DNA from: Spirochaetota bacterium
GTDB lineage: Bacteria > Spirochaetota > Spirochaetia > Sphaerochaetales > Sphaerochaetaceae
DNA: 47,299 nucleotides
Direction of reading: 5' to 3'
Assembly (NCBI GenBank): GCA_918298275.1
Contig: CAKJZO010000043.1
Location: 1 to 47,299 of the forward strand
The notes beneath the pieces are model-generated. The model searched no databases. It saw nothing but the letters and a program-made list of their open reading frames with translations, and was not told the DNA's origin. A program made the translations under genes and the position numbers. Positions within the stretch are counted from its first letter, which is position 1, and each line of letters opens with the position of its first letter. Below, piece after piece: positions 1-47,299 of this stretch.

Positions 1-690
1 ACTCTCGTGGGAGCGGGTCTGAACCGAGGTCCTGAACTTGCGTATTTCGTGCTCCGGTTCGAAGCCTCCGACGCTGACGCTTGCCCCGCATCGTCCCAGA
101 TCGGTGATATAGGCCGTGCCGCCGTCAAGGATTCGGGCATCGGCCGTCATCACCTTGCTGTGCGTACCGACCACTGCGCTGACCTTGCCCTGAAGCATAC
201 GTCCCATGGCCATCTTCTCGGCTGTCGCCGAGGCGTGGAAGACATAGAAGACAGTGTTGGTCTCGGCATGGATCTTGTTCAGCAGGACTTCGGTGCCCAG
301 AAACGGGTTGTTCAGATGCGGATTGTTGAAGTTGCACATTCCCAGGGTGTTGATTATGCAGACCTTGCGTTCCCCCACGGTGACATAGCGGACTCCGCGT
401 CCGGGAACATCCTCCGGATAGTTTGCGGGCCTGAGAATGCTGGAGCGTTTGGAAATCCCCTCGACCATGTCCAGCTTGAAGAAGGACTTCTCCCCCATGG
501 TCAGGACATCGATTCCCATATGCTGCAAGGAAAGGGCATTCTGGAAGCCCAGGCCGAACCCGCTGGTGGCGCCTTCGCCGTTTGCAATCACAAGATCCAC
601 GCCGTTTTCACGACGGTATGTCTTGAGGGCGTTCTTGATTACGCCGATTCCGCAGCGGCCCACGATCTCTCCCAGAAAAAGAACTCTCAT
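1..690 (-). CDS. YmdB/TIGR00282-family metallophosphoesterase-like protein, 3' end cut by window
   Basis: I translated the minus strand from 690; 230 codons run open to the window edge, so perhaps 30-40 C-terminal residues are missing. The whole fold pattern of the YmdB cyclic-nucleotide phosphodiesterase family is there: MRVLFLGEIVG at the N-terminus, ANGEGAT at 36-42, LRPANYPEDVPGRG at 86-99, FHASATAEK at 151-159, GTHSKVMTADARIL at 175-188. In the characterised family the metal site is D8, E39, N40, N67, H68, H150, H175, H177. Here the aligned positions are E8, E39, G40, E67, K68, H152, H177 and K179, so five of eight are changed. The protein may bind a different metal or nucleotide, or be catalytically dead. 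The -10-like TACTCT ends 6 bases before the ATG, so the mRNA is probably leaderless. Divergent from lptC. Confidence 0.85.
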   Translation of the reverse strand, partial: MRVLFLGEIVGRCGIGVIKNALKTYRRENGVDLVIANGEGATSGFGLGFQNALSLQHMGIDVLTMGEKSFFKLDMVEGISKRSSILRPANYPEDVPGRGVRYVTVGERKVCIINTLGMCNFNNPHLNNPFLGTEVLLNKIHAETNTVFYVFHASATAEKMAMGRMLQGKVSAVVGTHSKVMTADARILDGGTAYITDLGRCGASVSVGGFEPEHEIRKFRTSVQTRSHES

Positions 691-696
691 ACTGTG

Positions 697-747
697 AGAG
701 TACCCTTCTTTATCCTACTTTGCAATACCAGTTATTCAGTGTATATT
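697..747. promoter_or_regulatory. Divergent promoters sharing one palindromic -35 hexamer
   Basis: TTGCAA at 720-725 is its own reverse complement. Rightward it is followed after 16 bases by TATATT (742-747), then 6 bases and the lptC ATG. Leftward it is followed after 17 bases by TACTCT (702-697), then 6 bases and the ATG of the YmdB-like gene. The two promoters should compete for the same -35 element, and neither message would have room for a Shine-Dalgarno sequence. Confidence 0.5.
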
Positions 748-753
748 TAACGC

Positions 754-1293
754 ATGAAAGCCGGACACATGGCATGCTTATTGCTTATTGGCCTCTTTTC
801 CCTGTCCCTGACGGTTCTGACCTCATGCAAGAAGATTCCGTCCTCCATCCCCATAGGAGAACAGGAACTCCCGGACATGGTTCTCACGGACGCGAAATAC
901 ACGCTGGGTCAGGAAAAGGAGCAGCCGCTTGTGATGACGGCCTCGAAAATGACGATCTACAAGACCGACAGGGACACCGTGCTTGAAAACGTGTCGTTCT
1001 CACGGGGAACATCCCTCTCCGGCTTCTGCGCACTTGCCAGCATCAAATCCGACAACAGACATGCCGTCCTGTCCGGAAACGTCACCATCCATCAGGCCGA
1101 TTCCGACAATGACACGACGATCAGCGCTGAGGAAATCATCTGGGACGAGGACGAGAACAGCATCCTCTGCGAGGGCGAGGTCCTGGTGATATACGGGGAC
1201 GGAACCAAAATCAGGGCGGAGCGCTTCTCCGCGCTGTTCGACGAGAACAGATATGAATTCGGAAGGATAATCGAAGGAAGCTTTGAACAATGA
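754..1293 (+). CDS. lptC: LptC, LPS-export periplasmic/inner-membrane protein (lipoprotein form)
   Basis: LptC bridges the LptB-F-G ATPase at the inner membrane to LptA in transport of lipopolysaccharide. The 179-residue length matches the family. An N-terminal hydrophobic segment ends in a lipobox-like LTSCKK (Cys about 26), so this version looks lipid-anchored rather than spanning. The rest is beta-rich with the LptC/OstA-type strand repeats (DAKYTLGQ, SASKMTIYKTDRDT-like, LSGNVTIHQADS, AEEIIWDEDEN). The start at 754 gives the best lipoprotein signal; the ATG at 769 is possible, and neither has a Shine-Dalgarno sequence. The 3' end overlaps lptA by four bases (ATGA), which shows translational coupling. 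Identification rests on the pattern plus the adjacent lptA and lptB. Confidence 0.85.
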   Translation: MKAGHMACLLLIGLFSLSLTVLTSCKKIPSSIPIGEQELPDMVLTDAKYTLGQEKEQPLVMTASKMTIYKTDRDTVLENVSFSRGTSLSGFCALASIKSDNRHAVLSGNVTIHQADSDNDTTISAEEIIWDEDENSILCEGEVLVIYGDGTKIRAERFSALFDENRYEFGRIIEGSFEQ

Positions 1294-1922
1294 GAAACCT
1301 TAGGCGCACTTTTGCGATACTGATACTTGTACTGATTCTGACATGCACGCTCGATGCATCCGAGATCAGCTTCTCCGGAGGCTACACCAAGGTGAGCATG
1401 CAGCAGGGAAACCGCAGCGTGACCCTCTCCGGCGGAGCAAACGTGAAGACCGACGAGGTGGAGCTCTCCTCCGACTCCATGCAGCTCTACGGAGAGAACT
1501 ACCGCTACATCAGCTGCACCGGCAACGTAAAGGCCAGCGAGAAGGAGAACGGGATAAGCTTCAACAGCCCGGACATCTTCTACGACCGCGAAACCGGAAT
1601 AGTCAGGTCCGACAGCTGGATTGAGATCCAGGACAACAAGAACCAGGCGTCGCTGTCCGGGGCATGGTTCGAATACAACATGAAGACTTCCGTCATGAAG
1701 CTGCAGATAATGGCTCGGATTCTCAAGATAGCTGATGAAAAGCTTATGGCCTGCAGAGCTGATGACATCGAATACAACGGAAAGGAAAACACTGTCATCC
1801 TTCGCGGCAATGCTACGGTAACCTGGAAGGACGACACCTACAAGGCAGCGATGATCATAGTCGACCTGAACACGAACGACATATCTCTCTACGGATCGAT
1901 CTCGGGGGCATTCAATGGTTAA
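1290..1922 (+). CDS. lptA: LptA/OstA-like periplasmic LPS transport protein
   Basis: LptA forms the periplasmic beta-jellyroll bridge that carries LPS from LptC to LptD. The protein has 210 residues with a cleavable Sec signal (hydrophobic 9-21, cleavage near TLDAS-E). The mature part consists of OstA-type strands with the recurrent pattern VELSSDSMQLYGE / SCTGNVKASEKENGISFNSPDIFYDRETG / VILRGNATVTWKDDTYKAAMIIVDLNTND. It starts inside the lptC stop (ATGA) and its 3' end overlaps lptB by eight bases. An lptCAB cluster implies that this organism exports a lipopolysaccharide or similar glycolipid, although several well-known spirochaetes lack LPS. LptD, LptF and LptG are not in the window. Confidence 0.85.
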   Translation: MRNLRRTFAILILVLILTCTLDASEISFSGGYTKVSMQQGNRSVTLSGGANVKTDEVELSSDSMQLYGENYRYISCTGNVKASEKENGISFNSPDIFYDRETGIVRSDSWIEIQDNKNQASLSGAWFEYNMKTSVMKLQIMARILKIADEKLMACRADDIEYNGKENTVILRGNATVTWKDDTYKAAMIIVDLNTNDISLYGSISGAFNG

Positions 1923-2646
1923 CGTACTTCAGATAGAGCACCTGAGAAAGGTCTACGGAAAGCGCGAGGTCGTCAAGGACATCTCCTTCTCCATGCAGGG
2001 CGGCCAGATCATAGGACTGTTGGGACCCAACGGCGCCGGAAAGACAACCACGTTCTACATGATCGTCGGATTCATAGCCAACAACGGCGGCAGGATCTCG
2101 GTCAACGGAATTGACATCACGGACCAGCCCATGTACAAGAGATCCCGTCTGGGAATCTCCTACCTGCCCCAGGAACCTTCGATCTTCCGCAAGCTCAGCG
2201 TGGAGGACAACATCCGTCTTGTTGCCGAGACCCGAAAGGATGTGGACCGCAAGCGCAAGGAAGAAATCGTAAAGGGCCTTCTCAAATCGTTCGGACTTAC
2301 CTACCTTGCAAAGCAGAAGGGCTACACACTCTCCGGAGGAGAAAGGCGCAGAACCGAGATTGCCCGCTGCCTTGCGACAAGCCCGCGCTTTCTGCTTCTG
2401 GATGAGCCGTTTGCGGGAATCGACCCCAAGGCAGTCTTTGAAATCAAACAGATAGTAAGATCCCTTGCAAGGCTCGGGATAGGAATACTGCTTACGGACC
2501 ACAACGTCCGTGATGCACTCTCGATCACCACTTGCTCGCACATCATAAGCGAGGGCAAGATCCTTGTCTCGGGCGGCAAGCAGGAACTGCTGGCCAACGA
2601 GATAGCTAGGGACATCTACTTCGGAGAGTCATTCGAGGAAACGTGA
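1915..2646 (+). CDS. lptB: LptB, LPS export ABC transporter ATPase
   Basis: Cytoplasmic ATPase that powers the LptFG permease. Full-length for the family (243 residues). Walker A GPNGAGKTT at 37-45, Q-loop SYLPQE (Gln86), ABC signature LSGGERRR at 139-146, Walker B LLLDEP with Glu164, D-loop AGIDP and H-loop TDHN (His196). The string GLLGPNGAGKTTTFYMIVG and the DHNVRDAL segment are typical of LptB within the ABC superfamily. Overlaps lptA upstream, and the stop codon shares a base with the rpoN ATG (TGATG). This gene and its neighbours form one coupled operon. Confidence 0.95.
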   Translation: MVNVLQIEHLRKVYGKREVVKDISFSMQGGQIIGLLGPNGAGKTTTFYMIVGFIANNGGRISVNGIDITDQPMYKRSRLGISYLPQEPSIFRKLSVEDNIRLVAETRKDVDRKRKEEIVKGLLKSFGLTYLAKQKGYTLSGGERRRTEIARCLATSPRFLLLDEPFAGIDPKAVFEIKQIVRSLARLGIGILLTDHNVRDALSITTCSHIISEGKILVSGGKQELLANEIARDIYFGESFEET

Positions 2647-4028
2647 TGGACGGCCTGAACCTCTCCCAGAGTCTGAAGACCGAGCAGACGCTCTCTCCTC
2701 AGATGCTTCAGTCCCTCGCACTTCTGCCCATGCCGATTCTCGAACTCAAAGCCCACATACAGGCTGAGATCGAGAGCAATCCGGCGCTGGAAATACCGGA
2801 CAGCGAATACGACCTCTCCCAGTTCGGTCCCGAAAAGGAAACGAGTCTGGACGACCGCATGGACGATGCCGACAGCGCAGACTACGAGGAGCTGTCCTAC
2901 TACGATCCTGAGGCATCGGACCGCAAGCAGATGCTCATCGAAAACTCCAGCGCACCGGGAGAGACTCTCAAGGAGCATCTGATGACCCAGCTCGGTGAGG
3001 CGGATATCTCCGAGCGCACCGAGGCAATAGGCGAGATGCTGATAAGCAACCTGGATCAGAACGGATTCTACATCCTGAGCCTCGAGAACCTCTTCGAGAA
3101 CGAAAGCTACTCCAAGGAGGAAATCAAAGAAGCCGTCTCCGTAGTCCAGAGCTTCGACCCTGCCGGAATCTGCGTCCCGGATTTCAGGGCATCGCTTATT
3201 CTGCAGGCAAAGCTTTCGGGCATGGTCGACCAGGATCTGCAGATATTCTCCCAGATCGTCAACGAATACCTCGAGAAGCTGAAATCCGGCAAGTTCAAGG
3301 AAGTCTCCACAGCCCTCAGGATTCCCGAAGAGGATCTTCAGACCTTCTTCTCGATTCTCAAAGGTCTTACTCCCTACCCCGGCCAGAACTTCAGTTCGGA
3401 CGGCGTGACACATGTCGAGCCGGACTTCTCAATCAGGTCCAAAGATGGTGTTCTGGTACTTGAGCTCAACCGCGGCGATATCCCAAATCTTGAAATAACC
3501 TCAGGTTTTGAGGACCTTGCTGACAATCTGAGCGGTCAAGAAGCAAAAGAAGCCAATGCATACATCAAAGATGCCGTGCGCCAGGCAAGAACTCTCATAA
3601 CCCAGGTGAACATGAGGTTCCAGACCCTGTACAAGGCAGCGGCAGCCCTCATGGAGATCCAGAGCGAGTTCTTCCTCAAGGGTCCCAGATATCTCAGGAC
3701 CATGACCCTGAAGGACATTGCGGAAAAGATCGGAGTGCACGAGACCACCATGAGCCGCCTTGCCCAGAGCAAGTGGGTCGACACCGACTGGGGGCTTTTC
3801 CAGCTCAAGTATTTCTTCTCCCAGGGAGTTGCCACCACAGGCGGCAATCAGGAGAGCGTTTCACGCAATGTGGTCAAGGACATGATCGCCGAAATCATTG
3901 CCGAGAACGGGGCCCTCTCGGATCAGAAGATTTCCGACCTGCTGCTCTCACGCGGAGTAAAATGCGCCCGCCGCACCGTAAGCAAATACAGGGGTGAGCT
4001 GAACATCGACTCCTCTTACTCGCGCTGA
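2646..4028 (+). CDS. rpoN: RpoN, RNA polymerase sigma-54 factor
   Basis: Alternative sigma factor that recognises -24/-12 promoters and needs AAA+ activators. Region I is clear at the N-terminus (LSQSLKTEQTLSPQMLQSL, then LLPMPILELKAHIQ and ESNPALE), followed by an acidic region II (about 45-95), the core-binding region, and the DNA-binding C-terminus with the RpoN box ARRTVSKYR near 440-448. Length 460 is normal. I start at the ATG at 2646, which overlaps the lptB stop as TGATG; a GTG one codon upstream also exists. rpoN next to lptB and near hpf is a conserved arrangement in many diderms. I saw no obvious -24/-12 sites in this window. Confidence 0.95.
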   Translation: MDGLNLSQSLKTEQTLSPQMLQSLALLPMPILELKAHIQAEIESNPALEIPDSEYDLSQFGPEKETSLDDRMDDADSADYEELSYYDPEASDRKQMLIENSSAPGETLKEHLMTQLGEADISERTEAIGEMLISNLDQNGFYILSLENLFENESYSKEEIKEAVSVVQSFDPAGICVPDFRASLILQAKLSGMVDQDLQIFSQIVNEYLEKLKSGKFKEVSTALRIPEEDLQTFFSILKGLTPYPGQNFSSDGVTHVEPDFSIRSKDGVLVLELNRGDIPNLEITSGFEDLADNLSGQEAKEANAYIKDAVRQARTLITQVNMRFQTLYKAAAALMEIQSEFFLKGPRYLRTMTLKDIAEKIGVHETTMSRLAQSKWVDTDWGLFQLKYFFSQGVATTGGNQESVSRNVVKDMIAEIIAENGALSDQKISDLLLSRGVKCARRTVSKYRGELNIDSSYSR

Positions 4029-4041
4029 AATAAACCTGAAA

Positions 4042-4130
4042 TCAATCTATCATCTTCTCAAGTTTTCTCCTCATATCCGGTATGTCATTTATGCCACATT
4101 ATCAAAATCCCGTTCTTTGTATTCAGCCAT
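4042..4130 (-). pseudogene. Possible remnant of a small gene downstream of the nucleotidyltransferase
   Basis: Just inside the end of the nucleotidyltransferase gene an ATG opens MAEYKERDFDNVA and then a stop. In another frame the reading continues as GINDIPDMRRKLEKMID and a stop. The two pieces would join into a 30-residue helical peptide if a frameshift were repaired. MNT-type genes are often followed by a small partner gene (HEPN toxin), so this may be the decayed end of one, but the piece is too short for assignment. The rest of the 94-base rpoN/nucleotidyltransferase gap shows nothing else. Confidence 0.2.
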
Positions 4131-4608
4131 AGAGAACCACCTTTTCATCCTCAACATGTTTCAGGAACCTTCTTCCGGATCTGGACATATCTTTTCTGAC
4201 TGCATCGGCCATAACGATATCTATTTCCTTTCCGGTCACATCATGCAGGTACTTCACGGCATTCAAATACTGTGTCATATCAGAAAAGGAGCCCTCCACC
4301 ATTATGTCAATGTCACTCTCCGCTGTTGCTTCACCTCGTGCATAGGATCCGAAAAGGAAGGCCTTGTCCAGGTGATAGCGTCTGCAGAAAGCCTTCGTAA
4401 TAAGCCTTAGGGAACCAAGTGGAATTACCGAGCAAGTACCTACAATGTCTTTCCTGACCAAAGCCTTTATATACCCCTGTCGATTCCCAACTTCATCAAG
4501 CCTGTCGAGTATGTCGGCATCAGTGTTTTCATTAAGTTTGAGAATTATGCTACGAGTATTTGCCATGTCATATTTTTTTTGCGCTCTGAGTTGAGAAACA
4601 CTTGCCAT
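4123..4608 (-). CDS. Ribbon-helix-helix-like N-terminus fused to a minimal nucleotidyltransferase (MNT) domain
   Basis: The start at 4608 has an excellent Shine-Dalgarno (AAGGAGG, 5 bases before ATG); a longer frame to 4737 lacks one. Residues 16-54 (TRSIILKLNENTDADILDRL then NRQGYIKALVRKDI) look like the strand-helix-helix of Arc/MetJ-type antitoxins. Residues 79-160 are an MNT domain: FLFGSYARGEATAESDIDI with GSYARG at 87-92 and metal aspartates D99 and D101, third Asp near 130 (EIDIVMAD). MNT proteins are usually the antitoxin of HEPN/MNT pairs, where they AMPylate the HEPN toxin. No HEPN gene is present next door, only a possible remnant. It sits alone on the minus strand between rpoN and hpf, a site usually without insertions, which suggests late acquisition. 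Confidence 0.7.
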   Translation of the reverse strand: MASVSQLRAQKKYDMANTRSIILKLNENTDADILDRLDEVGNRQGYIKALVRKDIVGTCSVIPLGSLRLITKAFCRRYHLDKAFLFGSYARGEATAESDIDIMVEGSFSDMTQYLNAVKYLHDVTGKEIDIVMADAVRKDMSRSGRRFLKHVEDEKVVLYG

Positions 4609-4620
4609 GGAATCCTCCTT

Positions 4621-4649
4621 ACAATATGAGTATATACCTATTATTACAA
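4621..4649 (-). promoter_or_regulatory. Promoter of the RHH-MNT gene with a small palindrome
   Basis: On the minus strand TTGTAA (4649-4644) is followed after 17 bases by TATTGT (4626-4621), which directly abuts the Shine-Dalgarno. The 8-base palindrome GTATATAC (4630-4637) lies inside the spacer, a plausible operator for the protein's own RHH domain. Confidence 0.4.
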
Positions 4650-4708
4650 GAAGAAAACTGTCCATCCAAGCATAGAGATTCAGGAGGTAAACTTTTACCA
4701 AGTTGTTT

Positions 4709-4737
4709 TTGACTTTTGAACTAGGCGGCCTTATCAT
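4709..4737 (+). promoter_or_regulatory. Sigma-70-type promoter of hpf
   Basis: TTGACT (4709-4714), 17-base spacer, TATCAT (4732-4737); the predicted start leaves a leader of about 30 bases carrying AAGGAGG before the hpf ATG. hpf therefore has its own promoter and does not depend on rpoN read-through, in keeping with the intervening minus-strand gene. Confidence 0.6.
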
Positions 4738-4772
4738 AGAAGTACAGAGAACTTTGAAGTAAGGAGGCGCAA

Positions 4773-5069
4773 ATGAATCTGAACGTCAGAGGTATCCGCT
4801 ACCAGATCAGCGATGAGACGAGGGAGTTTCTGGACAAGAAGCTCGCAAAGCTGGATTTTGCAGAAAGCTATCTGCATGATTTGGACATCACCATGAAGAG
4901 AGAGACCCTGGGACAGGGTTTCCACATAGATGCCAAGTTGCATTTCAGCTGGGGAACAGTCAAGGTTGTCAGCTATGACTGCTATGAACTCTACGAGGGA
5001 ATAGAGATGATCGCCGACAAGATTGAAGCCGCAGCAAGAAAGGAAAAAGGAAAGGTAATAGAAGGATAA
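4773..5069 (+). CDS. hpf: Short ribosome hibernation promoting factor (HPF/RaiA family)
   Basis: Binds the 30S decoding region in stationary phase and inactivates ribosomes. 98 residues, the short HPF class without the C-terminal dimerisation domain. Family hallmarks: MNLNVRGIRYQISDETREFLDKKL at the start, LHDLDITMKRE, a middle beta-strand set FHIDAKLHFSWGTVKV, and YELYEGIEMIADKIEAAARKEKGK at the end. In typical HPF the last helix contains DMYAAID-like residues, here ELYEGIE. Strong ribosome-binding site AAGGAGG 6 bases upstream. A rho-independent terminator follows directly. Confidence 0.85.
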   Translation: MNLNVRGIRYQISDETREFLDKKLAKLDFAESYLHDLDITMKRETLGQGFHIDAKLHFSWGTVKVVSYDCYELYEGIEMIADKIEAAARKEKGKVIEG

Positions 5070-5094
5070 TACCCTAAGGGAACAAAAGAAAATT

Positions 5095-5133
5095 GAAGGG
5101 GTTGCCGAGAAATCGACAGCCCCTTCTCTTTTT
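5095..5133 (+). terminator. Rho-independent terminator after hpf
   Basis: GAAGGGGTTG (5095-5104) pairs with CAGCCCCTTC (5117-5126) with one G-U pair; the loop contains a further CGA/TCG pair. TCTTTTT follows. It lies directly at the convergent end of the aminopeptidase gene, whose stop is in the T tract. Confidence 0.85.
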
Positions 5134-6493
5134 ATGCTAACTGTAAGAATGCTTTATAGCACTTGTATGCCTGCTCGATGTCGAATGCGGAAGTAATCTC
5201 CCACGGAGCATGCATGCTCATGACCGATACACCGCAGTCCAGAACGTTCATGCCGAACTCCGCTGCATAGTGCGCAATCGTTCCGCCACCGCCGGTATCG
5301 ACCTTGGAAAGCTCTGCGTTCTGGAAGTAGACCTCGCTCTCGTAGAGCTTGCCGCGGACCTTGGCGATGAACTCCGGGTTTGCATCGGATGCCCCGCTCT
5401 TTCCGCGTGCGCCGGTGTATTTGTTGAATACTACGCCGCGGCCGAGGAACGAGGAGTTGTAGATGTCGTAGAGTCCCGGATTGAGAGGATCGAATGCTGA
5501 GTTGACATCGCTGGAGAGCATGTAGGAGTTTGCAAGGGTTCTTCTGACTGCAAGCTCGGGATTGCCCTTGACGTCCAGTCTTGCCACTACTTCTGCAACA
5601 GCATTGTCCAGCAGGTGGGAGTTCATTCCGGTTGCACCGTTGCTTCCGACCTCTTCCTTGTCGGCGAGGATGCAGCAGTTGGTTCTCTCTCCGGCCTTAC
5701 CCTCGACCATTGCAATCAGAGATGTATAGGCACATACTCTGTCATCCTGTCCGTAACCGAGAACCAGGGTCTTGTCGAAGCCGATGAAGCGGGCCTTGCC
5801 TGCAGGTACCAGCTCCAGCTCTGCGGAAGCGAAATCGTCTTCCTTGATTCCGTACTTGTCCTCCAGGAACTGAAGTACTTTCTTCTTGCCGTCACCGGGC
5901 TCGTACTTGCCCTCTTCCGGGTTTTTGTAATTCTTGACGTTGGGATAGCAGGCCAGAATGGCATCGAGCTTCTCGCCCTCGATGAAATCCGAAGCAGCCT
6001 TCTTCATCTGCTCCTGTGCAATGTGAGGCAGGATGTCGGAGATGCAGAAAACAGGATCCTCGGGATCATCTCCGATTGCTACATCGACCTTTGTACCGTC
6101 GGCCTTGATCACTACTCCGTAGATGGCAAGAGGGCTTGCAACCCACTGATACTTCTTGATTCCACCATAATAGTGCGTATTCAGGTATACAATTCCGGTT
6201 TTGTAGAGCTTGTCCTCATAGATGGGATTCTGCTTGGCATCGAGTCTGGGAGAATCGATGTGAGCACCAAGGATATTCATACCCTTGCTGATATCGTCGG
6301 TTCCGATTTCGAAAAGAATCAGGCTCTTTCCCATCTTGTCGTAGTAGACCTTGTCACCGGCCTTAAGCTTCTCTACCGTATTGATGTCCCGGTAGCCGTT
6401 TTCCTGAGCGATCCGGACTGAGGTCTGCGTGCACAGACGCTCGGTCTTGTTCTCGCTGATGAATTTGACATAATTGTTGATCAGGTTGTCCAT
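5132..6493 (-). CDS. M18-family metalloaminopeptidase
   Basis: Cytoplasmic dizinc aminopeptidase that trims N-terminal, often acidic or hydrophobic, residues from peptides. 453 residues, normal length. Zinc-site motifs in order: GAHIDSPRLD (His 77), LGYGQDDRVCAY (bridging Asp), ADKEEVGSNGATG (general base and metal Glu), LSSDVNSAFDP (Asp) and SMHAPWEITS (His). The substrate-loop stretch KYTGARGKSGASDANPEF and TGGGGTIAHY are also typical of M18. A promoter TTGAAC-N17-TAGATT lies just upstream and the leader carries GGGGGA before the ATG. Close neighbour of holA but probably transcribed separately as well. Confidence 0.92.
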   Translation of the reverse strand: MDNLINNYVKFISENKTERLCTQTSVRIAQENGYRDINTVEKLKAGDKVYYDKMGKSLILFEIGTDDISKGMNILGAHIDSPRLDAKQNPIYEDKLYKTGIVYLNTHYYGGIKKYQWVASPLAIYGVVIKADGTKVDVAIGDDPEDPVFCISDILPHIAQEQMKKAASDFIEGEKLDAILACYPNVKNYKNPEEGKYEPGDGKKKVLQFLEDKYGIKEDDFASAELELVPAGKARFIGFDKTLVLGYGQDDRVCAYTSLIAMVEGKAGERTNCCILADKEEVGSNGATGMNSHLLDNAVAEVVARLDVKGNPELAVRRTLANSYMLSSDVNSAFDPLNPGLYDIYNSSFLGRGVVFNKYTGARGKSGASDANPEFIAKVRGKLYESEVYFQNAELSKVDTGGGGTIAHYAAEFGMNVLDCGVSVMSMHAPWEITSAFDIEQAYKCYKAFLQLA

Positions 6494-6508
6494 TTTGTCC
6501 CCCGAGAA

Positions 6509-6537
6509 AATCTAACACATTTGATTTGGCCGTTCAA
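6509..6537 (-). promoter_or_regulatory. Promoter of the M18 aminopeptidase gene
   Basis: Minus-strand TTGAAC (6537-6532), 17-base spacer and TAGATT (6514-6509). The -35 overlaps the holA stop codon. Confidence 0.5.
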
Positions 6538-7583
6538 CCGAGTTTTGCGAACTCCAGGGTTTTGCCGTGGCGGCCCTTGCGGCAGATGACATCCATAATG
6601 CAGCGCTCGAGCATTATGCTCTGGAGAACCACGGGAGTCTCCTTTATCTTCACGTCATACTCGGCAAGAGTCACCAGTATGCGCTCGATATCCCTCTGGC
6701 TGTAGGTGTTGCAGCAATCGCGGTAGATTTCCCTGTCCTTGGGCATGGAGATGGGCCGGTCTCCCTCGAAAACCTTCTTGGAGAAGGCTGTGTTGTCCTC
6801 GCCGTAGCGCAGGCTCATCCCGCATCCGTTTGAAACGTTGATCTGCACTGAAAGAGCCCTTCGGAAATAGGAAGAGAGCCTTGATGCGCACAGGGAGCTG
6901 ACACTGGCAGAGTCCTTGGTCCTCAGCAGCGTATGCAGGCACTCGAGGGCGCTTTCCAGCTTGCCTCTGGCCATGAACGCAAACAGAGTGAACTCGCTCT
7001 CCTCCCTGGTGTGGGTCAGAAACTCCTCGACATCTTCATATGTGACGCTCTGTTTGTCCGGCATGGTCTTGAGGAAGACAACCATCTGGGAGCAGGTGTT
7101 CTCGAACTCCTGGACATTGTTCTCCACCTTCTCGATGATCGCCGTGATTGCCCGGTTGTCGATGGCCAGACCGTTGCGTCTGAAATAGTTCGACAGCCAC
7201 TCGTTCTTCTTGCTCTCGAAAAGCTCGTAGAACTTGAGCACATAATCCTTGCCCTGGGCTTCAACGGCACCCATGAGAGCGGAATTGACATAGAGCTCGG
7301 TACTGGTCATGACCAAGGTAGCGCAGTCTGAAGGATTCTGGATGTATTGTACAAGAGGTTTTATCTTATCGGCCGTCTTTAGGTCCTGAACCTCGTCCAG
7401 GATGACCAGCTTGTGGTCGGCAAAGAGATCATTGTTGTTCAGCTGCGCAAAGAGCTCAGCCTCATAGTCCTCAAACGCATAGAACTTCGAGACATCACAC
7501 TGCCCTATCTGAGAACGGATATTCTTTATTGCGTCTTCCTTCAGACCTTTCTCCGGTCCGAGAAGAAGATAGGAATGACCCAC
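6534..7583 (-). CDS. holA: DNA polymerase III delta subunit (HolA)
   Basis: Clamp-loader subunit that opens the beta clamp. The 349-residue protein has the delta-subunit layout: a degenerate N-terminal AAA+ domain starting HSYLLLGPEKGLKEDAI, LFADHKLVILDEVQDLK in place of Walker B, then helical domain II and a C-terminal collar domain (LCASRLSSYFRRALSVQ, SQRDIERILVTLAEYDVKIKETP, the last being a typical collar motif). The start is a GTG at 7583; an AGGAG overlaps the end of lexA, two bases separate the genes, so translation is probably coupled. Placement with lexA would put a replication gene under SOS control. Divergence from proteobacterial HolA is high, so the assignment rests on layout and the collar motif. 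Confidence 0.85.
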   Translation of the reverse strand: MGHSYLLLGPEKGLKEDAIKNIRSQIGQCDVSKFYAFEDYEAELFAQLNNNDLFADHKLVILDEVQDLKTADKIKPLVQYIQNPSDCATLVMTSTELYVNSALMGAVEAQGKDYVLKFYELFESKKNEWLSNYFRRNGLAIDNRAITAIIEKVENNVQEFENTCSQMVVFLKTMPDKQSVTYEDVEEFLTHTREESEFTLFAFMARGKLESALECLHTLLRTKDSASVSSLCASRLSSYFRRALSVQINVSNGCGMSLRYGEDNTAFSKKVFEGDRPISMPKDREIYRDCCNTYSQRDIERILVTLAEYDVKIKETPVVLQSIMLERCIMDVICRKGRHGKTLEFAKLG

Positions 7584-7585
7584 GG

Positions 7586-8215
7586 CTATCTCCTGTACTG
7601 ACGTATTATCATCAGGAGTTTACCATAAATTTCACATTGAGTGGATACCATTACCCTATAGGCCTGGTTTGCCGGATGAAGCTCATAGCGGTCGCCGTTT
7701 CTGTAGAAGTGTTTGAGCGTAATGCCGTAATCGCCATCGTCTCCGATACTTGCAGCAACTATATCTCCGTTCTCGGCATATTTGGTCCGCTTGATTATGG
7801 CAATATCGCCGTCATTTATTCCGTCCTCGATCATGCTGTCTCCGCGGACATTCAGGGCATAGAGCTCATCTGCATCGCTGTAGCCGATGAGATCTTCGGG
7901 AATCGGAAGAAACCTGTCGAAGGCCTGCTCGGACATTATAGGAGCGCCGGCTGCCGTGGTACCCAGCATCGGGATCTTCACGATCTTGCCGACCTCAGGA
8001 GTAATCCTCTTGAGCAGAGCCATTCCTCTGGGCAGGTTATCTGTGGTCTTTATGATATTCTTCTTCTCAAGAGCACGCAGGTGGTCGTATGCGGCCTTCG
8101 GGGAGAAGCCGAAGTGATTGCCGATATCCCTGAGACTGGGGGCATAGCCGTTTTCGTCAAAATACTGTTCAATGAACAAGGCGATTTCCTGCTGTCTTTC
8201 AGTCAGACCCTTCAT
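7586..8215 (-). CDS. lexA: LexA SOS repressor / self-cleaving peptidase S24
   Basis: 209 residues. N-terminal winged helix 1-65 starts LTERQQEIALFIEQYF and contains the recognition helix region YAPSLRDIGNHFGFSPKAAYDHLRALEKK. The cleavage bond is Ala89-Gly90 in GTTAAGAP, the nucleophile Ser127 in VRGDSMIEDGI and the general base Lys168 in GITLKHF. All parts needed for RecA-stimulated self-cleavage are intact. The promoter carries two candidate operators at the -35 (see next entry), so the gene is likely autoregulated, together with holA behind it. Confidence 0.95.
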   Translation of the reverse strand: MKGLTERQQEIALFIEQYFDENGYAPSLRDIGNHFGFSPKAAYDHLRALEKKNIIKTTDNLPRGMALLKRITPEVGKIVKIPMLGTTAAGAPIMSEQAFDRFLPIPEDLIGYSDADELYALNVRGDSMIEDGINDGDIAIIKRTKYAENGDIVAASIGDDGDYGITLKHFYRNGDRYELHPANQAYRVMVSTQCEIYGKLLMIIRQYRR

Positions 8216-8248
8216 ATCTTCACCTCCGTGCAGACTATTACTTAATCC

Positions 8249-8278
8249 ATGATAACACGTTGCTTATCAAAAGTTAAG
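8249..8278 (-). promoter_or_regulatory. lexA promoter with candidate LexA operators
   Basis: Minus strand: TTAACT (8277-8272), 17-base spacer, TATCAT (8254-8249). Two overlapping candidates cover the -35. An interrupted palindrome CTTATC-AAAA-GTTAAG (8263-8278) has 5 of 6 pairs matching. TTTG-N5-CAAC (minus strand, 8271-8259) differs by one base from the TTTG-N5-CAAA box described for Leptospira. Which one is used cannot be told from one promoter. Confidence 0.4.
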
Positions 8279-8300
8279 ATACTTTTTGAACTTTTTTTGC

Positions 8301-8306
8301 TATGCT
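8301..8306 (+). promoter_or_regulatory. -10 element of a leaderless HAD-gene transcript
   Basis: TATGCT lies 6 bases before the ATG at 8313, so transcription should begin at or next to the start codon. The -35 (GATACT at 8278-8283, 17-base spacing) is poor. There is no Shine-Dalgarno sequence. Confidence 0.4.
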
Positions 8307-8312
8307 TAAGCC

Positions 8313-8948
8313 ATGAAAGCAGTTCTCTTCGACCTTGACGGTACATTGACCAACACGATTGACGATATAGCGGACTCCATGAACCACGCCCTGAGGCTCT
8401 TCGGGCTGCCGGAACATCCGGTGGATGCATATAAGATAATGGTCGGAGACGGTGCGCGCAAGCTCGCCGAAAGATCAGTCTCCGGGAGAACGGAATATTT
8501 TCAGAGCGTCTACGATGCCTACATGAAGCAGTACGGAAGCCACAACGCCGTCAAGACCAGAGCCTATGACGGTACGACCGAGCTTCTTCAAGAGCTGATC
8601 TCGAGGGACATCAGGATCTGCGTCCTGTCCAACAAACCCCATGCCGATACCATCACTGTCGTCGGGCACTACTTCCCGACCATCGCGTTCGATGCCGTAC
8701 AGGGTCAGGTAGAAGGCGTCCCGGTAAAACCGGATCCGCAGGGAGCGCTGATGCTCTCAGAGAGACTCGGAATCAAGCCTTCCGACTTTGCCTACCTGGG
8801 AGATACAAGCGTGGACATGACATGTGCCGTCAATGCAGGCATGCATCCGTTCGGAGCCCTCTGGGGTTTCAGAACAGCAGATGAACTGCTGAAGTCCGGG
8901 GCGGAAGCATTACTCAAAGAACCGCTTGATCTGCTCAGATTCCTGTAA
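8313..8948 (+). CDS. HAD-superfamily phosphatase, phosphoglycolate-phosphatase-like
   Basis: Cytoplasmic Mg-dependent phosphatase. Motif I is FDLDGTLTNT (nucleophile Asp7, acid Asp9), motif II VLSNKPHADT (Ser/Asn near 111), motif III Lys in VKPDPQGA, and motif IV GDTSVDMTCAVNAG. The helical cap between motif I and II and the NKPH and WGFRT strings resemble Gph (2-phosphoglycolate phosphatase), though the family is broad and the substrate could be another small phosphoester or nucleotide. 211 residues, full length. Divergent from lexA; ends 5 bases before the convergent metal ATPase gene with no terminator visible between them. Confidence 0.85.
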   Translation: MKAVLFDLDGTLTNTIDDIADSMNHALRLFGLPEHPVDAYKIMVGDGARKLAERSVSGRTEYFQSVYDAYMKQYGSHNAVKTRAYDGTTELLQELISRDIRICVLSNKPHADTITVVGHYFPTIAFDAVQGQVEGVPVKPDPQGALMLSERLGIKPSDFAYLGDTSVDMTCAVNAGMHPFGALWGFRTADELLKSGAEALLKEPLDLLRFL

Positions 8949-8953
8949 AAAGA

Positions 8954-10882
8954 TTATAGTCTGCTTACTCTCAGGGCTCTGATTGCATTCAGGACGGCAA
9001 GAACCATTACTCCGACGTCTGCAAAGATGGCAGCCCACATATTCGTGATTCCCAAAGCTCCCAGAATCAGGCATCCGAACTTGACTGTCAGCGCAAAAGC
9101 AATGTTCTGATAGACTATTCCCAGACACTTGCGTGAAATTCTCAAGGCTTTGGCAATCTTCAGGGGATCGTCGTCCATCAGGACAACATCGGCAGCCTCG
9201 ATGGCGGCATCGGATCCCATGGCTCCCATGGCAATTCCTATGTCCGCTCTTGTAAGTACCGGGGCATCGTTGATTCCGTCTCCGACGAACACCAGAGCAT
9301 CCTTGCTGTTCTTTTTCTCAGAAAGAAGTCTCTCCACCTGGCTGACCTTGTCGGCGGGAAGCAGTTCGCTGTGAACTTCATCGACTCCGAGGTCGCTTCC
9401 GACCTTGTCTGCAATGCGTTTTGCATCGCCTGTAAGCATGACGGTTTTCTGGACGCCGGCAGCTTTAAGGGCACTGATAGCACGTCCTGAATTGGGCTTT
9501 ACCACATCCGAAATCACGATATGTCCGCAGTACTGACCATCGATTGCCACATGGACAATCGTCCCTATGCTGTGGCACTCTCCGACCTCGAGGCCCAGGC
9601 TTCTCATGAGCTTGATATTGCCCGCTGCAACCTCATGGCCATCGACCATGCCCTTGACTCCGTGACCGCTGATCTCCTCGATATCGGAAACACGGCTCTT
9701 GTCAACGGCCTGACCGTAGGCCTTCTGGAGGCTGAGGCTGATCGGATGGGACGAATAGCACTCAACCGCTGCAGCATACTCGATCAGCTTGTGCTCATCC
9801 ATGGTCGAATGGTGCACCGCAGTGACTTCAAAAACACCCTGAGTAAGGGTTCCGGTCTTGTCAAATACCACCGTCTTTGCCTGGGACAGTGTCTCAAGGT
9901 AGTTGGATCCCTTGATCAGGATTCCCTCATGACTTGCTCCGCCTATTCCCGCGAAGAAGCTCAGCGGAATGCTCACCACAAGGGCACATGGGCAGCTGAT
10001 GACCAGGAATGTGAGAGCCCTGTAGACCCAGACCGACCACATGGCACCGCCATCGGAGGCAAGAATGATCCTGAAGACAGGCGGAAGGACAGCCAGAGCG
10101 ATTGCACTGAAGACAACAGCCGGAGTATAGACACGTGCAAACTTGGCAATGAACTGCTCGGACTGGGATTTCCTGGAACCGGCATTCTCCACCAGCTCAA
10201 GGATCCTGGATACCGTAGACTCTCCAAAAGCCTTGGTGGTTCTGATTCTCAGCACTCCCGTGAGGTTGATGCAGCCGCTTACTATCTCATCGCCCTCGGA
10301 CACATCGCGCGGGACGCTTTCACCCGTCAGGGCGGCGGTATTCAGGCTTGAGGAGCCTTCGACCACAATTCCGTCGATGGGAACCTTCTCGCCCGGTTTA
10401 ACCACAATTACGGTCCCTATTTCAACACTGTCTGGATCGACCTGCTCGAGTTCTCCGTCCTTCTCTATGTTGGCGTAGTCAGGTCTGATATCCATCAGAT
10501 CACTGATGTTGCGTCTGCTCTTGCCCACGGCATAGCTCTGGAAAAGCTCCCCAATCTGATAGAAGAGCATTACCGCAATGGCCTCGTTGTAATCTGCGTT
10601 TCTCTCGATTATGGCCAAGGCAAAAGCACCCAAGGTTGCGAATGCCATCAGAAAGCACTCATCGAAGGGTCTTCCGTTTGCAATTCCCTTGCCTGCCTTG
10701 ATAAGGATGTCATAGCCGATCACCAGATAGGTGGCCACATACAGGGCCAGGTAAAACACGAAACCGAAGGTCCCCTCAGTCCCGATCAGACCGATACCCC
10801 TTATGACATTGACCATTATCAGCAATACCGCACAGATAAAGATGCGGATCAGCATCTTGCGCTGTCTTCTGGAGAGTTTCAT
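8954..10882 (-). CDS. P1B-type heavy-metal efflux ATPase without its own N-terminal HMA domain
   Basis: Inner-membrane cation pump, most like the Zn/Cd/Pb class. 642 residues with, in order, paired N-terminal membrane helices, actuator motif TGES (186-189), the transmembrane metal site SCPCALV (Cys297-Pro-Cys299), phosphorylation motif DKTGTLTQG (Asp341), the SSHPIS histidine-proline motif near 379 and the hinge VGDGINDAP. Unlike most ZntA/CadA proteins the HMA metal-binding domain is missing from the N-terminus; a free-standing HMA protein is encoded 14 bases upstream, so the pump appears split in two. No arsR/merR-type gene is present in the window. Confidence 0.9.
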   Translation of the reverse strand: MKLSRRQRKMLIRIFICAVLLIMVNVIRGIGLIGTEGTFGFVFYLALYVATYLVIGYDILIKAGKGIANGRPFDECFLMAFATLGAFALAIIERNADYNEAIAVMLFYQIGELFQSYAVGKSRRNISDLMDIRPDYANIEKDGELEQVDPDSVEIGTVIVVKPGEKVPIDGIVVEGSSSLNTAALTGESVPRDVSEGDEIVSGCINLTGVLRIRTTKAFGESTVSRILELVENAGSRKSQSEQFIAKFARVYTPAVVFSAIALAVLPPVFRIILASDGGAMWSVWVYRALTFLVISCPCALVVSIPLSFFAGIGGASHEGILIKGSNYLETLSQAKTVVFDKTGTLTQGVFEVTAVHHSTMDEHKLIEYAAAVECYSSHPISLSLQKAYGQAVDKSRVSDIEEISGHGVKGMVDGHEVAAGNIKLMRSLGLEVGECHSIGTIVHVAIDGQYCGHIVISDVVKPNSGRAISALKAAGVQKTVMLTGDAKRIADKVGSDLGVDEVHSELLPADKVSQVERLLSEKKNSKDALVFVGDGINDAPVLTRADIGIAMGAMGSDAAIEAADVVLMDDDPLKIAKALRISRKCLGIVYQNIAFALTVKFGCLILGALGITNMWAAIFADVGVMVLAVLNAIRALRVSRL

Positions 10883-10896
10883 GGTGAAGGTCCTTT

Positions 10897-11115
10897 TCAG
10901 AATTCTATTTCACAGTCCGGCTCGACCTTGCGGCAAGCCTTGAAGACATCCTTCATGACCTTCTTCTCGTCCGCACCTTCCTCGAACTCCACGGTCATCT
11001 TCAATGCCATGAAGTTTACTGCGGCATCGGCAACACCGGATGTCTTCTTTGCAGCCTGCTCCATGAGATTTGCACAGTTGGCACAGTCAACGTCGATTTT
11101 GTATGTCTTCTTCAT
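10897..11115 (-). CDS. Free-standing HMA (heavy-metal-associated) domain protein
   Basis: 72-residue protein with a beta-alpha-beta-beta-alpha-beta ferredoxin-like pattern. The metal loop is DVDCANCANLMEQ with Cys11 and Cys14; the usual GMxCxxC is replaced by DVDCANC, a form seen in Zn/Cd-type HMA domains where the Asp may help ligate the metal. The start at 11115 follows AGGAGG; an upstream in-frame ATG adds 15 residues without a ribosome-binding site. It is co-transcribed with the ATPase and probably serves as its metal sensor or chaperone. Confidence 0.85.
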   Translation of the reverse strand: MKKTYKIDVDCANCANLMEQAAKKTSGVADAAVNFMALKMTVEFEEGADEKKVMKDVFKACRKVEPDCEIEF

Positions 11116-11165
11116 AGTAAGTCCTCCTGATGAACCTTGATTGCTCAAACATTTTAACATTTAAG

Positions 11166-11219
11166 CATATTCTAATATGTTCACATTTGCATATTACCTA
11201 ACTGAGGCATACTTGTCAA
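11166..11219 (-). promoter_or_regulatory. Consensus promoter with nested palindromic operator for the metal-efflux operon
   Basis: Minus strand TTGACA (11219-11214), 17 bases, TAATAT (11196-11191), close to perfect sigma-70. Overlapping the -10 and start are three alternating half sites: CATATT (11166-11171), AATATG (11174-11179) and CATATT (11190-11195). These give a tight palindrome with a 2-base centre and a wide one with a 10-base centre. The wide form resembles ArsR/SmtB-type operators. A strong promoter kept silent by a metal-sensing repressor encoded elsewhere is the simplest reading. Confidence 0.6.
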
Positions 11220-11236
11220 CTTGTTTGATGAAGATT

Positions 11237-12136
11237 TCAGTTTCCGAACTTGAGATTGATTGCCTTGGAAATGGGAATGAATCCCTCGCCGAGCACCTGG
11301 TTGGCATTCTGCACGATCATGAATGCCTTCTCGTCTATTTCCTTGACCCTTGCAGTCAGAACAGCGACTTCCTGATTGGAGACGACACTCATGACCACAG
11401 GTCTGTCATTGCCGGTATAGAGCCCGGTTGCGGTAAGAAGCGTTGCACCATGATTCAGTTCGTTGAGGATGACTGCAGATATCTCCTCATGCTTCTCGGA
11501 TATTATCAGGACGGTCTTGGCAGTATTGGCACCCAGCGGAAGAGCAACCTTGTCGATAACCATGCCGGTGATGTAGACGGTGGTGACCGCATAGAGGGCG
11601 CTCTCGATTCCGAAGACGAAAACAGATGCCGCGATAATGATGGCATCGACAAGCGTAAGGCAGGTTCCCAGTGAAAGCGGCGTATACTTGTTCAGAATCT
11701 GCGCCACGATATCGGTTCCTCCGGTATTGGCTCCGCCCTTCATGACAAAGCCTATGCCGGCGCCCACGGTGACTCCGCCGAACAACGCGCTGAGCCAGAC
11801 GCTCAGGGGCTCCGAGTAATCAAGAAAGCCTACGCCGCCTGAAATATCGACAAGAATCGAGGTAAAAGCCGAAAGCAGAATGGTTCCCAGCAGCGACTTG
11901 AATCCGTAGATCTTTCCGAAGACCTTCATGCCTATCAGAAAAAGCGGCACGGAAAGGCCGAAGATGACATATCCGGGGTTCCATCCGATCGTATGGTAGA
12001 TCATGGTGGCGATACCGCTCACACCGCCCGAGGCGATTTTGGCAGGGTTCACGAAGTACGCCACACCAACTGCTACAAGGAAAGACCCTATCGTGATGTT
12101 TACGTATTCATAGACCTTGTTCCTGATGTTTGCCAT
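11237..12136 (-). CDS. YitT-family (DUF161 + DUF2179) membrane protein
   Basis: 299 residues. Five to six membrane helices in the first 200 residues (GSFLVAVGVAYFVNPAKIASGGVSGIA, LLGTILLSAFTSILVDI, LFGGVTVGAGIGFVMKGGANTGGTDIVAQ are hallmark YitT segments), followed by a soluble DUF2179 domain (TVLIISEKHEEISAVIL, RPVVMSVVSNQEV, AFMIVQNANQVLGEGF). Paralogues are common in Firmicutes and spirochaetes; the substrate is unknown. It has a modest AGAGG site before its ATG. It sits after the terminator of the ABC uptake operon on the same strand, so it is either read through or uses a promoter inside that terminator region. Confidence 0.85.
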   Translation of the reverse strand: MANIRNKVYEYVNITIGSFLVAVGVAYFVNPAKIASGGVSGIATMIYHTIGWNPGYVIFGLSVPLFLIGMKVFGKIYGFKSLLGTILLSAFTSILVDISGGVGFLDYSEPLSVWLSALFGGVTVGAGIGFVMKGGANTGGTDIVAQILNKYTPLSLGTCLTLVDAIIIAASVFVFGIESALYAVTTVYITGMVIDKVALPLGANTAKTVLIISEKHEEISAVILNELNHGATLLTATGLYTGNDRPVVMSVVSNQEVAVLTARVKEIDEKAFMIVQNANQVLGEGFIPISKAINLKFGN

Positions 12137-12151
12137 ATCAACCTCTTACAG

Positions 12152-12183
12152 AAAAAACGGGCCGAACCCCGAAAGGTCGGCCC
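12152..12183 (-). terminator. Rho-independent terminator of the fecCD-type uptake operon
   Basis: On the minus strand GGGCCGA (12183-12177) pairs with TCGGCCC (12165-12159) around an 11-base loop that can pair further, followed by GTTTTTT. Confidence 0.85.
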
Positions 12184-12201
12184 ATATAATCTATATAGAA
12201 T

Positions 12202-13254
12202 TCAGTTCAAATGCAATATCTGCCTTGCCTGCTGCTCTGAGATATCGGCTCCGTAGAAGAGCGAATAGAACTCGCGTGTCCTGGCCACGATATCGATGCC
12301 GGCCTGGGGATAGAAAATGGATGCAAGATACCACAGACCGATTATCCTGTTGGAGCAGACGGGAGAATCGATGAACCCGTGCGGCATGCTGGGGACAAGG
12401 TATACCTTGCCGCTGCTGACAGCCTTCAGGGTTGCCCAGTCACTTGAAGTCCTGATGGTATTGTAGCCGGCCTCCGAATAGGCGAAGATGTACTCCGGAT
12501 CCAGCTGATAGAGTGTCTCAAGCGAGATGTTGCCGTTGCTCTGTGCGAGGCTGGATGTAACAACGACCTCTGCACCGGCCTTTTCGGCACACTGTGCATG
12601 GCTCTTCTGTGCAAGAATGGCCTCAAGTCCGTCGGAAGAGGATGTGATGTATACGGTCGGCTTATGGTCCGTTTTGGCACCCTCGATTACAGTCAGGGCA
12701 TCCTCATAATAAGAAGCCAGTTTCTCAGCCCTTTCCTCCTCTCCCAGAAGCTTTCCCAGTCTCCTGAAAACAGAAGGATAGTTGTCCATGTTTGCCTCTA
12801 TGAAGATTACCGGGACTCCGACATCTGCAGAGACCTTATCCAGGTCGGAAGCCATCTCCTGTACGGATCCCTTGATATCGCCTACATCGATTACAAGCTC
12901 GGGATCGGCAAGAATCAGAGTTTCCTTATTGAGGTTTGCCTTCTTGCCGTAGAGAGTACCGAAGGCCGGAAGATCATGTGTATAGGACGGGTAGACCGTA
13001 AGCTCATCTCCGCTGAGCTTGGAAGCAAGACCGACAAGTTTTTCAGGTGCAATCTGGAATACTATGACCTGGGCGTTTGATCCCGAAGGAGCAATGCGTG
13101 TGATGTTTGCAGGGAGTTCAACCTCTCGTCCCAAATCATCCACAAAGATCTGTGTTCCCTGCTCCGGAGCGCTCCCGGAAACCTCTGTGACGGCAGCTGC
13201 GAACAATGCCGATGACAGAAGGACAACTATCAGCAGCATAAACACTTTTTTCAT
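12202..13254 (-). CDS. ABC transporter substrate-binding protein, FecB/BtuF type
   Basis: Periplasmic clamp-type binding protein for an iron chelate, haem or corrinoid. 350 residues. The Sec signal ends ALFAA-AVTEV, with no lipobox Cys, so it is soluble in the periplasm, unlike the many lipoproteins further on. Family features: VDDLGREVELPANITRIAPSG at 38-58, a first lobe ending ADPELVIDVG, the rigid linking helix (about 160-195), and a second lobe with LYQLDPEYIFAYSEAG and GFIDSPVCSNRIIGLWYLASIFYP. Third gene of the operon, followed by a terminator. The ligand cannot be read from sequence; the position behind a single palindromic operator suggests a metal-regulated uptake system. Confidence 0.85.
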   Translation of the reverse strand: MKKVFMLLIVVLLSSALFAAAVTEVSGSAPEQGTQIFVDDLGREVELPANITRIAPSGSNAQVIVFQIAPEKLVGLASKLSGDELTVYPSYTHDLPAFGTLYGKKANLNKETLILADPELVIDVGDIKGSVQEMASDLDKVSADVGVPVIFIEANMDNYPSVFRRLGKLLGEEERAEKLASYYEDALTVIEGAKTDHKPTVYITSSSDGLEAILAQKSHAQCAEKAGAEVVVTSSLAQSNGNISLETLYQLDPEYIFAYSEAGYNTIRTSSDWATLKAVSSGKVYLVPSMPHGFIDSPVCSNRIIGLWYLASIFYPQAGIDIVARTREFYSLFYGADISEQQARQILHLN

Positions 13255-13292
13255 ATTTGACCTCCTAAATGCATATAATACCTAAATAAAAT

Positions 13293-14057
13293 TCATTGTG
13301 GTATGCAAACCATACCACCGTTTTCCGTTCTTGCTATCTCTATCTTTCTTCCGTAGACATTGCTCAGGACATCGGTTCCGAACAATGATGCCGGTTTATC
13401 GTCAAAGACAATTACACCATCCTTCATGACGACAGCTCTTGTCGAATGAGACAGCGCCAGATCGGGATTGTGTGTGGAATAGATGCAGCTGTATCCCTGC
13501 CCGGCAAGTTCCTGCACCCTCTCGAGAACGAGCAGTTGGTTTCCATAATCCAGAAACGATGTGGGCTCGTCCAGAATCAGAAGTCTTGCATCCTGCATGA
13601 GGGCTCTGGCAATCAGAACCAGCTGTCTTTCTCCACCTGAGATGGTCTCCATGTTCCTGTCTGCAATTGCCCTGATATTCAGAAGGTCTATGACCTCCTC
13701 GACTCTCTGCTCTTCCCTTCTGCCGGGATTCTGCAGCAGCGACAGACGATTTGAGCAACCCATGAGAATCGAGGTGCGCACCGAATACGGGAACACGGAC
13801 CTGGTTATCTGCGGTATGTAGGCCATATATGAGGCACGCTCACGGAGACTCATCTGAAGTACAGGTTTCCCATCTATCAGAATCGACTGTTCAGGGGCTT
13901 TCAGAAAGCCCGGGATCAGCCTCATCAGGGTTGTCTTTCCCGCTCCGTTGCGCCCCAGAAGGCTGACCATCTCACCATCCGAAACGGTCAGATTCAAACC
14001 CTTCAGAACCTCGTTGTTGCGATAACTGAAGTGAAGGTCCCTGATTTCAAGAGTCAT
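13293..14057 (-). CDS. ABC transporter ATPase, FecE/BtuD type
   Basis: 254 residues, full length. Walker A GRNGAGKTT at about 35-43, Q-loop AYIPQ, signature ISGGERQL, Walker B LLILDEP, D-loop SFLDYG, H-loop STHNPD. The GGERQLVLIARALMQDARLLILDEPTSFLDYGNQ block is diagnostic of the iron-chelate/cobalamin ATPase family. The gene overlaps the permease gene by 11 bases, so the two are translationally coupled, and 38 bases separate it from the binding-protein gene. Confidence 0.92.
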   Translation of the reverse strand: MTLEIRDLHFSYRNNEVLKGLNLTVSDGEMVSLLGRNGAGKTTLMRLIPGFLKAPEQSILIDGKPVLQMSLRERASYMAYIPQITRSVFPYSVRTSILMGCSNRLSLLQNPGRREEQRVEEVIDLLNIRAIADRNMETISGGERQLVLIARALMQDARLLILDEPTSFLDYGNQLLVLERVQELAGQGYSCIYSTHNPDLALSHSTRAVVMKDGVIVFDDKPASLFGTDVLSNVYGRKIEIARTENGGMVCIPQ

Positions 14058-15069
14058 GGCGCACCTCCTTGAAAAGCAGGAACAGGAAGAACGGTGCTCC
14101 GATGAACGAAGTCAGTATTCCTATCGGAATCTCAACGGTTGATGCCGTTCTGGAAACACAATCCACCAATGTAAGAAGCGTAGCTCCTATGAACATGGAT
14201 GACGGGAAGGATTTTCTGGCATCGTTTGAGACCAGCATGCGGGAAATGTGCGGGACAATCAGACCCACCCAGCCGATGTTTCCGGCTATGGCCACGCTGC
14301 TTGCAGTTATTATCGTGGCGCATACTATGGCAATCAGCCTTATCAGACGGGTATTCACGCCAAGTGACCTGGCCTCGTCTTCCGAAAGAGAAAGGAGATT
14401 GATCTTCCATGAGAGGGCGACAAGTACGACAAAGCTCACAAGAAGAGGAACGGCAATCAGAGAGAGCTCCTCGAAACCCACTCCTGAAAGAGAACCCATC
14501 AGAAAGTATGTTATGGCCGGAAGCACATTGTTTGGATCCGAAACCAGCTTCACGAAGCTTGTGCCCGAAGAGAACAATGATGAAACGACCATTCCGACAA
14601 GTATCAGCGAAAGAGTCTGCTCCCTCCTGACCCTGGTTGCAACCGTGTAGATTATTGCAAGCGCAATCAGACCGCAGATGAATGCGTTTATGCTCACCAG
14701 CACGGAAGACAGACCCAACAGAAGCGAAAGCGATGCCCCGAAGGATGCAGCCGAACTGGTGCCCAGCACATCGGGTGATACCAGAGGATTACGGAAAATC
14801 ATCTGGAATGTCTGTCCGCTGAGGGCAAGGCCTGCACCCAGAAGCATGGAGGCAAGAATCCTCGGAAGCCTTATGTGCATCACTACCGCCATCGGATTCT
14901 TCTCCATACCCATATTCAGTCCGCAGGCCTGAAGAAGAACTCTGACGATGGAAACCGGGCTCAGGTAATAGCGCCCCACCCCGAGAGCCACGACGGCCAT
15001 CAGGGCACATGTAATACCCAGAACCAGAACCTTGATTCTCTCCTGCCTTCCTGAAACCACAGTTACCAC
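14047..15069 (-). CDS. ABC transporter permease, FecCD/BtuC type
   Basis: 340 residues with about ten membrane helices. Signature strings: VVMHIRLPRILASMLLGAGLALSGQTFQMIFRNPLVSPDVLGTSS-type core (residues about 65-110), the GLIVPHISRMLV coupling-helix region near 265 and the closing ETVE/IPIG-like VEIPIGILTSFIGAPFFLFLL. First gene of the operon. The annotated start is a GTG at 15069; a GTG at 15060 has better spacing to AGGTGG and would remove three residues. The palindromic operator overlaps the transcription start, 4-31 bases upstream of this codon. Confidence 0.9.
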   Translation of the reverse strand: MVTVVSGRQERIKVLVLGITCALMAVVALGVGRYYLSPVSIVRVLLQACGLNMGMEKNPMAVVMHIRLPRILASMLLGAGLALSGQTFQMIFRNPLVSPDVLGTSSAASFGASLSLLLGLSSVLVSINAFICGLIALAIIYTVATRVRREQTLSLILVGMVVSSLFSSGTSFVKLVSDPNNVLPAITYFLMGSLSGVGFEELSLIAVPLLVSFVVLVALSWKINLLSLSEDEARSLGVNTRLIRLIAIVCATIITASSVAIAGNIGWVGLIVPHISRMLVSNDARKSFPSSMFIGATLLTLVDCVSRTASTVEIPIGILTSFIGAPFFLFLLFKEVRHDS

Positions 15070-15072
15070 CTA

Positions 15073-15132
15073 ATCGAGTTATTTTTAAAAACAACTCGAT
15101 ACCATTATATTCAATCATCATCAATGGTTCAA
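15073..15132 (-). promoter_or_regulatory. Strong promoter with a 28-bp near-perfect palindrome over the transcription start
   Basis: Minus strand TTGAAC (15132-15127), 17 bases, TATAAT (15109-15104). Three bases further begins a palindrome spanning 15100-15073: outer arms ATCGAGTT and AACTCGAT, inner TTTTT and AAAAA, with only one non-matching pair (15081/15092) in 14. It covers about +4 to +32, where a bound repressor would block initiation or early elongation. As RNA it would also form a hairpin just upstream of the start codon. I do not recognise the sequence as a Fur, DtxR or TroR box. Confidence 0.75.
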
Positions 15133-15144
15133 GACTTATCCCGA

Positions 15145-15174
15145 TTGAAAACAGATGGCCCGAATAGCTATAAT
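15145..15174 (+). promoter_or_regulatory. Promoter of a leaderless small membrane-protein gene
   Basis: TTGAAA (15145-15150), 18-base spacer, perfect TATAAT (15169-15174), then 7 bases and the ATG at 15182. It starts 13 bases upstream of the divergent uptake-operon -35. Confidence 0.65.
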
Positions 15175-15181
15175 ACCTACC

Positions 15182-15490
15182 ATGAAGTTGACAACAAGGA
15201 TAAAACAGGCAATCAAGGCCTGGCATGACAGACGCTATGGCTATGATGAACTCTCCAGTTTCCTATATGCCCTCAGCATTCTGCTGGTAGTCCTTGCCGT
15301 TCTGCTTCAGTCAAGCATCCCTCTCTTCGCATCCCTTCTTCTCATCCTGCTGAACATTCTGAGAGCTTACTCAAAGAACATAAAAAAAAGAACCAGGGAA
15401 AATGATTTCTTCCTGGCTCCTTTCAGATTCATCAAAAAGCTGTTCTCAAGAAAGAAGGCTCCTATTCAAGAGTCTCAAGATAAAAGCTGA
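15182..15490 (+). CDS. Small two-helix membrane protein of unknown function
   Basis: 102 residues: a basic amphipathic N-terminus (MKLTTRIKQAIKAWHDRRYGYDELS), a hydrophobic hairpin (FLYALSILLVVLAVLL, SSIPLFASLLLILLNIL) at about 27-60, and a very basic tail with KKRTRENDFFLAPFRFIKKLFSRKK. The start at 15182 is chosen because it lies 7 bases after a perfect -10; the ATG at 15155 precedes the promoter and is impossible for that transcript. I do not recognise a family beyond a general resemblance to small membrane proteins of Gram-positives. The 3' end overlaps the convergent TIGR04076-like gene by 29 bases. Confidence 0.65.
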   Translation: MKLTTRIKQAIKAWHDRRYGYDELSSFLYALSILLVVLAVLLQSSIPLFASLLLILLNILRAYSKNIKKRTRENDFFLAPFRFIKKLFSRKKAPIQESQDKS

Positions 15491-15773
15491 CGGGTCTGAA
15501 TCCGTCATTGCAGGATATCATCGCACTCCTGGGATCCTTCATCCACCCGTCGAAGAAGTTTCCGCCTCCGGCCGAAAGCTCCTTTACAAAGCTCTCCATC
15601 GAACCCCATGCACTCTCGCAAAGACCTTCCGGTCGCTTTCCGTCTTCGGATATGAAGACCTGACCTTCCTCAATATCGCAGGCATGCTCTATGGGGTTCT
15701 CATACCTCTGCATCAGGTCCCTGTGACAGACCTTCCGTACAGCCGTGATCCTTACAGTCTTCATATTACTCAC
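15462..15773 (-). CDS. TIGR04076-family small protein
   Basis: About 100 residues (start at 15773 or at Met4, 15764). The family pattern is visible: VRITAVRKVCHRDL, then ACDIEEGQVFISEDGKRPEGLCESAWGSMESFVKELSAGGGNFFDGW, and the closing ISCNDGFRPVSFYLETLE. Cys residues at about 16, 32, 52 and 88 are placed as in that family, suggesting a metal or redox role, although none is experimentally assigned that I know of. Last gene of the five-gene redox operon; overlaps the previous gene by 8 bases. Confidence 0.75.
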   Translation of the reverse strand: MSNMKTVRITAVRKVCHRDLMQRYENPIEHACDIEEGQVFISEDGKRPEGLCESAWGSMESFVKELSAGGGNFFDGWMKDPRSAMISCNDGFRPVSFYLETLE

Positions 15774-15993
15774 CGGGGTCCGGTCTCAAAACTTTTCCGA
15801 TATTCCAAAGGTGGGCTGCGTTCTTTGCTGCCGAAAGGCGCTCTTCTGGTTTTTTATACGGAATCTCAGCAGTGTGCGCACCGCAGTCGAGGCAGGAAAC
15901 ATAGAAACACCACTGCCCCTCCTCTTCCAGTACTCCGGGACCTCCGCAGAGCGGGCAGTCCTGAAGATCAACTTCCTTTAATATCTTTTCCAT
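15766..15993 (-). CDS. Small zinc-ribbon protein, Lar-like
   Basis: 75 residues with two CxxC knuckles, CPLCGG (13-18) and CLDCGA (34-39), separated by an aromatic strand (WCFYVSC), and the trailing AAKNAAHLWNIG. This layout matches the Lar/restriction-alleviation zinc-ribbon family, whose members mostly occur in phages but are also scattered in chromosomes without a known role. It overlaps the polyferredoxin gene by 26 bases upstream and the TIGR04076 gene downstream, so it is an operon member rather than a stray ORF. Confidence 0.65.
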   Translation of the reverse strand: MEKILKEVDLQDCPLCGGPGVLEEEGQWCFYVSCLDCGAHTAEIPYKKPEERLSAAKNAAHLWNIGKVLRPDPGE

Positions 15994-16864
15994 GGTTTTT
16001 CTCCGATTCTCTTTTTATCTTGAATCCGAAGGTGGAGTCAATGGCATTTTCCGGACAGGCAGCCTTGCATCGGCCGCACCTTATGCACTCGGCACTGTTG
16101 ATGTTCTGAGTACACTTGACCTGCATAGGACAGACCTGTTCGCACTTGTGGCATCCCACGCACTTTTCCTTGTCCAGATCCATCTGATAGAGGCTGAACC
16201 TGGAGAACAACCCATAGATTGCCCCGAGGGGACACAGGTACTTGCAGAACGGTCTGTGTATCAGCGTAGATGATATCAGGACAATCAGCAGAAGACACAT
16301 TTTCCAGCTGAATAAGAACCCGATTACGCTTTGAAGCGCAGGATTTGCAAGTATCAACGGAATTCCGGCCATCGTTCCTGCAGGACATACATATTTGCAG
16401 AACCACGTATCACCCATGTTGAAATCATCTCTGATAAGTATCGGAAGCAGGATCACCAGGATTGCAAGGACAACGTACTTGAAGTATCTGAGAACCTTAT
16501 CCACTTTTTCATTTATCTTGATTTTCTTTATGGGAATCTTATGAAGCAGGTCCTGCAGCAGTCCGAACGGGCACAGGAATCCGCAGACAAGACGCCCGAG
16601 CAGAAGGCCGAACAGCATGATCATTCCCAGCACGTAGAAACTGAAACGGTGCTTGCGGCTGCTGATTACGGCCTGAAGGGATCCTATCGGGCATGAGCCA
16701 AGAGCTCCGGGACACGAGTAGCAGTTCAGAACCGGAACACAGAGGATCTTTGTCTTGCCCTGGAAGATGTGTCCCTTGATGAAACCTGCGGCATAGCCGT
16801 TGAAGAATGCGGCGAAAAGAAGCTGTATGAAGGTTCTCTTCCCTTCCTGAGACACTTTCTTCAT
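15968..16864 (-). CDS. Membrane-bound 4Fe-4S polyferredoxin, NapH-like
   Basis: 298 residues: N-terminal helix, three further membrane helices (YVLGMIMLFGLLLGRLVCGFLCPFG, YVVLAILVILLPILI, MCLLLIVLISSTLIH), cytoplasmic CxxxCP half-sites CGFLCPFG, CKYVCPAG and CKYLCPLGA, and at the end two full 4Fe-4S motifs, CVGCHKCEQVCP and CIRCGRCKAACP (about 235-275). The early YSCPGALGSCPIGS is also typical. Such proteins pass electrons across or along the membrane to a periplasmic thiol or reductase partner. The ATG overlaps the stop of a 46-residue CXXC protein, and TlpA lies before that, so a membrane thiol-reduction chain is likely. Confidence 0.88.
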   Translation of the reverse strand: MKKVSQEGKRTFIQLLFAAFFNGYAAGFIKGHIFQGKTKILCVPVLNCYSCPGALGSCPIGSLQAVISSRKHRFSFYVLGMIMLFGLLLGRLVCGFLCPFGLLQDLLHKIPIKKIKINEKVDKVLRYFKYVVLAILVILLPILIRDDFNMGDTWFCKYVCPAGTMAGIPLILANPALQSVIGFLFSWKMCLLLIVLISSTLIHRPFCKYLCPLGAIYGLFSRFSLYQMDLDKEKCVGCHKCEQVCPMQVKCTQNINSAECIRCGRCKAACPENAIDSTFGFKIKRESEKNHGKDIKGS

Positions 16865-17004
16865 CAGCCGATACCTATGCAGGAAAGGCAGATGTCCCTA
16901 CCCTTCTTCAGAACCATTGCGGCCTCGTCACGGAAAACACCTATGACGATGAACAGGACGGCCACGAGAAGAACTGCTATGCGGATGACAGTCTTCCTAC
17001 TCAC
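16864..17004 (-). CDS. CD1871A-like CXXC microprotein, 46 residues
   Basis: Found by translating the gap between tlpA and the polyferredoxin gene. GTG start overlapping the tlpA stop (GTGA), stop overlapping the next ATG (TGATG). Sequence layout: basic N-terminus SRKTVIRI, one membrane helix (AVLLVAVLFIVIGVF), then RDEAAMVLKKGRDICLSCIGIG ending in a C-terminal CxxC (Cys39, Cys42). Small proteins with exactly this design, called CD1871A-family CXXC proteins, sit next to NapH-like ferredoxins and TlpA in clostridia. It probably shuttles electrons between the polyferredoxin and TlpA. Too short for most gene finders. Confidence 0.8.
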   Translation of the reverse strand: MSRKTVIRIAVLLVAVLFIVIGVFRDEAAMVLKKGRDICLSCIGIG

Positions 17005-17504
17005 TTTTCAATACCCAGAAGCTTGTTGATCTTGCTTGTATAGCCGATGTATGCCCCATACTTCGGCACCCCGATCTGGACATCCAGGATTGTACCGTCG
17101 CTTCCCACGAAGAGAGTCGTCGGAAATCCGATTACGTTGTAGAACTGCTTGACCTGATCGGATGTCATCTTGAGGATGGTGAAATTCGGTTTGAAGAATT
17201 CGACGATCTCCTTCAGATCCTCCGGAGCATCATATGCATCCTCACAGATGGCTATGACATTGGCATTCTTCGGCAAATTCGCCTTGATCATGCTGATATC
17301 CGCCATCTCCCGAAGGCAGTAGGTGCACCAGGTGGTGAAGATATTGACCATCGTCACGTCATACGGCTTAAAAATCTCGGCATCCACAGCCTTGCCATAG
17401 TAGTCCTCTGCTTCCAGAGAAGCCAGAGAGCCCTTGGTAGAAGCAGCAAATAGCGGAACAGCAGCAAGAAGTACAAGCAGGAGGATGAGCGTTTTCTTCA
17501 ACAT
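17001..17504 (-). CDS. TlpA-family thiol-disulfide oxidoreductase
   Basis: 167 residues with a cleavable Sec signal (cleavage near LFAAS) and a thioredoxin fold: VNIFTTWCTYCLREM with redox Cys60 and Cys63, and the cis-proline loop VIGFPTTLFVGSDGTI. WCTYC lacks the usual Pro and should make the disulfide more or less oxidising than WCPPC. Exported, hence acting on periplasmic proteins or cytochrome-like targets. First gene of the operon; TATAAT lies 6 bases before the ATG, so the mRNA is predicted to be leaderless. Confidence 0.85.
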   Translation of the reverse strand: MLKKTLILLLVLLAAVPLFAASTKGSLASLEAEDYYGKAVDAEIFKPYDVTMVNIFTTWCTYCLREMADISMIKANLPKNANVIAICEDAYDAPEDLKEIVEFFKPNFTILKMTSDQVKQFYNVIGFPTTLFVGSDGTILDVQIGVPKYGAYIGYTSKINKLLGIEK

Positions 17505-17510
17505 ACTTTG

Positions 17511-17538
17511 ATTATAACATGCAGCAAGTCAGAATCAA
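17511..17538 (-). promoter_or_regulatory. Promoter of the tlpA redox operon (leaderless)
   Basis: Minus strand TTGATT (17538-17533), 16-base spacer, TATAAT (17516-17511), then CAAAGT and the tlpA ATG. Confidence 0.6.
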
Positions 17539-18755
17539 GCATCCGGAGTATCGCCGCGCGGGACCTCCAGGACAATGTCTGATGTGGGGAAAGAGACGCA
17601 CGGATGGATGTGTTCCGTCTGCTTGTCCATATTTCTTCTGAAGTCATTCTGAGGCGGAATGCATACGGTTCCGGAGAGGATCTTGCTTCTGCACCATCCG
17701 CACTCGCCGCTGCGGCACTTTGCAGGGGCAAGAATTCCGGCCCTCTCCATTGCAACAAGAAGCGTTTCCTTTGAAGATGCTGTTGTCTCATACCTGTACG
17801 GGCCCTGAATGACCGAGAGTCTGTAGGACTCCTCCGGAGTATCGGAAACAGAACTGACCATCCTGCCCGAAACTCCGATGATCTCACGCCTGACCAGACG
17901 CTTGGGAAGTCCAAGCTCCTTCACCACATCTTCCATGTGGCGGTACAGCCCTTCCGGACCGCAGATGAACAGAGAATAATCCGATGGTGCATACTTACGG
18001 ATCAGGTCAGCAGTGATGAATCCATGCTCGAACAGCGGAGCTTCTTCATCGGACAGCACATGCACAACCCTGACCTTGTCGGTCTCTTCCGTAATTGAAT
18101 CAAGCTCGTTTCTGAAGAGAATTGATTTCTCAGTCCTGGAACCGAAAAGTATCGTGAGATTGAAATCCTCAATGCCGTCGCGGATTGCATAGGCCATCGA
18201 CAGAAACGGTGTTATGCCGCTTCCGCCGGCAACAGCAACAACATTACGGCTGTCTCTGAGGCGGTCATGATAGAAGTTTCCTTCGGGACCGGATACCAGT
18301 ACACTGTCCCCTTCCTTGAGTTCAGTCAGGATGAAATCGGCGACAAAGCCGCCCGGATTTTCCTTGACCGTTATGAATATCCTTCCGTCTTTGGTCAGCT
18401 TTGGCGATGAAGAAATCGAATAAGGCCTTGTAACATAGCTTGAACCTATCTTCATCTTAACGGATACATACTGTCCGGCCCTGAACCAGGCTGCAGGACT
18501 GTTGTCTTCTTTCTTTAGAACCAATGTACGTGCACTGCAGCCATCGCGTTCGATTATCCTTGAGACAACCATCTTCTGGACGGAAGGATGAAGCCTTGCG
18601 GCATTGCTGTTGATGGGAAAGCTTGTGTTGATGTCCTTGTCTTCCGCTGCGGCAATTGCCTTGTCGCGCCTGAGCGGCAGATTCTTGAAATCCAGCATGT
18701 CCTTGAGGCTGAAATTCCTGATCTTGACTTTGAGTTTTGCCAGTTTTCCGCTCAT
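17535..18755 (-). CDS. FAD/NAD(P) ferredoxin-reductase fused to a plant-type 2Fe-2S domain
   Basis: 406 residues. An N-terminal 60-residue extension (KLAKLKVKIRNFSLKDMLDFKNLP) precedes the FNR-like module: AGQYVSVKM and RPYSISSSP bind FAD (about 110-135), GGSGITPFLSMAYAI and LFGSRTEKSILFRNEL bind the pyridine nucleotide, ICGPEGLY closes the domain. The C-terminal 2Fe-2S domain has CRSGECGWCRSK plus a later Cys (KILSGTVCIPPQ), cluster ligands near 345-385. This order matches reductases of oxygenases and the electron-input protein of quinone or Rieske systems. It overlaps the CrtI-like FAD gene by four bases, so the two almost certainly act together. The substrate is not evident. Confidence 0.85.
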   Translation of the reverse strand: MSGKLAKLKVKIRNFSLKDMLDFKNLPLRRDKAIAAAEDKDINTSFPINSNAARLHPSVQKMVVSRIIERDGCSARTLVLKKEDNSPAAWFRAGQYVSVKMKIGSSYVTRPYSISSSPKLTKDGRIFITVKENPGGFVADFILTELKEGDSVLVSGPEGNFYHDRLRDSRNVVAVAGGSGITPFLSMAYAIRDGIEDFNLTILFGSRTEKSILFRNELDSITEETDKVRVVHVLSDEEAPLFEHGFITADLIRKYAPSDYSLFICGPEGLYRHMEDVVKELGLPKRLVRREIIGVSGRMVSSVSDTPEESYRLSVIQGPYRYETTASSKETLLVAMERAGILAPAKCRSGECGWCRSKILSGTVCIPPQNDFRRNMDKQTEHIHPCVSFPTSDIVLEVPRGDTPDA

Positions 18756-20320
18756 GACCTTGCCTCCGATGAAGTGCCGTCCATTTCTTCAAGTTCCCTA
18801 ATGACCATCTGCGCCATCAGCTCGCCGCACTGGTAGGCGGACGAATAGCCGTCACCTCTGGGTCCTCCGGCGCCGATGGGCTTCAGGCCCTTGACCGGGT
18901 AGTCCTTGCCCAGCTGGAGGTTGCGAGAGATTATGTCATCCCAATCCGCAGTCTCATGGCCGTACACGCAGCCTTCCGGCGTCCCGAGATAACGGGCAAA
19001 GGTCCATGGAGTTGCAATCGCTATTTCCTCGACATGTCCGAAAAGGTCGATCCCTGTCTGCTCTTTCAGGCGAGTCATCAGCTTCTGTGCGCACTTGGTC
19101 TTGAAGGCTGCATAATCCTCCGGCTTGAGGTTGTCCCAGTCGACTGGAGATCCGAAGGTTGTTATCGAGCAGATGCAGGTTCCCTCCGGCGAAGCCGATG
19201 GGTTGGCTACGTTGTAACAGACCAGGATGGAGAAGTTGTTGGAATCGAAGCCCTTCATTATGTTCCTGTACTCGGTTTCCGAATCGGCGGTACCCAGCAT
19301 GAATATGGAGTAGTCGTTGATGCCCAAAGCTTCCCTGCTGACATCGAGGGCCAGATGCACGGTGAACATCCTCGCCCCGTATTTCTGCTTGCGGGCATTG
19401 GAGAGGCGCCTGAGCCTTGGTGTGACAATCTCCTTGGGAACCATGCGGCCGTAGACGATATCCTCATTCACATTGGCAAGTGCATATTTGCATTTGATGT
19501 CCCCATATACAGTTCTCACACCTGAAAGTCGAGCATTGTCAAATAAAAAGGACATTGCCTTGCAGTTAAACCAAATCTGGCCGCCTAGGGATCTGAGCTT
19601 ATCCTCCAGGGCAACCGACAGCTCATGGGAAGTAAATGCCGGGATGTAGGCTCCTTCCGTCATGTAGCTGCTGACCATCATGGCATAGTGCAGAAACGAC
19701 ATGCGGCCCATGTCCACTCCCAGATACGACCAGTATGTGGACATGATATCAATGCACTTCTGGGGAAGTCTGAGGGCTTTGAAGACGATCTTGCAGGAGT
19801 GTGAGCCGACGATCAGCATGTTGGAGTAATGCTTGATTGCATAGCGGATGTTGTAGTTGGTCCCGTCTGAGAAATAAGCCAGTCCGGCGTTGACTTCATC
19901 GAAGAGCCGAAAGAGCTTTTCCATCTTCTTCCGCGTTCCGGGAACCTCTTTCTCCATGACTTCGATGAGCTCTTCCTTTCCGCTGGGTATGGTGATATCC
20001 ATGGGACTTCCGTCCGAATACTTACCCACGGCCCTGAAACAGTCCTTGACCGGTACCCAATTTATGTCCAGACCAAGTTCATCGAACATCCTGCGGATAC
20101 TGCCTGGCTTTGCGGTACTTCCAACAGAGGCCAGCTCATGCAATGACGGGTCAATTTCAAAACGCCCGCGGATATATGAAGAAGCACAGCCGCCGGGAAG
20201 GTTGTGCTGTTCGACGACAAGTACTTTCTTTCCGGCCTGCAGTAGCTTAATAGCGGCCATCAGACCGGCATTTCCGGCACCAACCACAACGACATCGAAC
20301 TCAGGCAAAACTAAATCCAT
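18752..20320 (-). CDS. CrtI/phytoene-desaturase-like FAD oxidoreductase
   Basis: 522 residues. Rossmann FAD motif VVVVGAGNAGLMAAIKLLQAGKKVLVVEQ at 10-38, then NLPGGCASSYIRGRFEIDPSLHELAS, the typical GG-motif of CrtI, carotenoid isomerase and retinol saturase proteins. The C-terminal LKPIGAGGPRGDGYSSAYQCGELMAQ is the second FAD contact, although the family usually has hydrophobic residues in place of PRGDGY. The middle part carries substrate-binding motifs such as CSITTFGSPVDWDNL. No carotenoid genes are near, and the partner is a 2Fe-2S reductase, so a role as a reductase of an unsaturated lipid or isoprenoid fits better than carotenoid synthesis. TATCTT lies 6 bases before the ATG. Confidence 0.82.
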   Translation of the reverse strand: MDLVLPEFDVVVVGAGNAGLMAAIKLLQAGKKVLVVEQHNLPGGCASSYIRGRFEIDPSLHELASVGSTAKPGSIRRMFDELGLDINWVPVKDCFRAVGKYSDGSPMDITIPSGKEELIEVMEKEVPGTRKKMEKLFRLFDEVNAGLAYFSDGTNYNIRYAIKHYSNMLIVGSHSCKIVFKALRLPQKCIDIMSTYWSYLGVDMGRMSFLHYAMMVSSYMTEGAYIPAFTSHELSVALEDKLRSLGGQIWFNCKAMSFLFDNARLSGVRTVYGDIKCKYALANVNEDIVYGRMVPKEIVTPRLRRLSNARKQKYGARMFTVHLALDVSREALGINDYSIFMLGTADSETEYRNIMKGFDSNNFSILVCYNVANPSASPEGTCICSITTFGSPVDWDNLKPEDYAAFKTKCAQKLMTRLKEQTGIDLFGHVEEIAIATPWTFARYLGTPEGCVYGHETADWDDIISRNLQLGKDYPVKGLKPIGAGGPRGDGYSSAYQCGELMAQMVIRELEEMDGTSSEARS

Positions 20321-20326
20321 AGGACA

Positions 20327-20332
20327 AAGATA
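20327..20332 (-). promoter_or_regulatory. -10 element of the CrtI-like/2Fe-2S reductase operon (leaderless)
   Basis: Minus-strand TATCTT (20332-20327), then TGTCCT and the ATG at 20320. I find no good -35, so the site may depend on an activator. A small hairpin (AAATAGT/ACTATTT) lies just upstream, between this gene and the previous one. Confidence 0.35.
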
Positions 20333-20376
20333 AACCCGGCTGAAGGGAAAGGGAAATAGTGAATCAATACTATTTT

Positions 20377-21015
20377 CTAGGCTTTTACAACGCTGTCGGG
20401 AGCTACGACACCTTTTACGGAAACAAGAGGATAGACCACGCTGCTGCGGCCCAGGATCACTCCGGGATTCAGGATGGCATTGCAGCCAACCTGAACCTTG
20501 TCACCCACCATTGCCCCTACTTTCAAAAGACCGGTATCAATAGCCTGATTGCCTCGGATGGTTATGTTTTTCTCATCAAGTCTGAGATTCGAAGTTATCG
20601 CTCCGCCTCCCAGATGAGAGCCGAATCCGAGTATGCTGTCTCCGACGTAGTTGAAATGCGCCAAATCGACCTTGTCGAATATGATGGAGTTCTTGACCTC
20701 AACGCAGGTACCGACCGTACAGTCGGAGCCCAGAAGCACCCCGTTGCGAACGAAGGCACAGTGACCGATAAAGCAACCGGGACCGACGATGACAGGTCCG
20801 ACAAGGACTGCAGTAGAGACAACCCTGGCGCTCCTGTGAACCCAAATGTCCTCTGCCCGCTTCTCATACTCGGCTTCATCCAGACCCTTGCCGATAGTCC
20901 TGACCAAATCACATATTCCGGGCAGTGCCTCCCAGGGATAAGCAAACCCCTTCAGATACTCTGACGCAATAGTATGTTTAAGATCAAACAACTCGGAAAC
21001 TCTTATGTTCTCCAT
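20377..21015 (-). CDS. Left-handed beta-helix (hexapeptide-repeat) protein, GlmU C-domain-like
   Basis: 212 residues. After a helical N-terminus (SELFDLKHTIASEYLKGFAYPWEAL) hexapeptide repeats run from about 60 to 205: VHRSARVVSTAVLVGPVIVGPGCFIGHCAFVRNGVLLGSDCTVGTCVEVKNSII. KVDLAHFNYVGDSILGFGSHLGGG is close to the acetyl-CoA/UDP-sugar region of GlmU, including HFNYVGDS. The uridylyltransferase half of GlmU is absent, so this is either a dedicated acetyltransferase or a small nucleotide-sugar enzyme. Promoter TCGACA-N17-TATACT places the start 7 bases before the ATG. Confidence 0.8.
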   Translation of the reverse strand: MENIRVSELFDLKHTIASEYLKGFAYPWEALPGICDLVRTIGKGLDEAEYEKRAEDIWVHRSARVVSTAVLVGPVIVGPGCFIGHCAFVRNGVLLGSDCTVGTCVEVKNSIIFDKVDLAHFNYVGDSILGFGSHLGGGAITSNLRLDEKNITIRGNQAIDTGLLKVGAMVGDKVQVGCNAILNPGVILGRSSVVYPLVSVKGVVAPDSVVKA

Positions 21016-21022
21016 ATATCTC

Positions 21023-21051
21023 AGTATAGCAAAATCTTTTTTTCCTGTCGA
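21023..21051 (-). promoter_or_regulatory. Promoter of the beta-helix protein gene (leaderless)
   Basis: Minus strand TCGACA (21051-21046), 17-base spacer, TATACT (21028-21023), GAGATAT and ATG. No Shine-Dalgarno sequence is present. Confidence 0.55.
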
Positions 21052-21178
21052 TAATTGATTTTACCAACAACAGTTATCCGCCAAAACCCCATAAACCGTT
21101 TCTAATAAAAACGACAGTATTTCTGTTTATAAGGAATTCAAGCAAAACAACTCTCTTTAGTCTAAACGGAGGTATAGG

Positions 21179-21268
21179 ATGAATCCACCATATTCAAAGA
21201 TTTAACTACATTCAGTTTAAGAACTTGAAAAAGGATATGCGCAGTATTATCTTATAGGAGGAAAGGAG
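21179..21268 (+). pseudogene. Possible 5' remnant of a small gene before brnT
   Basis: A strong ribosome-binding site (ACGGAGG, 7 bases) precedes an ATG that reads MNPPYSKI and stops. In the same frame the sequence continues LHSV, a stop, then ELEKGYAQYYLIGG directly into the brnT start. A good start signal with no gene behind it suggests decay or deletion. The remaining 250-base gap shows only the leftward promoter of the beta-helix gene. Confidence 0.2.
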
Positions 21269-21550
21269 ATGAGATTCGAATGGGATGAAGCCAAAAACAA
21301 AGAAAACATAAGAAAGCATAAGCTGTCTTTCTATGATGCTATCAGAGTTTTTGCAGATGAAAAGCGAATTGAAAAATATGATGCGGAAAACTCCACATCG
21401 GACGAAGAACGCTGGGATGTTATCGGGATGGTGAATAAAGTCCTGTTTGTTGTAATAACAGAACGTGGAGATGTCACAAGATTAATATCAGCCAGAGCTG
21501 CAACAAAGGAAGAAGAACATGAATACTACAGTGACTATGACCTTAGATGA
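21269..21550 (+). CDS. brnT: BrnT-family ribonuclease toxin
   Basis: 93 residues with the full BrnT pattern: FEWDEAKNKENIRKHKLSFYDAIRVFADEKRIE at 3-36, the middle EERWDVIGMVNKVLFVVITERG, and the end RLISARAATKEEEHEYY, where the Arg-Ile-Ser-Ala-Arg block and conserved His/Glu belong to the RelE-like RNase active site. Preceded by AGGAGGAAAGGAG. The downstream gene starts inside it (32-base overlap), the standard toxin-antitoxin order for BrnTA. Confidence 0.85.
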   Translation: MRFEWDEAKNKENIRKHKLSFYDAIRVFADEKRIEKYDAENSTSDEERWDVIGMVNKVLFVVITERGDVTRLISARAATKEEEHEYYSDYDLR

Positions 21551-21719
21551 CATATTGGATCTTCCACCATTAACAGAACAAGACATAATGAGGATAGAAA
21601 AAGCCAAAGCAAATCCGGATGAAGAATGTCCGGCGCAGACGAAGGAAGCCCTACGACAATTCAGGCCGGTAAAAGAAACACATCCGGAGTTATATAAACA
21701 ACTTCATGGCAATCAATGA
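21519..21719 (+). CDS. Short BrnA-like antitoxin candidate
   Basis: 66 residues, overlapping the 3' end of brnT. BrnA normally has about 90 residues with a C-terminal ribbon-helix-helix. Here a short N-terminal strand (NTTVTMTLDDILDLPPLTEQDIMRIEKAKANPDEE) is followed by a helix (TKEALRQFRPVKETHPELYKQL). I do not see a convincing RHH, so DNA binding and autoregulation may be lost or differently built. Partnership rests on position and overlap. Confidence 0.65.
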   Translation: MNTTVTMTLDDILDLPPLTEQDIMRIEKAKANPDEECPAQTKEALRQFRPVKETHPELYKQLHGNQ

Positions 21720-21727
21720 AACAAACA

Positions 21728-21752
21728 GAACCCCCGAGATCATCGGGGGTTC
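21728..21752. terminator. Convergent hairpin between brnTA and the GH18 operon
   Basis: A perfect 10-bp stem, GAACCCCCGA and TCGGGGGTTC, with a 5-base loop. Leftward it is followed by TGTTTGTTT, so it serves best as terminator of the minus-strand lipoprotein operon, whose last stop is 18 bases away. Confidence 0.65.
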
Positions 21753-21770
21753 AAAGTCTTAATTACGTTT

Positions 21771-22886
21771 TCAGTACTTGTTCAACTCGGTGACTACCGC
21801 ACGTTCAAGGGTGAACAGTGCATCGTCCGAACTGGCAACCCAGGCCATCATTCCGCCGTAGCCGTTCGTGCAGCCCCAGTTGGTCTTTGTGGTCACCGTG
21901 ACGGCATCATCGAAGGCGTACGAATATCTGGTCTTGAATGCCAGGGCAACACCCTTGTCATCGACATACTCGATAGGCGCATTGCCGATTTCAGTCGAAA
22001 GCTTGGAGTAACCGAAATCTCCCTCGTAGCGTTTTGAAACCTCGTTGCGGTAGTAGATGCGCTTCTCATCAACCCACCATTTCAGACCGTAGAGCGGAAG
22101 ACCTATCAGGAGCTTGGACTTGTCGTTTACGACAGACGCATAGCCTTCCATGACGCCTTTAAGCATCGTGAAATTGCCATTGTAGGCGATTTTTCCGCTT
22201 GTCCTGTTGCTGTAATCAAAGTCATAGGTCATGACGCTTGTGTAGTCCAGAACATCGTTCATGAGGCGAATACAGCTCGGCTCGTTGTAGAAACTGCCTG
22301 CGCTCTGGCCGGCCATCGAAAGGATGATGTCGTTTCCAAGCAGCTCACGAAGCTGCAGGGCCAGATCCAGATATGCGGCATTGCGCTCCTCATAATCCGA
22401 GTAGTACTCCCAGTCAAGGTCGATGCCGTCGATGCCGCGGCTCTTAACCAGCTCTGCAGTGGTCTGGGCAAGCACCTTGCGCTTTGCAGGATCCATGATG
22501 ACCTCTCCCAACCTATCGCTGTTGCTGGCACCTCCCAGGCCTGCTATGACCTTGGTGTACGGATACTTCTCGTGGAAGGTATCCAGAGTGTCCTTGATGT
22601 GCGGGAACGTCTTCTCGTTCACACGCCCGTCGGGGAAAGTATCCAGGAACGAAATCACTATGGCTGTGAACTGGTCGGGATATGTGACATCGCTTAAGGA
22701 ATAGGCATAGATTACGTTGCGTTTGGAGCTTGCCAGCACGGTATCGGAGGCCTCGCTCTTGGGGCGCTGCTTAAGAACAGCAGCGCTTTCCTGAGCGGTT
22801 TCAGTCTTTTGTTCCGACGCTTTCTCACATGAACATGCACACATCAGAAGCACCATAACCATCAACAGAACAATAGTTCTTCTCAT
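21771..22886 (-). CDS. GH18-family glycoside hydrolase lipoprotein
   Basis: 371 residues. The ATG at 22886 follows GAGGGG at 4 bases and is better than the in-frame TTG at 22898. Lipoprotein signal ending in Cys18/Cys20 (MCACSC). GH18 barrel: the strand-4 motif DGIDLDWEY gives D153, D156, D158 and catalytic acid E160. AGLGGAS is the strand-3 SxGG-like motif (here GLGG), MTYDFDYSN is strand 6 and LLIGLPLYGLKWW strand 7; GGMMAWVASSDD is strand 8. All residues needed for substrate-assisted hydrolysis of beta-linked GlcNAc polymers are present. Last gene of the lipoprotein operon, 8 bases behind an alkaline phosphatase. Substrate may be chitin-like, peptidoglycan or N-glycan. Confidence 0.88.
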   Translation of the reverse strand: MRRTIVLLMVMVLLMCACSCEKASEQKTETAQESAAVLKQRPKSEASDTVLASSKRNVIYAYSLSDVTYPDQFTAIVISFLDTFPDGRVNEKTFPHIKDTLDTFHEKYPYTKVIAGLGGASNSDRLGEVIMDPAKRKVLAQTTAELVKSRGIDGIDLDWEYYSDYEERNAAYLDLALQLRELLGNDIILSMAGQSAGSFYNEPSCIRLMNDVLDYTSVMTYDFDYSNRTSGKIAYNGNFTMLKGVMEGYASVVNDKSKLLIGLPLYGLKWWVDEKRIYYRNEVSKRYEGDFGYSKLSTEIGNAPIEYVDDKGVALAFKTRYSYAFDDAVTVTTKTNWGCTNGYGGMMAWVASSDDALFTLERAVVTELNKY

Positions 22887-22894
22887 GATTCCCC

Positions 22895-24847
22895 TCAATC
22901 CGTCACAAGGCAGGCACCAGATGCGGTTGCATTGTCGGAGCTGAACTTAATAAAACCGATGGTCGAGGCATACTGGACTGTCAAATCATCCATACCGATT
23001 GTAGTTCCGGCAGGAAATGAATCAGCGGAAGTAAGTGTTATTACCAACTTTGTGCCCTTTGTTTTTGCAGGTACCGAAACTTGATACCAGCCATCCATGG
23101 AACCGGAACCTGTTACGAAAGCCTGATTATAAGCCTTCATCAGAGGGGTCGTAACATTGTTTTTCGAATCCTTGGCGATGGTAATATCATCTGTACTTGA
23201 GAATACAACTTCATTAATCAAGACAGAATCATTGGTGCCATCACCATTTTTGGGCCTAACGGCTACAGTAATCTTATCACTGGATGAGAGGGGTTTAATC
23301 TTGAACTGGATATAGTTTCCATTGTTGATTATTGGACCCATCATTTCAAGAGAGTATGTAATTGAAGATGCTTCTGCTGTAGTGGTAACTTCAAACTTAG
23401 GACTTCTCTTACTGCTGTTATCTGTTGCTACATCGCCGCCAAATTCAGAATCTCCAAGAAGATGTCCGATTACCTGGCCAACCAAAGCATTCTCATATGT
23501 AGCTGCCTCATACCACTTCTTACCTGCTGCTCGATCCGCCTCAGAAAGAGAATTCAGTGCCTCTGTACCTTTTCCAATTGCAAAGACCGGAACAGGCTGA
23601 GTGGAGTGATCTCCACTGGGAGCTTTTACCATCGAGAAATCTGTTTCCCATCCTTCTCTGAGCTGTGTTGCACCGGTCTCATGGTCCGCAGTGACAATCA
23701 GAGCTGTATCCGGATGCTCAAGGACATACTTGAGAGCGATAGCAACGGCCTCATCGGTGCTCTGGACTTCCTTTACGATTCCATAGGTATTGGCAGAACC
23801 ATCAAGGGGAGTATTACCGTGACCGAAGTGGTCAGTGTAAGTATTTTCAATCATGACAACAAAACCCTGATCGGTTTTATCATGTGCATCTAGCCAAGAA
23901 AGAGCATAGGCAGTCATCTGCTGTAGATTCGGGAACTTGGAATTATCTGTGTCGAATCTTGCGAACTTATTGGCTGTTGCAGAGAAAAGAGCCCACATTT
24001 TGATGTCGTCATTAAAATGATCAACAACCTTTGCTGCTGAATTATACAATTTCATTTTGTTGTCTACAGTGTACTGATACAGTTCATTTCCGGAATTGAA
24101 GTAACCGGAATAACCGGAGTAATCATTTCCCATGAATAAATCGGCACCAAAAACAATCTGCTGTTCAGCCATCTTAGTCCATCCCTGGCTTCTGTTTTTG
24201 TTGTGCACACTATAGACTGCAGGAGTTGCATCTTCCATCTCTGCATTCGACACAATTCCAACTAACTTTCCATGCTCCCTTGCAAGCTCGGACATATTCT
24301 TAAGCTCGTTTCCTTCAGCATCAATTGAAGCAAAAAGCTTTGTTGTCTTGTAGCCGGTAGCAAGAGCTGTACCACCAGCAGCACTGTCAGTGTAGATTCC
24401 TTCACGAGTAAGAGTCGTAGATGCTCCGATATAGGGAAGCTGTGTCATAATCAACTCACCACACCACTGTTCGGAAGCTCTGACATGAGTAATACCCATA
24501 CCATCACTGATAATGACGATAACATTCTTGACATCCTTAAAGTAACCTGGAGTTGCAAGTGCCTGGGCCAAGGCAGCCTTAAGACCTGGAGTCACATTGG
24601 TTACTTCCGTCTTCATATCTCCCTGAAGAATGGCATCAGGAACAGTTACAGAACCTTCATCCTTTATAGTCCACATAGGAGTTGTGACTTTTTCAGCCCA
24701 CCCGGCAGGCATATAGTACTTTATTGCAGCACCGGTATCAGGTTTAGTATCAGGCTCAGGTTGTACCTCGTTTTTACATGCAATGATGACAAACACCATC
24801 ATAAGAGCCAAGAGAATTGATAGAATTCTGAAAGAAATCTTCTTCAT
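22895..24847 (-). CDS. Alkaline phosphatase lipoprotein with a C-terminal beta-sandwich domain
   Basis: 650 residues; lipobox VIIAC-K (Cys24). Catalytic residues in PhoA order: Asp115 (VIIISDGMG), nucleophile Ser155 (YTDSAAGGT), Glu334-Asp339-His343 (VMIENTYTDHFGH, same spacing as E322-D327-H331 in E. coli), Asp388-His389 (VTADHETG) and His414 (GDHSTQPVP). So this is an active-looking phosphomonoesterase. After about residue 470 an extra 180-residue beta-rich part follows (YIQFKIKPLSSSDKITVAV, MDGWYQVSVPA, IGMDDLTVQY) that resembles the unnamed domain of the neighbouring lipoproteins. Anchored to a membrane face, probably outer. Upstream lies a hairpin with a U-rich tail. Confidence 0.9.
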   Translation of the reverse strand: MKKISFRILSILLALMMVFVIIACKNEVQPEPDTKPDTGAAIKYYMPAGWAEKVTTPMWTIKDEGSVTVPDAILQGDMKTEVTNVTPGLKAALAQALATPGYFKDVKNVIVIISDGMGITHVRASEQWCGELIMTQLPYIGASTTLTREGIYTDSAAGGTALATGYKTTKLFASIDAEGNELKNMSELAREHGKLVGIVSNAEMEDATPAVYSVHNKNRSQGWTKMAEQQIVFGADLFMGNDYSGYSGYFNSGNELYQYTVDNKMKLYNSAAKVVDHFNDDIKMWALFSATANKFARFDTDNSKFPNLQQMTAYALSWLDAHDKTDQGFVVMIENTYTDHFGHGNTPLDGSANTYGIVKEVQSTDEAVAIALKYVLEHPDTALIVTADHETGATQLREGWETDFSMVKAPSGDHSTQPVPVFAIGKGTEALNSLSEADRAAGKKWYEAATYENALVGQVIGHLLGDSEFGGDVATDNSSKRSPKFEVTTTAEASSITYSLEMMGPIINNGNYIQFKIKPLSSSDKITVAVRPKNGDGTNDSVLINEVVFSSTDDITIAKDSKNNVTTPLMKAYNQAFVTGSGSMDGWYQVSVPAKTKGTKLVITLTSADSFPAGTTIGMDDLTVQYASTIGFIKFSSDNATASGACLVTD

Positions 24848-24886
24848 AAAAACTCCTTTTTATCTATTACCTCAGGATAAAAACAA

Positions 24887-24908
24887 CTGGCCGTCAATAG
24901 GCGGCCAG
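24887..24908 (-). terminator. Intercistronic hairpin with U-rich tail
   Basis: Minus-strand CTGGCCG and CGGCCAG around an 8-base loop, then TTGTTTTTAT. It looks like an attenuator or partial terminator inside the operon, which would lower expression of the phosphatase and GH18 genes behind it. Confidence 0.55.
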
Positions 24909-24917
24909 GAAGAATCA

Positions 24918-26087
24918 TTAGTAAAGAGAACTCACACACTCATAAAGGGTACTCTGTACAGAAACACCCTTACCGATTCCATAGAAACAAACGTCGGAAA
25001 CAGATCCGTCGACAGGACATCCGCAAATCAGTAATGCAGTATCCGGATTCTCAAGCACATACTTGACTGCTACTGCAACACCTTCATCGAAATCCTGAAC
25101 TCCGTTCGAATCCAATGCGGAAGACGGACTGTAAGACATCAGAAGAGCAAACCCATCGTCATCCATTATACTTTGCATCCATGCCAGAGCAAAGGCTGCC
25201 TCCTGTCTGAAAGAAGGAAGCGTACTGTCATTTTCAAATATCGTATACAGCAAATTCACTGCACTATGGTGATTTTTGCTTTCGTCAAGGTAGAAATAAA
25301 CATCATCCTTTTTGTACAGGGAAATTGCATCTGCCAGGGTTGAATTGATTACAGCGCTCGATTTGTAAATCTGATTAACTTGGTCTGCATCGGAATCAAC
25401 CTTGGTGAAATCACCTTTTCCTACAGTCAAAGCAATTCTGGAGGAAGTCTGATTCCCGGAAGCATCCTCAATTGGATTGAACTGATTGAAGCTGACCTCG
25501 GCCTTTGAAACCTCATTGTCGTCGTGTGTAGTCATCCTTCTCATGCTGTTGGATGAAATCTCTCCCCAGGAAACAATGCCAATCTTTGACTTAAAAAGGT
25601 CATTGGCAATGTAGTCTACTAGAAGTTTGCTATCAGTATCCGTGAACTTTGAGGATGTTGTTCCTTTTACAGGAAAGCTGTTAAGTATTAGTTCGCCATA
25701 TTGTGTGGTCGAACCCTCTATAATATCCGATGTCAGGCCTTCACAGACGATGACAATCAGGTTTTTTGCGCTATTGAAAGCAAGCGGGTTTTTCAACCCG
25801 GCCTTGAGAGCCTTGGATACACCAGTAACTAATCCTGATGTGACTGCAGCAGGGATATTTTGGTATCCTGATTTACTGATTTCCCAGGAAGGGATATTCA
25901 CACCGGACAATCCGGCGTTGATAGTAGCGGGAGAGGTCCCCTCAGAAATAGTTTCAGACTCAATAAGAGCTGAATCAAGAATCATTTCAGCTGGTTTCTC
26001 CGGAGCAACCTCCTGCTTGCAGGAACAAAGTCCTGCAAGCAGAAGAACTGCGACCAGAGAAAACAGAAAAACTGTTTTTCTAATCAT
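24918..26087 (-). CDS. Alkaline-phosphatase-fold lipoprotein with lost active site
   Basis: 389 residues from the ATG at 26087. Signal with lipobox GLCSC-K. Alignment by eye to the two flanking phosphatases is good (VTSGVSKALKAGLKNPLAFNSAKNLIVIVCEGL; FRQEAAFALAWMQSIMDDDGFALLMSYS; DEGVAVAVKYVLENPDTALLI; VCFYGIGKG), but catalytic positions are gone: SDGMG is CEGLTS, TDSAAGG is TDTDSKL, the IENTxTDxxGH box is MSYSPSSALDS, TADHETG is CGCPVDG, and the last metal His motif is missing. It also lacks the C-terminal extra region. The reading frame is intact over its whole length, so this is a pseudoenzyme rather than a broken gene. It may act as a binding or scaffold protein for the same substrates. 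Confidence 0.85.
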   Translation of the reverse strand: MIRKTVFLFSLVAVLLLAGLCSCKQEVAPEKPAEMILDSALIESETISEGTSPATINAGLSGVNIPSWEISKSGYQNIPAAVTSGLVTGVSKALKAGLKNPLAFNSAKNLIVIVCEGLTSDIIEGSTTQYGELILNSFPVKGTTSSKFTDTDSKLLVDYIANDLFKSKIGIVSWGEISSNSMRRMTTHDDNEVSKAEVSFNQFNPIEDASGNQTSSRIALTVGKGDFTKVDSDADQVNQIYKSSAVINSTLADAISLYKKDDVYFYLDESKNHHSAVNLLYTIFENDSTLPSFRQEAAFALAWMQSIMDDDGFALLMSYSPSSALDSNGVQDFDEGVAVAVKYVLENPDTALLICGCPVDGSVSDVCFYGIGKGVSVQSTLYECVSSLY

Positions 26088-26098
26088 AGGAATAATCC

Positions 26099-28033
26099 TT
26101 ATTTTGTGATAATGGACTCCCACAAGCGCTTGCCATATGGCTTGCCGCTTGTTGAGAAGGCCTGTCCCTTGTCAGTGTTGTCATTGGTCAGACCGAAAGG
26201 CTCACCTGTAATCAACTGACCCATGAGAGCACCTGTAATCCAACCTTCATGGACATTTCCGTTCTCCTCAACACCTGCTTTGGGATTAGAACCAAATTTG
26301 GTATTGATTGCAGCAGCTGAGAAGTTCTGGGCACCTGCACCAAAAGCATAAAGAGGAACATTCTGGCTTGAGTGTCCGCTCGTGGTACTCTTCATCAAGC
26401 TGATATCATTCTCCCAACCCTCTCTGAGAACGATTCCACCGGTCTCATGGTCAGCAGAGATGACAAGCAGTGTATCCGGATGCTCAAGGACATACTTGAC
26501 TGCGATTGCAACACCTTCATCGAAGCACTGAACCTCATTCAGCATTTCAACCGGCTTCTGGGCATGCCCCCAACCATCGGTACATGTGTTCTCAATGATA
26601 CAGAAGAAACCTGTACCGGCATCATCAGCTTCCTTATCCATCTGATAGAGAGTATAGGCAACCATCTCCGGCCAGGACGGATAATTCTTTCCAACCGTTC
26701 CACTCAGGAGATAACCTCTGTTAGGCTTGCTTGAATCATAGTCGTTTCCACTGCTATTCCAAGATCCTAAAACAGGTTTAGTGAAGTTTGTGTTTTCAAC
26801 AAGAGCTTTGAAAGATGTTTTCTGCGTAACCTTACTACTCGGTGTATCACTCAAAACACCCTCGATTTCCGTAATGGCTTCAGCAAGTCCGCTAGTAGCA
26901 TGCGAACCCTCGTTTTTAAGCCAATCGAGGTAATCCTTGAGATTATCCGCATTTGTCGGCCAAGTCATGAAGATATTGCGCCTTGTAGCAGGATCCTCAT
27001 ACTCATAAATTGTATAATATACTGAGAATGGAGCCATCTTGTACTTTTCATCGGTGCTCAGTCCCTCGAAATAGGCAATCGGATCAGCATGGCTTGCATT
27101 TGAAATCTTCTGCTTTGAAATGGCATCGTCTATTCCACCCTTCTCGCCGGCTTCAAGCCTCTGAGCCATAGTTTTTCCAGCACCGGTATAGTCCTCCGTG
27201 TACCAGTCCCAGCCCATGAGAAGATCAAGACCCTGCTCGACGATAGCATATCTGAAAGCCTTGTAGGTCAGAACATCGGTGTGATATCTATTTGTATCAT
27301 GAATCATTGCATCGGAAGGAGTTGCATCAAGGACGTTATCGTTGGTGACGTTAGCGGTCTTCCATCCCTTGGAATGTGCGGCTTCAATCAAAGTCATTAC
27401 CGGGTTTGCATCTACATCAAGAGAGATATAACCATATCTTGTCTTGTAACCTGCAAGAACCTGTGTACCACCAGCACAGCTGTCAGTTGTCGTGTGAGAA
27501 GAATAATTCGTATTAGTCGAATTATTTCCTGAACTATCGAAGCTATACTGCTTATATGAATCCGTCTTCGACTCTGTTGCATACGGTAGATAATCCAGCA
27601 GAAGCTCGCCCTTGTACTCTCTGGACGCATTGACTTCCGTTACTCCCCATCCGTCGCTGAAGAGGAAAATAATATTCTTCGGGGTCTCGTCAAAGAAACT
27701 CTGTGGAGTATTCAAGACGGCATCCTTAAGAGCCTGTGAAACATTCGTGTTTGAATCAATTGCACCGGCAAAGCTGTAAGTTACATCCGGAAGACCTTTC
27801 ATACCCTTTGCATCTGCACTCCAGGTCATTGGAATAGAGAAGCCTCCTTTCAGCTTAACACTACCGGCAGGAAGAATCGGGTCGCAATGCTCCGATTTTG
27901 TCTTAGCATCCCAAGACTCACTTCTATCCGGAGTAACCGGCTGCTGTTCGGGTTCAGCCTTACAGGAAATCGATACGAAGAGCACTGAAATCATCATCAG
28001 TGCAACAAGAAGTAAACTAAGAAATCTCTTCAT
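26099..28033 (-). CDS. Alkaline phosphatase lipoprotein, large form
   Basis: 644 residues; lipobox VSISC-K (Cys24). Active-site set intact: Asp127 (FLFSDGWG), nucleophile Ser185 (TTDSCAGGT), FCIIENTCTDGWGHAQ with Glu, Asp and His in PhoA spacing, ISADHETGGI, and SGHSSQNVPLYAFG. Insertions relative to the other phosphatase lie between the Asp and Ser motifs (Ser/Thr/Asn-rich SSGNNSTNTNYSSHT) and in the crown region (residues about 300-420). No C-terminal accessory domain. GGAGGGAAATAA precedes the ATG. The next gene, the pseudo-phosphatase, starts 11 bases later. Confidence 0.9.
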   Translation of the reverse strand: MKRFLSLLLVALMMISVLFVSISCKAEPEQQPVTPDRSESWDAKTKSEHCDPILPAGSVKLKGGFSIPMTWSADAKGMKGLPDVTYSFAGAIDSNTNVSQALKDAVLNTPQSFFDETPKNIIFLFSDGWGVTEVNASREYKGELLLDYLPYATESKTDSYKQYSFDSSGNNSTNTNYSSHTTTDSCAGGTQVLAGYKTRYGYISLDVDANPVMTLIEAAHSKGWKTANVTNDNVLDATPSDAMIHDTNRYHTDVLTYKAFRYAIVEQGLDLLMGWDWYTEDYTGAGKTMAQRLEAGEKGGIDDAISKQKISNASHADPIAYFEGLSTDEKYKMAPFSVYYTIYEYEDPATRRNIFMTWPTNADNLKDYLDWLKNEGSHATSGLAEAITEIEGVLSDTPSSKVTQKTSFKALVENTNFTKPVLGSWNSSGNDYDSSKPNRGYLLSGTVGKNYPSWPEMVAYTLYQMDKEADDAGTGFFCIIENTCTDGWGHAQKPVEMLNEVQCFDEGVAIAVKYVLEHPDTLLVISADHETGGIVLREGWENDISLMKSTTSGHSSQNVPLYAFGAGAQNFSAAAINTKFGSNPKAGVEENGNVHEGWITGALMGQLITGEPFGLTNDNTDKGQAFSTSGKPYGKRLWESIITK

Positions 28034-28063
28034 TTATTTCCCTCCATTTGTTTGAATAACAGA

Positions 28064-28690
28064 TTAATCGTTCGGTATTTCCTCGATAAAAACATTGTCG
28101 AGGAAGAAGATTCTTGCCTTAGTATGTTTGTCATCAATCTTGAAGTAAATTGTTACTTTATCAATCGGACTAGTAATCTCAACATTATGATTATCAATAA
28201 GAGTTTCCATATCTTCGGGCCGTATTGTACCGCTGACCTTTACCCACTCTGAGGCAGAAGCAGGGACATCCATTCCTGTGGTTTCTTTTGCCTCATAGAA
28301 AGGATCTACACTGGGAACGAGATAGCAGTTACTCTCCCATTCCTCTGCATAATCACGTAGCTGCGTAGGATGGAATTCGATAGAAATACCGAAAGTCGCA
28401 TCTTTCTCGGCCTTGTTAAGTTTGAACCAGGCTTCGATATAATAACTCTTGGACCTGTCAAAGAACGATGTAGCATCAATGGCGACTCCGCTCCAAGTCT
28501 CAGTATTCTTAATCTGAAGACACTTGGAACCGTCGATTCCCTTCTTGTCAACAATCTTCAGGCTTGCGAATTCCTCGACCCAGTCTTTTGTTGTTCCACT
28601 TTCCAAATCACCGAACGGGACAAGGTTCTCTGCAAATGTCAGTGCACATGCAAGTGCAAGCATAGCAATGATCAACAGTGTTTTCTTCAT
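28064..28690 (-). CDS. Secreted CBM4/9-like carbohydrate-binding protein
   Basis: 208 residues with a Sec signal cleaved near TFA-EN; no lipid Cys, unlike its neighbours, so it is free in the periplasm or secreted. The mature chain is one beta-sandwich: NLVPFGDLESGTTKDW, KCLQIKNTETWSGVAIDATSFF, KSYYIEAWFKLNKA, FGISIEFHP, ASEWVKVSGTIRPE, and the closing KARIFFLDNVFIEEI. This order is typical of CBM4/9-type modules. It is a paralogue of the lipoprotein encoded first in the operon (shared SYYVEASFK-like and LDNVYIKDL-like strands). Confidence 0.75.
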   Translation of the reverse strand: MKKTLLIIAMLALACALTFAENLVPFGDLESGTTKDWVEEFASLKIVDKKGIDGSKCLQIKNTETWSGVAIDATSFFDRSKSYYIEAWFKLNKAEKDATFGISIEFHPTQLRDYAEEWESNCYLVPSVDPFYEAKETTGMDVPASASEWVKVSGTIRPEDMETLIDNHNVEITSPIDKVTIYFKIDDKHTKARIFFLDNVFIEEIPND

Positions 28691-28709
28691 AATATATCTC
28701 CTTAAATAA

Positions 28710-29345
28710 TTATTCCGCTGCCGGTCTTACGATCAATACATCAAGTTCATCCGGGGCACTGACGAAAGGCATAATATCCGCATCCTCGTCCAACGATGTT
28801 ATATCCACGTTTTCTCCGCCAATTGTCAGATTCTTTATTGCTATGAAACTACTTGCCCAAGTCCCGGCATCGACATACAGCGTGAATCCGATTGATGAAG
28901 CTGCTACTACATCTGCAGCAGGTACTTCAACGATATACCATCCGTTTGCATCCTTTTCAAAGGACTCAACTGACGTATCGGAAATAAACCTCGCATAATC
29001 CCCGTCACCCTTTCTTACGGTTAAGGTAGATGCATTTTCGGTGAACTTGGCCAGGAATGTAATGGCTTGACCATCGGTAACACTCTTATTTAGGACAAAC
29101 TGGAACTTATTGGGCTGTTTCTCGTTCGTTGCATCTTCTCCGGATTTAACCCTCAGAACACCTGTTTCCCATTCGGGTTCAACAATAGCGGCAATAATCT
29201 CAGCTGTCGTTGGCTCTGTTGTTCCCGAACCTGATCCCGAGTCTGATCCCGGAGTAGCTTCCGCTGCCGGCTGCGGATCCTGCTTACATGAAGCGAAAGC
29301 AAAAACCGCTAACAAGACGAAAAGAATAACCAATACTTTTCTCAT
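28710..29345 (-). CDS. Lipoprotein with one unnamed beta-sandwich domain
   Basis: 211 residues; lipobox FAFASC-K (Cys20), then a flexible linker rich in Gly, Ser and Pro (about 25-47). Residues about 60-190 carry the domain shared in this operon: NKFQFVLNKSVTDGQAITFLAKF, LTVRKGDGDYARF, DANGWYIVEVPAAD, IGFTLYVDA, FIAIKNLTIGGENVDI. The order (edge strands, then DxNGW, then a closing xxIKNxTxxG) suggests a carbohydrate-binding jelly roll. Function unassigned. Confidence 0.7.
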   Translation of the reverse strand: MRKVLVILFVLLAVFAFASCKQDPQPAAEATPGSDSGSGSGTTEPTTAEIIAAIVEPEWETGVLRVKSGEDATNEKQPNKFQFVLNKSVTDGQAITFLAKFTENASTLTVRKGDGDYARFISDTSVESFEKDANGWYIVEVPAADVVAASSIGFTLYVDAGTWASSFIAIKNLTIGGENVDITSLDEDADIMPFVSAPDELDVLIVRPAAE

Positions 29346-29405
29346 ATTCTCTCCTTTTTCTCTATCAAGTAGTCATACCATCTTCATAAGGAATGGTAAA
29401 ACATA

Positions 29406-30092
29406 TCATTCAGCGTCATTTGTTTCAGAAGCAAAGAATATCCTTTCAAGAACCGGATCAGTCTGGTCAGTGTTATCTGCACGGTTCCAGACTCCGTGAT
29501 CGCTCTTGAAGCCTGCTTCAGCTTCTTTTATGGTTTCCGGTCCATCAATAGCAAGTTTCTCGCCATTGAAAGTAAATTCCTTGATCTCAAGATACTCATC
29601 AACCTGGAATTTCTGATCGTAGTTTGCCAATTCAACCTTGATACCCGGAACGGTTCCTTCTCCTGCATCATAAGCTCCTTCCGCAGGTGCTTCAGGATAT
29701 GTGAATGTCATTGTAATCCATCCATCAGCATCCGGAGCGGAAACATAGGGATCTTCACTTTCCAGAATCTCATACTTGTACAGGAACTTGATTTTTTCAT
29801 CGCCGTCTCTCAGATACAGCATCGTAACAGGATGCTCGGATCTGTAAGTAATGGTAAGAACATCACCGGCTTTCGGCTCAAGGGCTTCATACAAAAAGCT
29901 AAACCTCTTTGCCTGCGTTGTTGCAGTAAGCCTGTAGTAGGCTTTTCCGGCAAGGACATCCTCATCAGTCGGTTTGGGAGTTGTGTCAATCTCTTCTTCC
30001 TGATTTTCCCCCTGCTTTTGGGGCTCATTTTTACAGGAGACAACAGCAAAACCAGCAATAAGACAAAGCAGAATAACACATAATTTCTTCAT
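29406..30092 (-). CDS. Lipoprotein with one unnamed beta-sandwich domain (CKNEP family)
   Basis: 228 residues; N-terminus MKKLCVILLCLIAGFAVVSCKNEP with lipid Cys20. Its signal and VSCKNEP are nearly the same as in the two proteins encoded upstream, so they arose by duplication. The domain covers about 50-185: YYRLTATTQAKRFSF, KAGDVLTITYRSE, VTMLYLRDGDEKIKF, PDADGWITMTFTYPE, EYLEIKEFTFNGEKL. No catalytic motif is apparent. A surface glycan-binding role is inferred from context. Confidence 0.7.
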   Translation of the reverse strand: MKKLCVILLCLIAGFAVVSCKNEPQKQGENQEEEIDTTPKPTDEDVLAGKAYYRLTATTQAKRFSFLYEALEPKAGDVLTITYRSEHPVTMLYLRDGDEKIKFLYKYEILESEDPYVSAPDADGWITMTFTYPEAPAEGAYDAGEGTVPGIKVELANYDQKFQVDEYLEIKEFTFNGEKLAIDGPETIKEAEAGFKSDHGVWNRADNTDQTDPVLERIFFASETNDAE

Positions 30093-30142
30093 GGATAATT
30101 GTTATTGTAATACCAGTTCAAACAAATAAAACGATAATCCAA

Positions 30143-30170
30143 AGTGCCATCCGGAATCCCGGATGGCACT
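30143..30170 (-). repeat. Intercistronic stem-loop, perfect 12-bp stem
   Basis: AGTGCCATCCGG and CCGGATGGCACT around a 4-base loop. On the RNA it is not followed by a U tract, so it is likely a processing or stability element that lets the upstream lipoprotein message accumulate. It shares AGTGCCA with the hairpin at 31564. Confidence 0.7.
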
Positions 30171-30190
30171 CGAATAAGAATTACAAATTA

Positions 30191-31534
30191 TCACTCTGCC
30201 GGGGCAGCATAGTACTCTTCAATCTCCGGGCAAGCAAATACATCCGAGACCTTATCCTCATCGAGAATCAGTGTACTTGTGACTGTCTTTGCCGGTGCTT
30301 CAGCATCAGGAGTGGTTGTGAGTGTTACACTTCTGATGTAAACGATATCTGCTTCATGACCAATGTTGGCAGCAGCAAAATACTGATCCCTGAAGTCAAC
30401 GACAAATGTTGAAGGATAACTCAATGTAGACTCTGAAGGAACTGCAGTTCCCGCAGGCGGGAACGTATAGGTCAAAGTAATCCATCCGTCAGCATCCGGC
30501 TCGCTTACCGTCTGCCAGTATCCGGGATAGGCAACACTGGAGTCAGCTTCGTAAATCCACTTCATTGAATCTTCTCTGAGGCTGAATGTGAAATCTCTGT
30601 CTGCAGTTGCAGGATCGTTTCTCTTTGCCTTATAGACAACTGTAAGAACATCACCTGCTTTTACTGTAACATTGGGATTCCATGCCAGTCTGAATTTATC
30701 CTGGTAATAGTTGGTATCACCAGTCTCTCCGGGGATTCCACCCTCCGTAGCAACCAGTCTGTAATAATGCCTTTCAATGGTGGGCTCAGCTCCGTAATAT
30801 ACATTTTTTGTGTCGAATGCAAGATTGTTGGTAGCAGTAGCTGTCGTGTAGGAGATGTCCTTCAGATAAAGCACATCGCCGACTGCATTTTTACCTGTAA
30901 TTTCCAGACGCAATCCGATTCCGATGTCAGCTGCCACAGTATCTCCTGTAACTGTATAAGTGAAGGTGTGCCATCCAGCCTCATCTGCTTCGTCTTCAGC
31001 ATATTCACCCTTAAAGAAATTACCATTTGTACTCTTGCTTCCCTGCATCTTACGAACGGTAATTGATGAGAATTCTCTATTTGACTTGTACTTAAACGAA
31101 AGCACATCACCGGCTTTCACCTGTGAGTCAAAGAGCCACTGCATTTGGAAACCATCGCTTACAACGGTAGCTGTCAGCTTGACAGTATCAGTAGCATATG
31201 CCACATTGATAGTCTGCTTTTCAGCAGCAGGAGCATTCACCCACTTGGCATACAGTGTGATTGACTGTGTGACGGGAGTCGTGAAGTCATACACATTCTC
31301 GAATGTATCTTCAGTGAACCATGTGTAGAAAATGGCTCCTTCCTTGGAAGGATCTGCCGGTTTCTCAACCACGGCATCTTTCACCACTGATGCATCGGCT
31401 ATAGCAGATCCACCCTGTGTGTCGAATTTAACAGTAAAGCTTTCCGGCTTCGGATCTGCCTTAGGTTCATTTTTACATGAAACGACGGCAAACACTGCTA
31501 AAAGGCAGAGTGCAATGATTAAAAGTTTTTTCAT
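30191..31534 (-). CDS. Lipoprotein: InlB-type repeat plus two unnamed beta-sandwich domains
   Basis: 447 residues; lipid Cys20 (VSCKNEP). Residues about 33-95 are a Listeria-Bacteroides/InlB B-repeat: FTVKFDTQGGSAIADASVVKD, VEKPADPSKEGAIFYTWFTE, DFTTPVTQSITLYAKW. Then two copies of the operon's shared domain: the first about 105-235 (VKLTATVVSDGFQMQW, KAGDVLSFKYKS, DEAGWHTFTYTV, LYLKDISY), the second about 255-410 (YYRLVATEGG, KAGDVLTVVYKAK, PDADGWITLTYTFPP, VYIRSVTLT). The most complex member of the family here. B-repeats act as stalks in surface proteins, so the two sandwiches are probably displayed for ligand binding. Confidence 0.78.
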   Translation of the reverse strand: MKKLLIIALCLLAVFAVVSCKNEPKADPKPESFTVKFDTQGGSAIADASVVKDAVVEKPADPSKEGAIFYTWFTEDTFENVYDFTTPVTQSITLYAKWVNAPAAEKQTINVAYATDTVKLTATVVSDGFQMQWLFDSQVKAGDVLSFKYKSNREFSSITVRKMQGSKSTNGNFFKGEYAEDEADEAGWHTFTYTVTGDTVAADIGIGLRLEITGKNAVGDVLYLKDISYTTATATNNLAFDTKNVYYGAEPTIERHYYRLVATEGGIPGETGDTNYYQDKFRLAWNPNVTVKAGDVLTVVYKAKRNDPATADRDFTFSLREDSMKWIYEADSSVAYPGYWQTVSEPDADGWITLTYTFPPAGTAVPSESTLSYPSTFVVDFRDQYFAAANIGHEADIVYIRSVTLTTTPDAEAPAKTVTSTLILDEDKVSDVFACPEIEEYYAAPAE

Positions 31535-31563
31535 TTTCTAATCCTCAAATAATCATAACGCCA

Positions 31564-31593
31564 AAGTGCCACAAGGTTGCCCTGGTGGCACTT
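31564..31593 (-). repeat. Intercistronic stem-loop
   Basis: AAGTGCCAC (31564-31572) pairs with GTGGCACTT (31585-31593); AGG/CCT adds an inner helix. No U tract follows on the minus strand. Same AAGTGCCA start as the hairpin at 30143. Confidence 0.65.
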
Positions 31594-31618
31594 AAGCAAT
31601 TAACAAGTCAATACACAA

Positions 31619-32734
31619 TTACGTGGTAGGCTCTGTCCAAACAGCGTACAGGATTGTATCCTTTTCGATGGCAGTTGTGAACGTCCATGCATCTCCGGAT
31701 CCATCCTTCTTTGTGTTCCATCCACCAAATACTTTTCCTTCTCTTGTAAGAGCAGTCGGCTCAGCAACAGGCTCTCCGCTTGCTACTATGGCAGCAGTTC
31801 CCTTGGGGTTGCTGTCACTGTCCAGATCAAGAGGATCAAGGAACTGGACAACAAATGTTGTAGCACCTGTCCAGGCAGACGTACCGGCTGTAATCTTCTC
31901 AACCTTATCGGCCTCTCTTACGACATCTCCACTACCTTTAAGGGCTGCAGTTGCTGCTGCTGCAATGTTGTCTATCGTCATGACAGTATCATTATGGCGG
32001 ACTTCCTTAATCTCAATGTAGTCGGTAGCAACGATAGTGCCATGGAAGTGGAAGTTAAAGTTGTCGACAACAGAATAGATAGTATCAGGAATAGTCTTGA
32101 CATTCTTATCAGACTTTCCGGTTGATTCATTATAACCTCTGTCAACAGAAAGACCGAATGTATAAGTAGCAGTAACCCAACCATCTGCATCAGGCTCAGA
32201 AATCGTCATACCAGTCGTTGACTCATGGACCCATCTGATATCCGGAGGAGTGAGATTGTTACGAGTAGTTCTGATGTTATACTCTTCAATTGGTCTGGAA
32301 CATCTGTACACGACAGTAATGGTATCATCTTTAGCTACAGCCTCATTAAAATGCAACTCAAACTTATCATATGACCAGAGACCTGCATTGACTCCCGTTG
32401 TAGCAGTCAATCTAACAATATCAAAATCATCAGCCCACTTTGCATACAGAGTGATGTCAGCTGTGACAGCTGTTTCGAAATTATACTCGTGCTCATAGGT
32501 AGACTCAGTGTACCAACCCTTGACGTAACTTCCTTCCTTGGAAGCAGTGGGCTTAGCAACTGTGGCACCCTTCTCTACTGTAGCAGATTCAACCGTCGGG
32601 CCACCTTCTCCAGTATTGAAAGTGACTGTGAATTTCTCTACTACCGGTTCCGGTTCCGTCTTCGGTTCATTCTTACATGAAACGACGGCAAAAACTGCCA
32701 ATGCACAAAGCAAAATAATAAATGCTTTCTTCAT
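31619..32734 (-). CDS. Lipoprotein: two InlB-type repeats flanking an unnamed beta-sandwich domain
   Basis: 371 residues from the ATG at 32734 (AAGGAGAAAAGAG upstream; a longer frame to 32821 has none). Lipid Cys20 (VSCKNEP). First B-repeat at about 32-100 (FTVTFNTGEGGPTVESATV, ASKEGSYVKGWYTE, TLYAKW), the shared domain at about 103-260 (VRLTATTG, DTITVVYRCSR, EPDADGWVTATYTFG, YIEIKEVRHND), and at the C-terminus an incomplete second repeat (REGKVFGGWNTKKDGSGDAW, TILYAVW). Gly-Trp and LYAxW motifs are hallmarks. Probably a surface adhesin or glycan binder; no enzyme motif. Confidence 0.78.
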   Translation of the reverse strand: MKKAFIILLCALAVFAVVSCKNEPKTEPEPVVEKFTVTFNTGEGGPTVESATVEKGATVAKPTASKEGSYVKGWYTESTYEHEYNFETAVTADITLYAKWADDFDIVRLTATTGVNAGLWSYDKFELHFNEAVAKDDTITVVYRCSRPIEEYNIRTTRNNLTPPDIRWVHESTTGMTISEPDADGWVTATYTFGLSVDRGYNESTGKSDKNVKTIPDTIYSVVDNFNFHFHGTIVATDYIEIKEVRHNDTVMTIDNIAAAATAALKGSGDVVREADKVEKITAGTSAWTGATTFVVQFLDPLDLDSDSNPKGTAAIVASGEPVAEPTALTREGKVFGGWNTKKDGSGDAWTFTTAIEKDTILYAVWTEPTT

Positions 32735-32816
32735 TTTTCTCTTTTCTCCTTGTTGTTTTTTATATTCATAAGTACCAATTAGCAAATCGGCACAAAGAAT
32801 CCAGAATTGTTTATAC

Positions 32817-32844
32817 GCCATTGGCCACCGGACGTGCCGATGGC
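32817..32844 (-). repeat. Intercistronic stem-loop
   Basis: GCCATTGGC-C-AC pairs with GTGCCGATGGC, with one bulge and one G-U pair. It sits between the first two lipoprotein genes and has no U tract after it. Confidence 0.5.
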
Positions 32845-32871
32845 CATAACGATTAATAAATATGACTCAGA

Positions 32872-33681
32872 TTACTCGTCGCCGCCTTCGTCGCCGCCTT
32901 CACCGGGATCTTCGGGCTCAGGAGGAGCAATATAAGTCTTTCCCTGCCTCGGGAGCTCAGGGTTGAGATCCTTGATGTAAACATTATCAAGGATGTACTC
33001 ATAGCCATCCTGATCCGGGTAGGATCCGACAAAGAACACAATTACAAGTTCATACATAGTTGTTTCGCCTGTAACACCATTTGCTTCATCCTCTGCTGCC
33101 ATAACCGCTGCTATTTCATCTCCGGTAAGGATTGCAGCAACAGTGTGCCAAGCTCCATCTTCAAGGTCTTCACCCTCGGCGTTTGTCGAATAACCAAGAG
33201 CTTCAGCATCGGTATCATCCAACCATCCACCATCATACTGACCCGGAATATCGTAAGTCTGTCCTACAACATCGTAGGCACCACCCGTGACAATGTTGAA
33301 AGCAAGGTGTGCAGTCAAATCATCATCCTTCGTACCAGTATTCTTGAATGAAGCCTCAACATAATAGCTCTTTCCGGCGCCGTAGAAATCCGTGATGTCA
33401 ACCATGACTTCACCATAGGACTCATTCTGAGTAACACTAAGGCCTGCGGTATTTCCCATTCCGATACCTTGTTCTACAAGTACTGAAGCGCCATCTCCGA
33501 CAAGGTCAGTATCATCGCCCTTTTCGAAGAATCCGTTGTAAACAAGATTATCCTTAGGCTCTTCCTTTACGGCACCGCCGCCGCCACCACCGCCGCCGGC
33601 AGCTTCCTGATCACAGGAAACAAAGACAAATGCTGAAACAATCAGCAAAACCAACATTACAAAGGTGATTTTCTTAGCCAT
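32872..33681 (-). CDS. CBM4/9-like lipoprotein, first gene of the operon
   Basis: 269 residues; lipobox FVFVSC-D (Cys23) followed by a run of eight glycines (codons GGC and GGT mixed, so slippage is possible but not obvious). The beta-sandwich at about 45-245 reads NLVYNGFFEKGDD, AGLSVTQNESYGEVMVDITDFY, KSYYVEASFKNTG, LTAHLAFNIVTG, GAWHTVAAILTG, ELVIVFFVGSYPD, YEYILDNVYIKDLN. The tail is acidic and repetitive (PEPEDPGEGGDEGGDE). Paralogue of the protein at 28064. The ATG is preceded by GGAGAA, and the promoter lies under operator 1. It may be the most highly expressed member. Confidence 0.78.
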   Translation of the reverse strand: MAKKITFVMLVLLIVSAFVFVSCDQEAAGGGGGGGGAVKEEPKDNLVYNGFFEKGDDTDLVGDGASVLVEQGIGMGNTAGLSVTQNESYGEVMVDITDFYGAGKSYYVEASFKNTGTKDDDLTAHLAFNIVTGGAYDVVGQTYDIPGQYDGGWLDDTDAEALGYSTNAEGEDLEDGAWHTVAAILTGDEIAAVMAAEDEANGVTGETTMYELVIVFFVGSYPDQDGYEYILDNVYIKDLNPELPRQGKTYIAPPEPEDPGEGGDEGGDE

Positions 33682-33694
33682 ATAGCATTCTCCT

Positions 33695-33737
33695 TTTTCA
33701 CGTTAAAATTATAAAAGGACAAAAAGTCAATTGTCAA
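33695..33737 (-). promoter_or_regulatory. Promoter of the lipoprotein operon with LacI-type operator 1
   Basis: Minus strand TTGACA (33737-33732), 18-base spacer, perfect TATAAT (33713-33708). TTTTCACGTTAAAA (plus-strand reading, 33695-33708) begins at the last base of the -10 and covers the start site, the classic place for a repressor. Confidence 0.75.
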
Positions 33738-33853
33738 TAATTTTCTTCTTGATTGGCAGGACTTGAAGGGGTTTAAATTAATATCCACTTCTGTAACTAC
33801 TAGTTAAATAAACAAATATATTAGTTGAATTCGGTTGCAATACTGCTTTCATC

Positions 33854-34028
33854 TCATTTTTTACCGGGTTCCCCAGGTTTGTTTTCAGTGACAACATTTC
33901 CAGTTCTGTCATAATAGACAACGTGGGAATTTTTTCACGTTAAAATGAAATTCTTCCAGAATCACCTGAAAGCATTCCATTGCTCCTCCAATTGGATAAA
34001 CCTCTGAATACTCCTGTTGGTTAAAAAT
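33854..34028 (-). pseudogene. Possible decayed gene end within the intergenic region
   Basis: Two minus-strand frames join into protein-like sequence: NQQEYSEVYPIGGAMECFQ followed by VILEEFHFNVKK, then after a one-base shift at a run of six A, NSHVVYYDRTGNVVTENKPGEPGKK and a stop. Removing one A would fuse them. I cannot name the family. Operator 2 lies in this stretch. The rest of the 540-base gap (33738-34194) shows nothing coding. Confidence 0.25.
33932..33945. promoter_or_regulatory. LacI-type operator 2
   Basis: TTTTCACGTTAAAA, identical over 14 bases to operators 1 and 5. Centres are 237 bp from operator 1 and 263 bp from operator 3, compatible with looping between the two divergent promoters. 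Confidence 0.5.
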
Positions 34029-34194
34029 CTACAGATCCTGACGTTTTGTATTACTGTGTCCCTCCCTTATCATCAGCCGACAACTAACGTAGAAACTATT
34101 CACTTGACTGCTTAAGATGTCTTCGTAATTAGATGATGTAATTGCACTGTCATGAATGTTGCTATATGCGAGTTAACTCCTTAAATAACTTGCT

Positions 34195-34217
34195 TTTTAA
34201 CGTGAAAGTGATATGCT
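34195..34217 (+). promoter_or_regulatory. Deacetylase promoter with LacI-type operator 3
   Basis: TTGCTT (34190-34195), 16-base spacer, TATGCT (34212-34217), 7 bases, ATG. The operator TTTTAACGTGAAAG (34195-34208, reverse orientation, 13 of 14) fills the spacer. Confidence 0.6.
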
Positions 34218-34224
34218 TTCAAGT

Positions 34225-35379
34225 ATGAATAGAACACCATCAACAAACCCACCGTTCGGACTCAAACCAAATGAGGTCCGCCAGTTAGCATCTTTCACTT
34301 TCGACGACAATGCCTACTCGGGACTTCCCGGTTCCGGCGGCGAAGGTGGAATCAAATTCATCCTAGATTTGTTCAACGAGAACAAAAACCACGACGGCAG
34401 CCCGATTGTAGGCACATTCTTCCTCAAGGCTGACAACATCACGGACAACGACACGGAAGAGAACAGCTACGTCAAGGAAATATGGCACAGGGCACAGGTA
34501 GAAGGCAATGAGATTGCAATGCACACCTACTCCCACCCCCATGGACTTGAGTTCGACTGGGATGCAGACCCCGTGACACGCACGCCGATCATGGATCTCA
34601 ACGACTGGATGGCAGAGCATGAGAAATGGTACAAGACCATGGAAAAACCCTATGCCCCCGAGAAGGAAGATTCTGGATTGGGAATCAAGAAAGAGGACAT
34701 CGTAGGTTTCAGAACCCCGTTTTTGGAGTACAACGACAACCTGTTCACATCGCTCGACAAGCTAGGCATTCTCTATGAAGCCGCAGTCGAGGAAGGCTGG
34801 CAGGAAGACAAGAACGGAAAGAACGAGTTCTGGCCCTACACCATGGACAACGGCAGCCCCGGAGAAACCTTCGTTTCAGAGGCATTCTACTCACAGAAGC
34901 CCATGATCAGCAGCCACCCGGGTCTGTGGGCGCTTCCGATGTATGTCTTCACCACCCCACCCGATGAGATGTGCGAGAAATACGGCACACGCCCGGGTCT
35001 CAGAGCCCGCCTTGCTGCAGACAATCCTGATTTCGACGTCAATACCGGCAAGATCACCGGCATGGACTGGAACCTCTGGTTCGAGTATTTCATGGACGAG
35101 GACGATGCCTTTGCGACCATGGCATATACCTTCGACCTGCACTATGAAGGCAACCGCTGCCCGTTCTATGTCGGAATGCATACCGACATCTACTGCGACA
35201 AGTATGACAAGAACGACCTTGAGGGCGAGGAGATTACCAAGATCAAGGCCAATGCGGCACAGAGACGCAACATGGTCAGGAGAATGCTGGCCCACATCCT
35301 CTCCAAGAAGGATGTCCAGGTCCTGACTGCTAAGGACACCATCAGATATCTCAACGACCCTGAGTTACTGAAGATTTGA
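34225..35379 (+). CDS. Cytoplasmic polysaccharide deacetylase-like protein (NodB/CE4 fold)
   Basis: 384 residues from the ATG at 34225, which fits the -10 spacing; the in-frame ATG at 34213 lies inside the -10 element. There is no signal peptide. CE4 motifs: LASFTFDDNAYSGLPG (catalytic base and metal Asp pair), AMHTYSHPHGLEF (His-x3-His metal site), GFRTPFLEYND (motif 3, Arg and Pro) and SSHPGLWALP. The family is usually secreted and deacetylates GlcNAc polymers; a cytoplasmic form would act on imported oligosaccharides. The middle segment with EFWPYTMDNGSPGE resembles fungal-type chitin deacetylase relatives. Followed by a strong terminator. Confidence 0.82.
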   Translation: MNRTPSTNPPFGLKPNEVRQLASFTFDDNAYSGLPGSGGEGGIKFILDLFNENKNHDGSPIVGTFFLKADNITDNDTEENSYVKEIWHRAQVEGNEIAMHTYSHPHGLEFDWDADPVTRTPIMDLNDWMAEHEKWYKTMEKPYAPEKEDSGLGIKKEDIVGFRTPFLEYNDNLFTSLDKLGILYEAAVEEGWQEDKNGKNEFWPYTMDNGSPGETFVSEAFYSQKPMISSHPGLWALPMYVFTTPPDEMCEKYGTRPGLRARLAADNPDFDVNTGKITGMDWNLWFEYFMDEDDAFATMAYTFDLHYEGNRCPFYVGMHTDIYCDKYDKNDLEGEEITKIKANAAQRRNMVRRMLAHILSKKDVQVLTAKDTIRYLNDPELLKI

Positions 35380-35402
35380 TTTTAAATTGCCAAAAAAAGG
35401 TT

Positions 35403-35437
35403 TGGCCCGGTCTCAGATGAGGCCGGGCCATTTTTTT
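35403..35437 (+). terminator. Rho-independent terminator of the deacetylase gene
   Basis: TGGCCCGGTCTC and GAGGCCGGGCCA form a 12-bp stem with one G-U pair and an AGAT loop, followed by seven T. Confidence 0.95.
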
Positions 35438-35447
35438 GGAGGTGATT

Positions 35448-35462
35448 ATGAGTACCGTTTAA
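35448..35462 (+). other. Four-codon ORF with a full Shine-Dalgarno sequence
   Basis: GGAGGTGATT precedes ATG AGT ACC GTT TAA. The initiation signal is complete, but the frame ends after four codons, head-on to the stop of the phosphoesterase gene. Most likely the scar of a deleted gene whose 3' part has been replaced. Confidence 0.3.
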
Positions 35463-36994
35463 CGGGCCTTCTTAAGAACTGTAATGCTGTCGAACTCTCT
35501 TCCGCCAGAACCGATGAGATGAAGCGTCATTTCGGTCGGAGTAACAGTGAAATAGACACCTCCTATACCGCCAGCGGTATACTCAACATACTTCAGGTTT
35601 TTCGGTGCAGTATTCTTGAGGCTGCTTATCGAACTACCTTCGGTCTGGTTGCTGGTTACATAGACAGTTCCCTTTGAAACCTTACCGTCAACGAATTCCG
35701 CTTTTGCTTTGTCATTACCGTATAGCGGGTAAGTGCGGCGGTAGGTATGCTCATCGGAAGACAACGCAAAATCTACCTTGTATGTATCAAAGATCTTTCG
35801 CCAGTTTGTGTAGTAACCATAATCACAGGGTGTATTGGTATCCGTATTGAACCATGGAAGATGCTGGGCATAAATCAGATAATCATACTTGCCTTCATTA
35901 GCTTCGACAACAGCCTTAAACCACGCCTGTTGCTCAGAAAGAGAACTTCCGTCAAGAGTGTTAAGAATTTCGCTCTCAATCGTAAAGTTATCGATACAGA
36001 CGAAAAGAACTCTATTCCAAATAAACCAATAATTGCTATCTAAGACGCTCTTCTCTCCTGCCGTGTTATTTGCTGGGTATGCGGCAAATTCCTTATAGAA
36101 ATCGTTTGTAGTACGCTCTTTATCATTCCACCCGTAATAGTCATGGTTTCCACAAACGAACGCATACGTCATGTTATCCAGCAACCCACTATCCGACCAA
36201 TAGTTCCAGTGTTCGTAAATTTGTCCTTTATTTACCATGTCTCCGGTAAATATGACAAATTCAGGGTCAACATCTTCATTGGCCTGCGCATAGGCAAGGA
36301 GTTCGCTGACGCGGTTAAGTGTTGTCTTACCGCCTTTAGGTACGTGGTTGTCACTCAGCCATAAAAACTGAAAGCTTGTAGTGTCGGCTTCTGCAGTCTT
36401 GAACATAGCAACATCTGAGTAATCTCCACCTGCCTCCTTAATCCTATACTTGTAAGTCGAACCAGGATTCAGATCGTCGAGGTAGACCTTACATCTATAG
36501 TGGGAAGAATCAAGAGGATTTCCTGCTGTATCTCTCCAATCTGTAGTGGATAGAACCTCATTACACTGGGCATTAGCCACTGCAGTCCACTCTGCTTCAC
36601 CATCGTTTTGGTACTCCAGAGAAGATCCTGCAGTAGTTGAGTGCCAAGAAATGACTACACTCTTCGACGCATCCTCACCGGGACCAGTATTGACCATACT
36701 GATAACCGCAGGGAGATTATTCGTCACCTTCTTCCCGCAAACTTTGCAGGTGTATGTGGCCGTTCCGTTTCCGTTGTTGATGACGGAGCCCCAAACGTGC
36801 CTCTTAGGAGTGGAAGTCAATTCCGTGTGTTCACACGTTGCCTGATGCCAATGGTAATCGGCATCAGTAATCCATTCGGAGCTGAATGTATGCTTATGCT
36901 CTTGCTGAGCAGGTTCCTCTTTACAGGCACAAAGGCCAAATGCCAAAACCAACGTCAGGAGCAAAAGTAATAAGCTTCTATAAAGTCTGTTCAT
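35459..36994 (-). CDS. Purple-acid-phosphatase-like metallophosphoesterase lipoprotein
   Basis: 511 residues; lipobox GLCAC-K (Cys24). Residues about 30-90 form a Cys/His-rich module (HKHTFSSEW, DYHWHQATCEH, HVWGS, YTCKVCGKK) common on spirochaete and Firmicute surface proteins. A fibronectin-like domain (about 95-200, VVISWHSTTAG to YKYRIKEAGG) precedes the catalytic domain: LWLSDNHV, FTGDMVN, FVCGNHDYYGW, YLIYAQHLPWFN and ALSSDEHTYRR give the Asp/Asn/His dimetal site. The order Fn3 then phosphatase is that of purple acid phosphatases. 29 bases behind the porin-like gene, hence the same operon. Confidence 0.88.
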   Translation of the reverse strand: MNRLYRSLLLLLLTLVLAFGLCACKEEPAQQEHKHTFSSEWITDADYHWHQATCEHTELTSTPKRHVWGSVINNGNGTATYTCKVCGKKVTNNLPAVISMVNTGPGEDASKSVVISWHSTTAGSSLEYQNDGEAEWTAVANAQCNEVLSTTDWRDTAGNPLDSSHYRCKVYLDDLNPGSTYKYRIKEAGGDYSDVAMFKTAEADTTSFQFLWLSDNHVPKGGKTTLNRVSELLAYAQANEDVDPEFVIFTGDMVNKGQIYEHWNYWSDSGLLDNMTYAFVCGNHDYYGWNDKERTTNDFYKEFAAYPANNTAGEKSVLDSNYWFIWNRVLFVCIDNFTIESEILNTLDGSSLSEQQAWFKAVVEANEGKYDYLIYAQHLPWFNTDTNTPCDYGYYTNWRKIFDTYKVDFALSSDEHTYRRTYPLYGNDKAKAEFVDGKVSKGTVYVTSNQTEGSSISSLKNTAPKNLKYVEYTAGGIGGVYFTVTPTEMTLHLIGSGGREFDSITVLKKAR

Positions 36995-37023
36995 TTACAC
37001 TCCTCTTGTTAATTGAATGATTC

Positions 37024-38118
37024 TCAGAATGCAGCTGTCATTCCGAGCACGATTCCCCAAGAGCTCTTTCTTGCTGCATCCTGTTCGCCGTTGAACTTGA
37101 AGTTCATACCAAAGCTACCGGTGATGTTTTCTGTAAGGCCCAGTCCGAGTCCTGCATCGATGGCAATAAGGTTCTTGTCCGATCCGGGACCCCTAAGCTG
37201 ACAGTCGCCCCAAGCAAAACCGCCAGGCGTTTCTGTATAGCCGTAATTCTTGAACCAGTTGACTTTAACAAACGGATAAACGGTTTCGTTTGCATACCAT
37301 GTAAACTTTGCTCCAAGCCTATTGCCTATGCCCTCGTTATCATATGTGCGGAGAAGGAATGCATCATAAAGTTCGATGCCGACTTTCTCTGTAAAGTAAG
37401 TGAACAGGAAGTCTGCCCTATGCTGAGCCAGAACCTTTTCTGCAAGGATAAGGGAATAGCCTGCTACGATCTCCATGCCATCTTTTCCGAAATAATCGGC
37501 CTGAAGGCTGAAAGTCTTGATTTTGCCGTCATCAAATACCTCGGAAACATTAAGCTGGTTTGGAACCATACGGAACTCGAAAGCCAGTCTCATGCTGTAT
37601 GACACATCATAGACAGCAGCTGCCTCAAAAGTATTCCATGGTTTCTTCTTGCTCTGACCCATCGACATACCTGTAATCAGTCTCAAATCTCCAAACTGCA
37701 TATCCAGATAGATCCTGTTCTTCCCCTGCTCAAAAAGGCCGGCCCCGAAGACAGGCTCCCAGCTGATACTTTCTGCATAAAGCTCCAGAGCTGTATTACC
37801 GACGGACAACTTCATCCAGTCGGTGACTTTTGCAGTGATATCCCATCCGTGAACTTCAACTGCAGCACCAGCATACTTCTCATTTGGAATCCTGAAGCGG
37901 ATGTTCAACAAGGCCGAACCACGTCCACCCGAAAGGGTTGCATTCATGTCGGCAAACACGGTTTCATCTGCACCACCAATTGAAAAACCGACAGGAATCT
38001 CATCTAGAGGATCAGACTTTCCTCCCCATGTCGTAAGTGTGTCGATGGTTACATTGATTGCTGCAAAAGCTGCAAATGCAATCATGGCGATAAGAACTGT
38101 TGTAATTAATTTCTTCAT
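37024..38118 (-). CDS. Porin-like outer-membrane beta-barrel protein
   Basis: 364 residues; Sec signal cleaved after AAFAA. The mature protein is built of alternating amphipathic strands (ADMNATLSGGRGSALLNIRFR, RIYLDMQFGDLRLITGMSMG, SMRLAFEFRMVPNQL, TFSLQADYFGKDGMEIVAGYSL) and ends in TAAF, the C-terminal phenylalanine signature read by the BAM complex. I do not recognise a named family. Together with the phosphatase behind it, it could carry the released sugars or phosphate across the outer membrane. Confidence 0.72.
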   Translation of the reverse strand: MKKLITTVLIAMIAFAAFAAINVTIDTLTTWGGKSDPLDEIPVGFSIGGADETVFADMNATLSGGRGSALLNIRFRIPNEKYAGAAVEVHGWDITAKVTDWMKLSVGNTALELYAESISWEPVFGAGLFEQGKNRIYLDMQFGDLRLITGMSMGQSKKKPWNTFEAAAVYDVSYSMRLAFEFRMVPNQLNVSEVFDDGKIKTFSLQADYFGKDGMEIVAGYSLILAEKVLAQHRADFLFTYFTEKVGIELYDAFLLRTYDNEGIGNRLGAKFTWYANETVYPFVKVNWFKNYGYTETPGGFAWGDCQLRGPGSDKNLIAIDAGLGLGLTENITGSFGMNFKFNGEQDAARKSSWGIVLGMTAAF

Positions 38119-38139
38119 TTCTTACTCCTTTGATGTTCT

Positions 38140-38167
38140 AAGATACAAACTTTAATTAGTTTTTCAA
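38140..38167 (-). promoter_or_regulatory. Promoter of the porin-like gene
   Basis: Minus strand TTGAAA (38167-38162), 16-base spacer, TATCTT (38145-38140). No copy of the LacI-type operator is present here, so this pair of genes may be controlled differently. Confidence 0.5.
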
Positions 38168-38189
38168 TTTATTCTCCAATTACAAACCA

Positions 38190-39194
38190 TCATACCGATG
38201 ATCTGGTAATCAGCTGCGGTTCATATACAAACTTGTTGGGCTTGTATTCCTCGTTTCCCTCCAGAAGACGCACCATCCTGGCATACGCGTTCTTTCCTAT
38301 CTGGAAGAGCGGCTGGCGGATGCTGGTCAGCGGAGGATCAATCAGCGAAGACGACATCACGTCATCGTAACCCACAATGGAAAGCTCCCGCGGGATGTTG
38401 ACGTGCTCCGTCTTGGCCTCCAGTATTATTCCGGCTGCCACGATATCACCTGCCGCGCAGAAGATTCCGTCTATATCGGAACCGTAACGCTGCATTCTCT
38501 TGAAGACCACCTGTCCCTCCTCGAAGTAATAATCCTCGATATAGAAGGTGTTCCTCGGATTGAACGAAAGGTCATGATCCTTGATGGCCTGCAAAAAGCC
38601 TTCTTTCCTTTCCTTCTGGGAGAGACCCAGATCTTCACGGTTGCTGTCACCGATGACCAGGGCAAGGTTCTTGCGACCCGAGTTGATCAGGTGCTCCGTG
38701 GCCATGTAGGCCCCGTGATAGTTGTCCATGACGATTTCTATTGCTCCCTCGGCCTTCTCGTCTATGACTATCATCGGACAATTGTTGTCTCGGTACAGCT
38801 TGATGATTTCCTTGGATGGGCTGATCGAAAGGAGGATGACACCGTCTGCATGCTTGCCTAGGCAGATGTCGGTCAGAACCTGCTCGTTCTTTTCCAGGGT
38901 TGCAAAGAGGTTGATTGTGTACTCTGTCTCCATTGAGCGGATGCTCTGCTCAATGCCCTTGAGAATCTCCATCTCGAATGTGGAGGAGAAAAAGTTCGCA
39001 ACCACACCTATGACGTAGGTCTTTCCGCTTACCAGCGAGCGTGCGAGGTGGTTGGGATGGTAATTCAGCTTCTTTGCAGCCGCCAAAACCTTAGCCTTGG
39101 TATCGGCAGTGATACTGGGAGAATTGCGCAAGGCAAGGGAGACTGTGGTGTGAGAGACACCAGCAAGCTGTGCAACATCCTTAATTGTTACCAT
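38190..39194 (-). CDS. LacI-family transcriptional regulator
   Basis: 334 residues. Helix-turn-helix MVTIKDVAQLAGVSHTTVSLALRN, the hinge HPNHLARSLVSGKTYVIGVV, then a periplasmic-binding-like effector domain (ADGVILLS, MIVIDEKAEGAIEIVMDNYHGAYMATEHLI, GIFCAAGDIVAAGII, LSIVGYDDVMSSSLIDPPLTSIRQP). The VSHTTVSLALR recognition helix suits a TTTTNACGTNAAAA-type site with central CG. AGGAGAATAG precedes the ATG, and the gene lies 14 bases behind a TIM-barrel lipoprotein gene, so it is expressed from the transporter promoter that carries its putative operators (autoregulation). Confidence 0.93.
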   Translation of the reverse strand: MVTIKDVAQLAGVSHTTVSLALRNSPSITADTKAKVLAAAKKLNYHPNHLARSLVSGKTYVIGVVANFFSSTFEMEILKGIEQSIRSMETEYTINLFATLEKNEQVLTDICLGKHADGVILLSISPSKEIIKLYRDNNCPMIVIDEKAEGAIEIVMDNYHGAYMATEHLINSGRKNLALVIGDSNREDLGLSQKERKEGFLQAIKDHDLSFNPRNTFYIEDYYFEEGQVVFKRMQRYGSDIDGIFCAAGDIVAAGIILEAKTEHVNIPRELSIVGYDDVMSSSLIDPPLTSIRQPLFQIGKNAYARMVRLLEGNEEYKPNKFVYEPQLITRSSV

Positions 39195-39208
39195 CTATTC
39201 TCCTTTCT

Positions 39209-40198
39209 TCAGTTATTAATCTTATTCATCGCTTCCTTCAGCGTGAAGTCGACCCAGATTATCCCTACATCGTTGCCTGATTTGCAACCATCTACAATGA
39301 ACTGCCCGAGCTCTTTAGCAGGATTTGAATACTTTCCCCAGACTTTTGATCTATCAGCAGAATAACCAATCTGGAACATCACCGGATTAGGGGCATAGTG
39401 CTCAGCCCAAGCAGCGAAATCATCTCTCTGTTCCTCAGGTGAATCATAATACTGACTGTCATTAACAAAAATAAGCCCATCCCTGTATTTTGGGGGGAGC
39501 CAATTATCATCCCAGTGCTTGACAAATACGGTGTACTCCGGGTTGATTGCTCTGACAGCATCAACAACAGCTTTTGCCTTTGAATCCGAAAGCTTCGAGC
39601 TGTCGCCTTCTTCATCATCCGCTTTCTTTCTGTACTCGAACCATTCAACATCAATACCAAAGCCCTTGACGCAGGAATGATGCTTATAGTGATTCATAAC
39701 TTCTTTAGCCAGAGTTACAAGATCAGCATCTCCAGGCTCAACCTGAAGCCAAACAGCGTGTCCTGCTTTATCCATTGCAGTCAAATAAGCCTCGTAGAAA
39801 TCATCTTCTGACCCTCTGACGTTTGTAATGGTTTTTGACAGCGGGAACTCAAGCGAGCACTTGCCGCTGACAATGTTATCGTTATCGTCATAGATGCTGC
39901 TGATAGTTCCGACAATAAGAATATATGCACCGGTACTACCTGCATAACAGGCAGACATTTTCTGGCCAAACCCGACCAAATCGGATGTGCTGGGGAATGT
40001 GAATTCTTTCCCGACTCTGAAACTGCTTCTCATTCCATAATAGGAAACCCTCACCCCAGCCCATTTGACAGTACAGGGTTCTCCATTTCCACCGCTTCCT
40101 TCATCGGTGAAAAGGTCTTTTAAATCATCACAAGATGTCAGTACAAAGGCCGTTACCATAATCAATGCTAAAACGATCAATACTTTCTTCATTTTCAT
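39209..40198 (-). CDS. TIM-barrel glycosidase-like lipoprotein, paralogue B
   Basis: 329 residues; lipobox VLTSC-D (Cys23). Close paralogue of the upstream gene: WAGVRVSYYGM, AVWLQVEPGDADLVTLAKEVMNHYKHHSCVKGFGIDVEWFEY, PEYTVFVKHWDDNWLP, RDGLIFVNDSQYYD, NPVMFQIGYSADRSKVWGKY, GIIWVDFTL. The FGIDVEW strand looks like the DxxDxDxE region of GH18-type barrels with one Asp and one Glu left. The start ATG overlaps the previous stop (TAATG). Substrate unknown. Confidence 0.65.
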   Translation of the reverse strand: MKMKKVLIVLALIMVTAFVLTSCDDLKDLFTDEGSGGNGEPCTVKWAGVRVSYYGMRSSFRVGKEFTFPSTSDLVGFGQKMSACYAGSTGAYILIVGTISSIYDDNDNIVSGKCSLEFPLSKTITNVRGSEDDFYEAYLTAMDKAGHAVWLQVEPGDADLVTLAKEVMNHYKHHSCVKGFGIDVEWFEYRKKADDEEGDSSKLSDSKAKAVVDAVRAINPEYTVFVKHWDDNWLPPKYRDGLIFVNDSQYYDSPEEQRDDFAAWAEHYAPNPVMFQIGYSADRSKVWGKYSNPAKELGQFIVDGCKSGNDVGIIWVDFTLKEAMNKINN

Positions 40199-41193
40199 TA
40201 CTTTCCGCTCTGCATGGCCTTCCTCAGGCTGAAGTCGACCCAGATGATACCCACGTGCTGGTCATCCTTGACGTCCTCGGCAAGGATGGCTCCGAGTTCT
40301 CCCTTGGGGTTCTCGAGCTTTCCCCAGACATCGTAGTCTGCAGGATAACCGATCTGGAACATGACCGGATTGGGATAATAGCGCTCTGCCCAGGCGGTGA
40401 AGAAGCTCTTCATCTTCTCCAGATTGTCGAAGTACTGGCTGTCATTGACGAAGATGATGTCGGATCTGTATGTGGGTGGCATCCAGCCTCCGTCCCAGTG
40501 CTTGAGAAACAGCGTGAAGCGCGGATCGACACTCTTGATGGCCTCGTCGAGGGCCTTTGCCAGATCGTCATCGATCTTTGTGCCGTAGCCTGCGGGCATG
40601 TCGGGGTTCTTTGTCTTGTACCACTCGACGTCGACGCCGAAGCCCTTGACGCACTTGTGGTCCTTGTAGAACTCCATGGTGGCCTTTGCAAGCGGAACGA
40701 GGTCGCAGTCCCCGGGCTCGACCTGAAGCCAGACCGAGTAACCCTTCTCGTCACACATATCAAGGAAGGCCTTGTTCATGTCTGCGGGGAAGTCCTCGAC
40801 GCCATCAATCTTCTGTCCTACGGGGAAGTTGACCGAGCATCTCTGGGCGCCCTCATTGCCCGTGATGGAACCGACGATCCAGATGAATGAAGGAATGCTT
40901 CCCTCATACTCGGCACCCATGCGGCCTGCATAGTTGATCCACTCTTCGGCGGAAGGCTCACGCTTGAACATGGCTTCCTTCCAGCCGTAGTCCGATCTTC
41001 TGCAGCCTGCCCAGGTGACCTTTGCGGTCTTGGTAGGCGGAATGCTCGGACCATAATCTATTTTCGGTTCTTCTACAACTGTCTTTGCAGTTTCGGTCTT
41101 CTCCTGCTTCTTGCAGGAAACGGCCAGAACCAGAACGAACAGCATTGTCACGATGGCGACATAAAAAGCAAGGCTCAAAAACTTCTTCTTCAT
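40198..41193 (-). CDS. TIM-barrel glycosidase-like lipoprotein, paralogue A
   Basis: 331 residues; lipobox VLAVSC-K (Cys27). Same layout as its neighbour: WAGCRRSDYGWKEAMF, WIVGSITGNEG, SVWLQVEPGDCDLVPLAKATMEFYKDHKCVKGFGVDVEWYKT, RFTLFLKHWDGGWMPP, DIIFVNDSQYFDN, NPVMFQIGYPADYDVWGKL, VGIIWVDFSL. Asp and Glu of GVDVEW are the best catalytic candidates. Two tandem copies imply duplication. I do not recognise a named family; GH18-like or another barrel glycosidase is the closest impression. Confidence 0.65.
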   Translation of the reverse strand: MKKKFLSLAFYVAIVTMLFVLVLAVSCKKQEKTETAKTVVEEPKIDYGPSIPPTKTAKVTWAGCRRSDYGWKEAMFKREPSAEEWINYAGRMGAEYEGSIPSFIWIVGSITGNEGAQRCSVNFPVGQKIDGVEDFPADMNKAFLDMCDEKGYSVWLQVEPGDCDLVPLAKATMEFYKDHKCVKGFGVDVEWYKTKNPDMPAGYGTKIDDDLAKALDEAIKSVDPRFTLFLKHWDGGWMPPTYRSDIIFVNDSQYFDNLEKMKSFFTAWAERYYPNPVMFQIGYPADYDVWGKLENPKGELGAILAEDVKDDQHVGIIWVDFSLRKAMQSGK

Positions 41194-41215
41194 ATGTACT
41201 TCCTTTATAACCAGG

Positions 41216-42136
41216 TCAACGGCCGATCATGGACTTTACTATTTCCATGCGTTCGGGGTCATCGACAAGATCTTCCCATTTGTAGAGGAGAACTCCATTG
41301 GACGGGCTTTCAAGCGCATAGCCCAGGACTTCTCCGAATTCTTCTTTGCTCATCTCTTCCTCCCTGTAGGCCTTCTTGACCTGTATGGAAGGAAGGATCT
41401 CGTTGCACCCCAGACTCTCCATCTCCTGCAGGAACTCCTTTATGTAGGAAGGCTCTCTGTGCATCATGTGATGGTAGACCATCGGGGTAAGATAATCGCC
41501 TATTTCAGCAAGATTACTGAAATTCTGGCCTAAAACATTTAGAATCGCGCCATCATACATGTCCTGTTTCCAAGGAACGCAATGAAGGCCGATCTTAATC
41601 TCAGGATTAATCTGCCTGATCTGGGAACAGAGGGTCAGCGCCGTCTGCTCCACTATATTCTGTCTCCAGAACTCCTGTCTTTCCATTCCCAGCCTCTGGG
41701 ACCGGCATCTGGAACAGAAACAGCTCTTCGGAAGGCTCTTTGCCTCGGCCGAAGGACTTGTCATTTCCCAGAACTGGAAGAAACGGAGGAAGTCCAGAGA
41801 CACCCCCGGCGGATTGAGAGTCCTGATATCGGAAGCTATGCGCCATCTGATGTCATTCAGATGAACCGCATCAGTGGGACACACGAAGCGCACCCAGTCA
41901 TCCGAAGCAAGACTCCCGTCCTCCAGAACGGCCAGATCCTCACCCTCGGAGGCGAGGAAAACCGGCTCTACGATGTTCCAGAAGAGCCCTCTTGAAGAGA
42001 GCTCTTCCGTAAAGGCCGGAACCAATGCGTCCCGACCGAGATATACGGTATTGAAGCCCGCCTCCTGAAGGAGGTCGACCGTCCTGCTCGTGCAGAAACG
42101 AGGGTCGTACAGCTTCACACCGTATAGACGATTCAT
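41216..42136 (-). CDS. Cytoplasmic TIM-barrel glycosidase-like protein
   Basis: 306 residues without a signal peptide. Starts LYGVKLYDPRFCTSRTVDLLQEAGFNTVYLGRDAL, a barrel beta1-alpha1 typical of GHL/DUF4015-like and alpha-amylase-like families. Later GVSLDFLRFFQFWEM (acidic strand), CFCSRCRS (a CxxC pair often seen in GHL-type barrels that act on glycans), INPEIKIGLHCVPW, YLTPMVYHH, NGVLLYKWEDL. Intracellular location fits hydrolysis of imported oligosaccharides. It lies 4 bases behind the permease gene. Confidence 0.6.
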   Translation of the reverse strand: MNRLYGVKLYDPRFCTSRTVDLLQEAGFNTVYLGRDALVPAFTEELSSRGLFWNIVEPVFLASEGEDLAVLEDGSLASDDWVRFVCPTDAVHLNDIRWRIASDIRTLNPPGVSLDFLRFFQFWEMTSPSAEAKSLPKSCFCSRCRSQRLGMERQEFWRQNIVEQTALTLCSQIRQINPEIKIGLHCVPWKQDMYDGAILNVLGQNFSNLAEIGDYLTPMVYHHMMHREPSYIKEFLQEMESLGCNEILPSIQVKKAYREEEMSKEEFGEVLGYALESPSNGVLLYKWEDLVDDPERMEIVKSMIGR

Positions 42137-42140
42137 CGGA

Positions 42141-43349
42141 TCAACCCTTGACTCCCGAGATGACCGTGCCCTGAATGAAGAACTTCTGGAAGAAGAAGAA
42201 CATCAGAATCGGCGGCACAAGCATCATGACGGTGGCAGCGGCCTTGAGGGCGCTGTTGTTGAAGTACTTGGCATCGAAGGCGGTAAGGCCCAGTGCAACA
42301 GGATAGAGTTTCTGATCCTGCAGGTAGATCAATGAATAGAAGTAGTCGTTCCACCAGAAGACTGCGGTCGACAGTGTGATTGTCAGCATGACTGCGGTTG
42401 ACTGCGGAACGATGACCTTGGCCAGAATTCCGATAGGTCCGCATCCGTCGATCTTTGCGGCCTCGTCCAGCTCAAGCGGCAGTCCCATGAAGAACTGTCT
42501 CATAAGGAAGACGTTCCACGGGCTGGCTGCGAAGTATGCTGCAACGGTCAGCGGCAGGTATGTTCCGTACCAACCGAGCTTTGTGTAGATGATGAAGCTC
42601 GGGATCAGGGATACCTGCGCCGGAAGCATCATCGTCGAAAGAAGGACGATGAACATCCAGTTGCGGCCCTTGAATTTGAACCTTGAGAATCCGTATGCAA
42701 CCAATGTGGATGACAGCAGGGCTCCGATGGTATTGATCACGACCAGGATGATCGAGTTGATGACATAGCGTCCGAAATCACCCTTGGACAGTGCATCCGG
42801 ATAGTTCGACCATGTGAACTTGACGGCCTTTACACGCTGCTCCTCAGAAGCGGGAGCTGCGAGATAGACATCGTCGAGATGATCTTCATCAAGATAGATC
42901 CACTGGCTTCCGACCTTTCCGATCTTGGCGACATGGAGCTCTTTTCCGTCGATTTCCATCGCATAGACGGAATACGGAGCGGTCTCCAGTCTGAGGTTCT
43001 TTGCATCCGAAAGCGAAGCAACTGCCTTGTCGATATGGTCCTGCTTGATGTTGATTCTCTTTCCCTCGATGGGAACGAGGTTCTTGGCCATCGTCTTGAT
43101 GACGTTCCAGAAGTCACCGGGCTTTACCTCGGGGACCGTTCTGCTGACCTGCTTGGATGAAACGGAGCCTCCGAGCATCGAAACGACCGGGTAGATGATT
43201 GCCATTGCGGCGACGACGATGATGATTATGGCCACGATGGTTCTGCGTCTGACAAGTCTGCGCTTTGTCATGACTCCGATGGAATCGGAGATGGCGAAGC
43301 CCCAGAGGAAGAGATTAATTATAACAAGGAAAAAAGCAATTATAATCAT
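42141..43349 (-). CDS. Carbohydrate ABC permease (MalG/UgpE type) with a large periplasmic insert
   Basis: 402 residues, about 120 more than usual. Helix 1 MIIIAFFLVIINLFLWGFAI is an addition supported by the strong GAGGTGAAGAA site before its ATG. Helix 2 (IVAIIIIVVAAMAIIYPVVSML) corresponds to normal MalG helix 1. A 110-residue loop follows (FWNVIKTMAKNLVPIEGKRINIK to VKFTWSNYPDAL) and then five helices with the EAA loop ELDEAAKIDGCGPIGILAKVIVPQS. The ending FIQGTVISGVKG is typical. The insert resembles that of MalF P2 in size and might contact the binding protein. Confidence 0.88.
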   Translation of the reverse strand: MIIIAFFLVIINLFLWGFAISDSIGVMTKRRLVRRRTIVAIIIIVVAAMAIIYPVVSMLGGSVSSKQVSRTVPEVKPGDFWNVIKTMAKNLVPIEGKRINIKQDHIDKAVASLSDAKNLRLETAPYSVYAMEIDGKELHVAKIGKVGSQWIYLDEDHLDDVYLAAPASEEQRVKAVKFTWSNYPDALSKGDFGRYVINSIILVVINTIGALLSSTLVAYGFSRFKFKGRNWMFIVLLSTMMLPAQVSLIPSFIIYTKLGWYGTYLPLTVAAYFAASPWNVFLMRQFFMGLPLELDEAAKIDGCGPIGILAKVIVPQSTAVMLTITLSTAVFWWNDYFYSLIYLQDQKLYPVALGLTAFDAKYFNNSALKAAATVMMLVPPILMFFFFQKFFIQGTVISGVKG

Positions 43350-44254
43350 TTCTTCACCTCCGACTCATAGAAGACCCAGAGCTCCGATGACTTGAATGTC
43401 AGCAACGTCAGCAGAAGCACGATGACGAACAGGAACCAGGCCAATGCGGATGCATAACCCATGTTTCTGAACTGGAATGCGTGCTTGTACAGATACAGGT
43501 TGTAGAACATCGTCGAATCCGCCGGTCCTCCTTTTGTAAGGACCATAGGTTCCGCGAAGTACTGGAACATTCCGATAAGACCCATGATCAGGTTGAAGAA
43601 GAAGATCGGGGTCATCTGCGGGACCGTGACATGAATCAGCTGCTGGAACTTGCTGCATCCGTCGATCTCGGCTGCCTCATAGAGTGCCGTGGGTATGCTC
43701 TGAAGACCGGACAGGTAAACGACCATTCCTCCGCCGCATCCCCAGACAGAAAGGAAGAGGAAGCAGTACAGCGTGTACTTCGGATCAAGAAGCCACTGGG
43801 GACCTCGCAGACCCGCGGTTCGCAGTATGAAGTTGATCATACCGTACTGATCGTCGAACATTCCTCTCCACAGCATGGCGACTACGACACCGCTTATCAT
43901 TGCCGGCAGATAGAAGATGGTTCGCCAGAACTTCATTCCCGGTATCTTCATATTAAGGAGATAGGCAAGCATGAAACCGGCGAACAGACCCAGCGGCAGG
44001 CTCAGGATACCGAACTTAACGGTGATCCAGAGGCTGTGCCACATCTCGCCTTTGGTGAACATCTTCACAAAATTCGAAAAACCCACCCACTTGGGAGGGT
44101 TGATCGTATCGTAATCAGTAAAGGCGAGATACATAGAGTAGACCATCGGTATGAACGTGAATACCAGAAAGCCGATGATCCAGGGGGTTATGAAAGCATA
44201 ACCCCATCTGGCATATCGTTCAGATTGCGGAATAATCCGTCTTTCTTTACTCAT
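43346..44254 (-). CDS. Carbohydrate ABC permease (MalF/UgpA type)
   Basis: 302 residues, six membrane helices, EAA motif ALYEAAEIDGCSKFQQLIHVTVPQMTP at about 205-230. Starts with a short cytoplasmic RRIIPQSERYARWGYAFITPWIIGF. Overlaps the partner permease by four bases. Belongs to the CUT1 class, which imports di- and oligosaccharides; its ATPase (MsmX-like) is not in the window and is presumably shared. Confidence 0.92.
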   Translation of the reverse strand: MSKERRIIPQSERYARWGYAFITPWIIGFLVFTFIPMVYSMYLAFTDYDTINPPKWVGFSNFVKMFTKGEMWHSLWITVKFGILSLPLGLFAGFMLAYLLNMKIPGMKFWRTIFYLPAMISGVVVAMLWRGMFDDQYGMINFILRTAGLRGPQWLLDPKYTLYCFLFLSVWGCGGGMVVYLSGLQSIPTALYEAAEIDGCSKFQQLIHVTVPQMTPIFFFNLIMGLIGMFQYFAEPMVLTKGGPADSTMFYNLYLYKHAFQFRNMGYASALAWFLFVIVLLLTLLTFKSSELWVFYESEVKK

Positions 44255-44270
44255 ATGAATACCTTAAATA

Positions 44271-45716
44271 TTATTTGGCTGCCCAGTACTCATCGAGGAT
44301 ATCCTGAACCTCGTCGTTCAGATCCTCTGCGACCTGCTCCGGTGAATCGTACAGACCGCTGATGATGCTGGCCATTGCGAACTCCATCTCATCCCAGACT
44401 CTTGAGTAACCCGGGACCCAGCTCTCGTTGTTCGGATTGTCTGCGTATGCGCCGGCATCCAGGAGAACCTTCCAGTTGATGTTCGGTCTCTCGGCCTTCT
44501 GCTCGTCGAGCCACTGTGCCTGGAGTTCCTTCATTGCAGGAATTCCGCCGTAGTTGTGGTTCAGCTTGGAGTAGATCTCGTCGCTGAAGAGCCACTTGTA
44601 GACTTCCCAAGCCTCATCAGGATGCTTGCTGCTCTTGGTGATGACGAAGGTATCGATGTTGGTTGCGGAAACAACATGGCCGTCCATTGAAGGAATTGCA
44701 CCGATGTTCCAGCTGAAGTTGGCATCCCATGTCTCGAATGCATAGCTCATCCAGGAGAATGTCTCCCAGACACCGAGTCTGTTGGATCCGAGCGGGTCGG
44801 AATCGCCGAACAGGGATGCGCCGGCGGCAGCATCTGATCTGGGTCTGACCTTCTCGACGTAAATCATTCTCTCGAGCTCTGTGAAAGCCTTGATCCACTC
44901 GGGGCTGTTCATGGTAGCTGTCTTGTAGTCATCCGACATTCCGAGTGCGACGCTTTTGCCGTTCTCGTCGAAGAACTTTCCGACCCATGCTCTCCACGGA
45001 GACCAGTCTGTTCCGTCATAACCGTACTGAACGACGTTGTCCATATCGAAGTCAGGATCGTTGGCATCGGCTCCCCACATATCCAGGGTCATGAGCCTTG
45101 CCTGCTCGTACAGCTTGTCGTATGTCCAGTCTGCAGTACCCCACTCCTCTGGCGGATACTCGAGACCGGCTCTGTCGTAGATGTCTTCGTTGTAGAACAG
45201 TGCCGAAGGATAGTAACCGATCGGGAGACCGACGAGCTTTGACTCGCCGTCGACGTTGTAGCGGTTGCTCTCGACAAGTGCATCGTCATAGTCTGAGAGG
45301 TCGATGTTGTCTTTCTTGATGTACGGTTCGATATCGAGCCACTGGTCGATGAACTGTGCGACACCCATGATTCCGACAGGTCCGCAGATATCCGGGCTCA
45401 TGCCGGCAGCGACGAGAGTTGTGAACTTGGTTGCTGCATCTGCATACGGGACTGTCAGGAACTCAAGCTCGATTCCCTTCTCTTTTCCGACTGTGTCATT
45501 GAACTGCTTCTGAAGCTCTTCATGAACTGCAATCTGTGAGGGGTCGGTACCTGTTCCGAATCCGACCATGATCTGAATCTTCACCTTCTCCTTGGCCGGA
45601 GCCTTGGCTGTGGTGGATGTTGAGGATGAACCGGAATCCCCCTTGCTGCATGATACGATCATGACCATTGCAAAGCAGAGCAGGATTGCCAAAAGGACAG
45701 TAAGTGTTTTCTTCAT
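44271..45716 (-). CDS. Carbohydrate ABC transporter solute-binding lipoprotein
   Basis: 481 residues from the ATG at 45716, which has AAGGAG at 7 bases; a GTG at 45731 is worse. Lipobox VMIVSC-S (Cys23), followed by a Ser/Thr linker. CUT1 binding-protein features: FTVPYADAATKFTTLVAAGMSPDICGP, LVGLPIGYYPSALFYNEDIYDRAGLEYPPEEWGTADWTYDKLYEQA, VVSATNIDTFVITKSSKHPDEAWEVYKWL. The stretch DPLGSNRLGVWETFSWMSY lines the sugar cleft. First gene of the operon, preceded by operators 4 and 5. Confidence 0.93.
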   Translation of the reverse strand: MKKTLTVLLAILLCFAMVMIVSCSKGDSGSSSTSTTAKAPAKEKVKIQIMVGFGTGTDPSQIAVHEELQKQFNDTVGKEKGIELEFLTVPYADAATKFTTLVAAGMSPDICGPVGIMGVAQFIDQWLDIEPYIKKDNIDLSDYDDALVESNRYNVDGESKLVGLPIGYYPSALFYNEDIYDRAGLEYPPEEWGTADWTYDKLYEQARLMTLDMWGADANDPDFDMDNVVQYGYDGTDWSPWRAWVGKFFDENGKSVALGMSDDYKTATMNSPEWIKAFTELERMIYVEKVRPRSDAAAGASLFGDSDPLGSNRLGVWETFSWMSYAFETWDANFSWNIGAIPSMDGHVVSATNIDTFVITKSSKHPDEAWEVYKWLFSDEIYSKLNHNYGGIPAMKELQAQWLDEQKAERPNINWKVLLDAGAYADNPNNESWVPGYSRVWDEMEFAMASIISGLYDSPEQVAEDLNDEVQDILDEYWAAK

Positions 45717-45839
45717 TTTTTTCTCCTTCACTCCTTCTATAGCTTTCCGTCGCCGTCAGGCGCACATACGTACACTAAACAAAAAATTTGACAAGTGCAT
45801 TTTTATGGTGTATTCTCTTTCGTGAAAAGTCAAGAAGAA

Positions 45840-45853
45840 TTTTCACGTTAAAT
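45840..45853. promoter_or_regulatory. LacI-type operator 4
   Basis: TTTTCACGTTAAAT, 13 of 14 bases identical to operators 1, 2 and 5. Its centre is 112 bp from operator 5, so both could be held by one tetramer with a small loop. Confidence 0.6.
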
Positions 45854-45951
45854 CTGACAGTTTTTTTAAATCTGTCTTTTATAATGTCTTGTAAATAATG
45901 GATTTGTATTTTTAAGCATTATAATTTGATTGCGTGAAGTTCAAAATTTTC

Positions 45952-45965
45952 TTTTCACGTTAAAA
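45952..45965. promoter_or_regulatory. LacI-type operator 5
   Basis: TTTTCACGTTAAAA, identical to operators 1 and 2, eight bases upstream of the leftward TTGAAC and 57 bases before the GH94 start codon, so it can act on both divergent promoters. Confidence 0.65.
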
Positions 45966-46022
45966 CGGAGAAAATCATTGCAATCGCTTTCAAAGGCGAA
46001 GACAGACTTTACGGAGGGTCTA

Positions 46023-47299
46023 ATGGCTAGTAAGAAAACATTGAAAAACAACGGTGATTTCTGTTTCCTGAAGAACGGTGACGTATGTATCCGCGAGGAA
46101 AAGGGAAACATGACACGCGAACCCTGGCTCATGCTTCAGACAAGACGCAACCAGGAACCGACAAAGACTCTCTGTTGGGGTATCACCAACAACGGATCTG
46201 CCTTTGCCAGAATCGGAACCCAGGAAGGAGACCTCGTCAACGGTTTCGTCCATGAGGATCCCTACAAGTGCCGCCAGCTCGGCTCCTTCATCTATTTCAA
46301 GGAGGGAGACAAGTACTTCACGGACTGCTGGTACCCAATTCTTCACGATGACCAGAAGCTGCAGACCACCTACTCCTTCGGCTGCGTGACACGCGAGACA
46401 AGCTACATTGGACTGGATGTGAAGACCAAGTGCTTCATCCCGAACGAGTATGACGCGATGGTCCAGCTCGTTGAAGTCAAGAACAACGAGAACCGCGAAA
46501 GGACAATCCAGGTCTTCGGAGTCAATCCGGTCAACGTCGGAGACGCCAGAGGCATTCAGTTCTCCGGCTTCAACTCCCTGATGATGGCGGGAGGCTTCCC
46601 CGACAAGAAGCTCAACGGCCTGATCTGGTTCAACGGCTACGGAATCCCGTTCGATGATGACGAGGATGCCGATCTCGGCATGTTCGGAAAGTTGCTCTAC
46701 CACAGCTCAAGCGAGAAGCTGACCCAGTTCAGCATGAGATACGAGGACTTCGTGGGCCACTACAGCCGCAGCATGGCAAACCCGCTGGCCCTCGAGACCG
46801 GAGTTCTTGCCTGCAAGCCGGCACAGGAGTCAACAAGCTCGCTTTCAGTCGTCTGCTTCGACATCACGGTCCCCGCAGGCGGATGCAAGACCTTCACTAT
46901 CTTCAGCGCCGCAGGCAGCACGGACAACTACTACCGCAAGGGCAAGAAGGAATTCAAGGCCATCGAGGCAAAGCTCTCCGACGTCAAGGTCGCGGAATCC
47001 ATGCTCGAAACCGTCCTGCGCGATTGGAACGCAGACTTCGACAAGCTTCGCTTCAATGTTCCCGGAAACAAGCTCTTCGGACCGTCGTTCCGTTGGATCC
47101 AGTACCAGTGCGCAATGGTTCTCAACCTCAACAGAATGAAGAGCCGCTATCACTCGGGCTTCGAGTATGGCTTCGGCTTCCGCGATATCCTTCAGGACAT
47201 TCTTGCGGGCCTTGCACTGGACAGCGCAAAGACCAGATCCTTCATCAAGTACATCGGCGAGCAGATGTTCTCCGACGGCCGCACATACCACAACTTCTA
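46023..47299 (+). CDS. GH94-type glycoside phosphorylase, 3' end cut by window
   Basis: 425 codons seen, open to the edge; such enzymes have about 780-820 residues. The first 290 residues are the N-terminal beta super-sandwich (WGITNNGSAFARIG, VHEDPYKCRQLGSFIYF, YSFGCVTRETSYIGLDVKTKCFIP, NERERTIQVFGV-like NRERTIQVF), then the linker helices and the start of the (alpha/alpha)6 barrel with HSGFEYGFGFRDILQDILAGLAL, equivalent to the GFRDQLQD segment of cellobiose and chitobiose phosphorylases, which precedes the catalytic Asp. The reaction would be phosphorolysis of a beta-linked oligosaccharide, yielding a sugar-1-phosphate. The acceptor specificity lies in the missing half. No signal peptide: cytoplasmic. 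Confidence 0.85.
   Translation, partial: MASKKTLKNNGDFCFLKNGDVCIREEKGNMTREPWLMLQTRRNQEPTKTLCWGITNNGSAFARIGTQEGDLVNGFVHEDPYKCRQLGSFIYFKEGDKYFTDCWYPILHDDQKLQTTYSFGCVTRETSYIGLDVKTKCFIPNEYDAMVQLVEVKNNENRERTIQVFGVNPVNVGDARGIQFSGFNSLMMAGGFPDKKLNGLIWFNGYGIPFDDDEDADLGMFGKLLYHSSSEKLTQFSMRYEDFVGHYSRSMANPLALETGVLACKPAQESTSSLSVVCFDITVPAGGCKTFTIFSAAGSTDNYYRKGKKEFKAIEAKLSDVKVAESMLETVLRDWNADFDKLRFNVPGNKLFGPSFRWIQYQCAMVLNLNRMKSRYHSGFEYGFGFRDILQDILAGLALDSAKTRSFIKYIGEQMFSDGRTYHNF

Follow-up and report, generated by a model that had tools for sequence, protein, structure and literature searches.

In the class Spirochaetia, canonical YmdB is commonly accompanied by a second member of the same family, the metal-binding centre of which has been rebuilt. 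The gene under study lies at the very start of the window (the whole stretch of 47,299 nucleotides analysed here, from a member of the Sphaerochaetaceae), and the best explanation of the data is that this paralogue, which we name YmdB-B and shorten to B in what follows, has a single origin, no later than the base of the class, and evolves separately beside canonical YmdB. Its site was altered long ago, is much alike across the class and is held under strong selection. We would see in it, with a probability of about 0.5 and judging from the pattern of its residues, a one-metal or metal-free protein, most likely non-hydrolytic, with a binding or regulatory role alongside canonical YmdB. Neither the fold nor the family is new; a site rebuilt throughout the class seems to be without earlier description in the open-licence literature, where titles and the beginnings of abstracts yielded no description of such a paralogue. 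A twin that has kept its fold during the whole history of a class, with its catalytic centre replaced, is a handle on what the YmdB family binds, and it provides a residue-level evolutionary series within one fold, from two metals to one and then to none.

The open reading frame that encodes the protein runs past the first base of the window, where the contig ends too, so that the C-terminus of YmdB-B is absent. The features that matter here are as follows:

1..690, minus strand: YmdB-fold paralogue (YmdB-B), first 230 residues (open reading frame, Pfam match, alignment to 4b2o)
667..669, minus strand: codon of E8 (canonical D8, a metal ligand; 4b2o alignment)
571..576, minus strand: codons of E39-G40 (canonical E39-N40; 4b2o alignment)
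487..492, minus strand: codons of E67-K68 (canonical N67-H68, H68 being the catalytic His; 4b2o alignment)
235..237, minus strand: codon of H152 (canonical H150, kept; 4b2o alignment)
154..162, minus strand: codons of H177-S178-K179 (canonical H175-T176-H177, the second His having become Lys; 4b2o alignment)
754..1922, plus strand: divergent lptC- and lptA-like genes, the start of the lptC-lptA-lptB-rpoN run that adjoins B in most of the order

That the fold is kept, as a sequence-only reading of this DNA had proposed, is borne out both by the PF13277 (YmdB) profile, which matches the protein over its positions 1-225 of 253 with 257.6 bits (E 1.3e-76; gathering cut-off 27 bits), and by an AF2 model (49 sequences; pLDDT 85.7, pTM 0.84), which has the calcineurin-like YmdB fold and best matches structures of this family. 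Its best solved match is Bacillus subtilis YmdB (4b2o; Z 28.6, 3.8 Å over 220 residues); four solved YmdB-family proteins reach Z 26.8-28.6, and 5'-nucleotidases about 15. Canonical YmdB (4b2o, DR1281 1t70, TTHA0625 2cv9) has the fold in common with B over the whole available length, with 37-40% identity in structure-based alignment (4b2o, 1t70), and the two also share E39, H150, H175 and most glycines. A full-length relative of the window protein, in L034, has 273 residues, a single YmdB domain and 98% identity to it; the closest named record among the best 80 of 233 relatives, from a roe-deer rumen MAG (L337), is also 98% identical.

The metal-binding and catalytic residues of YmdB, as they are given in PMC10406935, are the eight positions compared here: D8, E39, N40, N67, H150, H175 and H177, together with H68. 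The window protein aligns with 4b2o without gaps to about residue 118, and a two-residue insertion shifts its numbering, so that its H152, H177 and K179 are the canonical H150, H175 and H177; canonical numbers are used below unless otherwise stated. A complete dinuclear site is not found, since five of the eight residues are replaced (D8 by E, N40 by G, N67 by E, H68 by K, H177 by K), with E39, H150 and H175 unchanged, exactly the replacements and the retained residues that the sequence-only reading had listed. The residues at 39, 67, 150 and 175, the positions of a one-metal site resembling that of MslH, are E, E, H and H, all of them metal-capable. Position 71, which the same source describes as pairing with the catalytic His of 4b2o, is also altered in the window protein, to Phe/Tyr, and canonical copies vary there too. 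E152, which canonical copies keep without exception or almost so, is lost in B, and further columns separate the two kinds, R200, G208, T42, G48 and K72 (window numbering) among them.

The rebuilt site is neither an accident of one genome nor a sign of decay. Within the order, which is that of Sphaerochaeta, 126 of 130 B copies have EEGEKHHK at the eight positions (two have EECEKHHK, the remaining two being cut short), canonical copies have DENNHHHH (31/31), and dN/dS lies between 0.026 and 0.100 in eight of nine close pairs, the ninth being saturated. The same letters in about 130 orthologues also rule out misalignment or sequencing error. The earlier suggestions that the metal site is altered and that the gene is not a decayed one are thus upheld, and the substitutions turn out to be clade-wide among spirochaetes, which was the principal check that the sequence-only reading had called for. 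None of the 217 complete B copies jointly keeps D8 and H177. A gene on its way out could be imagined from the further loss of the site and the broken matches in the g25 lineages described below, and from several Treponema-like genomes without either copy; this is hardly credible, and it is contradicted for the order of the window by the letter-for-letter conservation and the low dN/dS just mentioned.

The 217 copies are those that remain once partial copies are left out and duplicates (identical over residues 20-180) as well as two repeat copies of the window gene are dropped, the second copy of G120 not being in the counted set. E8 is present in 215 of them, K or R at position 177 in 212, and both together in 210; position 67 is acidic in 216, and H68 is kept in a single one. 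The exceptions are D8 in L339, Q8 in L418, L177 in L221, Y67 in L415 and, for four copies of g25, G177. Outside the order, the residues at position 68 are diverse and include C, K, Q, R and A. The set made of an acid at 39, an acid at 67, H150 and H175 is complete in 178 of the 217 copies, that is, in 125/125 of the order set and in 53/92 of a remainder which comprises copies outside the order and loci of a wider contig scan (best 80 of 233 relatives), some of them belonging to the same order.

Several lineages display variations of their own. Five g25 genomes (L419-L422 and L426, corresponding to G465, G477, G539, G414 and G540) have a B copy that is eroded further, reading EGMD-x-SGG with K/R177 lost, and the family match comes in pieces in four of the five; neither copy is present in G194, which belongs to the same genus and has a genome of 1.1 Mb. 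Both copies are present in Borrelia-like genomes (L256-L259), where B reads ENFENDGR and lies between lspA-like and murA-like genes. These Borrelia-like B copies are presumably annotated as ordinary metallophosphoesterases, in which case their function would be mis-assigned. An EEGEKHHK copy is also found in a contig labelled Candidatus Cloacimonadota (L291:612-1394), which is probably a MAG contig that was misnamed or binned wrongly.

The genome from which the window comes holds a second PF13277 gene (G000:C38:8879-9619, 313.5 bits), with all eight residues canonical, located between rny-like and tlyA-like genes (named from sequence), a pairing that the sequence-only reading had missed. PF13277 matches occur in 137 of the order's 139 genomes, mostly two per genome. 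When the window protein is used as a query, B copies score 184-511 bits and canonical ones at most 167; B copies are present in 128 of the 139 genomes (129 reach the limit, G049 only via a canonical-type copy). The word canonical is defined in the site counts by the signature itself; the split between B and canonical copies is nevertheless independent of that signature, as witnessed by the separation of scores and by trees built without the eight site columns. In one such tree, 60 B copies make a single clade (SH-aLRT 99) and 36 canonical spirochaete copies another (96), with 12 outside sequences apart (67). In a FastTree reconstruction of 336 rows, also with the site columns removed, 220 B copies again form one clade; there, the canonical and the outside rows do not each group as a single clade, and several long branches come together. 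An origin of B by lateral transfer from a foreign YmdB is ruled out, as the spirochaete copies form one clade.

Co-occurrence was counted by hand in 341 genomes, which are those with a completeness of 95% or more and the genome of the window, and in this set YmdB-B and its canonical twin are almost always kept or lost together. Among the 206 class genomes with any match, 198 have two or more, a figure that may include a gene hit in pieces; the other eight, several of them drafts, have a single match, canonical in some and B in others, so that the two copies are not strictly inseparable. At least 20 class genomes of the 341 have no copy, another 59 of the 341 being empty as well, and some Treponema-like genomes (f3) are devoid of both copies (Treponema-like and Borrelia-like, f5, are inferred labels). 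Outside the class, 49 of the 56 genomes with a match have only one. In the seven that have several, four second hits are weak and lie in long open reading frames and one is a broken canonical copy; true pairs are found in G139 and G153, and also in G165. Pairs that are nearly class-wide, together with these few outside, place the duplication at the root of the class or a little earlier. In plasmid records outside Spirochaetota (9 of the 36 matching), eight copies are canonical and one differs by N67D only. A canonical YmdB-family gene adjoins genes for a carbohydrate-uptake transporter or a solute-binding protein in Thermus plasmids (L361, L362), and the sole YmdB of G274, a genome outside the class, is split over two overlapping open reading frames, as if by a frameshift (L391).

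What such a site may do can be approached through MslH, a lasso-peptide epimerase with a calcineurin-like fold which, according to PMC10406935, holds one Ca(II) via the residues matching E39, N67, H150 and H175, those matching D8 and H177 holding no metal. In YmdB-B, the D8/H177 metal position would be abolished, its positive charge being supplied by Lys/Arg177, paired with Glu8; in the window protein, Lys179 would face Glu8 at the lost position, an assumed contact. The second position, made of the same four residues by which MslH binds its one metal and likewise metal-capable in B, would persist in most lineages, N67 having become an acid, and be missing in others; as 39 of the 92 copies of the remainder lack the full set of four ligands, a metal cannot have been retained throughout the class. 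With the D8/H177 site abolished and the proton-donating H68 gone, B should not act as a usual dinuclear phosphodiesterase, and it would act in the same process as its canonical twin. The altered metal chemistry evoked by the sequence-only reading fits this pattern of one site lost and one often kept; the role in sensing or hydrolysing cyclic nucleotides that it also evoked is conjectural.

A phosphodiesterase still acting on nucleotides or RNA, tolerant of these changes, is quite improbable. The fold and core motifs are kept, as are H150, H175 and E39 in the order, but, single cases apart, B has lost both the catalytic His and the whole of one metal position. Furthermore, the window protein (213 bits, for a truncated copy) falls below the NCBIfam curated cut-off of TIGR00282 (254.15), as do the five other B copies scored (160.9, 210.1, 233.7, 190.4 and 210.5), full-length ones included, whereas the canonical twin of the same genome passes it with 281.5 bits.

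The retromer protein Vps29, in which a metal-poor calcineurin-like fold serves as a scaffold, is a precedent for a non-catalytic role. YmdB-B might likewise be a pure pseudoenzyme, free of metal, its fold providing a scaffold or a subunit that could, for instance, pair with canonical YmdB and regulate it. The loss of D8, N40, H68, H177 and the nearly invariant E152 argues for this possibility, as do the absence of part of the second site in those 39 copies outside the first order set, the EGMD-x-SGG of the g25 copies, and the fact that the twins are mostly kept or lost together. We hold it as doubtful, however, for a scaffold would not need the four second-site residues that are complete in all 125 in-order copies. 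Vps29 itself is eukaryotic, unrelated to B in sequence (9-10%) and seen in weak Foldseek rows.

A mononuclear enzyme that hydrolyses its substrate would equally fit the constancy of H150 and H175 in those 125 copies. One may go further and imagine an active enzyme with a new chemistry, resembling that of MslH, in which the remaining metal, Lys68 and Glu8-Lys179 would perform acid-base chemistry on a new substrate. Compared with MslH as described in PMC10406935, K68 and K177 coincide in position with its two His-Asp acid-base pairs, and E39, 67, H150 and H175 with its metal ligands; the near invariance of EEGEKHHK in the order goes in the same direction. Yet K68 is kept only in the order and some sister families, and B as a whole resembles MslH only weakly (Foldseek E about 3e-4, TM 0.50-0.53): MslH has extra domains, keeps His at 68 and 177 and is about 10% identical to B, which consists of a single YmdB domain without the architecture of MslH. 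No lasso-peptide gene was seen near B, the identified neighbours being lpt genes or RseC. Such an enzyme seems unlikely. In B. subtilis, canonical YmdB controls the choice between motility and biofilm, and PMC6123443 gives its physiological substrate as not identified.

In the neighbourhood of B, the gene that follows on the same strand is that of RseC for 157 of the 198 B copies with at least 600 bases downstream (105/122 in the order, 35/55 in the class, 17/21 in the wider contig set, best 80 of 233 relatives), and it never follows canonical copies (0/67). Its identity was assessed with PF04246 on seven examples, six of which score above the cut-off. The surroundings differ between lineages, the order having lpt-rpoN and other groups CheB/CheR or TPR genes, so that the pair of B and RseC is itself conserved. 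A speculative proposal, to which we give little credence, is that Lys/Arg stands in for one metal and that, in Sphaerochaetaceae, a one-metal site flanked by two lysines would perform acid-base chemistry or sense a ligand in a manner unlike known YmdB, its gene often standing immediately before that of an RseC-type redox membrane protein. RseC as an obligatory partner is rejected, since B without RseC and RseC without YmdB both occur: a PF04246 match is absent from the draft genome of the window, from its near relatives G127, G130, G134 and G135 (drafts, 73-93% complete), from G077 (99% complete) and from four Borrelia-like genomes, although B is present in every one of these; G208, G229 and G249, for their part, have RseC and neither kind of YmdB.

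The arrangement of B. subtilis, where ymdB lies beside rny, is seen with the canonical copy of Cytobacillus; B differs from canonical YmdB in this respect, with no rny beside it in the window sequence, where one side is visible. The CheB/CheR-like neighbours found outside the order evoked a link with motility, which was dropped because Sphaerochaeta, which are not known to have flagella, keep the B gene. The place of RseC after B is taken by a serine-dehydratase-like gene in the nearest relative (L034:158-1372) and by a thioesterase-like gene in L035 (2285-2728), both named by eye from sequence.
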